A stretch of 46,800 nucleotides of DNA from a virus. The stretch covers positions 1-46,800 of IMG/VR virus record IMGVR_UViG_3300037117_000022. One strand, written 5' to 3'. Positions 1 to 46,800 of the stretch are shown in pieces; the first letter of the stretch is position 1; every line of letters starts with the position of its first letter. The notes beneath the pieces are model-generated. The model ran no database searches and was not told where the DNA came from. It was given only the letters and a program-made list of their open reading frames with translations. The position numbers and the translations under genes are program-made.

Positions 1-127
1 ATCCGCCGTTCATCGTCTGCGCCCCTGCCCATGATTGAGTTCCAGACGTGGAGGGTATTTGTCCCGCAGCATCAGGCCATGTGTTACTAAATCCCCGCTG
101 GATTATAGAAGCAGAGCCAAGATTCAG
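1..127. repeat. Terminal redundancy, left copy (identical to 46674-46800)
   Basis: Bases 1-127 are identical to the last 127 bases of the window. The reading frame of the fibre gene is preserved when one copy is removed and the ends are joined. The length of exactly 127 suggests an assembler k-mer overlap rather than a phage terminal repeat. The overlap also lies inside a 144-bp tandem repeat, so the true repeat number is not resolved here. Confidence 0.95.
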
Positions 128-1813
128 AGCGTAAGCACTCAGTGTTTGCGCCAGTATTAGCGCGTTCATCTGTGCAAAGGTGACAGACCCGTAGCTCGAT
201 GGAGCATTGGTTATAAATATCGCGTCGCTGCCGATTGGTGTGCCCGAAAAAAGTGTTCCTGTCCCCTGATCGCCCACGGCGATGATCGAGGATGGACCGG
301 CGCTTTCAGCGGTGAAAACAAACCAGTAGCCGCTCTCGTTGTTCATTTTCAGGTCAAGGATATCCGCCCCGCTATTGATCGTTACCGCAGACGTTACCCC
401 AATCACCGCCCCTTGGACATGGTTGCTGCCCTGATTCAAAACTAGAGCATTATCTCCCGTGATCAGAGATGCGGCGAGGTTTGCAGGCCCGCCTGTGCTG
501 TCGACTAGCAAGCCATAGCTTCCCGTGCCGCCGGTCGCACAATTCGCGCCGACTCCATTGATGCTGCCTAGCACATGAGTCCAACAGGCCCCGCCATTGC
601 CGCCCGTTGTTCCCGCAATAAAGGCGTTGATCGTATTGACATGTAGGGACGTTTGAATGTTGTATCCCCACCCATGCCCTGTCAAGGAACTGCACGAGGC
701 GCTTGATCCCATGCCCGTACAGTAGCTCTGCCCGTTTGTCTCCACGCTGTCGTGCGGGCCTAGAAATTCAACACCATCTCCACCGCAATACTGCTCTGTC
801 ACATTTTGGAAGGTGTCTGGAAGGTAATTTCCCCCACTTGGAGTCGCCCACGAAACATCTCCGAACATATTCCATTCGGTGTACCGGCATCCTGTGAGTC
901 CGTTTTGCAGCGTCACGTTTTGCAAAAGAGAGGCGCGACCATAGAGACGCAAAGGCCAGCTTGTTCCTGTTTGATTCGAGCGATTTCCGTCAAGCGTAAT
1001 GTCCTCCACTCGTACCTGATACGCACCATAGTGAGCACCTGCATTCACGCTACACACGCCGCCCGTTGGGAGAGTTCCGGGGCAAACTGTAGATGTGTTG
1101 GTAAGCGAACTAAAATGTGTATCCGTAACCAAATCCCGGTTGGCTCCAGACGCGAGCAGGAGAATCGTATTGTTCTGACCAGAGCCTACGAGGCTTGCAG
1201 AATCCACAGATGCGGTAGTTGAGTCAGGGAGGGTAATGCCGCCAACCGTGTAGGTCCCCACCCCGAAATGAAGCACCTGAGAAGGTTGAGGCGTCAGCAC
1301 TACCGCACTTGAATAAGACCCATCAAGGAAGTTGATTTGTGAGGCCGTGGTTGCTGCGTTCGAACAGGTGCCAATGTCTGAATAAGTTACCGATGGACAT
1401 TGTGCTACTCCTTGCAGCATTGGCGCACTCACCGGCCCGGTAAACGTCGCACCAGAGAGAGACGCGCCAAGGCCCGTTCCCACTAGCGCCTGATCTACGA
1501 GAGTCTGCGTCTTAATCACAGGGGCGGAGTACACAATCGTGTAGTATCCAGGGGCCATGTACGCAAAAGCGTGCCCCATGCCGTCAGTCGTTGCCGGATT
1601 CATGGGAACGGTGCAAGCCGGGTCTAAATAGGCGCTGGCAAGACCTCCACGTGGTTGGCCGATACCCGATTGCCCATAATAGGTAACATGCGCCCCAGCC
1701 ACTGCCTGACCTACTGCGGTGCTCACGAAATCATCACGCCGGACGCAGTTCTGTCCGTAGAGTGTGGCACACGAAAAAACCGCCAACAGGACGGTGATGG
1801 TGATTTTCTTCAA
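1..1813 (-). CDS. Secreted-type beta-helix tail fibre, 5' part (continues across the contig ends)
   Basis: The frame is open without a stop from a TTG at 1813 to the left edge, 604 codons. It continues in the same frame at 46673-46324 once the ends are joined, giving about 720 aa. The TTG is preceded by TAGGAGACGAA, the same ribosome site used by the fibre gene starting at 46171, and no ATG fits. Residues 1-20 form a Sec-type signal peptide ending LYGQ. Residues 21-112 match the N-terminal module of the 3678-7226 protein. Residues of about 140-480 are rich in G, N, T and S and look like a right-handed beta-helix of the pectate-lyase type, with phrases such as VGGITLPDSTTASV. The C-terminal part carries the 48-residue tandem repeat. 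Receptor binding or glycan cleavage at the tail tip is inferred; no catalytic residues could be assigned. Confidence 0.85.
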   Translation of the reverse strand, partial: MKKITITVLLAVFSCATLYGQNCVRRDDFVSTAVGQAVAGAHVTYYGQSGIGQPRGGLASAYLDPACTVPMNPATTDGMGHAFAYMAPGYYTIVYSAPVIKTQTLVDQALVGTGLGASLSGATFTGPVSAPMLQGVAQCPSVTYSDIGTCSNAATTASQINFLDGSYSSAVVLTPQPSQVLHFGVGTYTVGGITLPDSTTASVDSASLVGSGQNNTILLLASGANRDLVTDTHFSSLTNTSTVCPGTLPTGGVCSVNAGAHYGAYQVRVEDITLDGNRSNQTGTSWPLRLYGRASLLQNVTLQNGLTGCRYTEWNMFGDVSWATPSGGNYLPDTFQNVTEQYCGGDGVEFLGPHDSVETNGQSYCTGMGSSASCSSLTGHGWGYNIQTSLHVNTINAFIAGTTGGNGGACWTHVLGSINGVGANCATGGTGSYGLLVDSTGGPANLAASLITGDNALVLNQGSNHVQGAVIGVTSAVTINSGADILDLKMNNESGYWFVFTAESAGPSSIIAVGDQGTGTLFSGTPIGSDAIFITNAPSSYGSVTFAQMNALILAQTLSAYALNLGSASIIQRGFSNTWPDAAGQIPSTSGTQSWAGAQTMNGG

Positions 1814-1821
1814 TTCGTCTC

Positions 1822-3681
1822 CTAGTTCTGCGTGGTTCTCATTTTCAGAGTGGGTCCTAAAAGGGCAAACATTCCCACGGCCGGTCCGCTGAGGGCGAAG
1901 GTAGCCGTCACTGTCGTGTTCGCGGTGACATCGACTACACAGGGCGACGTTGAACAGCCGCCGCCGCTGAAACCTGCAAAGGTGGAACCGCCAGATACGG
2001 TCGCGGTCAGGGTGATATTCGTACCACTGGCGATGCCGGATTCGCTAGGCGTGCCCGGATAAGAGATCGTCCCGCCGGTCACCGTGCCGCTACCTGAACC
2101 AGCCCCGGAGACTGTCAGTGTGTAGGTAGATCCTGCCAAATACTGATAGGCTCCAGCGTCAAACGTTGAGCCGCGAGCATTCACCGGGATAGCTGGATAG
2201 CTCGCCGTGTAACTTACCTCTGCGACGCCGCCTGACGTTCCTGAGCACAGGGCCGAGTCGCTGGAATAGGCCGAACAGGAGGACAAAAGATTCGCGCCCG
2301 CATGGATTGTCGAGCCGCCCGAAGTCGGGGCATAATTATTGCTGCTCGTGTAGCCTTGCCCGTTGGCAACCGCTTCCGTCTGAATTAGCTCGTTCCCGTT
2401 GTCCGTCCAAGTACAGGTTGACCCGGAGTTGCAGGTTTCGATTGTGCTGAGCGCGGCAATGCCGATGAGGTGGTTATTCTGGAAATGGACTGTGCCATTC
2501 CAGAGTTGCGCGCCGCTGTCCTGATAGAGAGCGCGAAGTGTGCAGGTATTCGTCGTGTGATCTATGGTGTTGTTGGTGAAGTACATCGTAGTCGGGGTGC
2601 CATTCACATCGTTTTCGATCTGGATGCAGTTGCCGCCGTTTCCGATGTCGTAAAACACATTGTTGAAGAAGTAAATTCCCCCGGTGGGCGCATGTAATTC
2701 GAAGGTGATTCCTATGTTTGTATGCCGGACGACATTGTTATAGACGGTAAGAGTCCCACCCGTACTGGAAGGTTCAGCCATCTCCAGAACTCCGCCGTGG
2801 GTGCTCGGGTCATAAGACTCATACATATACTCGAAAAGGTTGTCGTGCACCGTCGTCACATTTCCGGGGCTGTTCAGCGCATTGGACATGTAGCGAAAGA
2901 CATTGTCGTGCACATCGTAAGCGTCTGCATAGACTCCCCACCCGGTACAATCGCCGTTCCCCGTGCAATGGCTATCCGAACCGTCAAAAACGTTGTAAGC
3001 GATGACGCTGTGAGTCACCCCCGCCGAAGTGCTTCCCGCGAGTATCGTTCCCGCATCCATGCAGCAAGTCACTTGGGGATTGTTTGTCTGCGTCCAACCG
3101 TGGAAGTAGGAGTTGGAGACAGTGATATAGGTCCCTAAGCGGTTGATGTAGGTTGCTCCCCCGTAGTTGGGAGGCGTGGCGTGGCACCTTCCCGTGAACT
3201 CGAAGTTGTCGAGGGTAACGTAATTCACGCTATGGATATACACTGCGAGCGAGTTGTAATCGTCATAGGAACAGCTCGTCACGAACGCGGTGCTCGTGGG
3301 GTTGTCGAAAGTGATGATTGGCCGCGCCCAGGAGCCGCCGGTGTACCAAGTCTTATCGACCCCAAGATAAATGGTGTTTCCACTCGATCCGCTCCACGTC
3401 CAATTCCACTCTCCCCCCATTGGGGTATCTGTGGAATCGCTCGTGCTCGCGGAGAAGTGATAAGTATCGCCACCACGGAAGATGACCGAATCTCCTGCGG
3501 CTGGAGTTGTGGAGGCACAGGTATTCGAGCAGTTCGGCATTCCTGGCGCGTGACGCCATGGAGTTGTTTTGCTGGTGCCGTTGTTCGTATCAACGCCTTG
3601 CGCCGAGACGTAGTACGTTGCTCCCGAAGCGGAGGCGGAAAGCAGCGCGATCGCGAAGAATAGGAATAGTGATTTCATCAT
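1822..3681 (-). CDS. Secreted right-handed beta-helix protein with C-terminal InlB-like repeat
   Basis: Start chosen at the ATG overlapping the TGA of the upstream gene (ATGATGA); the frame extends 17 codons further upstream only inside that gene. The product is about 619 aa. Residues 1-20 are a Sec signal peptide (hydrophobic core FLFFAIALLSA, then ASASG). The mature N-terminus, ATYYVSAQGVD, is the usual opening of DUF1565-like parallel beta-helix proteins. It is followed by many short N-N-x-F/V helix rungs (NNVVRHTN, NNVFYDIG, NNTIDHT). Residues of about 530-600 resemble a divergent InlB B-repeat (GFSGGGCSTSPCVVDV followed by TVTATFA). A tailspike or surface-glycan-binding role is inferred from the fold and from its place in the fibre cluster. 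Catalytic residues are not identifiable. Confidence 0.82.
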   Translation of the reverse strand: MMKSLFLFFAIALLSASASGATYYVSAQGVDTNNGTSKTTPWRHAPGMPNCSNTCASTTPAAGDSVIFRGGDTYHFSASTSDSTDTPMGGEWNWTWSGSSGNTIYLGVDKTWYTGGSWARPIITFDNPTSTAFVTSCSYDDYNSLAVYIHSVNYVTLDNFEFTGRCHATPPNYGGATYINRLGTYITVSNSYFHGWTQTNNPQVTCCMDAGTILAGSTSAGVTHSVIAYNVFDGSDSHCTGNGDCTGWGVYADAYDVHDNVFRYMSNALNSPGNVTTVHDNLFEYMYESYDPSTHGGVLEMAEPSSTGGTLTVYNNVVRHTNIGITFELHAPTGGIYFFNNVFYDIGNGGNCIQIENDVNGTPTTMYFTNNTIDHTTNTCTLRALYQDSGAQLWNGTVHFQNNHLIGIAALSTIETCNSGSTCTWTDNGNELIQTEAVANGQGYTSSNNYAPTSGGSTIHAGANLLSSCSAYSSDSALCSGTSGGVAEVSYTASYPAIPVNARGSTFDAGAYQYLAGSTYTLTVSGAGSGSGTVTGGTISYPGTPSESGIASGTNITLTATVSGGSTFAGFSGGGCSTSPCVVDVTANTTVTATFALSGPAVGMFALLGPTLKMRTTQN

Positions 3682-6600
3682 TTCAGCGCGATGGCGGCTC
3701 CGATTGGAGTTCCGGAAGACGTTGTCGTCCACGTTGGAGCTGTCCCGGACGCGGTGTTCAGCAATTCCGCCGCCGCGTCATAGCCTGAACTGGAAGGCGT
3801 GAGATGCCCATAAGTCGTGACGCCGCTTACCGTGCCCAAAGAAGCAATTAAACTTTGTAGAATCAAGTCACTAGAACCTGAGAGCGTAAGAGCTACTCCG
3901 GGTTGACTCGTGCCGGATGAGGAATCGAATATAGTACCTGAGGTGTCAAGTACCACGCCCCCGCCGCCGGTGACGGAATACTCGAAATACTTCAATTTAT
4001 CTAAATTGCTGTTCAAGGTCGCGTTAGACCAAGTAACCGTGATCGTCGTCACCCCGCCCGTCAGGCTTGGGATAAAGGCGCAGTTAGAAGTACCTATTGA
4101 AGCGTGGTTTAAGGAACAGCCCGAGGGGATTGTCCAAGTCCCTCCGCCGCTGATGGAAGTGATCGTTAGCGGCGTGCCGGTCTGGTCATTGGCCCAAAGA
4201 ACACCGACATTCCCCGTCCCGGTTGAGGCAACCGTGATCGAGCAGGTGGCGGTGCCAGCCGTACACGCAGCCCCAGCTACGCTTTGGACAAATGTAAAGG
4301 TGTGGCCGGTGGTGATCGTGTAGAGTGCACCCGCTGGCGTCGTGGTATAGCCGAAGCCGTAACAGCCGGCGTTGATGGTTTCGGTGGTAGTGACCGAGAT
4401 CGGAGTAGAAGTTAGGACCGGCGCTGAACCTGTGATGTTGTACTCGAGCGCGCCGTAAGTGCAAGAGGGCGTAACGCTCTGGGTGCTCGAATAAGTACCC
4501 GCAGCCGGTGACCACGCGACGGAAGGAGCGGCGACTAGCCCGTTCCCACTTCCGCCCGCTACCGATGCAATCGATATGCCGTTAGGACCGGGGGTGATAA
4601 CAACATTGCCGCCCGCCGTGATCTGTCCCGGAGCGCAGCGCGAAACATAATTCACATTGTCGAGTGAAGTGATGGTGCAGTTCTGCCCCTCTGCGACAAC
4701 CAGCGTGGAGTTGCCGTCAATGGTCGAGGTGGTCGGGGTGATCGTGACCGCGCCTGTGTTGGTGTTTTTTATTCCGAATACGAAGTTTGAACCGAAGCTC
4801 GCAGCGCTTGGAAGACTCTCCGCTACCGCTGAGGCATAGTTGACAGCGATCCAGGTAGCCCGATCCGTGGCAGCGACTGTATCAGAGGAACCGGAAACCG
4901 TTCTACCGGCAATACCGGATAGACCAAACGCTGCCGCGCCGCCGACGCCACCCGAAGGAGTTGATGTCAGAATCTGGGGAACGCCATTCGGAGCAGTCGG
5001 GAGGGTTGGTAGTCCACTGACTGCAGGTGGATTTCCTATTGTGCTCAATTCCCAGTTGGTTCCGTCGTAGCAGGCCAGCTCTTGCTTATTTGCGAGCACG
5101 TCGTTGGCGGCTAGAGTCGTCGTGCCTTGCCATTTCGCGACTGACTTCGCGCCAAGGCCGTTCACGTTGAGGGTCAAGCCGGTCCCGGTGTTGGCCGTCG
5201 TGGTGGTGTAGATGATGCAATCGTTCGCGGTTGGCGTGAAGCTGGGAACCGTGGTGCAAGCTTGTGTCGTACCAAAGCCGGAAGTATCCGCGCAATTTAG
5301 CGGCGTGGTTACCTGATGGCTGGAGCGATTATCCACATAAGCATCGGTCGCCGGCTTGGTATCGTTTGAGCCGGCGGCTTGCGTGGTCGCCGTGGTGCCG
5401 TTGGGAAGCGCTGGCGTGCCACTCAAGCCCGCAGCCGTGCCAGAGGTGTTGGCTGCATTGTTTGGAACATCCGCTGTGCCGATTGTGATGTCGCCGGTGC
5501 GTCCATCCACACTGGACACTGCGCTTGGGGGCCCCGATGTGCTCGTTCCCGTCCATGCAGTCAAGCTGAAGTTGTCGTAATAGGCTGTGCTCGTCCCTGC
5601 TTGGCCGCTGACGTTATCAATCTGAAATTGCACATTCAGTTCGTTGTAAGATGCCGAACCGGCATTGTAGGTTCCTATGCCCACCAGCGGGCTGCTCGGA
5701 GACCAAAGAGTATGCGGGCCAGAAGCGTTTGTGTACACCATTGCCTGATAGGTGTAGGTGTGTGCAGTCTGATCAATCGTGACCCACCATTGCAGACGAT
5801 TCCAGGCGTTAATGTCGGCAGTATCTAACGAACAGGGGATTCCGGTTGCAATCCACCCGCCCCCGCCCGAATCGTAAACCCGCCAATCATGTGCGCCAGT
5901 TGTGTAACAAGCAACCGACATGACATAACGATAAGGGGTTTTGAAGATGTCAGGATCGAACTCGTAGCCGGTAAGATTCGCGCCAGGAATAGGGTAGATA
6001 GATATATCGTAAACAAGGTTCGTGATGTTCCCGATTGTCAGTGAGCTACTGTCGCCACCTGTCCACGGCCCACCATGCGGGCTCATGTACTGATACCATA
6101 AGGTGTTCCACTGACCAGTATCTAGGTAGGCTACGCCACTCTGCGTTCCCGCTGTCGCAGTCAATGTTAGGTGAGTAGCATCAGTAACACTCGAAATCGT
6201 ATAACTGCCGCTGTTGATCTTAATGGGCTGACCCGCCCATCCTGTGTTGAACTGCACACCGCTCACCCACGTCACAGCGGTGCCTGACGTATTCACCGTT
6301 CCCGAACCCGACGAGTTTGTAACTTTCAACGATGTACCCGAGAGCGAAGGACTGGCAACGCCATACGTTGTGGTTACTTCGCCAATACCAGTTGACGAGC
6401 CGGTTGCGCAGTTGTTGTTTGGGTTACAGACCGAGAATGTATTGTCTTCCAAGTGATTGAAAACCACTGCGGAAGGGGGAGGAGTCGGCAGGGCACCAGA
6501 ACTCACGGGCGAGATATATTGGCATCCTATCGCGTTTCCATGTACGTCAATCCCGTCTGGAGCTTGCCCGACTGGGCAGCGTGTAGGAGCAGAAGTTAAC

Positions 6601-7226
6601 GCGCTTGCCGATGCAGCCGTGCCGCTGGTGTTGGATGCAATACTGCCAGGGATAAGGTTTGCCGGGAACGGGTTGACAGAGCTGTAGCTTGCGTCCCACG
6701 CGTTTGACCCGGTATAGTTCGGGACACCCGCGCCACCCGGAGGCCATGTCATCGAACCGCCACTTGCCCCAGCGTTGATAGTCTGGTTCGGCCACGCGCC
6801 TGTAATGGTCACGTTGGTACCAGCGACCAAGGATGGCGAGCTTAGCGCGGCAATGATCTCCGCTGCGGTGAGTGAGTACGAGCCTGCCCCCGTTCCTGCA
6901 GGCACTTGATCGACCGTAGTCTGCGTCTGGATGGCTGGGGCGGAGTACGTGATCGTGTAATACCCCGGTGCCATGTAGGCGAAGGCTTGGCCGTGACCGT
7001 CCGTAGTCGATGGGTTCTGCGTAACGGTGCAAAGAGGGTCTGAATAGGTGTTGGCAAGGGTAGGGCTGGCCGTTTGACCAATGCCGGATTGGGCGTAGTA
7101 AGACACACTCGCTCCGGCAATAGCCTGCCCCATCGCAGTAGTCACGGAATCATCGCGTCTCGCACAGTTCTGCCCGTAGGCGTACTGCACGAACAGGATA
7201 GCGACAACCAGCAGAATCCTTTTCAT
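3678..7226 (-). CDS. Large multidomain secreted-type tail fibre (1182 aa)
   Basis: Starts at an ATG sharing its A with the stop of the upstream gene (TAATG). Residues 1-19 are a signal peptide ending AYGQ. Residues 20-115 are a module shared with the 1-1813 fibre (CARRDD, YYAQSGIGQ, AYMAPGYYTI). Residues of about 250-560 look like a jelly-roll/ConA-like domain with many aromatic residues. Near 600-640 is the common fibre motif TTQAAGSNDTKPATDAYVD. Residues of about 925-1000 resemble a chitobiase/beta-hexosaminidase C-terminal repeat (AAGTYSSTQSVTPSC). The C-terminus is a Gly/Ser/Thr-rich beta domain. Lectin-like modules joined to fibre linkers suggest adhesion to a surface polysaccharide. The Sec signal is unusual for a virion fibre. 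Confidence 0.82.
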   Translation of the reverse strand: MKRILLVVAILFVQYAYGQNCARRDDSVTTAMGQAIAGASVSYYAQSGIGQTASPTLANTYSDPLCTVTQNPSTTDGHGQAFAYMAPGYYTITYSAPAIQTQTTVDQVPAGTGAGSYSLTAAEIIAALSSPSLVAGTNVTITGAWPNQTINAGASGGSMTWPPGGAGVPNYTGSNAWDASYSSVNPFPANLIPGSIASNTSGTAASASALTSAPTRCPVGQAPDGIDVHGNAIGCQYISPVSSGALPTPPPSAVVFNHLEDNTFSVCNPNNNCATGSSTGIGEVTTTYGVASPSLSGTSLKVTNSSGSGTVNTSGTAVTWVSGVQFNTGWAGQPIKINSGSYTISSVTDATHLTLTATAGTQSGVAYLDTGQWNTLWYQYMSPHGGPWTGGDSSSLTIGNITNLVYDISIYPIPGANLTGYEFDPDIFKTPYRYVMSVACYTTGAHDWRVYDSGGGGWIATGIPCSLDTADINAWNRLQWWVTIDQTAHTYTYQAMVYTNASGPHTLWSPSSPLVGIGTYNAGSASYNELNVQFQIDNVSGQAGTSTAYYDNFSLTAWTGTSTSGPPSAVSSVDGRTGDITIGTADVPNNAANTSGTAAGLSGTPALPNGTTATTQAAGSNDTKPATDAYVDNRSSHQVTTPLNCADTSGFGTTQACTTVPSFTPTANDCIIYTTTTANTGTGLTLNVNGLGAKSVAKWQGTTTLAANDVLANKQELACYDGTNWELSTIGNPPAVSGLPTLPTAPNGVPQILTSTPSGGVGGAAAFGLSGIAGRTVSGSSDTVAATDRATWIAVNYASAVAESLPSAASFGSNFVFGIKNTNTGAVTITPTTSTIDGNSTLVVAEGQNCTITSLDNVNYVSRCAPGQITAGGNVVITPGPNGISIASVAGGSGNGLVAAPSVAWSPAAGTYSSTQSVTPSCTYGALEYNITGSAPVLTSTPISVTTTETINAGCYGFGYTTTPAGALYTITTGHTFTFVQSVAGAACTAGTATCSITVASTGTGNVGVLWANDQTGTPLTITSISGGGTWTIPSGCSLNHASIGTSNCAFIPSLTGGVTTITVTWSNATLNSNLDKLKYFEYSVTGGGGVVLDTSGTIFDSSSGTSQPGVALTLSGSSDLILQSLIASLGTVSGVTTYGHLTPSSSGYDAAAELLNTASGTAPTWTTTSSGTPIGAAIALK

Positions 7227-7924
7227 TAGAGAACCTTGACAATCATCGTTGGGGTACCACCAGTGACGCTGGAAACCACGCAGCGGACGAAGTTCACGTT
7301 TTCGAGGGAGTACTGCACTGACGCGGGCGAAGAAAGAGTTCCACCCGTGACCGTGGCGAAGGGCGTCGTCGAAAGATTCGTGTATTCCGAATCTGCATCC
7401 CGCATTGCGCCCTGAAGCATGAAACTCGCTGTAGTCGGCAACGATGGGCAGGAAGCAATGACGTTGATCGTCCGCTCCACACTCGTATCACTCTCATTGT
7501 GGAACACGGCTATCGGTGCAGAGGTCACGTTCGCGCACGTCTCTGCTAATTCCCAAACAGGGATGATCCCGTAACCCGTGTCTGCAATCGAAACGATGTT
7601 GGAGGCGGTCAGAGGGAAAACAATCGTCCCCGCACCCGTGGAAGCGCTGATGGTTACCGTGGTAATCGGCACCGCCGTCGCTGCGTTCACCGCACCCGAG
7701 CCTGCTGTCGTGGCGCGCACGGAAACGAGCCCACCCGCTACAGGAATATTTCCCGAGACGATTTGGACAGTGAGGGTGACGACGTTGGAGGTTAGCGCGG
7801 TGTTGGTGACGCTGAACCGGGTGTCACTCTGGTTGTATGACTTAGAGCCAAACAAATACCCCGGCTCGCCGGGATTCAAGAGCTTAGGCGACGGCGCAAG
7901 GCCGGATTTATCGTAAATTGGCAT
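7226..7924 (-). CDS. Virion structural protein, fibre-associated (232 aa)
   Basis: Start at the ATG (MPIYDKSG) 8 bases after a strong AAGGAG site; the frame opens 15 codons earlier but without a ribosome site. The protein is Thr/Val/Ser-rich and predicted all-beta, has no signal peptide and has no family I recognise. It lies between the internal virion proteins and the secreted fibres and is coupled by TAATG to the 1182-aa fibre. This makes a fibre adaptor or minor tail protein the likeliest role. That assignment rests on position only. Confidence 0.7.
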   Translation of the reverse strand: MPIYDKSGLAPSPKLLNPGEPGYLFGSKSYNQSDTRFSVTNTALTSNVVTLTVQIVSGNIPVAGGLVSVRATTAGSGAVNAATAVPITTVTISASTGAGTIVFPLTASNIVSIADTGYGIIPVWELAETCANVTSAPIAVFHNESDTSVERTINVIASCPSLPTTASFMLQGAMRDADSEYTNLSTTPFATVTGGTLSSPASVQYSLENVNFVRCVVSSVTGGTPTMIVKVL

Positions 7925-7945
7925 TCGTTTTCTCCTTATTGCTGG

Positions 7946-7974
7946 TTGACTTTCAAAGAAAAAGAGCACATAAT
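7946..7974 (+). promoter_or_regulatory. Sigma70-like promoter for the 7997-8173 gene
   Basis: TTGACT at 7946-7951, a 17-base spacer and CATAAT at 7969-7974, each one mismatch from consensus, on the plus strand. The expected transcription start is near 7981, about 16 bases before the ATG. It lies in a roughly 200-bp gap between two minus-strand late genes and fires against the late operon. Confidence 0.65.
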
Positions 7975-7996
7975 GTGTGCCATCTTGAGGTGCTCT

Positions 7997-8173
7997 ATGG
8001 ACTGGGTTTCCGAGTTCCTAAACGCTAAAGTTCCGATGATCGTGCTGCTATTTGCAGCGGTGATCTTAGAAATTCGCCACCATTACTATTGGAAGGCGAT
8101 TGACGCTCTATGCGCCGAACTCAATCCTTCTTCTCGTCCTTCTTCCGATCAAGTTGTAGGGCAGCGCCCGTAA
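7997..8173 (+). CDS. Small membrane protein in reverse orientation (moron-like)
   Basis: A 58-aa ORF starting at ATG 7997, preceded by TTGAGG with 6-base spacing and by its own promoter. Residues of about 14-30 (MIVLLFAAVILEI) form one transmembrane helix, followed by an aromatic, charged tail (RHHYYWKAIDALCAELN). The frame extends upstream to 7946, but that part overlaps the promoter. The last 53 bases run antisense to the end of the 8121-9542 gene. A short membrane protein with a private promoter, opposite to its operon, is the classic moron layout; such genes often alter host envelope or exclusion traits. The function here is unknown. Confidence 0.55.
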   Translation: MDWVSEFLNAKVPMIVLLFAAVILEIRHHYYWKAIDALCAELNPSSRPSSDQVVGQRP

Positions 8174-9542
8174 GTGCTGGAGTGATTTTGGGCAGGGCGT
8201 TGAATCCTCGCGCTGCAAGCAATTGCGAGGTGGGACTGGCGAGTGCGCTAGGAAGAATCGAACCCAGCGCTGCTCCTGCCACCGCGCCAGGGATTCCGCC
8301 GCGCCGATATCCCTCTCCGAAGCCCGCGATTGATCCGACCAGCGCGCCCGTTGGCGTTCGGAACTTAGCTAGTGAGTTTTCAAGGATGCCCGGTGCGTGT
8401 TCGGCCATCTCGCCCCGATTGATCACTGGCACGAGGCTGGAAATCCTCTGATTCAAATCCTTCGCTCCCGGCACCACGTCATCTATCGCACGGTCATACA
8501 TGCCGTAAACATTCTTAGTGGTTCCGGTAAGGGCGCTCTGCTCTTCCGGACGCCATGCCTTGATCGTCTTGTTGATTCCGCGCTTCAAATCAATTGCGCG
8601 ATCTGGCGGAACTTGCGGAGGAATGGCGGCGCCAGTGTCAAACTCCGTTGTCATCCGGTTTTTTAGCTTATTCAGCGAGCCGGTGTATTCTTTCGCGTTC
8701 TGATTCTGCCCAGAGGCCGCGTGCAGTTCGGAATCGACGTGATCCAGTGCGGGCTGGAGATTGGCCGTTGCCCCGCCCGCACCCGCCGCTTTCGCTTTGG
8801 TTCGCAAGTCCCCAAGCAACTCATCGGTTTTCCCCTGCGCTGAGTCGGAAACCCCGCCCGGAGTGAGACCCTTGGTTTCATCCAGAATTGCTCGGCCCGG
8901 AGTCTTGCCATAGAGCTTTTCTTTGCCCCGAATCGACAACGCACTTTCGGCAAGATGCGGAGCCATTGCTCGGCCCGCTTCACCGATAATTCCGCCCGCT
9001 GCGCCCGCTTCCGCGCCAGTGTAGGGATCTCCGCCCTGTAACCCGTTAATTGCCCCGCCCTTTAATGCTTGATAGCCGATTCTCCCCGCCGCAGCGAGTT
9101 TCCCGCTCTTTGCGGCCAATTTGGCCTCACCTGGGCCGGGCATGAGGAATTCCGCCGCCTGTTCCCCACCACGCCCAATCGACTGCACTGGGTTGTCGGG
9201 TGTCGCTACCCTTTCCAGCGCGTCGATGCCCGATTGTGGTGCTAACTTCTCCCCGATATAGGGAATCTTATGAATGAGCTTCGAGACTCCAGCCGTGGTG
9301 TTCAACACGCCTTCCCCGACTCCCTCAAGCGCCTGCTCGCCCTGATGAGCAAGGAAGGGGATCGTAGGGTGCAACCATTGCTGAAGTCCCTTGGGATCTT
9401 GGCTTTCATCGTTTTGCTGCCAAATCTTCCAGTCGTCATCGGGGGCGGCTGCCGCAGGCGCAGCTCCGCCGCTCTGCTTCTGAAAGTTCGCAGCTTCTTG
9501 CTCCCAAGGATCTTGCGATTGCTGTGGTTTCTGGTCGGCCAT
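8121..9542 (-). CDS. Putative internal virion (DNA ejection) protein, 473 aa
   Basis: Gly/Ala-rich protein with a charged N-terminus (MADQKPQQSQDPWEQEA), a long amphipathic helical middle and hydrophobic Gly/Ala segments near residues 130-210 and 400-460 (GALVGSIAGFGEG, GAVAGAALGSIL). It ends in a Lys/Asp tail. This composition is typical of podovirus proteins that leave the capsid and insert into the cell envelope during DNA entry. It is the third of three consecutive Gln/Ala/Gly-rich genes between the tail protein and the fibres. No lytic-transglycosylase motif is seen. The ejection role is inferred from composition and order. Confidence 0.72.
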   Translation of the reverse strand: MADQKPQQSQDPWEQEAANFQKQSGGAAPAAAAPDDDWKIWQQNDESQDPKGLQQWLHPTIPFLAHQGEQALEGVGEGVLNTTAGVSKLIHKIPYIGEKLAPQSGIDALERVATPDNPVQSIGRGGEQAAEFLMPGPGEAKLAAKSGKLAAAGRIGYQALKGGAINGLQGGDPYTGAEAGAAGGIIGEAGRAMAPHLAESALSIRGKEKLYGKTPGRAILDETKGLTPGGVSDSAQGKTDELLGDLRTKAKAAGAGGATANLQPALDHVDSELHAASGQNQNAKEYTGSLNKLKNRMTTEFDTGAAIPPQVPPDRAIDLKRGINKTIKAWRPEEQSALTGTTKNVYGMYDRAIDDVVPGAKDLNQRISSLVPVINRGEMAEHAPGILENSLAKFRTPTGALVGSIAGFGEGYRRGGIPGAVAGAALGSILPSALASPTSQLLAARGFNALPKITPALTGAALQLDRKKDEKKD

Positions 9543-10913
9543 CTATTTCACCGTCCATCCGTCTTCGGCTGCCATCTGCTTGGCTTTCTGTGTATCGCCA
9601 TTGGTCTGCCCGAGGTAGTACCGCATCGTGGATTTATTAGGCGTCCGCTCAGGGCCGTCATCTTGCGCGCCGAGATACTTCGACTCATTGCGCCCCTTTA
9701 CAATGTCTTGACTGAAGCGAGACTGACCCAGCGACACCATCTGCTTGATTTGTTGTGGAGTCAGAACAACGCCAGTGAGATAGCCATCCTTGTCCCACTT
9801 CGCCTGCATTCCCTGCAGCCAAGGCTGTGAGTTCTGCGCTTCCGAGATGAGCGCCTGATTCAAGCGGGCACCCTTCTGCAAGCCCATCGTCATGCCAAGG
9901 TGATTGGCGAGCAGGTTCAGCATCGCCTGCTGATCGTGACCCTTCAGCGCTTTTTCTGCACTCTCTGTCATCACGTTAAGGCGCTCGGCGGAGTCCATTC
10001 CCGGACTGAATGCTTTAAATGCTGCCTGCTTCGTCCCTAGATCAGTCTTGTCTGCACGTTCTGCGTCCTTTTTGCCAGCTTCCCCAACATTGAAGGAGAA
10101 CCGCTGCTCTCCAGCCGGGTCAATGTCCTTGAGCTGCTTTTGAAGTTTCTGCGCGGTCGCCTGATCGCCTTTGTTCTGTGCATCTACCAACTGTGCCTGA
10201 AGCTGTTCTTTCGTGCTCTTTGTGGCGAGCGGTTTCTCTGATGCCTGTGCTTTCGCGGTCAGCCAGTCGGTAATCGGCTTGCCGGGGTTCTGCGCTTGCC
10301 ATGCCTCAAATTCCGTCTTGGCTTGTGGGTGCAGTAGGTTTGCCGCTTGCGCGTTTTTCTCCGTAACGTCAGCCGCTGCGGTCGCTGGCGCGAGGTCTGA
10401 TTCCACGTTCGCATGACGGGCTTGCGATTCTTCCAACCCACGCTTTGAGGCGCTGTCCTGGTCGCCTTGCTCTTCTTTGGCGATTCCTGCGAGTCCCTTT
10501 TCAGCTTGGCCTCTGCGAACTGCGTTGTTTAACTGGGTTCCTGGAGCAGAGAGCATCATTCCTGGTGCAAAGAGGTTTCCCGCGATGTTGCCAGCCGTGG
10601 AAAGTCCATGCAGAATCTTGCCCCCAATTCCGGGCATACTCGAGCCTTCTTGCCCGAGGTGTGGAGCGTTCAGCCTGGAGAGGGTCTGCTCGTCACGCGT
10701 TCGCTCCGCTCCCAGCTCGTCTCGGCGTGGGTCTTTTGCCAGAGTCGGCATAGCAAACTTCTGTAGGCCAGTACCAATCATTGGCAATTCGGGGGATTGC
10801 GGTTGTACGTCAGGCGAAGCAATCGGATCGTCAGGAGGCGGCGCGCTCGAGGGTATCGGCTGTGGCATCCCGCCAATAACGAGCGGATTCTGTTTCTGTT
10901 GGATGAAGGCCAT
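9543..10913 (-). CDS. Putative internal virion protein, 456 aa
   Basis: Starts at an ATG sharing its A with the stop of the upstream gene (TAATG). The first 60 residues are Pro-rich and disordered. Residues of about 80-130 hold a Gly/Ala/Met stretch (GLSTAGNIAGNLFAPGMM). Residues 150-330 are Gln/Ala/Lys-rich and likely coiled coil (QLQAQLVDAQNKGD, AQKLQKQLKD). The ending is more globular, with Trp. No catalytic motif is visible. Its place in the internal-protein trio supports a core or ejection role, inferred from position and composition. Confidence 0.7.
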   Translation of the reverse strand: MAFIQQKQNPLVIGGMPQPIPSSAPPPDDPIASPDVQPQSPELPMIGTGLQKFAMPTLAKDPRRDELGAERTRDEQTLSRLNAPHLGQEGSSMPGIGGKILHGLSTAGNIAGNLFAPGMMLSAPGTQLNNAVRRGQAEKGLAGIAKEEQGDQDSASKRGLEESQARHANVESDLAPATAAADVTEKNAQAANLLHPQAKTEFEAWQAQNPGKPITDWLTAKAQASEKPLATKSTKEQLQAQLVDAQNKGDQATAQKLQKQLKDIDPAGEQRFSFNVGEAGKKDAERADKTDLGTKQAAFKAFSPGMDSAERLNVMTESAEKALKGHDQQAMLNLLANHLGMTMGLQKGARLNQALISEAQNSQPWLQGMQAKWDKDGYLTGVVLTPQQIKQMVSLGQSRFSQDIVKGRNESKYLGAQDDGPERTPNKSTMRYYLGQTNGDTQKAKQMAAEDGWTVK

Positions 10914-11503
10914 TAGAACCGCGCTCCCATCGCACCAGCTCCACCCATCACGCTACCTGCGGTTTTTCCCATATTCTGGAAGTTCTGAAACCAGTTATCC
11001 TCTTGTGCCTGCGTTCCTGCCTGAACGTCGTGCGGTTCGATTCCCAAGCTTGACATCTGGGCGCCCACATCTGTGCCATACATTTTCTGAAGGCCGCCTG
11101 CAGCTTCTTGCTGCTGCGTCTGTTTCAAGTCGGCATCCTTTGCCGCAATCCCTTCACTCGCACCGGCTGCCGACTTGTCTTTCAGTCGTGCTGCCTCGTC
11201 CAAAGCCGAGCCGAAGCCAGAAGCGTTATTCGTTGCGCCCTGGTGCTCCATTGCCGTCGAAGCGAGTCCGGAGTTCGAACCACCTGCCCCACCAAGAGCT
11301 GCACTGGTTTGCGCAGTCTGATCCTGCTGGGAGAAGCCTTGTGGACTGTTCAGTTCTCGGGTGAGAAACGGTTGCAGCGTGGCATCAACGTTACCAGCCT
11401 GTGAGCCGTACCCTGTTGCAGCGTCGGAAGCTTGCCCAAAAGCCTGCTTTGCCTGCCCTGCCTGCTGCCCTGCACCGCCGAAGATTGAATTCACGAAGCC
11501 CAT
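10913..11503 (-). CDS. Putative internal virion protein, 196 aa
   Basis: The ATG follows GGGGTGAGTA. The N-terminus (MGFVNSIFGGAGQQAGQAKQAFG) resembles the short Gly/Ala/Gln-rich leaders of podovirus internal core proteins. The body is a low-complexity Ala/Gly/Gln helix and the tail is Gly/Met-rich (GSVMGGAGAMGARF). It is the smallest and first-translated of the three presumed ejection proteins, a size order also seen in other podoviruses. No enzyme motif was found. Confidence 0.7.
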   Translation of the reverse strand: MGFVNSIFGGAGQQAGQAKQAFGQASDAATGYGSQAGNVDATLQPFLTRELNSPQGFSQQDQTAQTSAALGGAGGSNSGLASTAMEHQGATNNASGFGSALDEAARLKDKSAAGASEGIAAKDADLKQTQQQEAAGGLQKMYGTDVGAQMSSLGIEPHDVQAGTQAQEDNWFQNFQNMGKTAGSVMGGAGAMGARF

Positions 11504-11506
11504 TAC

Positions 11507-12097
11507 TCACCCCTGGATATTGCGTTTCGGCCCTGGTTTGGGTCGATTCAAAACTTTGCCAAATCCCCAACCACCCTGCCCACCTAGCCCACTCGCCGTC
11601 CCTGAGCCTGTGGAGTTCAACAGGGTTAACTGCGTACTGCCACCCATCGTCACTGCGGTAGGAGCCGAGCCCCCGTAAGCCACCGGAGAGGATGGCTGTG
11701 AGCCGGGATACTGCGAATACCCGCGAACGTAGTAATTCACCGTGTTTGCCGAATCGTCTTGCGTTGGGAGCGTGAAAATATGTCCTCTGCTCGCGCCGTG
11801 GTCGAAGACGTGTGGCGAGGTGAAACTCGGGTCCGTCGCTACTTCCGTGAAATAGTTAATCCCTCGCTGGATAGGAGCATTGTCTGAGTGGGTGACGTGT
11901 ACCATCTCGCCAGAGACTTTGACATTGATTCCCCCAATCGGCGGAGGAGCTGCGATTTCTCCATTTGCAGAGTTCGCAGAGTTTCTTGCTAGGTTCCGCA
12001 AGTACCCGATAACCCGTTCAAACAAGACACCCGTTTCCGGGTCATCCTGCATGATGTGATTGAGTTGTGCTCCCCCAGAAATCGTGTCTTGCTTCAC
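11507..12097 (-). CDS. Virion-associated protein, 196 aa
   Basis: A GTG start overlaps the stop of the 1766-aa gene (GTGA), with GAGGCG upstream. Residues 1-50 are helical. Residues 55-140 look like a small beta-sandwich of the fibronectin type (VKVSGEMVHVTHSD, NTVNYYVRGYSQYPGS). The end is Gly/Ser/Lys-rich. It belongs to the tail and internal-protein block. No specific family is recognised, so it is called structural by location. Confidence 0.65.
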   Translation of the reverse strand: MKQDTISGGAQLNHIMQDDPETGVLFERVIGYLRNLARNSANSANGEIAAPPPIGGINVKVSGEMVHVTHSDNAPIQRGINYFTEVATDPSFTSPHVFDHGASRGHIFTLPTQDDSANTVNYYVRGYSQYPGSQPSSPVAYGGSAPTAVTMGGSTQLTLLNSTGSGTASGLGGQGGWGFGKVLNRPKPGPKRNIQG

Positions 12098-15000
12098 TGA
12101 CTAACGCCTCTAAACTCCGCCCACGGGTCTTTCTGACCTACCAGCATCAATCGAGACTGCGAACAATACCCGCCTGAGCCGGTCATGCTCATCTCTGCAA
12201 AGATCTTGGAACCGGCAATCTCAATTACCCGCTCTTGATCGTTCTGCGCTGGGTCTGCCAGCGTCAGTGGTAATGGACAGGTGTAGGGATACGTTGCTCC
12301 CAGGGTGTTGGGGTAGAGCTTCAGGTTCATCTTTCCTGAGCCCGCCACATAGGTGGAAAGGTACGTCCAGAGATTCCGCGAAGAACTCATGCCGGGAATC
12401 ATCTGCGCCTGCTTTGATCCAACGAACCCATACGTCGTATAAAGAGGCGTGATTGCTGCACCGTCGTCTGTCGTTTGCTCGGAATCGAGTTGGTAAATCT
12501 TTCCTGAAGCGATTCCGTTGCAAAAGAAGAGGGAAAGCGACAGCCCGTCTGCCTGCTGCACGAAGGCCGCATACGCTGCCGGAATCTGCCAGATTGACCA
12601 CTTGCGGCGCATGTCCACAGCCTTCAAATCACCAAACATGGTGGTATGGACTGGGGTGGAACTCACCATTTCTTCAAACGTGGGACAGCCTTGGTAGTTG
12701 CACATCAACACAACATTCGGAGAGGTCGGAGCTGCATTTACGGGAGCGGTGGGCAGCCAGAAGTTTGGAGTAGGCAGCGGTATCCCTACATAGAACCGGC
12801 GATTCGCTAAATCATTTCTCAGCCAAACAGAGTTACCTGCACTCCAATCGATGTTTTCCCAGATGTTCGTTGCTGTGGTCGGACCTTGTAGTTCCCTGCT
12901 GACCGGGGTAGGAGCTTTGCCAATGAACCCGTAAATTCCCGAGCGGCACGCAGTCAGTAGCCATTCATCGCCATAGTCAAAAGCGTTTGTTCCGCAAGTG
13001 CCTACCGTTGCGGAGACTTGATGCACGGACCAGTCTGAAGGCTCCAAATTTGGAGAGTCTTCTGTCGTGAGCATGGTTCGCTCTTTTAAGAGATAGAGTT
13101 GGTCATAAATCACCGCTCCGCCGTAGCAAGGCTGATTGTTCTGACCATTCGTGTTCAGCGGCCCCGAAACTCCATCCACCGCTTCAGGAAGATCCACGTA
13201 AGACGCGAGCGGGCCCGGAAGCACAGGTTGAAGGGTTGGAAAGACTTCAATCCGGTCAATCTCAAAGTCCGTCAGAGTGGGAAGGCTAAAACCGTAGATT
13301 CTAAGCTGCAAGTCTTCAGGAATCGTGCTCAAAGGCGTGCTCAGAAGCGTCCCGGTAAACGTCTGCATATACGTCTGCGCCGACGATAAGAGCACGTCAA
13401 AGAAGCCGTACCGCGCACCCGACTGCGCCCCGAAAAGGTCGAACGTTACGCCTACATCTCCGCCTGGATTGATGCCCGAAGGACACCGCGCCGTGACTCG
13501 GATGGAATACTGGGTGTTGGGCAGGATGATAGGAACGTTGTAAACATCCTGATACGCTGGTTGGGATAGATACCCGCAAATGGACTGCGTGACGCCAGTC
13601 GTGTTTTTCAGGTAAAGCGAGTTCCCAAAGATCGGGGAGTTCAACAGCGAAATCACCGGCCCTTGCGCTGCGGCTGTGCCAGAGTCAGCGGTTAACCCTA
13701 CATCGGCGTGCGTAAAAGCAGCAGTGAACTGCGAAGAAGACGCAGTGACCACCGTAAAGACCAACCCATTCAGATAGGTGCCCGTGGAGAGCCCATTCAC
13801 TGCAACCGGCTGGCCTGCCGAAAGGGTATTCGTTGCGGTCAATGTAACAATGTTACTTGTGATCTGAAAGGCGGTAATGGTGAGAGCGGGGCCGAATGGG
13901 AAGTTGTAAGCCTGATCAATTGACCAGCCTAACGGCACATTCGGCACTGCCCCGGTGGATGGAATATAGCCACCGTCAAAGCTAAGGTTCAAGAAGTTTG
14001 GAACCTTGTTCTGTGCCAGCCCATAGAACATGCGAGAGCCGTACTGCAGCGTCCATGCAGGTGCACCGATGTTGAGCAGGTTGAAACGGTTGTTCCCTTG
14101 GATGTCTACCGCCTCTCCACTCAATAGCACTGAGTCGGAGAAGGTAAATTTTGCCTGCGTGGTTACATTGTCCTGCACGATTAATGCAGATGACGTATAT
14201 TGCGTGTTGCCTACCGTAAAGACTGTGGGCACGTCTGAGGTGTAGAAGTTCCCGCCTGCAATCCCGTTCTGCCCAGCTTCGGTGATGGCAAACCATCTTC
14301 CCACCACATTTGGCGGCCCTACGGCAACTTGTGAGACGCTGACATAGTTTGATCCTGTGGGGATGGTGAACGTGGACGGCGGTGACGGGGCAGTGAAGTA
14401 TCCATTCCGCGTGATGAACCCGTACACGATCTGTCGAGTACCTGCCCCAATGGGGAAGGTGCTGCCAAGGCTCGCACCCACAACTTGTAACGTTCCACCA
14501 CCTGAGTTCCCATAAATCGGATTCTGATTGGACCCTGCCAAGGCCGCGCCAGGATCAAAGGTGAAGATCGTTCCTGCTGTCGTTGCTTGCCCTTCTTCGA
14601 CTGCGGTGGCAAAGGTTAACCCTGTGGGGTAGTTCGCTACCGTAAACGTTCCTGAAGAGCTTCCTGTCACACTAGCGACTACCGCATCCGTGACGTTCAG
14701 CAACCCATTGGCGTTCAACGTTCCTGAGACAGTGACCAGCTCACCCGGAGCGGGAGCAACACCGTTAATCAAGCTCCACGAGTAGGTTGCGATCCCCCCA
14801 GACAAAGCCGTTTGGGTGATGTTGTAAGAGCCTGAGTTCAGCGATTGCGTGATGGTGAAAACACTGTTCCACCCACTCACGCCTGCCCCAGAAATGGAAA
14901 CCTGGTCTCCTGGTGCAAGGTTTGGCACAGGGACCGTGGTGGTAAGAGTCGCCTGCGTGATCTGATACGTTCCCGTTGCCGAGTCTGGTGCGCCTGTCTG

Positions 15001-17394
15001 CTGGTAATTGGATGTAGGTACTTGGAAGGTAAAGTAATACCGTCCATACTCCGCGTTTGGGGGAGCATCCATCCCAACACTGGTGACCAACCACGTTCCG
15101 TTACCCCACGGGGCGCTGGCTACGTGCACATAAACGGGAATCCCTGAGTTAAAGGCATTCACCAACTGCTGATCTTCGCCCGCTGGGTAGGTAAAGGCGT
15201 TGACGTAATAGATCGTGATAACGTTGCCGGGAGACTTCGAGCCCGGACCCGAGGACCAAAGCACGCATTGCAAATAGCCTGCATCGCCAGGATCGCTCTT
15301 GGCAGCTACTTGCTTGATACCTGCTGTGGCCGCCACGATGGGGTAGCTGTATTGTGGGGTAATTGTTCCTGCGTCTGCGGTTGAGCTCACATTCGCGTGT
15401 ACAAAGGCAATCTCTACCTGCGTCGTCGTCAGCCCCGTTCCGAGGATGGAGAACGTCAGCCCATTCAAATAAGTTGCAACACTCAACCCCGAAATTGTGA
15501 TGACTTCGCCAGCAACATAGCCCTGCGTTGAAGTCGTTAGGGTAACAACATTGCTGGTAATCGAGAAATTGCTAATCATGCAAGTTGAGCCTGCACTCTG
15601 GGCCGCAGAAACGATGCACGGAGCGCCAGGACCATCCTGCGTGACTTTATCCAGCCAGCCTTGTGGAGCGTACTGCAGGGGAATGCCGACGCCCTGCGTC
15701 AATGTCGAAGGCGTGATGTATTGGCGATTGAATGCGCCACATCCACCCGCGTAAGAGCCTGCTGGGGTAATTGAACTCAGCGTTGTTAAGACGCCGGGAG
15801 CGTTGGTGACATCTTCCAGCCACAATTCCCCATTCGCGTCTAAGGCGAAGTTCTTCTGGTTTCCCGCATCATCTTCAAACCCTCCAACCCAATTGAAATT
15901 CGCTTGCGTCGAAGTCGCATAGACGGTAATTGAGCAGTAATCGAGATAGACCGTGCCCGCACCCGAGGTCACAACAAACCGCACCCCAAAACCCGTATTG
16001 TTGACATCGGAATACAGCCAAGGCGCTCCCAGAAGGTCGGTGGCCGAGCCGAAATCGACGGTTCCAGCCGTTGCCGGAAGGGTCAGACTCTCTGCCACCC
16101 CCACGAGAACGCCCGCCTTCAAAAGCTGCGCACTGACTGTTGCGCCTGAGGCTGCGTATCCCTTCAAGGCAACCTGGATGCCGATAATCCCATCGCTGCT
16201 GGGAAGGTCAAACCCAAATCCTGTGACGTTCAGCCCGTCCGACCCTACGTTGGTCAACGTGTAATAAACCGTCAAAACCAACTGATTGATGGATACCGTG
16301 CCTGATCCCGAGGGAATGTAAGCACTGAAGTTCACACCTAGCGAGTTGAACGTTGCAGGCGTCCACGCCGAATACCCCCAGAGATACGCACTGTTTCCGT
16401 AGCCACCCGGCGCAGGCGATGTCGTGAGGGCAAAGCCTACGTTCGTCCCAAAAGGGGTTCCACCATTCGTCAGTTGGAAGCTGAAGTTCGGGGCGGTGCC
16501 CGAATAGGACCCGACAAACGAAACCCCTACACCAATAATCGCTGCACCCGATGGGACAGAGAACCCAAGAGCCGATGCAGAGAGGATCTGTGCGCCAAGA
16601 TACCCGCCACCCGAACCAGCCACGGAGGCAGCAAGATTCGAGATAGCAAGATTCGTCCACGCTGGGGAGCCCGTAGAGATGGCGATGACAGTAAGTTTCA
16701 GGATGACTTGATTGAGATTCGTAATCGTAGGCAGTGGAATGGAGAGAGGCCCACTCTCACCATCTGCCCACCCAGCCGCGAACGTATAACTAGCGCCGCC
16801 GTTGACACTGTAAGACAATATGGCTGAACCGGAGCTCGTATTCGCGGAGAAATTGAGTGTCAGAGTTACAGGGACTGATACCGGCTGCGAGCTGAACCCA
16901 GCCAGCGTCTTGGTACTCGTCTTTGTTCCGAGGCTGCTACAAGACACCGCGATAGACGCAGTGTTTGGGCTGGCATTATAGGTTGCAGGAGATGAGCCGC
17001 CGCCCAGCGAAGCGGTTGCCGAGCCGCTGCTACCAAGTAGGTTGGCAGGATTGGACCACGGCTGCCCCGAACCCGCTGTTGCGGCTGAACTGAACGCCCC
17101 AGACAGTGATCCAGACGTACTTAGTGCGACGGAGGCATACGAGCCGTCATTTAACAGGATGTTGGAGGGAGATGACCACGGAGAGCCAAGGGGAATATCA
17201 AGCGCAGAGCTGCCGCTATTGGGGCCAGTCGAATTGCCCGAGAACGAATAGACAGAACTCAAGCCAGGACGCTGACACCAGCTCCCTGCCATAAAGTCGG
17301 TGTCATAGGTTCGCGGGCTGGCACCTTCGGGCAAGTCTTCAGGCCGCAAGGCCGTAACCAAGCCCCCGAATGTCTCTAACGGTACGTTTGCCAT
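12094..17394 (-). CDS. Very large tail protein, 1766 aa
   Basis: The largest gene in the window. The first 45 residues (ETFGGLVTALRPEDLPEG, ending in QRPGL) resemble the opening of podovirus tail stabilisation/hub proteins. Residues of about 60-500 are Ser/Gly/Thr-rich beta domains. Two Ig-like copies share the phrase ITSNVVTLT / ITSNIVTLT followed by G-x-x-TYLNGL and end in HANVSSTADAGT / HADVGLTADSGT; a diverged relative lies between them. The last 350 residues are less repetitive and rich in W and Y (YDQLYLLKERTML, DYGDEWLLTACRSG). It may be a P22 gp10-like hub enlarged by inserted surface domains. The tail role is likely; the exact part is inferred. Confidence 0.75.
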   Translation of the reverse strand: MANVPLETFGGLVTALRPEDLPEGASPRTYDTDFMAGSWCQRPGLSSVYSFSGNSTGPNSGSSALDIPLGSPWSSPSNILLNDGSYASVALSTSGSLSGAFSSAATAGSGQPWSNPANLLGSSGSATASLGGGSSPATYNASPNTASIAVSCSSLGTKTSTKTLAGFSSQPVSVPVTLTLNFSANTSSGSAILSYSVNGGASYTFAAGWADGESGPLSIPLPTITNLNQVILKLTVIAISTGSPAWTNLAISNLAASVAGSGGGYLGAQILSASALGFSVPSGAAIIGVGVSFVGSYSGTAPNFSFQLTNGGTPFGTNVGFALTTSPAPGGYGNSAYLWGYSAWTPATFNSLGVNFSAYIPSGSGTVSINQLVLTVYYTLTNVGSDGLNVTGFGFDLPSSDGIIGIQVALKGYAASGATVSAQLLKAGVLVGVAESLTLPATAGTVDFGSATDLLGAPWLYSDVNNTGFGVRFVVTSGAGTVYLDYCSITVYATSTQANFNWVGGFEDDAGNQKNFALDANGELWLEDVTNAPGVLTTLSSITPAGSYAGGCGAFNRQYITPSTLTQGVGIPLQYAPQGWLDKVTQDGPGAPCIVSAAQSAGSTCMISNFSITSNVVTLTTSTQGYVAGEVITISGLSVATYLNGLTFSILGTGLTTTQVEIAFVHANVSSTADAGTITPQYSYPIVAATAGIKQVAAKSDPGDAGYLQCVLWSSGPGSKSPGNVITIYYVNAFTYPAGEDQQLVNAFNSGIPVYVHVASAPWGNGTWLVTSVGMDAPPNAEYGRYYFTFQVPTSNYQQTGAPDSATGTYQITQATLTTTVPVPNLAPGDQVSISGAGVSGWNSVFTITQSLNSGSYNITQTALSGGIATYSWSLINGVAPAPGELVTVSGTLNANGLLNVTDAVVASVTGSSSGTFTVANYPTGLTFATAVEEGQATTAGTIFTFDPGAALAGSNQNPIYGNSGGGTLQVVGASLGSTFPIGAGTRQIVYGFITRNGYFTAPSPPSTFTIPTGSNYVSVSQVAVGPPNVVGRWFAITEAGQNGIAGGNFYTSDVPTVFTVGNTQYTSSALIVQDNVTTQAKFTFSDSVLLSGEAVDIQGNNRFNLLNIGAPAWTLQYGSRMFYGLAQNKVPNFLNLSFDGGYIPSTGAVPNVPLGWSIDQAYNFPFGPALTITAFQITSNIVTLTATNTLSAGQPVAVNGLSTGTYLNGLVFTVVTASSSQFTAAFTHADVGLTADSGTAAAQGPVISLLNSPIFGNSLYLKNTTGVTQSICGYLSQPAYQDVYNVPIILPNTQYSIRVTARCPSGINPGGDVGVTFDLFGAQSGARYGFFDVLLSSAQTYMQTFTGTLLSTPLSTIPEDLQLRIYGFSLPTLTDFEIDRIEVFPTLQPVLPGPLASYVDLPEAVDGVSGPLNTNGQNNQPCYGGAVIYDQLYLLKERTMLTTEDSPNLEPSDWSVHQVSATVGTCGTNAFDYGDEWLLTACRSGIYGFIGKAPTPVSRELQGPTTATNIWENIDWSAGNSVWLRNDLANRRFYVGIPLPTPNFWLPTAPVNAAPTSPNVVLMCNYQGCPTFEEMVSSTPVHTTMFGDLKAVDMRRKWSIWQIPAAYAAFVQQADGLSLSLFFCNGIASGKIYQLDSEQTTDDGAAITPLYTTYGFVGSKQAQMIPGMSSSRNLWTYLSTYVAGSGKMNLKLYPNTLGATYPYTCPLPLTLADPAQNDQERVIEIAGSKIFAEMSMTGSGGYCSQSRLMLVGQKDPWAEFRGVSQ

Positions 17395-18009
17395 TTAGTT
17401 GTGAAAGTAGTACAAGTCCCGAACCGCTCCCCACTTCACTTTCGGGTCACGTACCATGTACTGCAACGTCGTTCGATCTACGCCGGAACAGGCGGTCATT
17501 GTCGGCTTGTTCAGCCATCCCGGAAACTTGGAAGCCTTAACGATGAATGACGGCTTGTACCCAGGGAATGCAAGGCTCCCGAGTTCAAGGGAGAAGTACC
17601 GGTTGCTCCCGCAAGTCTCTGGGCCGCTTATGCTTCCACCGCAGAGTGCTAGGTCCCAGTTATTCGATACCGCCGCGCCTAGCATTCGCTGTGCCCATTC
17701 GGGCGGGTAGTAGCAATCCTCGCAGGGAAAGCAGAGCCAGCGGCCGGTCGCGTGTTTCATCCCAAATTCAGCCGACCAGTAGCAGTCGGATACTTTCAGC
17801 TTCCCCGCCGTGCGGAAGTAGCGGAACCGCTTATCCTTCATCGATGCAACAATCGCTTTTTGCCGCGCCGCGATCTTTTCATCTTCCGTATTGTCGGTGA
17901 CGATGACTTCAAAGTCCTGATGCGTTTGCCCCATGAGGGACCAAAGGCACGTCGCCAACATAACTGGACGGTTGTAGAGTGAGACGATGTAGCTGATGTC
18001 CGGTGTCAA
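17395..18009 (-). CDS. GT2-family glycosyltransferase (first of a pair)
   Basis: TTG start overlapping the stop of the upstream glycosyltransferase (TTGA). The product is 204 aa. The N-terminus ISYIVSLYNRPVMLATCLWSL and FEVIVTDNTED follow the GT2 nucleotide-sugar fold. CFPCEDCYYPPEW holds the metal-binding D/E-x-D-like site near residue 95. The C-terminus is short, suggesting a minimal catalytic domain. It transfers a sugar to an unknown acceptor. It lies inside the structural operon, not near host-takeover genes, so a virion protein could be the substrate; that is inference. Confidence 0.82.
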   Translation of the reverse strand: MTPDISYIVSLYNRPVMLATCLWSLMGQTHQDFEVIVTDNTEDEKIAARQKAIVASMKDKRFRYFRTAGKLKVSDCYWSAEFGMKHATGRWLCFPCEDCYYPPEWAQRMLGAAVSNNWDLALCGGSISGPETCGSNRYFSLELGSLAFPGYKPSFIVKASKFPGWLNKPTMTACSGVDRTTLQYMVRDPKVKWGAVRDLYYFHN

Positions 18010-18686
18010 GCGAGCAAGCTTAGAAAGCTCGCAGGCAAATAGTTCTTAGGAATCGAGCGCCAGTATCCCAATCCAGCCGCCTTCGCTTCTTGCCCAAATC
18101 CCAGAGTGATTGCCTCGTACGCGTTCTTTGCATGACGCCGTACCACCATCTGTCCCGTACCGTCCACACTCACCGACTGCGCTGCTTTGATAAATGGGCC
18201 ATCTTCCCCAAAACTCACTTCTTCCGGCCAAGGGTTAGCCAGCGCAAAGGATTTGTAGTAACAGAGGCACGGCCCCCAGGTGTAATCTTCTAATCCGTGG
18301 TAATAGAGGGCGAGCTGCGTAAGCTCATCCCAACAAAGAACCGTGTGATAGCCAACAAGTTGCGCTTCTGGAAATCGGGCCAGCGTTGCCACTTGGTTGC
18401 TTACCCGTGTCGGAGCAGACCAGTCGTCTGAATCAAAGTGGATGATGACTTCGCCCCGCGCTAGACGGACGGCAATGTTTCGCTTGACGGATAAGTTCTT
18501 AGCCCCGTGGGGTAAAGAAATGTAGCTACATCCAGGAATGTCCTGAAATAGGTCATACACGCCATCTGTGCCATCATCGACAACGACGAGTTCCTTCTCC
18601 GCATAGTCCTGCGAAAGATAACTCGCAATCGCTACAGGGAGAAGGTCCCGGTTATCGTGAGTGCACAAAACACAAGAGACGAGCAT
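18006..18686 (-). CDS. GT2-family glycosyltransferase (second of a pair)
   Basis: Start at the ATG overlapping the upstream stop (TAATG), giving 226 aa; the longer frame runs antisense-like through the previous gene and is rejected. It begins MLVSCVLCTHDNRD. KELVVVDDGTDGVYDL is the GT2 nucleotide-binding strand. VIIHFDSDDWSAP carries the DxD metal motif (DSDD). FGEDGPF, further on, is a likely acceptor-side ED motif. The fold is clear and the sugar is unknown. It is diverged from its neighbour, so the pair is either an old duplication or two separate acquisitions. Confidence 0.87.
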   Translation of the reverse strand: MLVSCVLCTHDNRDLLPVAIASYLSQDYAEKELVVVDDGTDGVYDLFQDIPGCSYISLPHGAKNLSVKRNIAVRLARGEVIIHFDSDDWSAPTRVSNQVATLARFPEAQLVGYHTVLCWDELTQLALYYHGLEDYTWGPCLCYYKSFALANPWPEEVSFGEDGPFIKAAQSVSVDGTGQMVVRRHAKNAYEAITLGFGQEAKAAGLGYWRSIPKNYLPASFLSLLA

Positions 18687-19054
18687 TAGTCCTTGCTGAA
18701 CAGTGCTCGAAAGGAAATCGTGTCGCCAGTAATCCCCGTACCACACGCCCCGCCTGCAACCATCTCTCCCAAAGCTGCAGGAGACGCTGCGCTGCGAAAG
18801 ATTCTTAGCGAGTTGTGCCCAGAATCGAAGGCGTAAACATAGCCCGCAATTCCGTAGGCCGTACAGTGGTAAGGTGCCGAAGCGTTGGAAACCGGGAACA
18901 CGTTGCCCACCCAAACAAGAGGGATGCCGTTGGCAACGTAGTTGCCCTCGACCACGGTGAACGTTCCGTAGATTTCTTCGGAACTCTGGAGCTGACTTTT
19001 GCCAGTCGGGAAAGTGTTAGGGGTAATCTTTACGGTGGAATCGCCTGCTGCCAT
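18686..19054 (-). CDS. Small virion structural protein, 122 aa
   Basis: ATG with a clear GAGGAG site, about 9 bases of spacing. The protein begins MAAGDSTVKITPNTF and is beta-rich with many Gly and aromatic residues (YVYAFDSGHNSLRIFRS). Small proteins of this kind are common between connector and tail genes. It could be a head-decoration or head-completion protein, but no family is recognised. It is translationally coupled to the downstream glycosyltransferase. Confidence 0.65.
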   Translation of the reverse strand: MAAGDSTVKITPNTFPTGKSQLQSSEEIYGTFTVVEGNYVANGIPLVWVGNVFPVSNASAPYHCTAYGIAGYVYAFDSGHNSLRIFRSAASPAALGEMVAGGACGTGITGDTISFRALFSKD

Positions 19055-19109
19055 GTTGGACGCTCCTCCTCAGAGCATTGTTGCGGTTGTCCGCTCCTCG
19101 CGGGGTTTG

Positions 19110-19922
19110 TTACATCAAAGTTAAGGTTTCCGAGCCGAAAGCAGGTACGTCATAATCCTTGCCTTGGTCGCGCTTCACTTGCTCATTCACCAACGTATCG
19201 ACTGCCGCCTTCGCTTCTTGCGCGATAATCGGCAACAGTGCAGACTGCTGACGAATCGCAATCCTCTTGGCGATCAGATACGCCATCGCCTCTTCGCAGT
19301 CCATGATGGGAACGTAAGTCGTCGCAAGAACTATTCCTGACTGGTACTGGTCAGGCATCTTGCACGAATAACGCAGACGGAGGTCACAGGACTGAAGTGA
19401 TCCGCGCATCCAAATCGCATCGCCACGCCACTCCCACTCGCCATTCATCACGCCTTGATTAATCCCTGCAAGGGAACGTGCTGGTTGGGACATAGGGCTG
19501 AAGCTGTTATTCGTTCCGGTTTGCCGCTCCCACACCACGTCAGCATGAAGACAATCAGAAGGGAGGGTGAAATCCGGCCAAATCTCGGAGCCGTCAAAGA
19601 ACCCGGTAAATCCTAGAGAGACTTGTATCGAAGGGTCAGGAGTTGCAGAGCCCAAAGGCCCGTTGACGACTGGAAGCCCAATCAGATCATAGTTATCCCG
19701 GATGAGCGTTGGCGAGCTAGCAATGCGGAGCGCCCTGCACAATTCCCGGAGCGATGAGTTGAAGAAGTTGCCCAGCGTCACACTTAACGCGAGGTTATCG
19801 ACAAACACCTGACCTTCGCCTATGGTGCCAGTCGCTCCTGCCATATCATCGCGCACGATAGAACGCACTAGACTGGTGATTGTCTCCATTGAAGGGTAGT
19901 TGATGACGACGACAACAGGCAT
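19110..19922 (-). CDS. Putative head-tail connector/adaptor protein, 270 aa
   Basis: The ATG follows AAGGAGTAAGCG, a strong site. The N-terminal half is helical (SMETITSLVRSIVRDDM, SSLRELCRALRIAS), the middle is beta-rich with Trp, and the C-terminus has the helical phrase DCEEAMAYLIAKRIAIRQQS. This helical-beta-helical layout and the location between capsid genes and tail protein match podovirus adaptor (gp4/gp6-type) proteins. The assignment is by position and fold impression. Confidence 0.6.
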   Translation of the reverse strand: MPVVVVINYPSMETITSLVRSIVRDDMAGATGTIGEGQVFVDNLALSVTLGNFFNSSLRELCRALRIASSPTLIRDNYDLIGLPVVNGPLGSATPDPSIQVSLGFTGFFDGSEIWPDFTLPSDCLHADVVWERQTGTNNSFSPMSQPARSLAGINQGVMNGEWEWRGDAIWMRGSLQSCDLRLRYSCKMPDQYQSGIVLATTYVPIMDCEEAMAYLIAKRIAIRQQSALLPIIAQEAKAAVDTLVNEQVKRDQGKDYDVPAFGSETLTLM

Positions 19923-19932
19923 CGCTTACTCC

Positions 19933-20751
19933 TTACGCCTTCGCCTTCGGGCGGAACTCTTCAGGTACATCCTCAAGTTTCACCGCACCCGCCTTCAGGG
20001 TTCGTTTCCAATCGAGCACACAGATCGCGCCGTTTGAACGATGAAAGGCAATGCCTTTGTTAATCTTTTCGCCACAGTTCGAACAAGTGACTTTATGAAC
20101 GAAGGTGGTATGCCACGGACGCTCTTCGCCAAAGAAGTCACAGGCTAAATGAGCATCGGCGTTACCTGAAATTACTTGCTGCTTCGTAGGGTCGGAGTCG
20201 GGAATCTCATCCAAGGTTCGCAGCAACATGCGGTAGAAGCTCTCTACCCGCTTTTCTGCTGCCTTGATTTCTTCTTCCGTGGGAGGCTCGTTCGCACTCC
20301 AAAACACGCCTTGCCGGATGTAGTTGTTCGTGTCGCCGTTCAGCTCATACCACTTCTTTGCTTCGAGGTCTTCTGCGCGAGCATCCAGGTTCAACGAGAC
20401 GTTCGATGGGTTGCAGAGATCCATTGCGACCCGCTTGGCGTCGTGCTGGTAGCAAACCGTCTTCTCCGGGTTGTGGGGATCTTGCTCGATCTGGTTGACA
20501 GGATGCGGGATATCGCAGACTTTCTTGTACCGCTCACCCTCTTTGCACGCAGGGATAATCAATCGTGGGAAGAGTGGAGGCGCAAGGCGGGTGAACTCTC
20601 GCCGCGAGACGGTGTAGAGGTGGAGAACGTAGTCAGGAGCACGAAAGGCTGTGACTTCGATTTCCGCGCAGGCATTACGGCTGTTCGCAATGCTGTTGCT
20701 TGTACCCGTCGCGCTTCGGCTGGGGTTGGGGACTACGCTGTGAGTTGCCAT
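19933..20751 (-). CDS. Structural-module protein with zinc ribbon, 272 aa
   Basis: Start placed at the ATG (MATHSVVPNP) after GGAGAGAT; the frame opens 11 codons earlier without a ribosome site. Residues near 240-250 contain CSNCGEK, one half of a zinc knuckle, with a later ICVLDW as the possible partner. The middle is charged and helical (EEEIKAAEKRVESFYRMLLRTLDEIPD). There is no recognised family. It sits three genes after the major capsid protein and may be an accessory or non-virion protein. Confidence 0.65.
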   Translation of the reverse strand: MATHSVVPNPSRSATGTSNSIANSRNACAEIEVTAFRAPDYVLHLYTVSRREFTRLAPPLFPRLIIPACKEGERYKKVCDIPHPVNQIEQDPHNPEKTVCYQHDAKRVAMDLCNPSNVSLNLDARAEDLEAKKWYELNGDTNNYIRQGVFWSANEPPTEEEIKAAEKRVESFYRMLLRTLDEIPDSDPTKQQVISGNADAHLACDFFGEERPWHTTFVHKVTCSNCGEKINKGIAFHRSNGAICVLDWKRTLKAGAVKLEDVPEEFRPKAKA

Positions 20752-20758
20752 ATCTCTC

Positions 20759-21460
20759 CTAAGAGGCGAATGCCCCAGTTCCAAATCCTTTTCGTACTTG
20801 CTTGATATTCTTCAGAGCCCAATTCCACTGGCGCTCGATCAAGTCCATGCGCTGTGCTACCGCGACGTTGCGATTCTTCTGGCCTGCAAACGATGCTGCC
20901 GTCGCTCCATGCCACGGAGCCCTGACATCATGCGCTACTGCCTCAAGCGTCTTGTGCTGACGCTCTTCCATTCGTGCTCTATCTACACGGGCTTGCATCT
21001 GGCGCTTTTCGATAGAAACGTGCTTTGCCGCAAGAATCACTGGGGCGACGAAATCGAGGATCTCTCCCGTTAGTGGCAGGCTGGTAATCTGCAATGTCCC
21101 ATTAACGATTTCTTTGCTCTGCAACTTCAAAGCAATCTGGTAATTCCCGGAATGCTCGAAATGTCCTAGCGTCAAAAGCCCGCTGTCGTCACGATTGAGG
21201 AAGCGATACACTCCCTCGCCCGTTGCTGGGGCCATCCACTCCAGAATCATCCAATACCCCTGTAAGGGAGGATTAGGCGAGCCGTTTGCGGTGTAGACTT
21301 GCCGGTATCCTGCGTACTGATCGTGAGGCCAGATTCCGCCTGCCTGACACGTCTGTGACTGACTCCAGACAATCAGGAAGTTCGGCTGCCCATAGACGTT
21401 TGTCCCGACAATCTCGGTTAGCCGCTCTTGGATCTCTTCAGGACACTCTGCTTTAACCAT
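20759..21460 (-). CDS. Hypothetical structural-module protein, 233 aa
   Basis: Start at the ATG (MVKAECPEEIQERL), 8 bases inside the end of the co-chaperonin gene. Residues of about 20-130 are Trp/Gly/Tyr-rich beta (GYWMILEWMAPATGEGVYRF). The remainder is basic and helical (KRQMQARVDRARMEERQHK; RQWNWALKNIKQVRKGFG). A globular head with a basic coiled tail suggests a nucleic-acid or capsid-binding accessory. No family was recognised. Confidence 0.62.
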   Translation of the reverse strand: MVKAECPEEIQERLTEIVGTNVYGQPNFLIVWSQSQTCQAGGIWPHDQYAGYRQVYTANGSPNPPLQGYWMILEWMAPATGEGVYRFLNRDDSGLLTLGHFEHSGNYQIALKLQSKEIVNGTLQITSLPLTGEILDFVAPVILAAKHVSIEKRQMQARVDRARMEERQHKTLEAVAHDVRAPWHGATAASFAGQKNRNVAVAQRMDLIERQWNWALKNIKQVRKGFGTGAFAS

Positions 21461-21830
21461 GCCAGTAGCAGCGGATGTCCTGTGCTCGCACAAAGCCATA
21501 CTGCCCCGGCTCTGCGTCAGAGAACTTATCGGTCAATGACTCAAAGCTGACCAGCGTGTACCGTACTATGTCGCCCACTTGAAACGGGATGGGATAGACT
21601 GAACCACCCATGTACACGCCTGAGCCCACGGCTATCACTTCACCATAAAGGCTGGGTTCATCAAAAGCGTCAGGAGAGACAATCGTGCCCGTATTCTCTT
21701 TTGGCAGAACCTTGATCAGCACTCGATCAAATGCAGGGGTCAGACCACCCAACTTGCGCGAGGACGCAGGTTCGATGTTCTCGCCTTCAAAATTCACTCT
21801 TCGTCGGTCCACTACTTCCAAATCACTCAT
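21453..21830 (-). CDS. GroES-like co-chaperonin (Cpn10)
   Basis: Start at MSDLEVVDRR after AAAGGTATAAGA; 125 aa, against about 95 for bacterial GroES. From residue 33 it follows GroES closely: FDRVLIKVLPKENTG, GTIVSP (the mobile-loop region), YGEVIAVGSG, FQVGDIVRYT, and a final V-R-A-Q-D-I strand. The N-terminal 30 residues are an extra extension. Co-chaperonins cap the GroEL ring. Phage versions such as T4 gp31 adapt the host ring to fold the major capsid protein, and this gene lies directly after the capsid gene. The mobile-loop tripeptide that contacts GroEL is IVS, close to the IVL of E. coli. Confidence 0.85.
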   Translation of the reverse strand: MSDLEVVDRRRVNFEGENIEPASSRKLGGLTPAFDRVLIKVLPKENTGTIVSPDAFDEPSLYGEVIAVGSGVYMGGSVYPIPFQVGDIVRYTLVSFESLTDKFSDAEPGQYGFVRAQDIRCYWHG

Positions 21831-21840
21831 TCTTATACCT

Positions 21841-21879
21841 TTCAAAAAGGGCAGGGCCACCCCGAAGGAGCAGCCCTGC
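21841..21879 (-). terminator. Intrinsic terminator after the major capsid gene
   Basis: On the minus strand GCAGGGC pairs with GCCCTGC and the stem continues through wobble pairs (tgctcc/ggggtg) to a 3-base TTC loop, followed by CCTTTTT. It lies between the capsid stop and the co-chaperonin start. Partial termination here would raise capsid mRNA over downstream genes. Confidence 0.75.
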
Positions 21880-21894
21880 GTTCAAGGGAGGAAA

Positions 21895-23226
21895 CTACAC
21901 AGCCAACTGACTAGCCTGCTGAATGAAAATGCCGCTACGCGGTGCAGCGTTGCAAAGCTGGAAGCCGCACTCGTACACGAACATCTGGTTAGTCAAGTAC
22001 GTGCCGTTGGAGGTGCCCACATCGGGAACTGGCATGATGGTGTTGCCCCCGCCGAAGTCATATAGCCCAACTTCTTTGAGTTCACCAAACAGCCAATTGT
22101 CCATCACGAGCATGTCCACACGGTTTGGGTTGGCGGTCCAGGAAATCTGGTAATCCCGCTCGCCCATCGTCTTGGCAAAGTTCTTACGACCCGTGTCCAT
22201 ACCGCTGTCGCCCTCTTTGTTCTGGGTGATCATGCGGCTGTACCACTGGCTTTGGAAGGTGTACATCTGCTCGGGAGGTCCGTACCAGATGCCACTTTCC
22301 TGTGCTTCGTTATCCGCTCCCAACGCACGGCCCAAAAGGATGGAGGCGCGAAGGAAGGTGGAAGGAACGATCTGCGCGCCGCTGAGGTTGATCGTCGGAG
22401 TCGAAAGGCGGCCTGGATAGAGCGCCCGGTTTACTCCTGCAATCGAACCCACGTTGCTGTTGACGTTCCAAGCCTGGATGCCAAGCACCGAACTGCCTGC
22501 CGTGCCTGCTCCACCCTGCACTACGAGGTAATCGCCCGTAGCCGTTGCTCCACCCGTGGAAGGCAGAGCCGTGGAGAAGTACAGCGTATTCGATACCTGA
22601 TCAACATAGCTAATCGTTGCCACACCACGGGTTGCGCCGCCAATCGAAGGAAAGACGGAAACAACCTGCTGGTCGGTGAAACGAGCTGCCACGTTCATGC
22701 CGGAAATGTACGAAGTCTGAGCGCCCGAGCCGGACGAACTGGAGACCGTGCCGGTAGTCGGAATCTGGTCAATGGTGCCAGACCCGTCGCCGTTCACTAG
22801 CCCTTCAATCCCGGTCGAGAACTGTTTCAGACTGCGCTTCAACTCGTCCGTGCGGATAGAAACGATGCCACGCTCTTTACCTTCCGTCGCCATTTGGGCG
22901 AGGTGAGTAATTTCGCAGACGTTGAACATCCAAACGGGCTGCAAAGCAAAGGCCGCATACGCCGAGCCGTTACCACGCAGGAGAGAGGTCGAATCGCCCG
23001 TGCCAACTTGGATCGGGGAGCCGCCCTGGACAGTCATGGGAACGCGCCAAGCTGCACGGGTAGTGAGAGCTCCGCCGCTGGTTACGTTCGCAATGTTGGT
23101 CTTTTTCGCCTTCTTCTTGAACAGATTGTAGGCGCTATCAAATTCCGCGAAGAGAGTAGGGAGAAGTTCGGAAACTTCTTCCAGTTCAACACTCTCTACC
23201 GCTGCTTCATTTACTGGATTGGGCAT
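21895..23226 (-). CDS. Major capsid protein (HK97-fold type)
   Basis: The ATG follows AGGAGATTGCA, one of the best ribosome sites in the window. The 443-aa protein has an acidic helical N-terminus (VESVELEEVSELLPTLF), an E-loop-like segment near 60-110, a spine helix (KRSLKQFSTGIEGLVNGDGS) and Gly/Ser/Thr-rich P- and A-domain strands. It ends with CGFQLCNAAPRSGIFIQQ. Its position directly after the scaffold gene and before a co-chaperonin fits. There is no sign of an N-terminal delta domain, since scaffolding is encoded separately. Confidence 0.88.
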   Translation of the reverse strand: MPNPVNEAAVESVELEEVSELLPTLFAEFDSAYNLFKKKAKKTNIANVTSGGALTTRAAWRVPMTVQGGSPIQVGTGDSTSLLRGNGSAYAAFALQPVWMFNVCEITHLAQMATEGKERGIVSIRTDELKRSLKQFSTGIEGLVNGDGSGTIDQIPTTGTVSSSSGSGAQTSYISGMNVAARFTDQQVVSVFPSIGGATRGVATISYVDQVSNTLYFSTALPSTGGATATGDYLVVQGGAGTAGSSVLGIQAWNVNSNVGSIAGVNRALYPGRLSTPTINLSGAQIVPSTFLRASILLGRALGADNEAQESGIWYGPPEQMYTFQSQWYSRMITQNKEGDSGMDTGRKNFAKTMGERDYQISWTANPNRVDMLVMDNWLFGELKEVGLYDFGGGNTIMPVPDVGTSNGTYLTNQMFVYECGFQLCNAAPRSGIFIQQASQLAV

Positions 23227-23398
23227 TGCAATCTCCTAGATAAGATTCAGGCTGGTTGGCCTGTTTACTCACCCGAGTGATTGCGGAAAGGGATGTAGTT
23301 TTACGTCTCTCTCGGACGCTTCCCGACAAATCAGCTTCAGTTACTACAACTCACAGTGCACAATAGTTTTACGCCGCTCTCGGGCGACCTGTGAGGTA
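23227..23398 (-). promoter_or_regulatory. Capsid-gene leader with two copies of a small hairpin element
   Basis: This 172-base gap holds no ORF. Two 23-base copies lie at 23296-23318 and 23364-23386, 68 bases apart. Read on the minus strand each is CGYC, a 7-base loop beginning CGAGAG, GRCG, then TAAAACTA. They differ at three positions; two of these are partners in the stem (T-A in one copy, C-G in the other), so pairing is kept. No convincing sigma70 promoter is seen. A protein-binding RNA site or a late-control element is possible. Confidence 0.6.
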
Positions 23399-24610
23399 TT
23401 ACCGTGCGCGACCACGAATCTCTGCGAGTTTCGTAGCCAGCGTTCTTTCAAAACTGTTGCGCGGAGCCTGCCCCTGTGGATTCGGGACGGCGGCTTGTGG
23501 CTTGATTGGCTGGGTTGGGCTGGGCTTGGCTGCGGTCTTCAAATAAGCTCCGTAGCGCGTGTTCACCATCCCGTCAACCGCTTCTTTCATGCGCATGTCC
23601 ACGAGATTGTTCAGATAGGTCTTTGCCTGAGCTGCGTCTTTGAAGCCCTTACCCTGCTTATAGTTGGCAGAAGTAAAGGTTTTGAACTCGGGCGAAGCGT
23701 TGCGCGTCTTCTCAAACTTCTTCCAAACATCCTGCCGCAACAGTTCCAAAGCCTCACCCTTGAGGTTCAGCTTTGCCATGTAGGGTTTCAGGTGCTCATC
23801 AATCTTTGAGCTGGCATAGTTCAGGTTCCCGTTGAAGACTTCTCCAACCTGCGCATCATGCTGCTTCTTGTCAAACTCTTTGCGCTCGGCATCGAACTTC
23901 TCTCGTGCCGGGTCAGGCGTCTTGGCTTGTACCGTCTGCGAGTTCTGTCGCAGACCGTTGTACCAATTCACAATGTCGGTCAGTACGTCTTTCTGGGTCT
24001 CTGCATCGCCTTTACGGAACGCTGCGACCAAGGCATTCAACGAGCCTACGAGTCCAGCCTTCTCCATAAATCCCAGAGCGTGAGGGGTAATCGCCTGCTC
24101 ATACGCTTGTGGATTCTGCTGCGCAATTCTCTCCAGAATCGGGGCAACCAGCTTGGTCATCCCCTCTTTGGTGTCGTCAGCAAATAGCGCGTCAAGTACG
24201 GCTGGATCGCCCGCAGCTAGTTGCGAGTCAATCTGCTCAACCTTCGCCCGAGAGCTCTGAAGGTTCTGAATCCCTTCAACTCCACCCACTGACTCAAATA
24301 GGGCTTTCGAGCTGCGCGCTTCTTCGACTGTGGGATAAACCTGCGAATATGCCCGCGACTTGCCGAGTTCGTGGTTGAGAGCACTGGCTTGCGACTTGAA
24401 CTCACCACCGTTTTGCTCAGACAACCATTTCAGCGTTTTACGGATCGCGTCAGGATTGCGACGGGCATCCGCCTTCGCTTCAGTCTGCTTGTCTTCGACT
24501 TTGGGGGCTTCGGTAGTGGGTTCCTGCGCCGTTGTGTCCGGTGTTTCGGGAACTGTTAAATCCAGTTCAGGCGCTTCTACCGTTGCCAGTGCTCCTGCAT
24601 CTGCTGACAT
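23399..24610 (-). CDS. Scaffolding protein
   Basis: The ATG follows TAGGAGTTTAG. The protein is 403 aa, highly charged and helical. It has an acidic Pro/Thr-rich N-terminus (DLTVPETPDTTAQEPTTEAP), a Lys/Glu coiled middle (REKFDAERKEFDKKQHDAQ) and a basic C-terminal tail (FERTLATKLAEIRGRAR) of the kind that binds capsid subunits. It lies between portal and capsid genes, the usual scaffold position. It is expected in the procapsid and to leave before maturation. Confidence 0.82.
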   Translation of the reverse strand: MSADAGALATVEAPELDLTVPETPDTTAQEPTTEAPKVEDKQTEAKADARRNPDAIRKTLKWLSEQNGGEFKSQASALNHELGKSRAYSQVYPTVEEARSSKALFESVGGVEGIQNLQSSRAKVEQIDSQLAAGDPAVLDALFADDTKEGMTKLVAPILERIAQQNPQAYEQAITPHALGFMEKAGLVGSLNALVAAFRKGDAETQKDVLTDIVNWYNGLRQNSQTVQAKTPDPAREKFDAERKEFDKKQHDAQVGEVFNGNLNYASSKIDEHLKPYMAKLNLKGEALELLRQDVWKKFEKTRNASPEFKTFTSANYKQGKGFKDAAQAKTYLNNLVDMRMKEAVDGMVNTRYGAYLKTAAKPSPTQPIKPQAAVPNPQGQAPRNSFERTLATKLAEIRGRAR

Positions 24611-24618
24611 CTAAACTC

Positions 24619-27102
24619 CTAGTGCTCTGGATTCATGACTGCTTGCGTCGTCTTCGTCTTTGCACCCGTCATCGGGTCAATGTGCTCTTGCTCGATCTTC
24701 TGTTCGTGGGGCTGCATATCGCCTTGCAACTGTTCAGGCTGAATCGGAATCCCAGCCTTTGCCAACGCGCCTGCCTGCGCTTGTGGAGGCAACTTATCGG
24801 CTGCTACCGTGATGCTCGTACGCGGAGGAATCGGCTGCGCGTTCAGTGCGGAAGTCTTCTTCGCCTCTGCATCATGCTCTTGATAATGCAGTGTCAAGTT
24901 CTGGAAGCCAGCTTGATCTTGTGGCCTTGGACTGGTTGCTAACTTACGTCCTTCTGCGGAGTTAATCATTGATAGTGTAACCATCGCTTCAATGGGATGG
25001 TTGTCCGTTGGCTTGATCTTTACGGACGAGACTTCGGGCGGAGTGCTCTGTGCTTGCTGCTGAATCTGTTGAAGGGCTTGCTGCTTCTGTGGGTCGATCT
25101 GGATTGTCGGATCTTGCTGGGCCTGCTCGAGCATCTGCTGCAACTGCATAAACTGTGGATTGGGCTGTGGAGCTGAGGACATCAGGACTTCAAACTCGCC
25201 TTGCTGCTTCTCTACTGCATCCACTCCATCAATCGTGGCACCTTTGGGCAAGAACTCTTTGAACTTTGCCCGGTTGATAGGGTTTGACAAAAACGCTGCT
25301 GAAGGACCATTCGGGTTGGCCTCTGCGGCTGACCAAATCGACCGAAAGACTTGCTTGCGCTCTTCGTACGACTCAGGAATATTCCCTTCGCCTTCAGGTA
25401 CGCATTCAATCAAGTCGCCATCAATGTCAGAAACTTCTACAGAGACGCGTTTGGAACCGAATGAGCGCTCCAGCTTCGCATTCTGTGGCATCACTCGCGG
25501 AGCCCAGCTAACGCCCTGTTTGGTGGCACGACAGAACCCTGAGCGTAATGCCTGATAGGGTTCAGAAAGCCTGCCCATTGCCTGTGCGTTCTGTAAGCGG
25601 CTTTGCCCTAACGTCTCAGGATCGTCATCATCTTGCGAGCCTGCCATTGACGGCTGAGCGCCTGTCAGCTCTTCCGCTAGAGGCCCAGCGAAGTACTGGA
25701 TTGCGTCAGGGATGGTCTGCTCTACGCTGGCGACGGGAGATTGCAGGATTCCACTCTTCGGGTCAACTAAGCCTGCTGCTTGTGCGTCAAATGGGTCAAT
25801 CGCCCCTACGGTAGCGCTAGCTGCTCGCAAGGCAGGGACGTTGAACATGTTCTTATCATAGAACGTTCGAGGAATGCTCTTGCGAAACTTCTGGTCTAAC
25901 AGCTCATTCCAGTTGTTCAATCGGAGATTTGGTCCTGCATAGGCTTCAGTAATCGCCCGCCGGTTCTGTCCTGAGCCTGTTCGTGCATGGAGGACAGTCA
26001 GAACCTCATCGGGCGACTCGTTGCGGCAGTAAGCAAAGACTTTGCCAACATAAACGACTAAACAGCCCTTCGGGAAGCTGCCAAAGAAGAACTCACGCAA
26101 CGTCTTAGGACAGCTATCGTCTAAGAACATCTCTGGGCGTAACCACGTTCGCTGCACGGTTACATCGCGCATCAGCGAATCGCCAGTTGAGTACGTTCCC
26201 TTGAGTGCGAGCTTAATCGAGCATCGTGCCATCCGGTCAAGCTGGACTTCCGCCGTGCCTACATCTCCACCTGTGATCTGATCAGCGACCCACGGGGCCA
26301 TTCCTCGCGCTGTCGCAACGTCCATCTCTTCATAAAGCTGCTCATACGGGCTTTTCCCGTTGGCGGAGACGATTTGCGTCTTGTGCTCTAACTTCCCATA
26401 GACGCTGAGCACCTGCCTAATGCGGGGCTTTTGATGTCCTCCACCCTCAGGAAGCTGTTCTTCCGTCTCTGGTACAGCGTCTTGTGCCTCATCTTCGTAG
26501 CCAAACTGCTGCGCATCGGCTACAGGGCGCATGTAGAACACTACGCGGTCATCCGTGCACATTAGCCTTGCGGCTTCTCCCGCACGCTCGGCATAGCAGT
26601 TCTCGTCGGCTAGAAACAGCTTATAGTTGTTGGCTGCACCTGCTGCCGTAATCGACGTATCACTGTTTGGGAACTTTGGGAAGAACGCCTGCCCTGGTAT
26701 CTCTCTCGTCAGGGCAGAAACGATGATGTCGTTCTTTGCTCCAATGATGTTGAGCGGGTGACGGTTGCCGATAATCGCGTCTACATAGGGCGATTGGCCT
26801 TTGGACGCTGGATTGGTTAGAACCCACCCACCCTGCTTGCCGGGAAAAATGTAATGAAATCCTCTATCCATCAAACGAAGCAGCCAAGCGAGCTCGATCT
26901 CTAAGCGTCTTGCCTGCGTCTCTGCTTTCGCGCACGTCTCTCGCATGCCGGAGAGAGCGTTCATCTGCAACGTTGAGAGCTTGCTTTCCCCACCCTGCTC
27001 ATCGTTTTCCGCGTGCGTCCACATCACTTCATCGGACACATCACACGCAGCGATGCTGCCTAACGGTAAGTCAGTGAGGTTAAAGCTGGTCTGTTCGTCC
27101 AT
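24619..27102 (-). CDS. Portal protein (P22-like size)
   Basis: At 827 aa it is in the range of P22-like podovirus portals. Residues of about 40-200 are helical with an Arg/Glu-rich wing (AKAETQARRLEIELAWLLRLM). The central region includes YVGKVFAYCRNESPDEVLTV and LHARTGSGQNRRAI. The C-terminal 250 residues are Gln-rich coiled coil (MLEQAQQDPTIQIDPQKQQ), fitting the long barrel of P22 portals. It occupies the site between terminase and scaffold. Twelve copies would form the DNA channel and terminase dock. Confidence 0.88.
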   Translation of the reverse strand: MDEQTSFNLTDLPLGSIAACDVSDEVMWTHAENDEQGGESKLSTLQMNALSGMRETCAKAETQARRLEIELAWLLRLMDRGFHYIFPGKQGGWVLTNPASKGQSPYVDAIIGNRHPLNIIGAKNDIIVSALTREIPGQAFFPKFPNSDTSITAAGAANNYKLFLADENCYAERAGEAARLMCTDDRVVFYMRPVADAQQFGYEDEAQDAVPETEEQLPEGGGHQKPRIRQVLSVYGKLEHKTQIVSANGKSPYEQLYEEMDVATARGMAPWVADQITGGDVGTAEVQLDRMARCSIKLALKGTYSTGDSLMRDVTVQRTWLRPEMFLDDSCPKTLREFFFGSFPKGCLVVYVGKVFAYCRNESPDEVLTVLHARTGSGQNRRAITEAYAGPNLRLNNWNELLDQKFRKSIPRTFYDKNMFNVPALRAASATVGAIDPFDAQAAGLVDPKSGILQSPVASVEQTIPDAIQYFAGPLAEELTGAQPSMAGSQDDDDPETLGQSRLQNAQAMGRLSEPYQALRSGFCRATKQGVSWAPRVMPQNAKLERSFGSKRVSVEVSDIDGDLIECVPEGEGNIPESYEERKQVFRSIWSAAEANPNGPSAAFLSNPINRAKFKEFLPKGATIDGVDAVEKQQGEFEVLMSSAPQPNPQFMQLQQMLEQAQQDPTIQIDPQKQQALQQIQQQAQSTPPEVSSVKIKPTDNHPIEAMVTLSMINSAEGRKLATSPRPQDQAGFQNLTLHYQEHDAEAKKTSALNAQPIPPRTSITVAADKLPPQAQAGALAKAGIPIQPEQLQGDMQPHEQKIEQEHIDPMTGAKTKTTQAVMNPEH

Positions 27103-27306
27103 TTAGGCTTGAAAGGCTCGGTTGGCTGTGTCGATGAGTTTCATTTCAGTGCTCTTCTTCTGCGCGTCCCAATAAATCGTCCCATCCCCCTGATCGTAGT
27201 GCAAGGTCACTTCCCGACCTATCGTGCTCATGTATTCAAGTAGATGGGGGATTTCGTCCTCTGGCACCGTGCCGCAAAGGATCGAGCAGCGCTCACGTTC
27301 GGTCAT
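27103..27306 (-). CDS. Hypothetical protein, 67 aa
   Basis: A compact alpha/beta protein (MTERERCSILCGTVPEDEI) ending where the portal gene begins. It overlaps the stop of the His-rich gene by one base. No family was recognised. Its place between terminase and portal suggests a packaging or assembly accessory, by position only. Confidence 0.6.
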   Translation of the reverse strand: MTERERCSILCGTVPEDEIPHLLEYMSTIGREVTLHYDQGDGTIYWDAQKKSTEMKLIDTANRAFQA

Positions 27307-27671
27307 TAGTAGACCTCTCCACCCAACTCGCCTTCGTCGCCATCCGGTTCGCCATGTCCACCTGACGCCAACGCTTTGGCGTGATCATGGGCTTCTTCTG
27401 CCGAGCCATGCTCGGAATGATGTTCGTGACCGTCTGGGTGTACGGAATGCACGGAATGATGCCCAACACCATGATCGTGCATCACATGAACTTCGGTCGC
27501 TGGGCCATGCTGCGCAGCGACCTGCTCGGGAGCTTCTCCGCCGGGGCCTTGGCCTTCTTCCGCTACGGGCGATTGCAAAGGTTCTTGCTTCTTGGCCGAC
27601 AACGATGCCTCATGCGATTTCATCGGTGGGCGGTTCGAGAACTGCTTTCCATCACTGCTTTTGTACGCCAT
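27306..27671 (-). CDS. Histidine-rich acidic protein, 121 aa
   Basis: The N-terminal 60 residues are polar and likely disordered. Residues of about 60-95 pack many His with Asp and Glu (HVMHDHGVGHHSVHSVHPDG, then HEHHSEHG), and the end is Gly/Asp/Glu-rich. It overlaps the upstream coiled-coil gene by 20 bases, with GAAGGAG as ribosome site. The clustered His could bind zinc, nickel or copper. It may be a small virion or packaging accessory. No homologous family is known to me. Confidence 0.65.
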   Translation of the reverse strand: MAYKSSDGKQFSNRPPMKSHEASLSAKKQEPLQSPVAEEGQGPGGEAPEQVAAQHGPATEVHVMHDHGVGHHSVHSVHPDGHEHHSEHGSAEEAHDHAKALASGGHGEPDGDEGELGGEVY

Positions 27672-27936
27672 CGGCTTCGCTCTCCTTCGCGTAATACGCT
27701 TCTACGTTCTGCAATTCCTGTTGGTAATCGGTTGTTCCAAAGTCAGGGGCGGGCAAGATGTGTACCTGATGCGCCATCTCGCTTGCCTTCTTGTGCGGCT
27801 TGGGCGCTTTCAGCTCCACAATCTCCATCGTAAGCCGCAGGATCATTGCATCCTTCTCAGCAATCAGGCGCTCATACATCGCCCGCTCACGCGCAAGCAG
27901 GTCAGCTAAGAATCGGGCGCGGCCAAAGAGATCCAT
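27652..27936 (-). CDS. Coiled-coil protein, 94 aa
   Basis: Residues 1-45 are an amphipathic helix with regular Leu/Ile (LFGRARFLADLLARERAMYE). The rest is polar and ends in Lys/Gln. It starts directly after the terminase stop. Its position between terminase and portal suggests a packaging accessory or a head-assembly helper. Function unknown. Confidence 0.62.
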   Translation of the reverse strand: MDLFGRARFLADLLARERAMYERLIAEKDAMILRLTMEIVELKAPKPHKKASEMAHQVHILPAPDFGTTDYQQELQNVEAYYAKESEADGVQKQ

Positions 27937-29541
27937 TCAACTCATCCACGCTGGCCGGTTATCGTCCACCTGCGCAGCTTCTTTTTCCCGCTCTTTCGTC
28001 AGCTTGAATTGCTCTAGCCGACGTGCAAACGGGTCTGCAATCTTGTTAAGCCGCTCTCGGTCTAAGACTTCTTGCGGGGGAGCGTTCTTGCCATACCAAC
28101 TGTACAAACCAGAAGCAAAGGCGTCGTAACAGTCATCTGCCTTCGAAACACCTTCAACCTTGAACACGTCTTCGAGGTTCGCTTCATCTCGAATCAGTGT
28201 GGGCAAGCCTTCAATCAGGTGCAGGCAGTTGCTTGTTACCACCAGCTTGCGAGTCCGCAGCATGTCGTAAACAAGCGTGGCCTTGGCAATGCGTGAGCCT
28301 GACCCAGCATTGAACCTAGTTGCTGCTGGTAAGCCACGCTCTGTCAAGTGCCGAGAGATCACCATTGATGGCGCTTGTGTCTCGTTTAACCGCTTGTTGA
28401 ACTGCTCGTGACTCAGGAAGATCCGGTTCAGACTCGTTGCGTCTGGATTGCCAGGGAGCCCTGCTTGCGTCAGTTGTGCGCAAACGTCAGCTAACGTCTT
28501 GTAATCCTTGTTTCGGTCAACATACTCGCGATAACAAACCGTCTGCTGCTTGTATTCCGCGTTGATTCCTGATCGCACCAGAGCAATCGTGAACCAGTAC
28601 ATCGCTGTCCAGTGCGCTCGACCCCAATCCCATCCTATCCAACGCGGTTGCCAAGGCTGCCATATCACGGCTTGTGGATCAGTCTCTAAATCAACAACAT
28701 GGACACCATCATCCCAGCAATCGAAGTACTGTCCAACCGTGGAATCCATTGACCCGTACAGATACTTCTGCTTTTCCGCCTCTGGCAAAGCCTGGAGCTT
28801 TCTGATGTAATCAGGATCACGCTCCATCTGATACGGGTTATCGAGAATCGTTGAATGAACGTAATCCCACTCGTCCGGATTGAACACGAGCTCGCAATCT
28901 TCTGCGTTCCACTCTCCTTCAATCGGGCCAAACTTGTTAGTCCAGTAACGCCCGTTCCTGTCCTTCCGTGCGCCTTCAGGTGGATCGTAAGGCTTCTTGT
29001 CAACGAACTGCGTCTTGTAGAACATCCAGTGCGGACCAATGGGATTGGTTTCCGACATCATCACTGGCACTGGCAATTCGTTTAGCTGGTCTTGTTTACA
29101 CTCTCGGTTGACTCGGTTCCGAGTTTTAAGGAAACGGTACGCTTCTCCACTGAACTGCCCACATTCGTCCAAGTTGATAAGCGGGAAAGCTGCACTGAGA
29201 TACTGCTGGAGATCCCGTTCGGAGTTGTTCTGGAGATGTCCGAGGAATAGCTTCGAGCCGTTGTGCCTGAGAGTAAACACCAGATTTGTTTCGTGGAAGT
29301 CATACAAGTCCCTTGGTATGAACTCTTTCCAGTCCAATATCGTACTTTTGCGTAAATCTGTCAGGTTTCTGCGTAACCACAACGCATGATATCCGGGCCA
29401 ACGACACAGGTAATTCTCGAAAATCTCCATCAAAGCGTCTGAAGACTTTGAGCTTCCCGTTCCTCCAACTCTTAGCTTGTTCGTAGCTATCGAGCGCCGA
29501 ATGATCTCGTTCTTTGGTGTCGGTGTCCATAGCTTGCTCAT
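27937..29541 (-). CDS. Terminase large subunit
   Basis: 534 aa, starting at an ATG overlapping the TerS stop (ATGA). The ATPase domain shows Walker A VGGTGSSKSS (Lys32) and Walker B FPLINLDE (Asp125, Glu126). A coupling motif follows in the SETNP stretch near residue 160. The nuclease domain has RWIGWDWGRAH near residue 300 (first metal aspartate) and KADDCYDAF near 475 (last aspartate). It cuts concatemers and pumps DNA into the procapsid through the portal. The packaging type (headful or cos) cannot be read from this alone. Confidence 0.93.
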   Translation of the reverse strand: MSKLWTPTPKNEIIRRSIATNKLRVGGTGSSKSSDALMEIFENYLCRWPGYHALWLRRNLTDLRKSTILDWKEFIPRDLYDFHETNLVFTLRHNGSKLFLGHLQNNSERDLQQYLSAAFPLINLDECGQFSGEAYRFLKTRNRVNRECKQDQLNELPVPVMMSETNPIGPHWMFYKTQFVDKKPYDPPEGARKDRNGRYWTNKFGPIEGEWNAEDCELVFNPDEWDYVHSTILDNPYQMERDPDYIRKLQALPEAEKQKYLYGSMDSTVGQYFDCWDDGVHVVDLETDPQAVIWQPWQPRWIGWDWGRAHWTAMYWFTIALVRSGINAEYKQQTVCYREYVDRNKDYKTLADVCAQLTQAGLPGNPDATSLNRIFLSHEQFNKRLNETQAPSMVISRHLTERGLPAATRFNAGSGSRIAKATLVYDMLRTRKLVVTSNCLHLIEGLPTLIRDEANLEDVFKVEGVSKADDCYDAFASGLYSWYGKNAPPQEVLDRERLNKIADPFARRLEQFKLTKEREKEAAQVDDNRPAWMS

Positions 29542-29849
29542 TCAAACTCAGGCTTGATTGTGCTTGGATCTGGCCTTGGTGGTAATTGGTGAATGAAAAC
29601 CTGAATCGGATCACCTTGCGGGCCTGTATGTTCTACTGCCTGTGAGGCTTTCCCGTAAGCTCGGTCAATCAGTTCTTTCGCTGCTGCGAGCTTTATTGTC
29701 TGGGTTTCGCCAGTTTGCATGAGCTTTACGAGGGTTTTTACTGCCTCTTTCCCGTGCTTTTGGGCTAGTTTCTTGACTTCTGCCGTGGCTTTGTTCAGTC
29801 TCCCTTTCGGCCTTCCGCCTTTATTCTTGGCGGGAATATGAGTTTCCAT
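29538..29849 (-). CDS. Putative terminase small subunit
   Basis: 103 aa. The N-terminus KNKGGRPKGRLNKATAEVKK is the basic GRPKG-type opening shared by many small terminases and related DNA-binding phage proteins. It is followed by helices KHGKEAVKTLVKLM and QTIKLAAAKELIDRAYGKASQ. It overlaps the TerL start (ATGA) and so is translated with it. It would recognise the packaging site. No ribosome site is obvious upstream. Confidence 0.78.
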   Translation of the reverse strand: METHIPAKNKGGRPKGRLNKATAEVKKLAQKHGKEAVKTLVKLMQTGETQTIKLAAAKELIDRAYGKASQAVEHTGPQGDPIQVFIHQLPPRPDPSTIKPEFE

Positions 29850-29852
29850 AGA

Positions 29853-30035
29853 TTAGGCGGGCGGATTCAATACTGCCTGAACCTTCGCGTTTTCGGTGTC
29901 AAGGCTTGCTTGGACTGCGTCGATTACGGATTGGTCTGCGTCTCCACCGGATTGTACGGCTGAGAGTTTTGCGATTAGAGCGTCTACACTTGCCTGTAGA
30001 GCAGCGGCTGAGGCTTGGAGCTTATCTTGTGCCAT
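29853..30035 (-). CDS. Small coiled-coil protein, 60 aa
   Basis: Start at ATG 30035 (MAQDKLQASAAALQ), preceded by AAAGGATATAAGC; the frame opens 18 codons earlier but through the end of the gene at 30022-30195. It is an Ala/Gln/Val-rich helix with heptad character (ASVDALIAKLSAVQ). It may oligomerise. No function is recognised. Confidence 0.6.
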   Translation of the reverse strand: MAQDKLQASAAALQASVDALIAKLSAVQSGGDADQSVIDAVQASLDTENAKVQAVLNPPA

Positions 30036-30195
30036 GCTTATATCCTTTAAGAGCTTGAGAATTAGCCACATTTTGATTCTCTTCCGCAATTGCTAAGAGG
30101 GTTTCGAGGTGAACTTGCTTTTGGTAGGGATCAGCCCATTCCACGATTGCGCGAGCTGCTCTCAGTGCTTGCCAATCGCCACCGTAGTTGCTCAC
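30022..30195 (-). CDS. Small protein, 57 aa, GTG start
   Basis: Found by reading the frame directly. A GTG at 30195 overlaps the upstream TGA (GTGA), with CCAAGG about 9 bases before it. The product begins MSNYGGDWQALRAARAIVEW and ends SQALKGYKHGTR. It is helical, with an amphipathic centre (YQKQVHLETLLAIAEENQ). The frame is closed and the coupling to both neighbours is tight (14-base overlap with the next start). Function unknown. Confidence 0.6.
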   Translation of the reverse strand: MSNYGGDWQALRAARAIVEWADPYQKQVHLETLLAIAEENQNVANSQALKGYKHGTR

Positions 30196-30398
30196 TGGAT
30201 ATGCCTTGGATTCAACAACTCAGGAAGCTCTGCCCATGCAGCGTCTTTGTTGCTCCAAAGCAGCCGGGGGAGCATTGGCGCAGGTTCGACAGTCATGGTT
30301 TGGTGCTTTGCGCAGTACTTCTGCCCTGACCCCACAATGATCAACATGCTTCTGCCGCATTGTTCACAGTATTTGGGTGCGTAGGCAGTCTCAGACAT
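30192..30398 (-). CDS. Zinc-knuckle protein, 68 aa
   Basis: Start at ATG 30398 (MSETAYAPKYCEQC), 8 bases inside the previous gene. YCEQCG and a later KYCAKH give a C-x2-C / C-x2-H zinc site. The rest is Pro/Leu/Trp-rich. The frame continues 34 codons upstream but in the antisense of a coding neighbour. It is one of several small zinc proteins in this phage. Confidence 0.65.
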   Translation of the reverse strand: MSETAYAPKYCEQCGRSMLIIVGSGQKYCAKHQTMTVEPAPMLPRLLWSNKDAAWAELPELLNPRHIQ

Positions 30399-30627
30399 AT
30401 AGCTCCGAAGGCTTCCAGCCGGCCACGAGTGCCATAGCCCAGTTCTTTCCGTCTGCATTCGCTTCTGAGACGTTGGGACCCATGCGACAGCTCTCATCAT
30501 CGACTTTGGGCATGTCGTCGCGTTTTTGGAGGATCAGGCTTTCACAGCGTGGGCCCCAGGTGTATCCGCCCCATTTCATTCGCTCGCGCGCTTCTTTGCG
30601 CTCAACCCATTCACAAATTGTGCCCAT
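30391..30627 (-). CDS. First gene of the late operon, hypothetical, 78 aa or more
   Basis: The ATG at 30627 has no ribosome site. The same frame stays open upstream to a TAA near 30787. A CTG at 30669 has AAGGA 7 bases before it and would give 92 aa starting LTTKTVYKLPIRTPMG. The extended part reads like protein, so the true start may be this CTG. The body is charged with Trp/Gly (RMKWGGYTWGPRCESLILQK). It lies directly after the promoter at 30784-30813. Function unknown. Confidence 0.6.
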   Translation of the reverse strand: MGTICEWVERKEARERMKWGGYTWGPRCESLILQKRDDMPKVDDESCRMGPNVSEANADGKNWAMALVAGWKPSELYV

Positions 30628-30783
30628 AGGGGTGCGGATCGGCAGTTTGTAGACTGTCTTAGTTGTCAGAAGATTGTCCTTTTGGAGCGTGCGGGATTGC
30701 TCGCGGGCCGAGCAGCGCGTTTTGGTGATCCGGGTCGCTACCGGAATTACACCGCTACAGCTTGTGGCCTTGTGACGATGTAC

Positions 30784-30813
30784 ACATTACCATAGGGGTT
30801 GTATGAGAATCAA
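30784..30813 (-). promoter_or_regulatory. Candidate late-operon promoter
   Basis: On the minus strand TTGATT (30808-30813), an 18-base spacer, then TG-G-TAATGT, an extended -10 (hexamer at 30784-30789). Transcription would start near 30777 and lead into the gene ending at 30391. The roughly 150-base leader holds two hairpins, TGCTCG/CGAGCA and TCCGG/CCGGA. Neither has a T-run, so neither is a terminator. Confidence 0.5.
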
Positions 30814-30842
30814 GATATATTTTACAGTTTTACGGATTATTT

Positions 30843-31025
30843 CTATGGAATTTGGGATTTCGGGCCGTTCGTCAGCTTATCCAGCCCACGAATAGAATGA
30901 TATTTTACCTTCCAGTAATCCCGATCTTTCTCCAGCGCTTCGGCGCGAGCCTTCGCGGTTCGTAGTGCAGTTTCCAGCTCGTTGGCGCGAGCCTCGGCTG
31001 CGCTGGGCGGGTTATCGTTGCTCAT
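30843..31025 (-). CDS. Small coiled-coil protein, 60 aa
   Basis: Start at ATG 31025 (MSNDNPPSAAEARANE); GGAGG lies 12 bases upstream, a long spacing. It contains ELETALRTAKARAEALEKD, a heptad helix whose first 11 residues recur in the gene at 31278-31439. It is the last gene before the late promoter. Function unknown. Confidence 0.58.
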   Translation of the reverse strand: MSNDNPPSAAEARANELETALRTAKARAEALEKDRDYWKVKYHSIRGLDKLTNGPKSQIP

Positions 31026-31281
31026 AAGTTCGATTGACCTCCAACGTGTAATCGACTTCTTCTTGGTATCCGCGCTTGTCCAACATCTCACCGATAGCAA
31101 AGCGCAAGCTTTCGGGCGTGTGCTTTTTCGAAAGCTCCAATGAGTGGTCGTGAATCACGACAGTAAATCCACTCCGAACTTCTGGCTTGGCTTCGGGAGC
31201 TACTTCATAAATACACGGACACATACCGCAGTAATCGCAGACGATCGGAGGCCCTACTTCAAAATGTTCCTTGAGGCTCAC
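31012..31281 (-). CDS. Cys-rich protein, 89 aa
   Basis: A GTG start at 31281 overlaps the upstream TGA (GTGA), with AGAGGTG close before it. VCDYCGMCPCIYE near residue 15 is a Cys cluster (C-x2-C-x2-C-x-C) likely to bind metal. The remainder is alpha/beta and charged (FTVVIHDHSLELSKKHTPES). No family was recognised. Confidence 0.6.
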   Translation of the reverse strand: MSLKEHFEVGPPIVCDYCGMCPCIYEVAPEAKPEVRSGFTVVIHDHSLELSKKHTPESLRFAIGEMLDKRGYQEEVDYTLEVNRTYEQR

Positions 31282-31439
31282 TTTTTCACCTCTCTGCACT
31301 TGGCAAGCGAGGCGTTTAATTCCGCTATCACCGCTTCCGTGCGGTCGATCCGTAAATTCTTCCAGACACAGAAACTCACCCACCATTCAAGATGGGCCTT
31401 TGCTGTTCGTAGTGCGGTTTCTAGCTCATCGCTGATCAT
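31278..31439 (-). CDS. Small helical protein, 53 aa
   Basis: The ATG at 31439 has AAAGGGAG before it. It starts MISDELETALRTAKAHLEWW, sharing ELETALRTAKA with the gene at 30843-31025, then a Trp-rich WVSFCVWKN and a coiled tail. The start codon overlaps the end of the HNH remnant. Probably a duplicated small phage protein. Function unknown. Confidence 0.58.
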   Translation of the reverse strand: MISDELETALRTAKAHLEWWVSFCVWKNLRIDRTEAVIAELNASLAKCREVKK

Positions 31440-31591
31440 GTTCTCCCTTTCTTTGGACAGTCTTTCGGATTGTTGAGTTTTCCCCGAATCGCTCCATACC
31501 CTCGCCCGTCGTGAGCCCCGTGCCATATCCAGCATCCATCCGACTTTTCAACTTTCGCCCAAAGGCGATCGTCTAACGTTTTGGTGGACAT
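31436..31591 (-). pseudogene. Truncated HNH homing endonuclease, N-terminal domain only
   Basis: A 51-aa frame with an ideal GGAGG site 6 bases before ATG. Residues 8-36 (RLWAKVEKSDGCWIWHGA, then GRGYGAI) match the N-terminus of the plus-strand HNH enzyme at 40745-41362 (FWAKVEKSDGCWLWHGA, GYGAF). The frame then ends at TGA with no HNH catalytic part. The ribosome site is intact, so a free zinc-binding domain may still be made. The DNA has diverged from the other copy. Remnant of a homing gene is the best reading. Confidence 0.7.
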
Positions 31592-31941
31592 GGCTTGCCT
31601 CCATTATGTTCAAGTCGGTGGCATTTTGGACACATGGTTTTTATATTGTCCAAGGTGTCCGTACCAGATGCCCCTCTACTCCGTATGTGGGCCATTTCAC
31701 CGCGTGCGTGGAAATACATCCCCGTCCATGAAATTGGCGCTTTGCAGTCACAGCAGCGCCAGTTGTCCCGCTGAAAACACTCCCACCTCAGATCTTCCAG
31801 CACCTTTCCCTCTAGCCTGCCCGGTCGCAGCGTTTTCTTCTTTGCCTTGATTCCCTTGAGCCGACGCACAGCTTTCTTCTTCTCCTGTGCGAGGAGTCTC
31901 TGCGATCTCAGGAAGTTGCGTAGGGCTTGCTCGGCGGTCAC
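31573..31941 (-). CDS. HNH endonuclease, 122 aa
   Basis: GTG start overlapping the upstream stop (GTGA); the frame opens 12 codons earlier. The N-terminal half is basic (KKKAVRRLKGIKAKKKTLRPG). The C-terminal HNH core has CFQRDNWRCCDCK, then EMAHIRSRGASGTDTLDN and MCPKCHRLEHN, giving two CxxC zinc pairs and the H-N-H residues. It nicks or cuts DNA. HNH proteins near terminases can be part of packaging, and this one lies about 2 kb from terS. It could equally be a homing enzyme. Confidence 0.83.
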   Translation of the reverse strand: MTAEQALRNFLRSQRLLAQEKKKAVRRLKGIKAKKKTLRPGRLEGKVLEDLRWECFQRDNWRCCDCKAPISWTGMYFHARGEMAHIRSRGASGTDTLDNIKTMCPKCHRLEHNGGKPCPPKR

Positions 31942-32198
31942 TTCGCGCCCCAATCGGGCCCGTGTAGTGCGATCCACCGCTCAGCCTCAGCATAGATCGT
32001 CTGCTCGTGGTCCCTATATCCGCGAATCCGCTTCACCACCTTACCGCGCTTCAATCCCTTACCCCTAGCACGAGGCACCCACTGAAAGATGCCTACCGAT
32101 ACTGTTGCCATTGTCCAAGCCGATTTCAGGCACGCCCCGTCATAGTCCCATCCGTATGCCTCCGGCGTAATTCCACGTTTACCCCAGCCTGTGCTCAT
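31938..32198 (-). CDS. Hypothetical protein, 86 aa
   Basis: Start at ATG 32198 (MSTGWGKRGITPEAYGW) after AAGGTGAGAACA. It is aromatic and basic with a Lys/Arg centre (ARGKGLKRGKVVKRIRGY) that may contact nucleic acid, then an acidic helix. It overlaps the HNH gene start. No family was recognised. Confidence 0.6.
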   Translation of the reverse strand: MSTGWGKRGITPEAYGWDYDGACLKSAWTMATVSVGIFQWVPRARGKGLKRGKVVKRIRGYRDHEQTIYAEAERWIALHGPDWGAK

Positions 32199-32249
32199 TG
32201 TTCTCACCTTCTCAGTCTCGGCTCATCGCCAAATCTTTAGCTGTGAATA

Positions 32250-32522
32250 TCATGGGGAGTTCTCCAGGGCGGGTTCCCACTCCGCGCAATCAGCGGTCAT
32301 CATCTGATCCGGTTCTTCTGGGCCGCCAACGATCGGGAGAATGCCCTTCGCGCACGATGGTGCTTGAAGAGGCACAAGAGTTAGATTCTCGCAGGTCGCA
32401 CATGCCCGACGCGCTGGGTTATAGAAGCATGAGTTCTCGTGACGAGTCGCCGCTCCCTTAACCGCAAACCGCTTCTTTCGCGGACAGAACTCGCAGACAA
32501 ACGCGACTACCTGTTTCGTCAT
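32250..32522 (-). CDS. Zinc-finger protein, 90 aa
   Basis: ATG overlapping the previous stop (ATGA), with AAGGGGCGGAA before it. VCEFCPRKKRFAVKGAATRH is a C2H2-like arrangement; RACATCENL and two later Cys form a second possible site. A small DNA- or protein-binding regulator is plausible. Not assigned to a family. Confidence 0.65.
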   Translation of the reverse strand: MTKQVVAFVCEFCPRKKRFAVKGAATRHENSCFYNPARRACATCENLTLVPLQAPSCAKGILPIVGGPEEPDQMMTADCAEWEPALENSP

Positions 32523-32788
32523 TTCCGCCCCTTCTCACGCTTCACTTGGTATAGAGTTTTCGCGCCCGATCTTTTATCTTGCGGACGAGGCAAATCGCGG
32601 TCAGATCGGTAGGCGTAGACTTCGGCGACAGCGGCATCGTTTTGTACGGCTAATTGAACTTCATCCCATATGTGGGCAGCGAGATCCTCAAACTCTGCGC
32701 GGGTCAATCCGTCGAGCTTCGCCAAGTGAACTACTCCAATCAGTTCAAGCCTAACCTCGGCACGCGCTTGATCTTTCGTTAGGGTCAT
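32519..32788 (-). CDS. Hypothetical protein, 89 aa
   Basis: Helical and charged (MTLTKDQARAEVRLELIGVV), with a basic tail (SGAKTLYQVKREKGRK). It starts 4 bases after the previous stop with only a weak GGAAG upstream, so translational coupling is likely. Function unknown. Confidence 0.6.
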   Translation of the reverse strand: MTLTKDQARAEVRLELIGVVHLAKLDGLTRAEFEDLAAHIWDEVQLAVQNDAAVAEVYAYRSDRDLPRPQDKRSGAKTLYQVKREKGRK

Positions 32789-32792
32789 GGCA

Positions 32793-33014
32793 TCACAGGC
32801 TTCCGTGCTTCGCAGCCCACTGCCGAAAGTGACACTCGAACTCAGTTGGGCTATAAATTCCCTTCAGTTGAAGAAGCGTGTTCATGGCATAGACTGTGCC
32901 CATGAATCGCTCGTCTTTCGGAAGAGCTTGGATGATCTCGGAAAATGTAACCCCCTTGTTGGGATCACTCCATCCGCAAATTGCTTCATTTACATCCTTG
33001 ATTTCTTCGGTCAT
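32793..33014 (-). CDS. Hypothetical protein, 73 aa
   Basis: ATG sharing its A with the stop of the nuclease gene (TGATG). An alpha-rich globular protein (MTEEIKDVNEAICGWSDPNK, MGTVYAMNTLLQLKGIYSP). It is encoded directly after the VRR-NUC gene. No family was recognised. Confidence 0.62.
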   Translation of the reverse strand: MTEEIKDVNEAICGWSDPNKGVTFSEIIQALPKDERFMGTVYAMNTLLQLKGIYSPTEFECHFRQWAAKHGSL

Positions 33015-33397
33015 CACAATCCCCTTTCCTTCAGCCACTCCACTACTACGTCTATGCTGTCGGCCAGTAGGTAGCCACAGCCGTAAGCATTGACCGCCGT
33101 TTCAAAGTCCCACTGCTCCGCGCTCTGCTTTCCCCCGGGCCGCTTCACTTCGATGTAAAGCGGAAGAATGACGGGCCGAGTCGCATAGAGCGGCCAAGTC
33201 ACTCGCGCACCCGTATTGACCAGAGCTAAAATGTCGGCGCAACCCTTCTCGTGGCCTCGGATGCGGTACGTCTTGCCCTTGGACTCCATCAGCCGATCCC
33301 CGGCATTCATCCTGTGATAGCGAATCTTTTTTGCGCTCAAGAGGTCACAGATAGCCCGTTGTACGTTCGCTTCGCTGATCTTCGGTGTAACCTTCAT
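33014..33397 (-). CDS. VRR-NUC domain nuclease
   Basis: Start at ATG 33397 (MKVTPKISEANVQ) after AAAGAGGAAAT; the longer frame runs through a non-coding hairpin. The 127 aa cover the whole domain: an N-terminal helix EANVQRAICDLLSAKKI, HEKGCADILALV with the catalytic Asp, YIEVKRPGGKQSAEQ with the E-x-K pair, and a final helix. VRR-NUC enzymes of phages cut branched DNA such as Holliday junctions. It probably serves recombination or replication with the annealing protein at 36.0-36.7 kb. Confidence 0.87.
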   Translation of the reverse strand: MKVTPKISEANVQRAICDLLSAKKIRYHRMNAGDRLMESKGKTYRIRGHEKGCADILALVNTGARVTWPLYATRPVILPLYIEVKRPGGKQSAEQWDFETAVNAYGCGYLLADSIDVVVEWLKERGL

Positions 33398-33412
33398 ATT
33401 TCCTCTTTTTAA

Positions 33413-33444
33413 AGCGGCCCCACTCCAGCAGGGAATAAGGCCGC
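33413..33444 (-). promoter_or_regulatory. Hairpin upstream of the VRR-NUC gene
   Basis: GCGGCC and GGCCGC flank 19 bases in the short gap between two genes, just before the ribosome site of the nuclease. On the minus strand it is followed by only TTT, so termination would be weak. It may tune expression of the downstream genes. Confidence 0.35.
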
Positions 33445-33494
33445 CTCGATTGGTTCTTGCTCGTGTTTTCGGTTTTCTAGGAAACAAGCTCCCT

Positions 33495-33938
33495 TCAGTT
33501 TGGATTTGAATTGTTTACCCGCAGCGCCTGCTCCAGCAGCTCCACTCGCGCTGCGATATGAATGTTGGATTTCATCTGCTTCTCAAAGCGCGAAATACCG
33601 TGCATTACTGTCGTGTGGTGCTGTCCGAACATTCTCGCGATACCGTGGAGTGTTAGCGACGTGTGTTTGCGAAGCAGGTACATTGCGGCGCGACGGGGAA
33701 CGAGATAGCACGGGGAGTTGCTGCGCTTAAAGATATATTCCGCATTGATTCCCCACTGCCGACAGACGCACCCGACAATCTGCTCTCCGGTTGGCTCTCC
33801 CTTGTAAACCGGAACCGGATTGCAACTTAGCACCGACACCTCAGCCCGCAACGCCCTCATGTGAGATTCGATCTCTGCCATGTGTCGCTGGATTGCTATT
33901 AGAGGCGCATAGGCCCGTTGAACTATTGCTGCGCTCAT
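33495..33938 (-). CDS. DnaA domain IV-like DNA-binding protein, 147 aa
   Basis: ATG overlapping the previous stop (ATGA), with AGAGGGGCGAA. Residues 1-40 are a helix. Residues of about 48-120 match the DnaA C-terminal fold: IVGCVCRQWGINAEYIFK, PRRAAMYLLRKHTSLTL, IARMFGQHHTTVMHGISRFE. The last follows the DnaA signature of D/H-H-T-T-V. There is no AAA+ ATPase domain. DnaA domain IV reads origin boxes, so this protein probably binds phage DNA in replication or control. It sits beside the initiator gene. Confidence 0.8.
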   Translation of the reverse strand: MSAAIVQRAYAPLIAIQRHMAEIESHMRALRAEVSVLSCNPVPVYKGEPTGEQIVGCVCRQWGINAEYIFKRSNSPCYLVPRRAAMYLLRKHTSLTLHGIARMFGQHHTTVMHGISRFEKQMKSNIHIAARVELLEQALRVNNSNPN

Positions 33939-34462
33939 TTCGCCCCTCTAAATCCTGGGTTCGCTTCCCGCGCCGCCTTGTATGCCTCAAAGCATCCACA
34001 GCGCTGCGCTTTGATTACCTGCTTCGATCCCCACCCAGGCGTCTGAATCGTCATCAGCACCTCTTTCCAGTGGGTGCCCTTGCAGTCAGAACACACATCG
34101 TCAGGGTCACCCATCTGGCGGTGAAAATCCCTCACGTAAGCGGGAGGTACAGCCGCTTCAATCTCCGAAGGCGATGGGAACTCATAGGCCAACCTTGGCG
34201 CGATATTCCCTTCGCGGTCTGTCTTGTGCCGCTTCACTTGGTCAAGTGCGATCTCAAAGCGCGTCAGACCGCATTTCTCTACCAACTTTCCCCACCCGAT
34301 CAGGTATTCATCCTGTGTTCCGTCGCTGATTTTTGCGCCGGGGAAGTAATCCAGCATTCGTCTAAATTGGCCGATCCGCAGGCGCTCTAGTAAGTCCAAG
34401 TCGGGCTCGTATGCGGTCTTTGCCGTCGCTAGCAGTGTGTTGAGGTTCGGTTGGTTTTCCAT
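33935..34462 (-). CDS. Replication-module protein with zinc site, 175 aa
   Basis: The ATG at 34462 has GGGAGCAAAACA before it, so a 101-base overlap with the end of the initiator gene seems real. Residues 20-110 are helical (LDLLERLRIGQFRRMLDY, LTRFEIALDQVKRHK). Near 123-155 are CSDCKGT and RCGCFEAYK, a four-Cys zinc site. The order (initiator, then this) resembles phage initiator/helicase-loader pairs. No ATPase motif is visible, so a loader role is inference. Confidence 0.65.
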   Translation of the reverse strand: MENQPNLNTLLATAKTAYEPDLDLLERLRIGQFRRMLDYFPGAKISDGTQDEYLIGWGKLVEKCGLTRFEIALDQVKRHKTDREGNIAPRLAYEFPSPSEIEAAVPPAYVRDFHRQMGDPDDVCSDCKGTHWKEVLMTIQTPGWGSKQVIKAQRCGCFEAYKAAREANPGFRGAK

Positions 34463-35228
34463 TGTTTTGCTCCCAAAGTGCGTCGTCCCAAGTAAAGCGT
34501 CGTTCCTTCAAGACCGTATGTAATGAAGGGATTAGGTGTTTTTTCTCACGCGGCCAGTGGTGCACGATCTGAGCGCACCGCCGCAGTTCCTGCGCGATAT
34601 ACTCAGCCGCCTCAAGCCGTTTCTTGCCATCAACCGCAACCAGCTCTTCAATCGCGTCGAAGGCCACAGAAATCACTTCGATTCCGCCGGGCTTGGGCCA
34701 AAGCCGCTTGAACCGCCGAATCCACTCTTCGCCGTCAAGTCCGGGCTCACTTTCAAACCCAACTTCCCTAATTTCTTTAACTTTTGCAGTTTTAGTTCCT
34801 AAATCAACTACAAGTGCATTTACATCTACATCTACAGACAACGGCGTGACAGAGGGTGTGACATCATGCGTGACATCTGGTGTGACACAACGGTGCTTTT
34901 GCTGACGCTTCCGATCCTGTGCTCGCTTTTCTTCGTCGCGCACCATGCGGCGGTTGTAGATGATTCCTTCTGCTGTCCGGCTCGGGACCGCCACGTCGTC
35001 TAGCTCCAAGAGCAGGGTCGAGTACGTCTGAGCATCAACGCCACACTTGCTGGCAATGAACTGCTCAGTCATAGGCCGACGATTCGCCTGAAGGTATCCG
35101 CGTCGTTCCGAGTCGTGCATCACAATTAGCATCCGCCACCACAATCCCTGCGCTGCGATAGAGCACCCACTCACTTCGTCTTTCAACCAATCGGCTGGAT
35201 AAATCAGAATCGCCGGGTCCTTAGCCAT
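34362..35228 (-). CDS. Putative replication initiator (lambda O-like layout), 288 aa
   Basis: The ATG follows AGGGGTAGTGG. Residues 1-110 form a winged-helix-type domain typical of phage replication proteins (DPAILIYPADWLKDEVSGCS, GLWWRMLIVMHDSERRGYL, NRRPMTEQFIASKCG, then VRDEEKRAQDRKRQQKHR). Residues 112-156 are a low-complexity linker whose DNA holds four 12-bp iterons and an AT-rich tract. The rest is a helical domain with Trp (EEWIRRFKRLWPKPGG). Domain order and internal origin match lambda O, which binds the iterons and recruits the helicase loader. Confidence 0.78.
   Translation of the reverse strand: MAKDPAILIYPADWLKDEVSGCSIAAQGLWWRMLIVMHDSERRGYLQANRRPMTEQFIASKCGVDAQTYSTLLLELDDVAVPSRTAEGIIYNRRMVRDEEKRAQDRKRQQKHRCVTPDVTHDVTPSVTPLSVDVDVNALVVDLGTKTAKVKEIREVGFESEPGLDGEEWIRRFKRLWPKPGGIEVISVAFDAIEELVAVDGKKRLEAAEYIAQELRRCAQIVHHWPREKKHLIPSLHTVLKERRFTWDDALWEQNNGKPTEPQHTASDGKDRIRARLGLTRAPADRPI
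34761..34840. other. AT-rich tract beside the iterons (candidate unwinding element)
   Basis: This stretch of the initiator gene is clearly richer in A and T than its surroundings, with runs such as aatttctttaacttttgc. It directly borders the iteron block on the 3' side of the gene, the same order as in lambda ori. Confidence 0.55.
34846..34893. repeat. Four GTGACA iterons at exact 12-bp spacing (candidate replication origin)
   Basis: GTGACA begins at 34846, 34858, 34870 and 34882, always 12 bases apart. The second half of each unit varies (two middle copies share GTGACATC). On the coding strand they encode the repeated V-T-P/V-T-H phrases of the initiator linker. Twelve is not a multiple of the helical turn, but it is a multiple of three, so a purely coding repeat is possible. 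Confidence 0.6.
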
Positions 35229-35245
35229 CCACTACCCCTAAAGTG

Positions 35246-35533
35246 CTACAGTTTCCCACGTGATTCGTTGAGTGCGTCTCGCTGCTCTTGTGTCCGTTCG
35301 GTAGCAAGCTTTTCCAATAGAGTGTCGAAGTTTGCGCTTTTCAAGTTACAGAGTTGACAGAGCCCGTCCAAAGTGCCTTCAACTTCTTCTTCGCACCAAC
35401 TGCACACAGCATGGTTTCGGGTTGCGGCGCCTAGACGCCGGAGGCTTAGTTCCTGCTGGTGACGGCTGGCTTCCTGGTGACGGTTGGCGTCTGCTTCCAT
35501 CTTTGCTGTCCATCGAGGGCGAGAAAGGGTCAT
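35246..35533 (-). CDS. Zinc-ribbon protein, 95 aa
   Basis: ATG overlapping the previous stop, with AAGGAGCAGGT. VCSWCEEEVEGTLDGLCQLC near residues 43-62 is a clear CxxC-x12-CxxC ribbon between helical charged ends (RHQEASRHQQELSLRRLGAA; LEKLATERTQEQRD). It may bind nucleic acid or a host protein. It sits between the initiator and an HNH gene. Confidence 0.68.
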   Translation of the reverse strand: MTLSRPRWTAKMEADANRHQEASRHQQELSLRRLGAATRNHAVCSWCEEEVEGTLDGLCQLCNLKSANFDTLLEKLATERTQEQRDALNESRGKL

Positions 35534-35985
35534 ACCTGCTCCTTGTACTTCCGGTGCTCTTCCTTGTGGTGCTTCTCACAGAGCCAAATCACTTCCAATG
35601 GCTTTCCGTAGTCGGGGTGATGTCCTTCGACGGCACACTCTCCGCAGCGGCAGGGTAGTTTCTCCAGCCTGCCATCGCGAATTGCGTTATTCACCGCAGA
35701 ATGAGCCGCTATCTTGTGTCGATTGCGCGCTGCCCATTTTTGTTTACTCCCCGCTGATTTGTCGGGATTTGCGGCGTAATACCGCCTAACCCTAGCCCTG
35801 TTCGCCTCAGTCCTTCCGCGCTGCCGGTCGTGAAGTCGAATCGCGTCCAGATGCTCAGAGCGATGCCTAGTTACTCTCGCCCTCACGCACGCCTTGCAAA
35901 AGCTCAAGTGCCCATCCGCCATCGCTGCGTGAGCATAGAACTCCATGATCGGCTTGCTCAATTCGCACTGTTTACACGTCTTCAT
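35530..35985 (-). CDS. HNH-type endonuclease with zinc domain, 151 aa
   Basis: Start at ATG 35985 (MKTCKQCELSKPIMEFY) after AGGGAACGCC. The N-terminus is a CxxC zinc element (TCKQC ... FCKACV), followed by a basic linker (HRSEHLDAIRLHDRQRGRTE). The C-terminus has CRCGECAVEGHHPDYGKPLE and WLCEKHHKEEH, an HNH/endonuclease VII-like active site. Such free-standing enzymes are usually homing or recombination endonucleases. Confidence 0.8.
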   Translation of the reverse strand: MKTCKQCELSKPIMEFYAHAAMADGHLSFCKACVRARVTRHRSEHLDAIRLHDRQRGRTEANRARVRRYYAANPDKSAGSKQKWAARNRHKIAAHSAVNNAIRDGRLEKLPCRCGECAVEGHHPDYGKPLEVIWLCEKHHKEEHRKYKEQV

Positions 35986-35993
35986 GGCGTTCC

Positions 35994-36731
35994 CTAGAAA
36001 GGACAATCATTGTTGTCATATCCTTCCCGGGCTGGCTCCGCTAGTTCATTCGGATTCACAATCCCGACAATGTTGGTGTACTTCCCCTTCGTTTCCATCT
36101 GGAAGGTGTAGGTCCCTCCCTTAATTACCGCCTGTCCGACTGCGGCATTGAAAGCGTTGAACCACTTATCGCCACACTTGAACCCCCACGAATCGCCACC
36201 GTTGACTGTCTTCTTGTGACTGATGGCTGTCACGGTCGCTGTCAGAAGGTCGCCGCTGAGATGTCCCTCTAATCCCGTGGGCGTGACCGGCGGCTTACCG
36301 TTTATAGGGGCCGCCGGTTGCTTGGGGGAGGGCGCTGCAGCTTGTACCGGGGCACTCTTATTAAGCCCCTTGAAAACATCCATGCCGATGTAGAGATAGG
36401 CTCCAATCTTCGAGAGCGCGTCGGAGCAAGCACCTTTGTAGGCATCGCCCAGGTCTTCGTTGTCATTGCCGCCGAAGGCTTCGATCCGAATGCCATATTC
36501 GATGATCATCAGATTGCTTTTGACGATCACCATTGACTTCTCTCCCTGGGTGCGTTCGACAAAGGTGTTCCCCACGTCCCATCCACCCAGCCCGAACACT
36601 TCGTTCAGCCGTTCCACGATGTAGATAGGCTTGATAGAAGAGAGATACTTTTTGGTCGGATGCTGACTCACGGCCTCTGCCGGTAAAGGCTTTTTGAGAG
36701 CTGCGACCATTTCAGGCGTTATCTTGTTCAT
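35994..36731 (-). CDS. Rad52-like single-strand annealing protein with OB-like domain and SSB-like tail
   Basis: Start at ATG 36731 (MNKITPEMVAALK) after GGAGAGGACT. Residues of about 25-125 follow Rad52/Rad22-type annealing proteins (KYLSSIKPIYIVERLNEVFG, GWDVGNTFVERT, GDAYKGACSDALSKIGAYL). A Pro/Ala linker leads to residues 165-235, an OB-like strand set (SWGFKCGDKWFNAFN, GGTYTFQMETKGKYTNIVGI). The last residues, YDNNDCPF, imitate the acidic tip of bacterial SSB. It should anneal single strands and may dock host SSB partners. It replaces a separate phage SSB. Confidence 0.82.
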   Translation of the reverse strand: MNKITPEMVAALKKPLPAEAVSQHPTKKYLSSIKPIYIVERLNEVFGLGGWDVGNTFVERTQGEKSMVIVKSNLMIIEYGIRIEAFGGNDNEDLGDAYKGACSDALSKIGAYLYIGMDVFKGLNKSAPVQAAAPSPKQPAAPINGKPPVTPTGLEGHLSGDLLTATVTAISHKKTVNGGDSWGFKCGDKWFNAFNAAVGQAVIKGGTYTFQMETKGKYTNIVGIVNPNELAEPAREGYDNNDCPF

Positions 36732-36864
36732 AGTCCTCTCCGTAGAGTTCAATGAGGTCCCTGGTGATACGCTCCAGTTTGAGTCGGGTACTGTGAAGCT
36801 GACGGCGCAACTCTTCGCCGCGCTGTTTCTGACGTTCTACTGAGAGCTGTTCGCGGATAGTCAT
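36712..36864 (-). CDS. Small coiled-coil protein, 50 aa
   Basis: ATG at 36864 overlapping the previous stop (ATGA). It starts MTIREQLSVERQKQRGEELR and is one long charged helix ending EDYEQDNA. It overlaps the annealing-protein start by 20 bases. Function unknown. Confidence 0.58.
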   Translation of the reverse strand: MTIREQLSVERQKQRGEELRRQLHSTRLKLERITRDLIELYGEDYEQDNA

Positions 36865-37058
36865 GGCTTCGCCCACTTTGCTATGAACTTCTGAAGGCAT
36901 TGCTCGCCGCACAGGTGCGTGATGTCGTGCACATCCGGGTTTGACCATTTCTCAACTCGGATGCCCCCCGAGGATTTCTCCGCGACGAACCAATGATTCC
37001 CAGCACCCCTGGTTGCTACTCCGCACTCGTCACATAGATAGATCGTCTTGACTGTCAT
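36861..37058 (-). CDS. Zinc-finger protein, 65 aa
   Basis: Start at ATG 37058 (MTVKTIYLCDECGVATR), overlapping the upstream stop. LCDECG and HLCGEQCLQKF give four Cys for one zinc, flanking a short beta core (GNHWFVAEKSSGG). Phage proteins of this shape are often host-interacting or DNA-binding, but the family is not known to me. Confidence 0.65.
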   Translation of the reverse strand: MTVKTIYLCDECGVATRGAGNHWFVAEKSSGGIRVEKWSNPDVHDITHLCGEQCLQKFIAKWAKP

Positions 37059-37294
37059 CGCGTGATCCATTTCACGAGCTGCCATGACGCTGCTTCGCCA
37101 ATGACCAGCAGCGCAAATCCAGCCCAGAAGTTTCGTGTGTAAACCGTCAGCCCGACAGCCAGCAAAAGAGGCGTTACCAGAGTCACTGCGCTCACAATTC
37201 CGCGAGCCGGAGCTAGATCGTCTTCGTGGAGGAAGCTCTGCTGGGTTGCCCAGCGTCGTCGTGCTTGGCATTCAGCTATCTCTTGACGTGTCAT
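37055..37294 (-). CDS. Two-helix membrane protein, 79 aa
   Basis: The N-terminal 30 residues are polar. Two hydrophobic helices follow (IVSAVTLVTPLLLAVGLTVY and FWAGFALLVIGEAASWQLV), ending in a short basic tail. It is the only membrane protein within the early operon. Start overlaps the previous stop (ATGA). Function unknown; it could modify the envelope or exclude other phages. Confidence 0.62.
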   Translation of the reverse strand: MTRQEIAECQARRRWATQQSFLHEDDLAPARGIVSAVTLVTPLLLAVGLTVYTRNFWAGFALLVIGEAASWQLVKWITR

Positions 37295-37581
37295 AACGCC
37301 CCAGCTTTCTGAAATTCCTTCTCAACCTTTTCTGCGAATAGCTTGCGTTGAGCATCCCACGCAGCATCCCCGGTAATGATCTTTCCGCCAAGTTGTACCT
37401 TGTGAAGAAACTCCCCAGGCGCATAGCTCAGAGCATCGAACGGATGCGCAGAGGCATGTAGTCCCTGCTCGCACATCTTAATTTCTCCGTCATGCTTCAA
37501 CCATTCCCCCACCTTCGGAACGTCTCGGCCATCCCGCAATTTCTTGCCGGTGAAGTGGTAGTAAATCTTAGGTTTAGTCAT
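37291..37581 (-). CDS. Conserved phage protein (possibly DUF7666-like), 96 aa
   Basis: The core YYHFTGKKLRDGRDVPKVGE, then CEQGLHASAHPFDALSYAPG, is a pattern I associate with a small conserved phage family of unknown function. The fold is likely alpha/beta with a Lys/Glu C-terminal helix. ATGA coupling on both sides. The family name is from memory and uncertain. Confidence 0.65.
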   Translation of the reverse strand: MTKPKIYYHFTGKKLRDGRDVPKVGEWLKHDGEIKMCEQGLHASAHPFDALSYAPGEFLHKVQLGGKIITGDAAWDAQRKLFAEKVEKEFQKAGAL

Positions 37582-37790
37582 TTCTTCCCCGCCTTCATCA
37601 CCACCGCAAGCGCCGTGTAGGTTTTCTGTACTTCGTCTTTCGGGAGCCCGGAGGCTTTATCAAAGCCTTCTAAGCGAGAGTCATAGGCATACGAGATCGC
37701 CATTCCCTTCAGAATCGCATTGTGTGTTTCGTTAGGTACAAACTCATCAATCAGACCGAACAATTTCTTCCTTGCTTCGTCGGACTTCAA
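37578..37790 (-). CDS. Hypothetical protein, 70 aa
   Basis: A TTG start at 37790 overlaps the previous stop (TTGA) and has a perfect GGAGG 6 bases before it. Helical, with Lys-rich ends (MKSDEARKKLFGLIDEFVP; ALAVVMKAGKK). No family was recognised. Confidence 0.62.
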   Translation of the reverse strand: MKSDEARKKLFGLIDEFVPNETHNAILKGMAISYAYDSRLEGFDKASGLPKDEVQKTYTALAVVMKAGKK

Positions 37791-38308
37791 AGGGCTTCCT
37801 CCGCTCTTAACTCCTGATTTGTTAGGGCAAACTCTCCGAAGTGGTCGCAGGCGGCGGTGTCATAAGCGACGGCTGCAAGTTGGGCTGACGCGAAGTGCCC
37901 GAGAACGTAGTTACGCCCCGCGATATATATCTGCGCCTGCCACAAGCCGCGACTCTTTTCCCACGTCACTCCCTTAAATCCGCTGGTGTTGTTCGCGCTT
38001 AACCGCGAGTTTCTGCTGTTCTGTGTATTGGTGGCCGCACGCAGATTCTCCCGTCGATTATTCAGGCCGTCATGGTCTACATGATCCACTTGGACTTTTG
38101 AGTCGGTGATGCCCGCGATGAATCGGTGGAGAAGCTGAATTGCGCTACCTCCGCCTCCCAGCGAAACGCGCCGCTGGGCATAGACACCCTTAATACTCCC
38201 GTCCTTGCGGTGAGTAACCAATGCGCACCATTTACGTCGAGAGACGCGCTCGTAATCCTCGTCATCGACCACCGCGGTATAGCCTTTGGTTAGCGGGATT
38301 TCTCTCAT
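37787..38308 (-). CDS. HNH-AP2 homing endonuclease
   Basis: Start at ATG 38308 (MREIPLTKGYTAVVDDE), overlapping the previous stop, with AAGGTAACAGC; 173 aa. The N-terminal part has KWCALVTHRKDG and LLHRFIAG. VQVDHVDHDGLNNRRENLRA is the HNH core near residue 75. Residues of about 107-163 are an AP2 DNA-binding domain (GFKGVTWEKSRGLWQAQI, LGHFASAQLAAVAYDTAA). This is a standard selfish phage endonuclease. It is wedged between two small genes with ATGA coupling. Confidence 0.88.
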   Translation of the reverse strand: MREIPLTKGYTAVVDDEDYERVSRRKWCALVTHRKDGSIKGVYAQRRVSLGGGGSAIQLLHRFIAGITDSKVQVDHVDHDGLNNRRENLRAATNTQNSRNSRLSANNTSGFKGVTWEKSRGLWQAQIYIAGRNYVLGHFASAQLAAVAYDTAACDHFGEFALTNQELRAEEAL

Positions 38309-38832
38309 GCTGTTACCTTCTTTGCTGTCGGGATACGCACGGAACTGCTGTGCTTCTTTGGGGGGAGGGCTGATTTCGCCTGGGCCGCTTTGTACTGCCA
38401 CGAGTAGCGATAGCTCGGCCACACTTCGCCCTTGAGGTGGAATGCCTCATACGCTTGGCGCTTGTACGTCATCACGTCAGGCGTAGAGCCGTACATCCAC
38501 GCATAAGCTAAGGTGTAGGCGTTGGTGCAGTTATCGAAGTAGGCACGACGGAGGACGCGGCGGGCGAGCTGGTACTGCTCACGGTCTTGCACCGTGTCTG
38601 CCCTTAGCTCTGATTCTAGGAGCCTAGCTTCGATCCTCTCAACAAACTCTTGGCCGGAGCCCATGAGGGCACCCGGATAGTATGTGGAGGACGTGATATT
38701 CCACAAAGTACTAAAGTTTGAGTCAGAGTACAGATATTCCGTAAAGTAGAGATTTTCGACAAAAAGCGATGGGATCGGGAATCCGAACAACTCTCCGATT
38801 TGGCTGGCAAGGGGGATGGACTGGGCTGACAT
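38305..38832 (-). CDS. Hypothetical protein, 175 aa
   Basis: Start at ATG 38832 (MSAQSIPLASQIGELFG) after AAAGGTTCAAA; the frame opens further up but through the zinc-ribbon gene. Aromatic helical protein (NAYTLAYAWMYGSTPDVMTY, RRVLRRAYFDNCTNAYTL) with a basic Lys/Ser tail. Second gene of the early operon. No family was recognised. Confidence 0.65.
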   Translation of the reverse strand: MSAQSIPLASQIGELFGFPIPSLFVENLYFTEYLYSDSNFSTLWNITSSTYYPGALMGSGQEFVERIEARLLESELRADTVQDREQYQLARRVLRRAYFDNCTNAYTLAYAWMYGSTPDVMTYKRQAYEAFHLKGEVWPSYRYSWQYKAAQAKSALPPKKHSSSVRIPTAKKVTA

Positions 38833-38860
38833 TTTGAACCTTTCTGAGTTGGGACGTACC

Positions 38861-39004
38861 TTACACTTTATTTTTGAGAGATACAACCTTTTTTCTTCGG
38901 CGGTATTTGAATGCTGCCGTTCGACAGTTCACTCCGCAATAAACTTGATGGAGTGCTCTCTGATCGAACTTGGTGCCGCAGTGCTTGCACTTCATTTCCC
39001 GCAT
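38861..39004 (-). CDS. Leaderless zinc-ribbon protein, 47 aa
   Basis: Found by direct reading. From ATG 39004 it reads MREMKCKHCGTKFDQRALHQ, then VYCGVNCRTAAFKYRRRKK. Two CxxC-like pairs and a basic tail match the short zinc-ribbon family with YC-x2-xC and a RRRKK end. The -10 box of the promoter at 39012-39041 is 7 bases before the ATG, so the mRNA would start at or next to the start codon. An internal ATG at 38995 follows GCGGGAA but too closely. It is the first early gene and may be a regulator. Confidence 0.68.
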   Translation of the reverse strand: MREMKCKHCGTKFDQRALHQVYCGVNCRTAAFKYRRRKKVVSLKNKV

Positions 39005-39011
39005 GAACCAT

Positions 39012-39041
39012 ATACTACGGGATGCGTAGCCAGCATGTCAA
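39012..39041 (-). promoter_or_regulatory. Early promoter P2 (leaderless output)
   Basis: TTGACA at 39036-39041, an 18-base spacer and TAGTAT at 39012-39017 on the minus strand. The -35 is a perfect consensus. The start site is predicted near 39005, at the ATG of the zinc-ribbon gene. The -35 begins three bases past the T-run of the upstream terminator. Confidence 0.6.
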
Positions 39042-39042
39042 G

Positions 39043-39085
39043 CAAAAAGATTGAGCCGCCCACGGGTTCAAAGCGTGAACGGCTC
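39043..39085 (-). terminator. Intrinsic terminator between the two early promoters
   Basis: GAGCCG/CGGCTC plus an inner TTCACG/CGTGGG (with wobble pairs) give a 12-bp stem and 9-base loop, followed by AATCTTTTT. It would end transcripts from P1 and from the 39136-40035 gene. Confidence 0.75.
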
Positions 39086-39106
39086 GGATACAACTCAGTA
39101 GGTCCC

Positions 39107-39134
39107 ATCATACTACTTCTTATGCTTCTGTCAA
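39107..39134 (-). promoter_or_regulatory. Early promoter P1
   Basis: TTGACA at 39129-39134, 16-base spacer, TATGAT at 39107-39112. The -35 begins directly after the stop codon of the 39136-40035 gene. Its transcript, starting near 39100, meets the terminator after about 57 nucleotides unless read through, which could yield a short RNA. Confidence 0.6.
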
Positions 39135-39135
39135 C

Positions 39136-40035
39136 TTAAAGCCAGATCACCCCGATGTTGTTAACATCGCAGGAATACGCCTTCCCCTGTGACGTATCCA
39201 GTTGCACGGATGCCAAGAACCACGGCTTTGAAGTATCGGCTTTTCCGGCTTGCAGGGCGTTGACTTGGCTATATTTCCCGTTCACCGCAATGCCCAAATT
39301 CGTCTTTGAGCCACTTACAGGGTCAATCAGGAACAGCTCATCTACCGCAATCCAATCCCCCGCCGTGTAGCTGAAGGGCACTTTCGTGTCGATCCAAGCC
39401 CGGTTCAAATAGTCGAAATACCTCAGCGTCATGGTGTTGAAGTCCAACTGCCATGCCAGATCAAAGGCGCTCGTGCCGTCATAGTCTTTCGCTTCGTTCT
39501 CCAGAGCATTGCGTACCGCCATCGCCGCCGCGCTCAGGCGGTAATCGACGTGGTAGGCCACCAAGCGCACGCCGGTTGCTGGCAGGGCCGTCTTTAGATA
39601 CCAATAGCAGTTGTAACCCGTGGCTGCGGGCGTGACCGTGATCGTCGCGCTGCCATCTCCATTTACCACCCAAGTGCTCGTTCCGGTGGCCGGATTCCCT
39701 TTCGAGTTCCCTGCTACCCCTCCAGCCAGTATCCACCCTGGCGCTTTCTGCAAGTTGGTGAGCTGATTGAGGTTCTGGAACAGCGGGGAGTTTGGCAGTC
39801 CGCTTTTGCTTAGTGCCGCGGCGAGTGCTGCCTGTAGCGCAGCGATCTGTGCGGTATCGACGCTTAGGAAGGTTTGGGCAGCAGCGAGTTGTGCCTGCGT
39901 GACTACGAGCTGATTGTTGAGGGTGACGACATTCGCATTGAGCCCGTCGATGGTGGATTGAGCAGCAGCAAGCGGAGCCGGAAATTGCCCGACTAACGCG
40001 TAAAGGGCTGATAGGCTTGGATCTGGGTTAGCCAT
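39136..40035 (-). CDS. Coiled-coil plus jelly-roll-like protein, 299 aa
   Basis: The ATG follows TTGGAGTAAAAC. Residues 1-75 are an Ala/Gln/Leu coiled coil (NVVTLNNQLVVTQAQLAAAQ) that likely trimerises. Residues 90-299 are a Trp/Tyr-rich beta domain (GYNCYWYLKTALPATG, AFDLAWQLDFNTMTLRYFDY) reminiscent of carbohydrate-binding sandwiches. This is a fibre-like plan, yet it lies far from the fibre cluster and has no signal peptide. It may be a capsid fibre or a second receptor-binding protein. Confidence 0.68.
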   Translation of the reverse strand: MANPDPSLSALYALVGQFPAPLAAAQSTIDGLNANVVTLNNQLVVTQAQLAAAQTFLSVDTAQIAALQAALAAALSKSGLPNSPLFQNLNQLTNLQKAPGWILAGGVAGNSKGNPATGTSTWVVNGDGSATITVTPAATGYNCYWYLKTALPATGVRLVAYHVDYRLSAAAMAVRNALENEAKDYDGTSAFDLAWQLDFNTMTLRYFDYLNRAWIDTKVPFSYTAGDWIAVDELFLIDPVSGSKTNLGIAVNGKYSQVNALQAGKADTSKPWFLASVQLDTSQGKAYSCDVNNIGVIWL

Positions 40036-40112
40036 GTTTTACTCCAAAAGTCTTTAGTTTGATGTGATCCTCGGCAGTGCATTGCAGGGTTCGGCAAACT
40101 GCGCTTAGAGGG

Positions 40113-40328
40113 TTAAAGGGTTGGCGGTTGATGTGTCTCAGTCGCATTTTGCGAACAATGGGCGGATCGTTTAAGGGCCGGGGTTTCGTCACAATCAGTG
40201 CATCCTGTCGGAGTAAGCAAGTGCTCATAAGTAGGGAGTAAGCAGGTTTCGCAGAAAATGAAGGGCAGGCCGGTAAAGCACGAGTAATTGGGGGGATCGT
40301 GGGTGAATCGGGGCCTACCAGCGGCCAT
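40113..40328 (-). CDS. Zinc-ribbon protein, 71 aa
   Basis: Start at ATG 40328 (MAAGRPRFTHDPPNY), overlapping the end of the protease gene. FCETC and GCTDCDE are two CxxC pairs 15 residues apart. A Thr/Pro-rich tail follows. A competing frame at 40028-40228 overlaps it and is less likely. Probably a small phage zinc protein of unknown role. Confidence 0.58.
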   Translation of the reverse strand: MAAGRPRFTHDPPNYSCFTGLPFIFCETCLLPTYEHLLTPTGCTDCDETPALKRSAHCSQNATETHQPPTL

Positions 40329-40659
40329 TGAACGCCCCGAATGTTGCGAGCTTGAGCATTTCAGCATTGAATCTCTTCCCGTGCGCCATGTGGGGGTGCA
40401 GTTTGACGTGAACCATTTCGTGTAGAAGGGTCATTTGCGCCATCGCGCTGGAGAAACGTAGCGTTGGATCAATCCGAATCAGCATCTCCGGCTTCCCTGT
40501 ATCCCTACCGTCGATGTACGCTCCGCGAAGTTCACAGGTATCCCCAAGAGCCCCACGAGCGGGTTCCCAAAATACTTCAAGGTCATAGGGCAGCGCGGCG
40601 CCGAACCACTGATCATTAAATTTCAAATACCATCGGCGAAGTGTCGGGTCAGAGGCCAT
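40315..40659 (-). CDS. SprT-like zinc metalloprotease, 114 aa
   Basis: The ATG follows GAAGGTTATTC. The active site is LLHEMVHVKLHPHMAHGKRF: HExxH near residue 80 with a third His about 10 residues later. The upstream half has YLKFNDQWFGAALPYDLEVF, typical of the SprT-like opening. These enzymes digest DNA-crosslinked or DNA-bound proteins. The size is minimal, with no C-terminal zinc domain, though the next gene is a zinc ribbon and could supply one. Confidence 0.85.
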   Translation of the reverse strand: MASDPTLRRWYLKFNDQWFGAALPYDLEVFWEPARGALGDTCELRGAYIDGRDTGKPEMLIRIDPTLRFSSAMAQMTLLHEMVHVKLHPHMAHGKRFNAEMLKLATFGAFNGRW

Positions 40660-40744
40660 GAATAACCTTCACCACTTGTGAAAAACGTTTACTTACCGAT
40701 GAATTTGAGAGCTTGGCGTTGCTAGGTTGTGTTAGCGTGTAATC

Positions 40745-41362
40745 ATGACGCTAGAGTTCAACGAATCGCTGTTTTGGGCCAAAGTCGAGAAGTCTGACGG
40801 CTGCTGGTTATGGCATGGTGCGATAGGCGAGCGTGGCTATGGAGCATTTCGTATTCGCAAGCCTCGCAAGACAATGCGAGCGCACCGCATAGCCTACTTC
40901 CTGAAGCACGGGGAACTTCCAGCGCTACTGATGCACTCCTGCGATGTACGCCGCTGCGTCAACCCAGAACACATCCTTAATGGATCTCCCGCACTTAACA
41001 CGGCGGACATGATGAGCAAGGGACGGCACCGGGTCGGCAAGGGGCTATGCGGCGACTTGAATCCGGCCCGATTGCATCCTGAATTGCTCCCGCGCGGCGA
41101 GAAACATGGGCGGGCAACAATCACTGAGGCCAATGTGTTATTGCTGCTTGCGGATCGCGTGCTAGGCGCCAGTCTCGGAACCCTCGCGGAACGGTATAAC
41201 GTGAGACGCGATACGGTATGGCGCATCATTTCCGGGAAGTCTTGGTTGCACCTTCCCAGGCCAGTAGGCGTAGCGCTTCGGCTACGGACCAGAGCGGCGT
41301 TACCTCGTGACGGTCAGGCCAAAGCACGAGACAAGGAAAGAAAGGGTGCTCGGAAAGGCTGA
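40745..41362 (+). CDS. HNH homing endonuclease, 205 aa
   Basis: Plus strand, opposite to its neighbours. The N-terminus LFWAKVEKSDGCWLWHGAIG is the usual zinc/DNA-contact opening. KTMRAHRIAYFLKHGELP, MHSCDVRRCVNPEHIL and SPALNTADMMSKGRH form the HNH core. EKHGRATITEANVLLLL with LAERYNVRRDTVWRIISGKS is a C-terminal helix-turn-helix. The last 45 residues run antisense to the end of the metallophosphoesterase gene, so the element seems inserted at that gene's 3' end. No strong promoter was found upstream. Confidence 0.85.
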   Translation: MTLEFNESLFWAKVEKSDGCWLWHGAIGERGYGAFRIRKPRKTMRAHRIAYFLKHGELPALLMHSCDVRRCVNPEHILNGSPALNTADMMSKGRHRVGKGLCGDLNPARLHPELLPRGEKHGRATITEANVLLLLADRVLGASLGTLAERYNVRRDTVWRIISGKSWLHLPRPVGVALRLRTRAALPRDGQAKARDKERKGARKG

Positions 41363-42257
41363 AATACCGGCGAGCGTAGCCGCTTTTGAGATTAAGGTTT
41401 CCGGTGTTGATGACGACCCTGGTGCACTGCCCTTCCCGGTATTTTGCGGCCATTGGAACGTGCGTATCGCCCTGCATCGCGATTTCTCGGTCCTGCCCTT
41501 CCATCCTGAGATAGCGCATGCAGGCGTGGGCGGGATTCAGCATTGAACCGCCGCGAAACTTGTGCGAACTGGCAATCTTGTAAAGCTGGCTCCCTACTCG
41601 GACATCCACATGCCCGATGTTGGCGTGGTAAATCACCCGCGAGCCAAACACGTCGTTCCAAAGGTCATAGCCGATAGACTTTTCGCTTCGGCTGGATTGG
41701 TGGTTATCGTGGGTTGCCCACGCTACCTTGTGCTTGATTTCTTCAATCCACGATTCGATGAAGAGTCTTTGCATTCCTGGATCTATGATCTGAGCGCACG
41801 TTTCTGCGACCGATCGAAGCCCGGTGGCCCACTCCGTGTAATCCCCGATCAGCGAGACGTATAGGTTAGGGGTGTTGTTGATCTCGTTGGTGAACTGGGT
41901 AAAGAGCTCGTACTCTGCCCCAATAGAGCCGACGTGCATATCGGAGAGGGTAGCGAGGATGATGGGTGCCTTCCCATCCCCAAGCGTGATCTCGGCATGG
42001 TCCTGGGAGTTTGAGGCCCTTCGCTTGAGTTCCTGGCCTTGCTTTAGCCACGGCGTCATCTCGCGCCACGTTAGGTCTGCACGCTTCTTGGTGGGCTGCT
42101 CTCCGGGCGGTAAGGGCCGGTGCATGTAGTTCGTGACCGTACTTTTGGAAAGCCGTAGAGATCGTGCAATAGCATCCCTTGACTCGCCACCCGCACGCCG
42201 ACTCAGAATCTCGGCATGAACCTTCGCGGGCACAGCTCTGCGATCTACGTCAGGCAT
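41226..42257 (-). CDS. Helix-turn-helix plus metallophosphoesterase, 343 aa
   Basis: The ATG follows CGGAGACTGA. Residues 10-50 are a resolvase-like HTH (ESRDAIARSLRLSKSTVTNY). Residues 95-300 are a calcineurin-like phosphoesterase with the metal set: LSDMHVGS (D-x-H), IGDYTEW (G-D), WATHDNHQ (in place of GNHD), SSHKFRGG and QGDTHVP (in place of GHTH). It is a DNA-binding phosphoesterase or nuclease by inference. The last residues are antisense to the HNH gene, which may have replaced the natural end. Two dyads and a -10 box lie just upstream. Confidence 0.83.
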   Translation of the reverse strand: MPDVDRRAVPAKVHAEILSRRAGGESRDAIARSLRLSKSTVTNYMHRPLPPGEQPTKKRADLTWREMTPWLKQGQELKRRASNSQDHAEITLGDGKAPIILATLSDMHVGSIGAEYELFTQFTNEINNTPNLYVSLIGDYTEWATGLRSVAETCAQIIDPGMQRLFIESWIEEIKHKVAWATHDNHQSSRSEKSIGYDLWNDVFGSRVIYHANIGHVDVRVGSQLYKIASSHKFRGGSMLNPAHACMRYLRMEGQDREIAMQGDTHVPMAAKYREGQCTRVVINTGNLNLKSGYARRYFSLSEHPFFPCLVLWPDRHEVTPLWSVAEALRLLAWEGATKTSRK

Positions 42258-42298
42258 TCAGTCTCCGATGTCATCTTTTAATGACTTTTTTGGGATGA

Positions 42299-42304
42299 AT
42301 TGTA
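42299..42304 (-). promoter_or_regulatory. Likely -10 box of the metallophosphoesterase promoter
   Basis: TACAAT on the minus strand, about 42 bases before the ATG. A -35 is not obvious. The operator-like dyad at 42309-42324 covers the expected spacer and -35 region, suggesting control by repression or activation. Confidence 0.45.
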
Positions 42305-42308
42305 CGGG

Positions 42309-42324
42309 GTGATGTATGTGTCAC
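42309..42324. promoter_or_regulatory. Operator-like dyad 1, GTGA-N8-TCAC
   Basis: A 16-base palindrome with half-sites GTGA and TCAC. An identical half-site plan occurs at 42349-42364, exactly 40 bases away, close to four helical turns, so both face the same side of the DNA. Confidence 0.55.
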
Positions 42325-42348
42325 TTTGGGGGGAGAGACGGTGGGTTT

Positions 42349-42364
42349 GTGACGTAAATATCAC
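42349..42364. promoter_or_regulatory. Operator-like dyad 2, GTGA-N8-TCAC
   Basis: The same half-sites and spacing as dyad 1, here extended by one base to TGTGA/TCACA. The pair could bind two dimers of one regulator, phage- or host-encoded. The spacing of 8 differs from the CRP site, which has 6. Confidence 0.55.
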
Positions 42365-42411
42365 ATTTGGTCCGGGGATGGGCAGTTTCGCGACACCCCC
42401 GGTACGCCTCC

Positions 42412-42433
42412 CAAAAGCCTTTCGTAGAAGGCT
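42412..42433 (-). terminator. Probable terminator of the lysis operon
   Basis: AGCCTT and AAGGCT flank a 6-base loop, followed on the minus strand by TTTTGG. The T-run is short, so termination may be partial. It precedes the dyads and the next transcription unit. Confidence 0.45.
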
Positions 42434-42462
42434 GGCGCGAGTTTGCGCAAGTGGGAGGAACT

Positions 42463-42601
42463 TTTCGGGCGGCAGGGACTTTTACCGGGACTTATTCAGG
42501 AACCTACGCGCTCTACCCATGCCCGTTCGAGCCGATCAGCGTTGATTCGCCTGCACGAGCGTAGTTCGCTTCGCCCCATGCTCCAATGACGCCGCCCGAA
42601 A
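42463..42601 (-). ncRNA. Candidate structured non-coding element after the lysis genes
   Basis: A perfect 11-base inverted repeat (TTTCGGGCGGC / GCCGCCCGAAA) encloses 117 bases. Inside, CTACG-cg-CTC can pair with GAGCGTAG, so the segment can fold as nested stems. It begins one base after the stop of the last lysis gene. No convincing ORF fills it. It could be a structured 3' end, a small RNA or a DNA site; no known RNA family is recognised. Confidence 0.4.
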
Positions 42602-42602
42602 C

Positions 42603-42758
42603 TTACAGAATCTTTTTGGCTTCTTTGAGTGCGGAGACTTTCAGCTTCGAGGCTTCGGCTTTGGCTTCCGATTCAATGCGTTTACGGTAAGCATAGGCGA
42701 AACCTCCGCCGATGGCTGCAATGAGAAGTCCGGTTGCGTATGCGTAAAAATGACTCAC
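42603..42758 (-). CDS. Small membrane-anchored coiled-coil protein, 51 aa
   Basis: Found by direct reading. A GTG at 42758 overlaps the previous stop (GTGA), with GGAG 7 bases upstream. Residues 4-24 (FYAYATGLLIAAIGGGFAYA) form one transmembrane helix; the rest is a charged Ala/Lys/Glu coil (ESEAKAEASKLKVSALKE). It closes the lysis cassette and may be a lysis accessory or antiholin-like protein. Confidence 0.65.
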   Translation of the reverse strand: MSHFYAYATGLLIAAIGGGFAYAYRKRIESEAKAEASKLKVSALKEAKKIL

Positions 42759-42976
42759 TTTTGATCTCCTTCGTCCTTGCGGAAAATATTGCGGCCAACA
42801 TTCAGGCCGTAGAGAGTGCCGACAAACAGGCTCGGCCCGCTGAAATCAGGCATGGCGTGCAGGTGGCGTACGATGTGGGTTATCCAACAGATCACCGCTA
42901 CGAGCGCAATTCCTGTTGCTACCCGAGAGAAGCTGGGGTTTCCGTTGTCGCTGAATACACCCTTCCAGAAGTTCAT
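42755..42976 (-). CDS. Putative holin-like membrane protein, 73 aa
   Basis: The ATG follows GGGAGAGCACACAA. Two hydrophobic segments, RVATGIALVAVICWITHIV and PSLFVGTLYGLNVG, and a charged C-terminus (RKDEGDQK) fit a class II-type holin. It lies next to the spanin-like genes. A second holin candidate starts the cassette at 45152, so one of the two may act as antiholin. Confidence 0.62.
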   Translation of the reverse strand: MNFWKGVFSDNGNPSFSRVATGIALVAVICWITHIVRHLHAMPDFSGPSLFVGTLYGLNVGRNIFRKDEGDQK

Positions 42977-43560
42977 TTGTGTGCTCTCCCTGCGATATAA
43001 GCGAAGCCGCCCGTGATTCCGATAATCAAGGCATCATGCTTGGCCCGCTCCCACACTGATCCACCCTTGGCCGCCGTCTTCCATTGGGCCGTCTGATCCT
43101 CTTGGAGCTTCTCTTTTCCTTGCCAGTCGGTGAGATCAGCCTGACACTTTGCCCGGTCTAGCTTGCACTGCTCTCCGTCAAGGATGGCCGTAGCGATCGG
43201 CTTTATGTCGACTTGGGGGATTAGGGCCGTACCGTCGACCACGCTCTCGGTATTCGGCCCCTTAATCACAATAGGCTGGGGTAAACTTAGGTATTGCTGT
43301 GCTCGGGCCGCAACCTGTTGTGTCGACATACTCGAGAGCGCCTTGTACTTTGCCTCGAGTGCGGAAATCTGCTCCGTATATTGGGCATCTCGAGCTTTCA
43401 GACTCGAGTCAATCTTGGCACTGGCGTCTTTGTCGGCTTCGACTTTCGCCGCCGCTTGAAGATTGGCATCGTGCTTGCGCAGCTCTTCCAGTCCGACCAG
43501 AAACATTAGCCCTAGAAACAGCACCCCGCCGAGTAGTTCAATCTTTGTTCGTAGCGTCAT
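42973..43560 (-). CDS. Inner-membrane spanin-like protein, 195 aa
   Basis: An N-terminal membrane helix (LLGGVLFLGLMFLVGLE) is followed by a long periplasmic coiled coil (DASAKIDSSLKARDAQY, ISALEAKYKALSSM). C-terminal residues include a hydrophobic Gly/Ile stretch (ALIIGITGGFAYIAG). It is followed on the map by a tiny lipoprotein, as in Rz/Rz1 pairs. Spanins fuse inner and outer membranes after peptidoglycan is cut. The second hydrophobic segment is atypical. Confidence 0.68.
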   Translation of the reverse strand: MTLRTKIELLGGVLFLGLMFLVGLEELRKHDANLQAAAKVEADKDASAKIDSSLKARDAQYTEQISALEAKYKALSSMSTQQVAARAQQYLSLPQPIVIKGPNTESVVDGTALIPQVDIKPIATAILDGEQCKLDRAKCQADLTDWQGKEKLQEDQTAQWKTAAKGGSVWERAKHDALIIGITGGFAYIAGRAHK

Positions 43561-43763
43561 ATCTTGCTGGGGCTCCTCAGTAAGCAGGGGTTATCGGTGC
43601 CGTCCTCTGCCATGTCGTCGGCTGCTACCGAGATGCAGCCATCATCTATGTCTTGATAGGGTGTGAACTCGGGGGGCGGGGCGTGCGGGGCGCGGGAAAG
43701 GGGGGCGGGGCGCACGGAAGCACAGCCGGTAAGTAGAAGAAGCAGTAATATACAGATTTTCAT
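43557..43763 (-). CDS. Outer-membrane spanin-like lipoprotein (Rz1-type), 68 aa
   Basis: The signal MKICILLLLLLTGCAS has a lipobox (L-L-T-G-C) with Cys14 as the lipidation site. The mature part is Pro-rich (VRPAPLSRAPHAPPPEF), as in Rz1, and has two further Cys. It overlaps the inner spanin-like gene by 4 bases (ATGA). A lipoprotein here points to a Gram-negative host with an outer membrane. Confidence 0.8.
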   Translation of the reverse strand: MKICILLLLLLTGCASVRPAPLSRAPHAPPPEFTPYQDIDDGCISVAADDMAEDGTDNPCLLRSPSKI

Positions 43764-43972
43764 AGATTTAGCCTGACCATGCTGGAAGTCTCTCTTGGGG
43801 GCCGCATGATGACGAAGCGCCCGTCGAAGATCACCAGCACATCGCCTGGATAGACCACCGCTCCCCCGTACTCACCGTGGAGGGTCATCTGTAGCTTGAC
43901 CTCGAAGCCCTGAGTGGGAGGCGTGGGAGGGGGCTTCACTTCACAAGGGCTTGGGATCTTTAGGTAGCGCAC
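43760..43972 (-). CDS. Hypothetical protein in the lysis cassette, 70 aa
   Basis: A GTG start lies 32 bases inside the previous gene. N-terminal Pro-rich (CEVKPPPTPPTQ), then a compact beta domain (VVYPGDVLVIFDGRFVIM). No signal peptide and no recognised family. ATGA-coupled to the lipoprotein. Confidence 0.58.
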   Translation of the reverse strand: MRYLKIPSPCEVKPPPTPPTQGFEVKLQMTLHGEYGGAVVYPGDVLVIFDGRFVIMRPPRETSSMVRLNL

Positions 43973-44282
43973 TGTCCATGTTCTCTTCCAGGTACTCGAT
44001 TTGCTCAGCGCGTTCTAAGTCCCCGGCTTCCGCTTTCGCGCCGTGGTCTGACTCAAACAAGTTCAGAAAGGCGCTCATCACCTTGCCCCACCAGCGGCCC
44101 GCAAGCGCAGCTCTCCCCGCCCGCGAGCTGATCGTCTCGTCCGGGTGGCCGCCTGTAATCACGTTCACCATCTGGTCAAACGCGATCAAAACCCTCACTG
44201 GATATGAATGTCTCTCGCTCTCAGTCTCTTGCATTGCGGCTTGCGCAGGCGTCAACGGTATAATCGGGCGGCCCATGCTCAT
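43941..44282 (-). CDS. Conserved lysis-cassette protein, 113 aa
   Basis: The ATG overlaps the endolysin stop (ATGA). ITGGHPDETISSRAGRAAL and RWWGKVMSAFLNLFESDHG match a small protein often found beside phage endolysins, with the pattern P-D-E-T-I/L-S-S-R and a WW pair. Its role is not established. Confidence 0.7.
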   Translation of the reverse strand: MSMGRPIIPLTPAQAAMQETESERHSYPVRVLIAFDQMVNVITGGHPDETISSRAGRAALAGRWWGKVMSAFLNLFESDHGAKAEAGDLERAEQIEYLEENMDSALPKDPKPL

Positions 44283-44755
44283 GACCGTGCGCGCGCGTCC
44301 CAGCCGTCGCTGTATTTCAACAGGTGCGGGTTACGAGCTATGATCTTGTTAAAGTGCTCAAATAGCTCCGCCTTGAAGGACAACAGCATCTGGTAAGGGG
44401 GGACTGCGTTCACTGCGTTTAGCGTTTCTGGTCCTAAGCACCCGTCTGCCACTACAAGGTGCCCACAGGCGGCACAGGCGAGCTGTAGCAGCCTATTGGC
44501 TGTCTTGGGATAGACCAGCACGCCCATGTCAAAGACTTTGTTGGCAAGCGTCTGATCTTTGATTCCTGAGTATTCCCAGAAGTCCCGCTTGTAGATAGCC
44601 TTGGCCTCGTCTTCGGTAAGATTCTCAATGTCCAGCGAGGGGTAAGAGCGCTTCGAGATCCCGAATTTCGTCTCGCAGCCAGGATCGTCTGGGTCATTGA
44701 TGTAGCCACCTTCGTGCGCCAGGACGATGGGGATTGCCAGATCAAATGAACTCAT
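44279..44755 (-). CDS. Endolysin, GH108/N-acetylmuramidase type
   Basis: 158 aa without signal peptide. VLAHEGGYINDPDDPGCETK has the EGGY catalytic motif (Glu15) and the D-P-G-x-x-T-K-x-G-I-S signature (KFGISKRSYPS). The C-terminal half resembles a PG_binding_3 domain (ADGCLGPETLNAVN). It cleaves the glycan chain of peptidoglycan in the periplasm and needs a holin for release. It overlaps the upstream holin-like gene by 14 bases. Confidence 0.9.
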   Translation of the reverse strand: MSSFDLAIPIVLAHEGGYINDPDDPGCETKFGISKRSYPSLDIENLTEDEAKAIYKRDFWEYSGIKDQTLANKVFDMGVLVYPKTANRLLQLACAACGHLVVADGCLGPETLNAVNAVPPYQMLLSFKAELFEHFNKIIARNPHLLKYSDGWDARARS

Positions 44756-45152
44756 TGTCTGAATCCTCGGGTAAATCCTTTGACCTAAACTTCACGCGAG
44801 CGGTCCAGTCGTTTGCTGGGGAGCCCCCCCCCGAAATTTCTTCTTTATCCTTAATCTCCACTGCCGTGGCGAGTAGTTTGAGCGCTTCGGCTTTGGCAGT
44901 CACGATAAGGTCCTTGGCGACTCCCTGGGCAACTAGCTCTACAGCGACTCCCTGGGCCAAGGCCTCCGCGACACCTGCGGCATGGGCAGCTTTTTCAGCA
45001 GCCGCCAGCCAAGCAGACATGCGACTGTTAATCATTACGTGAATCTCTTGGACACCCTTCTTTGCGTGCCATGCGAAGAATGCGGCTACCACAGTGAGAA
45101 TCGGAGCAACGACGGAGGCGATCAAAGCGAGAAGTTGAATGGTCTTGGTCAA
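44742..45152 (-). CDS. Putative holin-like protein, 136 aa
   Basis: A TTG start is the only fitting codon; the ribosome site is weak. Residues 7-29 (LLALIASVVAPILTVVAAFF) are one transmembrane helix. The rest is an Ala-rich amphipathic helix with an internal repeat (EALAQGVAVELVAQGVAKDL) and a charged tail. A run of nine G residues encodes Gly-Gly-Gly near residue 110. The position before the endolysin supports a holin role, but one helix plus a long cytoplasmic part is not typical. Confidence 0.6.
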   Translation of the reverse strand: MTKTIQLLALIASVVAPILTVVAAFFAWHAKKGVQEIHVMINSRMSAWLAAAEKAAHAAGVAEALAQGVAVELVAQGVAKDLIVTAKAEALKLLATAVEIKDKEEISGGGSPANDWTARVKFRSKDLPEDSDNEFI

Positions 45153-45171
45153 AGAGGCCAGATTTCAGGGC

Positions 45172-45197
45172 AATAAAATGGCCCTCCGTAGAGGGCT
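45172..45197 (-). terminator. Likely terminator of the late operon
   Basis: GCCCTC/GAGGGC with a TACG tetraloop, then CATTTTATT on the minus strand. It lies between the last fibre gene, reached by transcription through the contig junction, and the lysis cassette. The U-tract is broken by one A, so strength is moderate. Confidence 0.5.
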
Positions 45198-45423
45198 AGA
45201 AACTTACTGAGCAAACACCGTCGTCCAGGTGCGCGCGAGGGCAAAGCCCTTAGCTCTTGCAAAAGGGATCGTCACCCGCATGGGCCGAGACCCGGCACGG
45301 GGCTCGGTGAGCGCCGAAGCGAAGCGAGAGGCCGAATAGAGCCCGGCCGCAACGCGGTTTGCCCGAGGGCCTGTGGATGGATTTAAAAAGCGCTGCCTGC
45401 CCCATTGACACGGACTCCCAGGG
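45198..45423. other. Gap without a convincing gene
   Basis: GC-rich and Arg/Ala-rich in all frames. A minus-strand frame (to 45204) is open but partly antisense to the regulator gene and lacks a ribosome site. TTGACA at 45405-45410 could be a -35 for the plus-strand regulator, but no good -10 follows at the right distance. Confidence 0.4.
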
Positions 45424-45450
45424 TGTTGCACCATGAAGCACGGTGCAGCA
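45424..45450. promoter_or_regulatory. Inverted repeat before the ribbon-helix-helix gene (possible operator)
   Basis: TGTTGCACC and GGTGCAGCA match as an inverted repeat at 8 of 9 positions around a 9-base spacer. It lies 16 bases before the chosen ATG, where an autoregulated small regulator would bind. Confidence 0.5.
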
Positions 45451-45465
45451 CCGAGAGACATTCCA

Positions 45466-45675
45466 ATGCCGACGACCAAACAGCGGATATCGATAAACCT
45501 GCCGGATAACGAATACGCCGAGCTGTCTGCCTTGGCCGAAAAGCACAATATTTCAATGGCATGGATCGGTCGTAAGGCACTCCTCGATTTTTTGGAGCGT
45601 CATCGTGAGAACCCGCTTCAACTTCCCCTTACTTTTGCCGAACGCCCGGAATGGCTGAACAGCGGGCCGCGGTGA
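45466..45675 (+). CDS. Ribbon-helix-helix regulator, 69 aa
   Basis: Plus strand. The start at MPTTKQRISINLPDNEYAEL is chosen because ribbon-helix-helix proteins begin just before the R-I-S-I-N-L strand; an earlier ATG at 45433 would put the inverted repeat inside the gene. The two helices (YAELSALAEKHN, MAWIGRKALLDFLERH) complete the CopG/ParD-like fold. It is likely a dimeric DNA-binding repressor. It sits between the end of the fibre operon and the lysis operon. Confidence 0.75.
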   Translation: MPTTKQRISINLPDNEYAELSALAEKHNISMAWIGRKALLDFLERHRENPLQLPLTFAERPEWLNSGPR

Positions 45676-45692
45676 GGTTCTATGGCGGACAC

Positions 45693-46171
45693 TCACACCG
45701 AGCAGCAACGAAGCGCGAACAGCACGCCTCCCGCTACATTCGTTGCGGTCGTAGCAGTTGCTACGTTGCCTGAGGGGATAACGTAATCCGTTCCAGCGGC
45801 GGCAATTGAGGGAACGCCCGTAGTCGTGGTGTTCTTCAAAATGCCCGTGGCTAAACCCGACAGCAGGGTGCCGTTAAGTTTGTTCGCGTTGATCGTTCCG
45901 GTGCCGGTGAAATCCAGGGAAGCGCCCGTGCCAATCACCATCGCCGCGGTCGTGTTCGTGCTGGAAGTCAGCCCCGAGAATGCCGATGATCCACTGCTCG
46001 TGAACGTACAGGTCGTTCCGGTACAGGCGACGCCGCCGCCGGTGAAGGTAAACGAACTCGCGGATGTGCCGTTGATCGCGACACCCCACCTCCGCCACCC
46101 GTTACTACGGTCTGCCCGTAAAGCGCACACGAAAAGGCCACCATAAAGGCAGCCAAGAGAATCTTTTTCAT
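45693..46171 (-). pseudogene. Secreted-type tail fibre, frameshifted at a G run
   Basis: The ATG at 46171 follows TAGGAGACGAA. The first frame gives a signal peptide (MKKILLAAFMVAFSCALYGQ) and TVVTGGGGG, then leaves coding sense at four G bases (46084-46087). The second frame, shifted -1, continues with VAINGTSASSFTFTGGG and a typical fibre body (LTSSTNTTAAMVIGTGASLD, AAGTDYVIPSGNVAT) and ends at 45693. One missing G in the assembly, a true frameshift mutation or a -1 ribosomal frameshift would all explain this. The C-terminus stops early after NVAGG. Confidence 0.7.
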
Positions 46172-46323
46172 TTCGTCTCCTAAAATGTCGTAATTCATCG
46201 AAGCCGTAGCTGTATGCGTAACCGTGATCTGGCTCGTCGTTTTCGCGCTTATATAGGTTGTCGCACTAGTTACAGGTACAGCGCCCGTCGCGCCGACTAC
46301 TCTCGTGCCTCTAACTGCGCTGC

Positions 46324-46800
46324 CTAGTTGCAGGTACAAGCCCCAGTTGAACTCACCACTGTCGAGCAATGACCGATGGTGTGGTCGGTGCGCTCGCATA
46401 CGGCGTATCCGGGGTTGGCATTGTAAAAAACACCCACCGTGCCGTTAACAACGCTCGGATAGGTAAAACTCCAGCCGCCGACTGTAAAACTGCTTCCACC
46501 TACAGTGAATAAGCCGCTGTTGACGGTCAATCCGCCGTTCATCGTCTGCGCCCCTGCCCATGATTGAGTTCCAGACGTGGAGGGTATTTGTCCCGCAGCA
46601 TCAGGCCATGTGTTACTAAATCCCCGCTGGATTATAGAAGCAGAGCCAAGATTCAGGCCGCTGTTGACGGTCAATCCGCCGTTCATCGTCTGCGCCCCTG
46701 CCCATGATTGAGTTCCAGACGTGGAGGGTATTTGTCCCGCAGCATCAGGCCATGTGTTACTAAATCCCCGCTGGATTATAGAAGCAGAGCCAAGATTCAG
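46324..46800 (-). CDS. Beta-helix tail fibre, 3' part of the gene at 1-1813
   Basis: The frame is open from the right edge to the stop at 46324 and is the same frame as 1813-1 after circularisation. It contains two perfect copies of a 48-residue repeat (NLGSASIIQRGFSNTW, then GTQSWAGAQTMNGGLTVNSG). These are followed by VGGSSFTVGGWSF and a Cys-containing tip (YAVCERTDHTIGHC, ending TGACTCN). The four Cys near the end may form disulfides at the fibre tip, consistent with export to an oxidising compartment. Confidence 0.8.
   Translation of the reverse strand: MNLGSASIIQRGFSNTWPDAAGQIPSTSGTQSWAGAQTMNGGLTVNSGLNLGSASIIQRGFSNTWPDAAGQIPSTSGTQSWAGAQTMNGGLTVNSGLFTVGGSSFTVGGWSFTYPSVVNGTVGVFYNANPGYAVCERTDHTIGHCSTVVSSTGACTCN
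46513..46800 (-). repeat. Two perfect tandem copies of a 144-bp unit in the fibre gene
   Basis: Units 46513-46656 and 46657-46800 are identical and each is 48 codons, so copy-number change keeps the frame. The part at 1-127 is the same unit repeated by the contig overlap. Because a 127-mer occurs in both units, the assembly cannot tell how many copies the phage really has. Confidence 0.92.
46674..46800. repeat. Terminal redundancy, right copy (identical to 1-127)
   Basis: This end is the same 127 bases as the left end and lies in the second tandem unit. Removing it gives a 46,673-bp circle with the fibre gene intact. Packaging ends cannot be deduced from it. Confidence 0.95.

Follow-up and report, generated by a model that had tools for sequence, protein, structure and literature searches.

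We propose that positions 34761-34893 of the window, by which we mean the whole stretch of 46,800 nucleotides of viral DNA analyzed here, very probably form a theta-type phage replication origin located inside the gene of its initiator. Origin activity itself, as well as binding by the N-terminal domain of the initiator, unwinding and loading of the host DnaB helicase, are what we infer from the array of short iterons and the AT-rich tract found at this place (Table 1). Our comparisons are best read as pointing to an in-gene origin whose mode of action would be that of ori-lambda and SPP1 oriL, the iterons being short, however, and spaced by about one helical turn.

Table 1. Positions of the features discussed in the text (in the window, unless a locus is named).
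Feature	Position	Strand	Remark
Initiator gene, 288 aa	34362..35228	-	HTH-type N-domain aa 1-113; predicted disordered linker ~114-165; C-terminal part weakly predicted as helical
Iteron 1 (first in gene direction)	34882..34887	-	TGTCAC, coding strand
Iteron 2	34870..34875	-	TGTCAC, coding strand
Iteron 3	34858..34863	-	TGTCAC, coding strand
Iteron 4 (last in gene direction)	34846..34851	-	TGTCAC, coding strand
AT-rich tract 3' of the iterons (gene direction), candidate unwinding element	34761..34838	.	73% AT peak
CATCTA hexamer array, 3.3 copies	34817..34836	+ (non-coding strand)	TRF
Downstream overlapping gene, 175 aa	33935..34462	-	no Pfam, PHROG or PDB match
DnaA domain IV-like protein	33495..33938	-	Bac_DnaA_C 6e-17; same cluster
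mEp043-type alternating GTCAC/GTGAC array	L398:1856-1927

The initiator gene and its iteron array

The first-pass annotation had described four GTGACA iterons at 12-bp steps in the linker-coding part of an initiator-type gene, followed by AT-rich DNA, and both parts of this description were confirmed. GTGACA starts at 34846, 34858, 34870 and 34882, at steps of exactly 12 bp, the coding, minus strand reading TGTCAC. The whole window contains just 13 GTGACA/TGTCAC words, nine of them scattered outside the array. Taking the frequency of the word across the homologous loci as background, such a cluster has a Poisson probability of 2e-7. The iterons occupy codons 114-128 of the 288 codons of the gene and read C-VTP-D-VTH-D-VTP-S-VTP (encoded linker peptide: VTPDVTHDVTPSVTP). 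Valine is written GTC in all four units and the preceding codon always ends in T (4/4), whereas the wobble bases of threonine (A, G, A, G) and of proline or histidine (A, T, C, G) are variable (Fisher p = 0.026 against the invariant core wobbles). When codons were shuffled synonymously, leaving the protein unchanged and following the codon usage of the phage itself, at least four TGTCAC appeared in 10 of 200,000 shuffles. On the other hand, 12-bp steps are no exact multiple of 10.5 bp, which counts against an origin. The gene that lies upstream of the initiator gene displays, at positions 35456-35490, a near-repeat, CTGGTGACGGCTGGCTTC / CTGGTGACGGTTGGCG, which contains two further GTGAC spaced by 18 bp.

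Behind the iterons, the tract 34761-34838 includes a 60-bp stretch of 73% AT, which ranks among the top two of the window for AT content at this length, and the 45-nt AT maximum of the initiator gene is found at 34769-34813. The CATCTnCATCT array at 34823 is the sole one in the window. A DnaA-trio reading of the CATCTA tract was considered and found unsupported.

In the AlphaFold2 model, built from a 45-row alignment, pLDDT values lie mostly between 95 and 98 for the N-domain and below 50 for residues 130-160, and the C-terminus is weakly predicted to be helical. According to this model, the array would be situated in a disordered linker behind a confidently predicted HTH-type N-domain. The protein had no Pfam match at E 0.01, neither to Phage_rep_O (PF04492) nor to DUF1376 (PF07120); it belongs to an initiator family without a Pfam model of its own. 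PHROG gave weak matches only, to replication initiation and replisome organizer families. The viral fold search (BFVD) returned DUF1376 and replisome-organizer proteins, the DUF1376 matches having E 2e-5 and probability 1.00 with low full-length TM scores of about 0.3. Matches in the PDB fold search were weak and of HTH type (best E 0.012).

The annotation had also stated that the phage encodes no polymerase, and indeed neither a polymerase nor DnaB was found among the window ORFs that were scanned (the large ORFs and the early genes). The product of the overlapping gene downstream gave E = 0.09 in a two-sequence BLAST with the neighbor of the homologue L243; that it is a helicase loader is a guess based on gene position only. 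Two genes downstream of the initiator, the DnaA domain IV-like protein is devoid of an AAA+ domain. Initiation based on DnaA boxes was rejected, the two boxes of the window being not above chance. Among the relatives, the homologue L237 has matches to primosomal and replication-initiation families of PHROG. Its gene is the immediate successor of a DnaB helicase gene, and that of Pam1 gp56 comes after a replicative helicase.

Conservation of the repeat among homologues

Single-sequence scans with the window protein found no homologue. An alignment with Pam1 gp56 and the locus L164 retrieved 160 loci, 80 viral and 80 from bacterial genomes, including Acidobacteriota, Hymenobacter and Proteobacteria. 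For the analysis of reading frames, homologues were picked by their N-terminal domain alone, ignoring the linker. In L237, GTCAC recurs at steps of 12, 12, 11, 11 and 11 bp in frames 2, 2, 2, 1, 0 and 2. The tandem part of L243 shows GTCAC/GTGAC at steps of 12, 11, 11, 12 and 11 bp. In L296 the arrangement is inverted, four GTGAC (steps 11, 12, 12) facing three GTCAC (steps 11, 11) across a step of 16 bp. Owing to the rotating frames, one DNA word encodes VT, CH, M-S-P, LSR or RDK in these three genes. It had been asked whether relatives would keep the periodicity of the DNA or only the protein linker. The answer is the DNA: the VT peptide is lost and GTCAC/GTGAC is kept at 11-12 bp in three frames. 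Since the frame rotates while the word keeps its steps, conservation concerns the DNA word and not the peptide. At the level of sequence, this comparison shows that the linker repeat is conserved as DNA, independently of the encoded peptide, and that the DNA itself is under selection.

The word differs from one homologue to another. At least three TGTCAC/GTGACA were observed in only 3 of the 160 homologues, the rest having other words or no significant array; GTWAC, AGCAAA, GGATAA and CCAGAAG are among the words found in other linkers. A linker 6-mer repeated beyond synonymous shuffling (p<0.05) was detected in 40 of 158 homologues. For the N-domain and the C-terminus, which served as controls, the counts were 1 and 2, and among 96 cluster representatives the corresponding numbers were 25, 1 and 1; this maximum-word test also scores the TCT/TCA tract in some loci. 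In the N-domain tree the GTSAC homologues are not grouped (4 changes for 4 rows), which would mean repeated gain or loss of the word, unless the tree lacks resolution. A search for the bare pattern of four TGTCAC was rejected as a marker of origins, being unspecific, with many matches in NVTG repeats of tail fibers; loci obtained in this way served as examples only and were kept out of the frame analysis.

The tract behind the array is also found throughout the family, and the order DNA-binding domain, iterons, AT-/T-rich tract and C-terminal domain is maintained across it. The AT maximum of the gene falls within the linker in 129 of 151 homologues (25% expected), and this also holds for 32 of 36 representatives without a poly-serine tract. 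CATCTnCATCT occurs on the coding strand of 45 of the 160 homologue genes, versus one locus elsewhere, with a CATCTT array at the place equivalent to that of the CATCTA array in the window. At least five serines follow the linker repeats in 78 of the 160 homologues (L237-L396). Their codons are TCT/TCA in 579 cases out of 590 (407 out of 416 in 54 cluster representatives) and never AGC/AGT, whereas AGY makes up 29% elsewhere. The window gene has no serine tract and carries the CATCTA array on the opposite strand instead. Slippage may contribute to the serine tract, and its restriction to TCT/TCA suggests a role at the DNA level.

Relation to known origins and alternative explanations

A lambda-like origin had been claimed for this region. 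In lambda, the origin lies in the middle of the O gene, in the order DNA-binding domain, iterons, AT-rich tract and C-terminal domain, and replication uses the host polymerase (PMC7466680). The layout of the claim stands, iterons within the initiator gene being followed by an AT-rich tract in the window as in the whole family. What does not stand is the protein family and the form of the iterons: lambda O is a Phage_rep_O protein and the window protein, without a match to it, is not a member, while lambda iterons are inverted repeats of 18-19 bp about 20-24 bp apart and those of the window are direct 6-bp words every 12 bp. By analogy, SPP1 gene 38/oriL offers a model that is no more distant than lambda. 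It has direct repeats in the gene of the replisome organizer and an AT-rich unwinding element (PMC6316719), and the window likewise shows direct in-gene repeats with an adjacent AT-rich element, a likeness of layout. SPP1 encodes a helicase and a loader of its own and has a second origin.

DUF1376 (YdaU-type) proteins, to which the viral fold search points, also have linker arrays in their genes (TGTCAC in L033, L054 and L106, GTAACG in L189), but the window protein lacks the Pfam DUF1376 match. In ydaU of the E. coli Rac prophage (DUF1376; L397:5120-5977), TGTTCAAACA is present three times in the linker, the third copy being inverted. Rac is known to carry an active origin, oriJ (PMC3945230). 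The putative origin of the Francisella phage KIRK has been reported as repeats within an initiator-type gene with an AT-rich region (PMC7924643); its protein belongs to another family, and the likeness concerns the reported layout. We found no report of frame-independent one-turn iterons in the present initiator family in the open-licence literature.

The Phage_rep_O genes of the mEp043 type served as a positive control, lambda's iterons being proven at that place. The gene common to mEp043, Sf101 and SEN22 has GTCAC/GTGAC in its linker at steps of 20, 12, 12, 12 and 11 bp (gene nt 356-427), which matches the position of the annotated lambda iterons (nt 349-433 of gene O). The 11-12-bp steps resemble those of the window, but the sites alternate in orientation and the protein belongs to another Pfam family. 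Codons within these iterons are synonymously frozen (1 of 16 variable versus 76 of 188, p = 0.004). In the relative L458, ATCCCTCAAAA-type lambda iterons stand at the same place, and its identity with the gene of the mEp043 type, about 0.4-0.6 ahead of the array, goes up to 0.8-1.0 after it, with a mosaic break just behind.

One alternative is that the initiator binds its own gene for the control of transcription or copy number, replication starting elsewhere. Binding sites of this kind within a gene would look identical. The cumulative GC skew, which the first-pass annotation had offered as a check at 34.8 kb, does not support that position: its minimum is at 39,738, 4.9 kb from the array. 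GC skew is weak evidence here, since nearly all genes are on one strand and it may follow transcription. An operator would leave unexplained both the family-wide AT-/T-rich tract behind the array and the positional match of the Rep_O control to the lambda iterons, and we consider it unlikely. Still less likely is a recent, functionless tandem duplication of a 12-bp unit. The steps are perfect and two of the three adjacent unit pairs are fairly alike; yet the spacers and wobble bases have diverged and the six core bases have not, and diverged homologues have, at the same place, arrays that are built from different words and spaced by 11 or 12 bp. Finally, tail-fiber genes with NVTG or similar repeats do yield the same DNA pattern, but the idea that the VT-repeat linker is needed as a peptide, with the DNA repeat as a by-product, is highly improbable, being at odds with the synonymous shuffles and largely refuted by the rotation of frames in the homologues.

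Dyads near 42.3 kb had been said to resemble the iteron core. They do exist (GTGA-N8-TCAC at 42309-42324, TGTGA-N8-TCACA at 42348-42365), but as spaced dyads and not as direct GTGACA repeats, and no link between them and the iterons was found. They lie just upstream of the gene 41226-42257(-), whose product has an HTH-like N-terminus, and they look like operators. The contig ends on the right (46513-46800) with two exact copies of a 144-bp unit inside a repetitive reading frame; this duplication may be genuine or may have been created by the assembly.

Proposed mechanism and significance

Coming back to an origin at 34761-34893, we suggest that the N-domain would bind the four TGTCAC sites, about one helical turn apart, and that the resulting complex would open the AT-rich CATCTA tract next to it. 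Together with neighboring early proteins, the C-terminal part could then load the host DnaB helicase, after which the host polymerase would take over. Loading of the host DnaB is proposed because neither a polymerase nor a DnaB was found among the scanned ORFs of the phage. As the array is located in codons of a flexible linker, the binding domain and its sites pass on as one unit, and their specificity can shift jointly.

We lean slightly towards a more general view, in which the window family, DUF1376 and part of Phage_rep_O would form a widespread class of initiators with their origin in the linker codons: short, frame-independent words at one-turn spacing, then a T-rich hexamer tract that in many members is a poly-serine stretch made of TCT/TCA only. 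Domain and array would constitute a single specificity cassette, and the serine tract would be a DNA element and not a protein feature.

With these results, phages whose hosts have received little study gain a probable origin. DNA words at one-turn spacing across reading frames provide a test for in-gene origins that needs nothing but sequence. The specificity of the initiator could become predictable from linker codons in many phage genes labeled hypothetical or DUF1376, and the common poly-serine linker is suggested to be a DNA element. These proposals are open to a direct test at the bench in lambdoid phages such as mEp043, whose listed host is E. coli.
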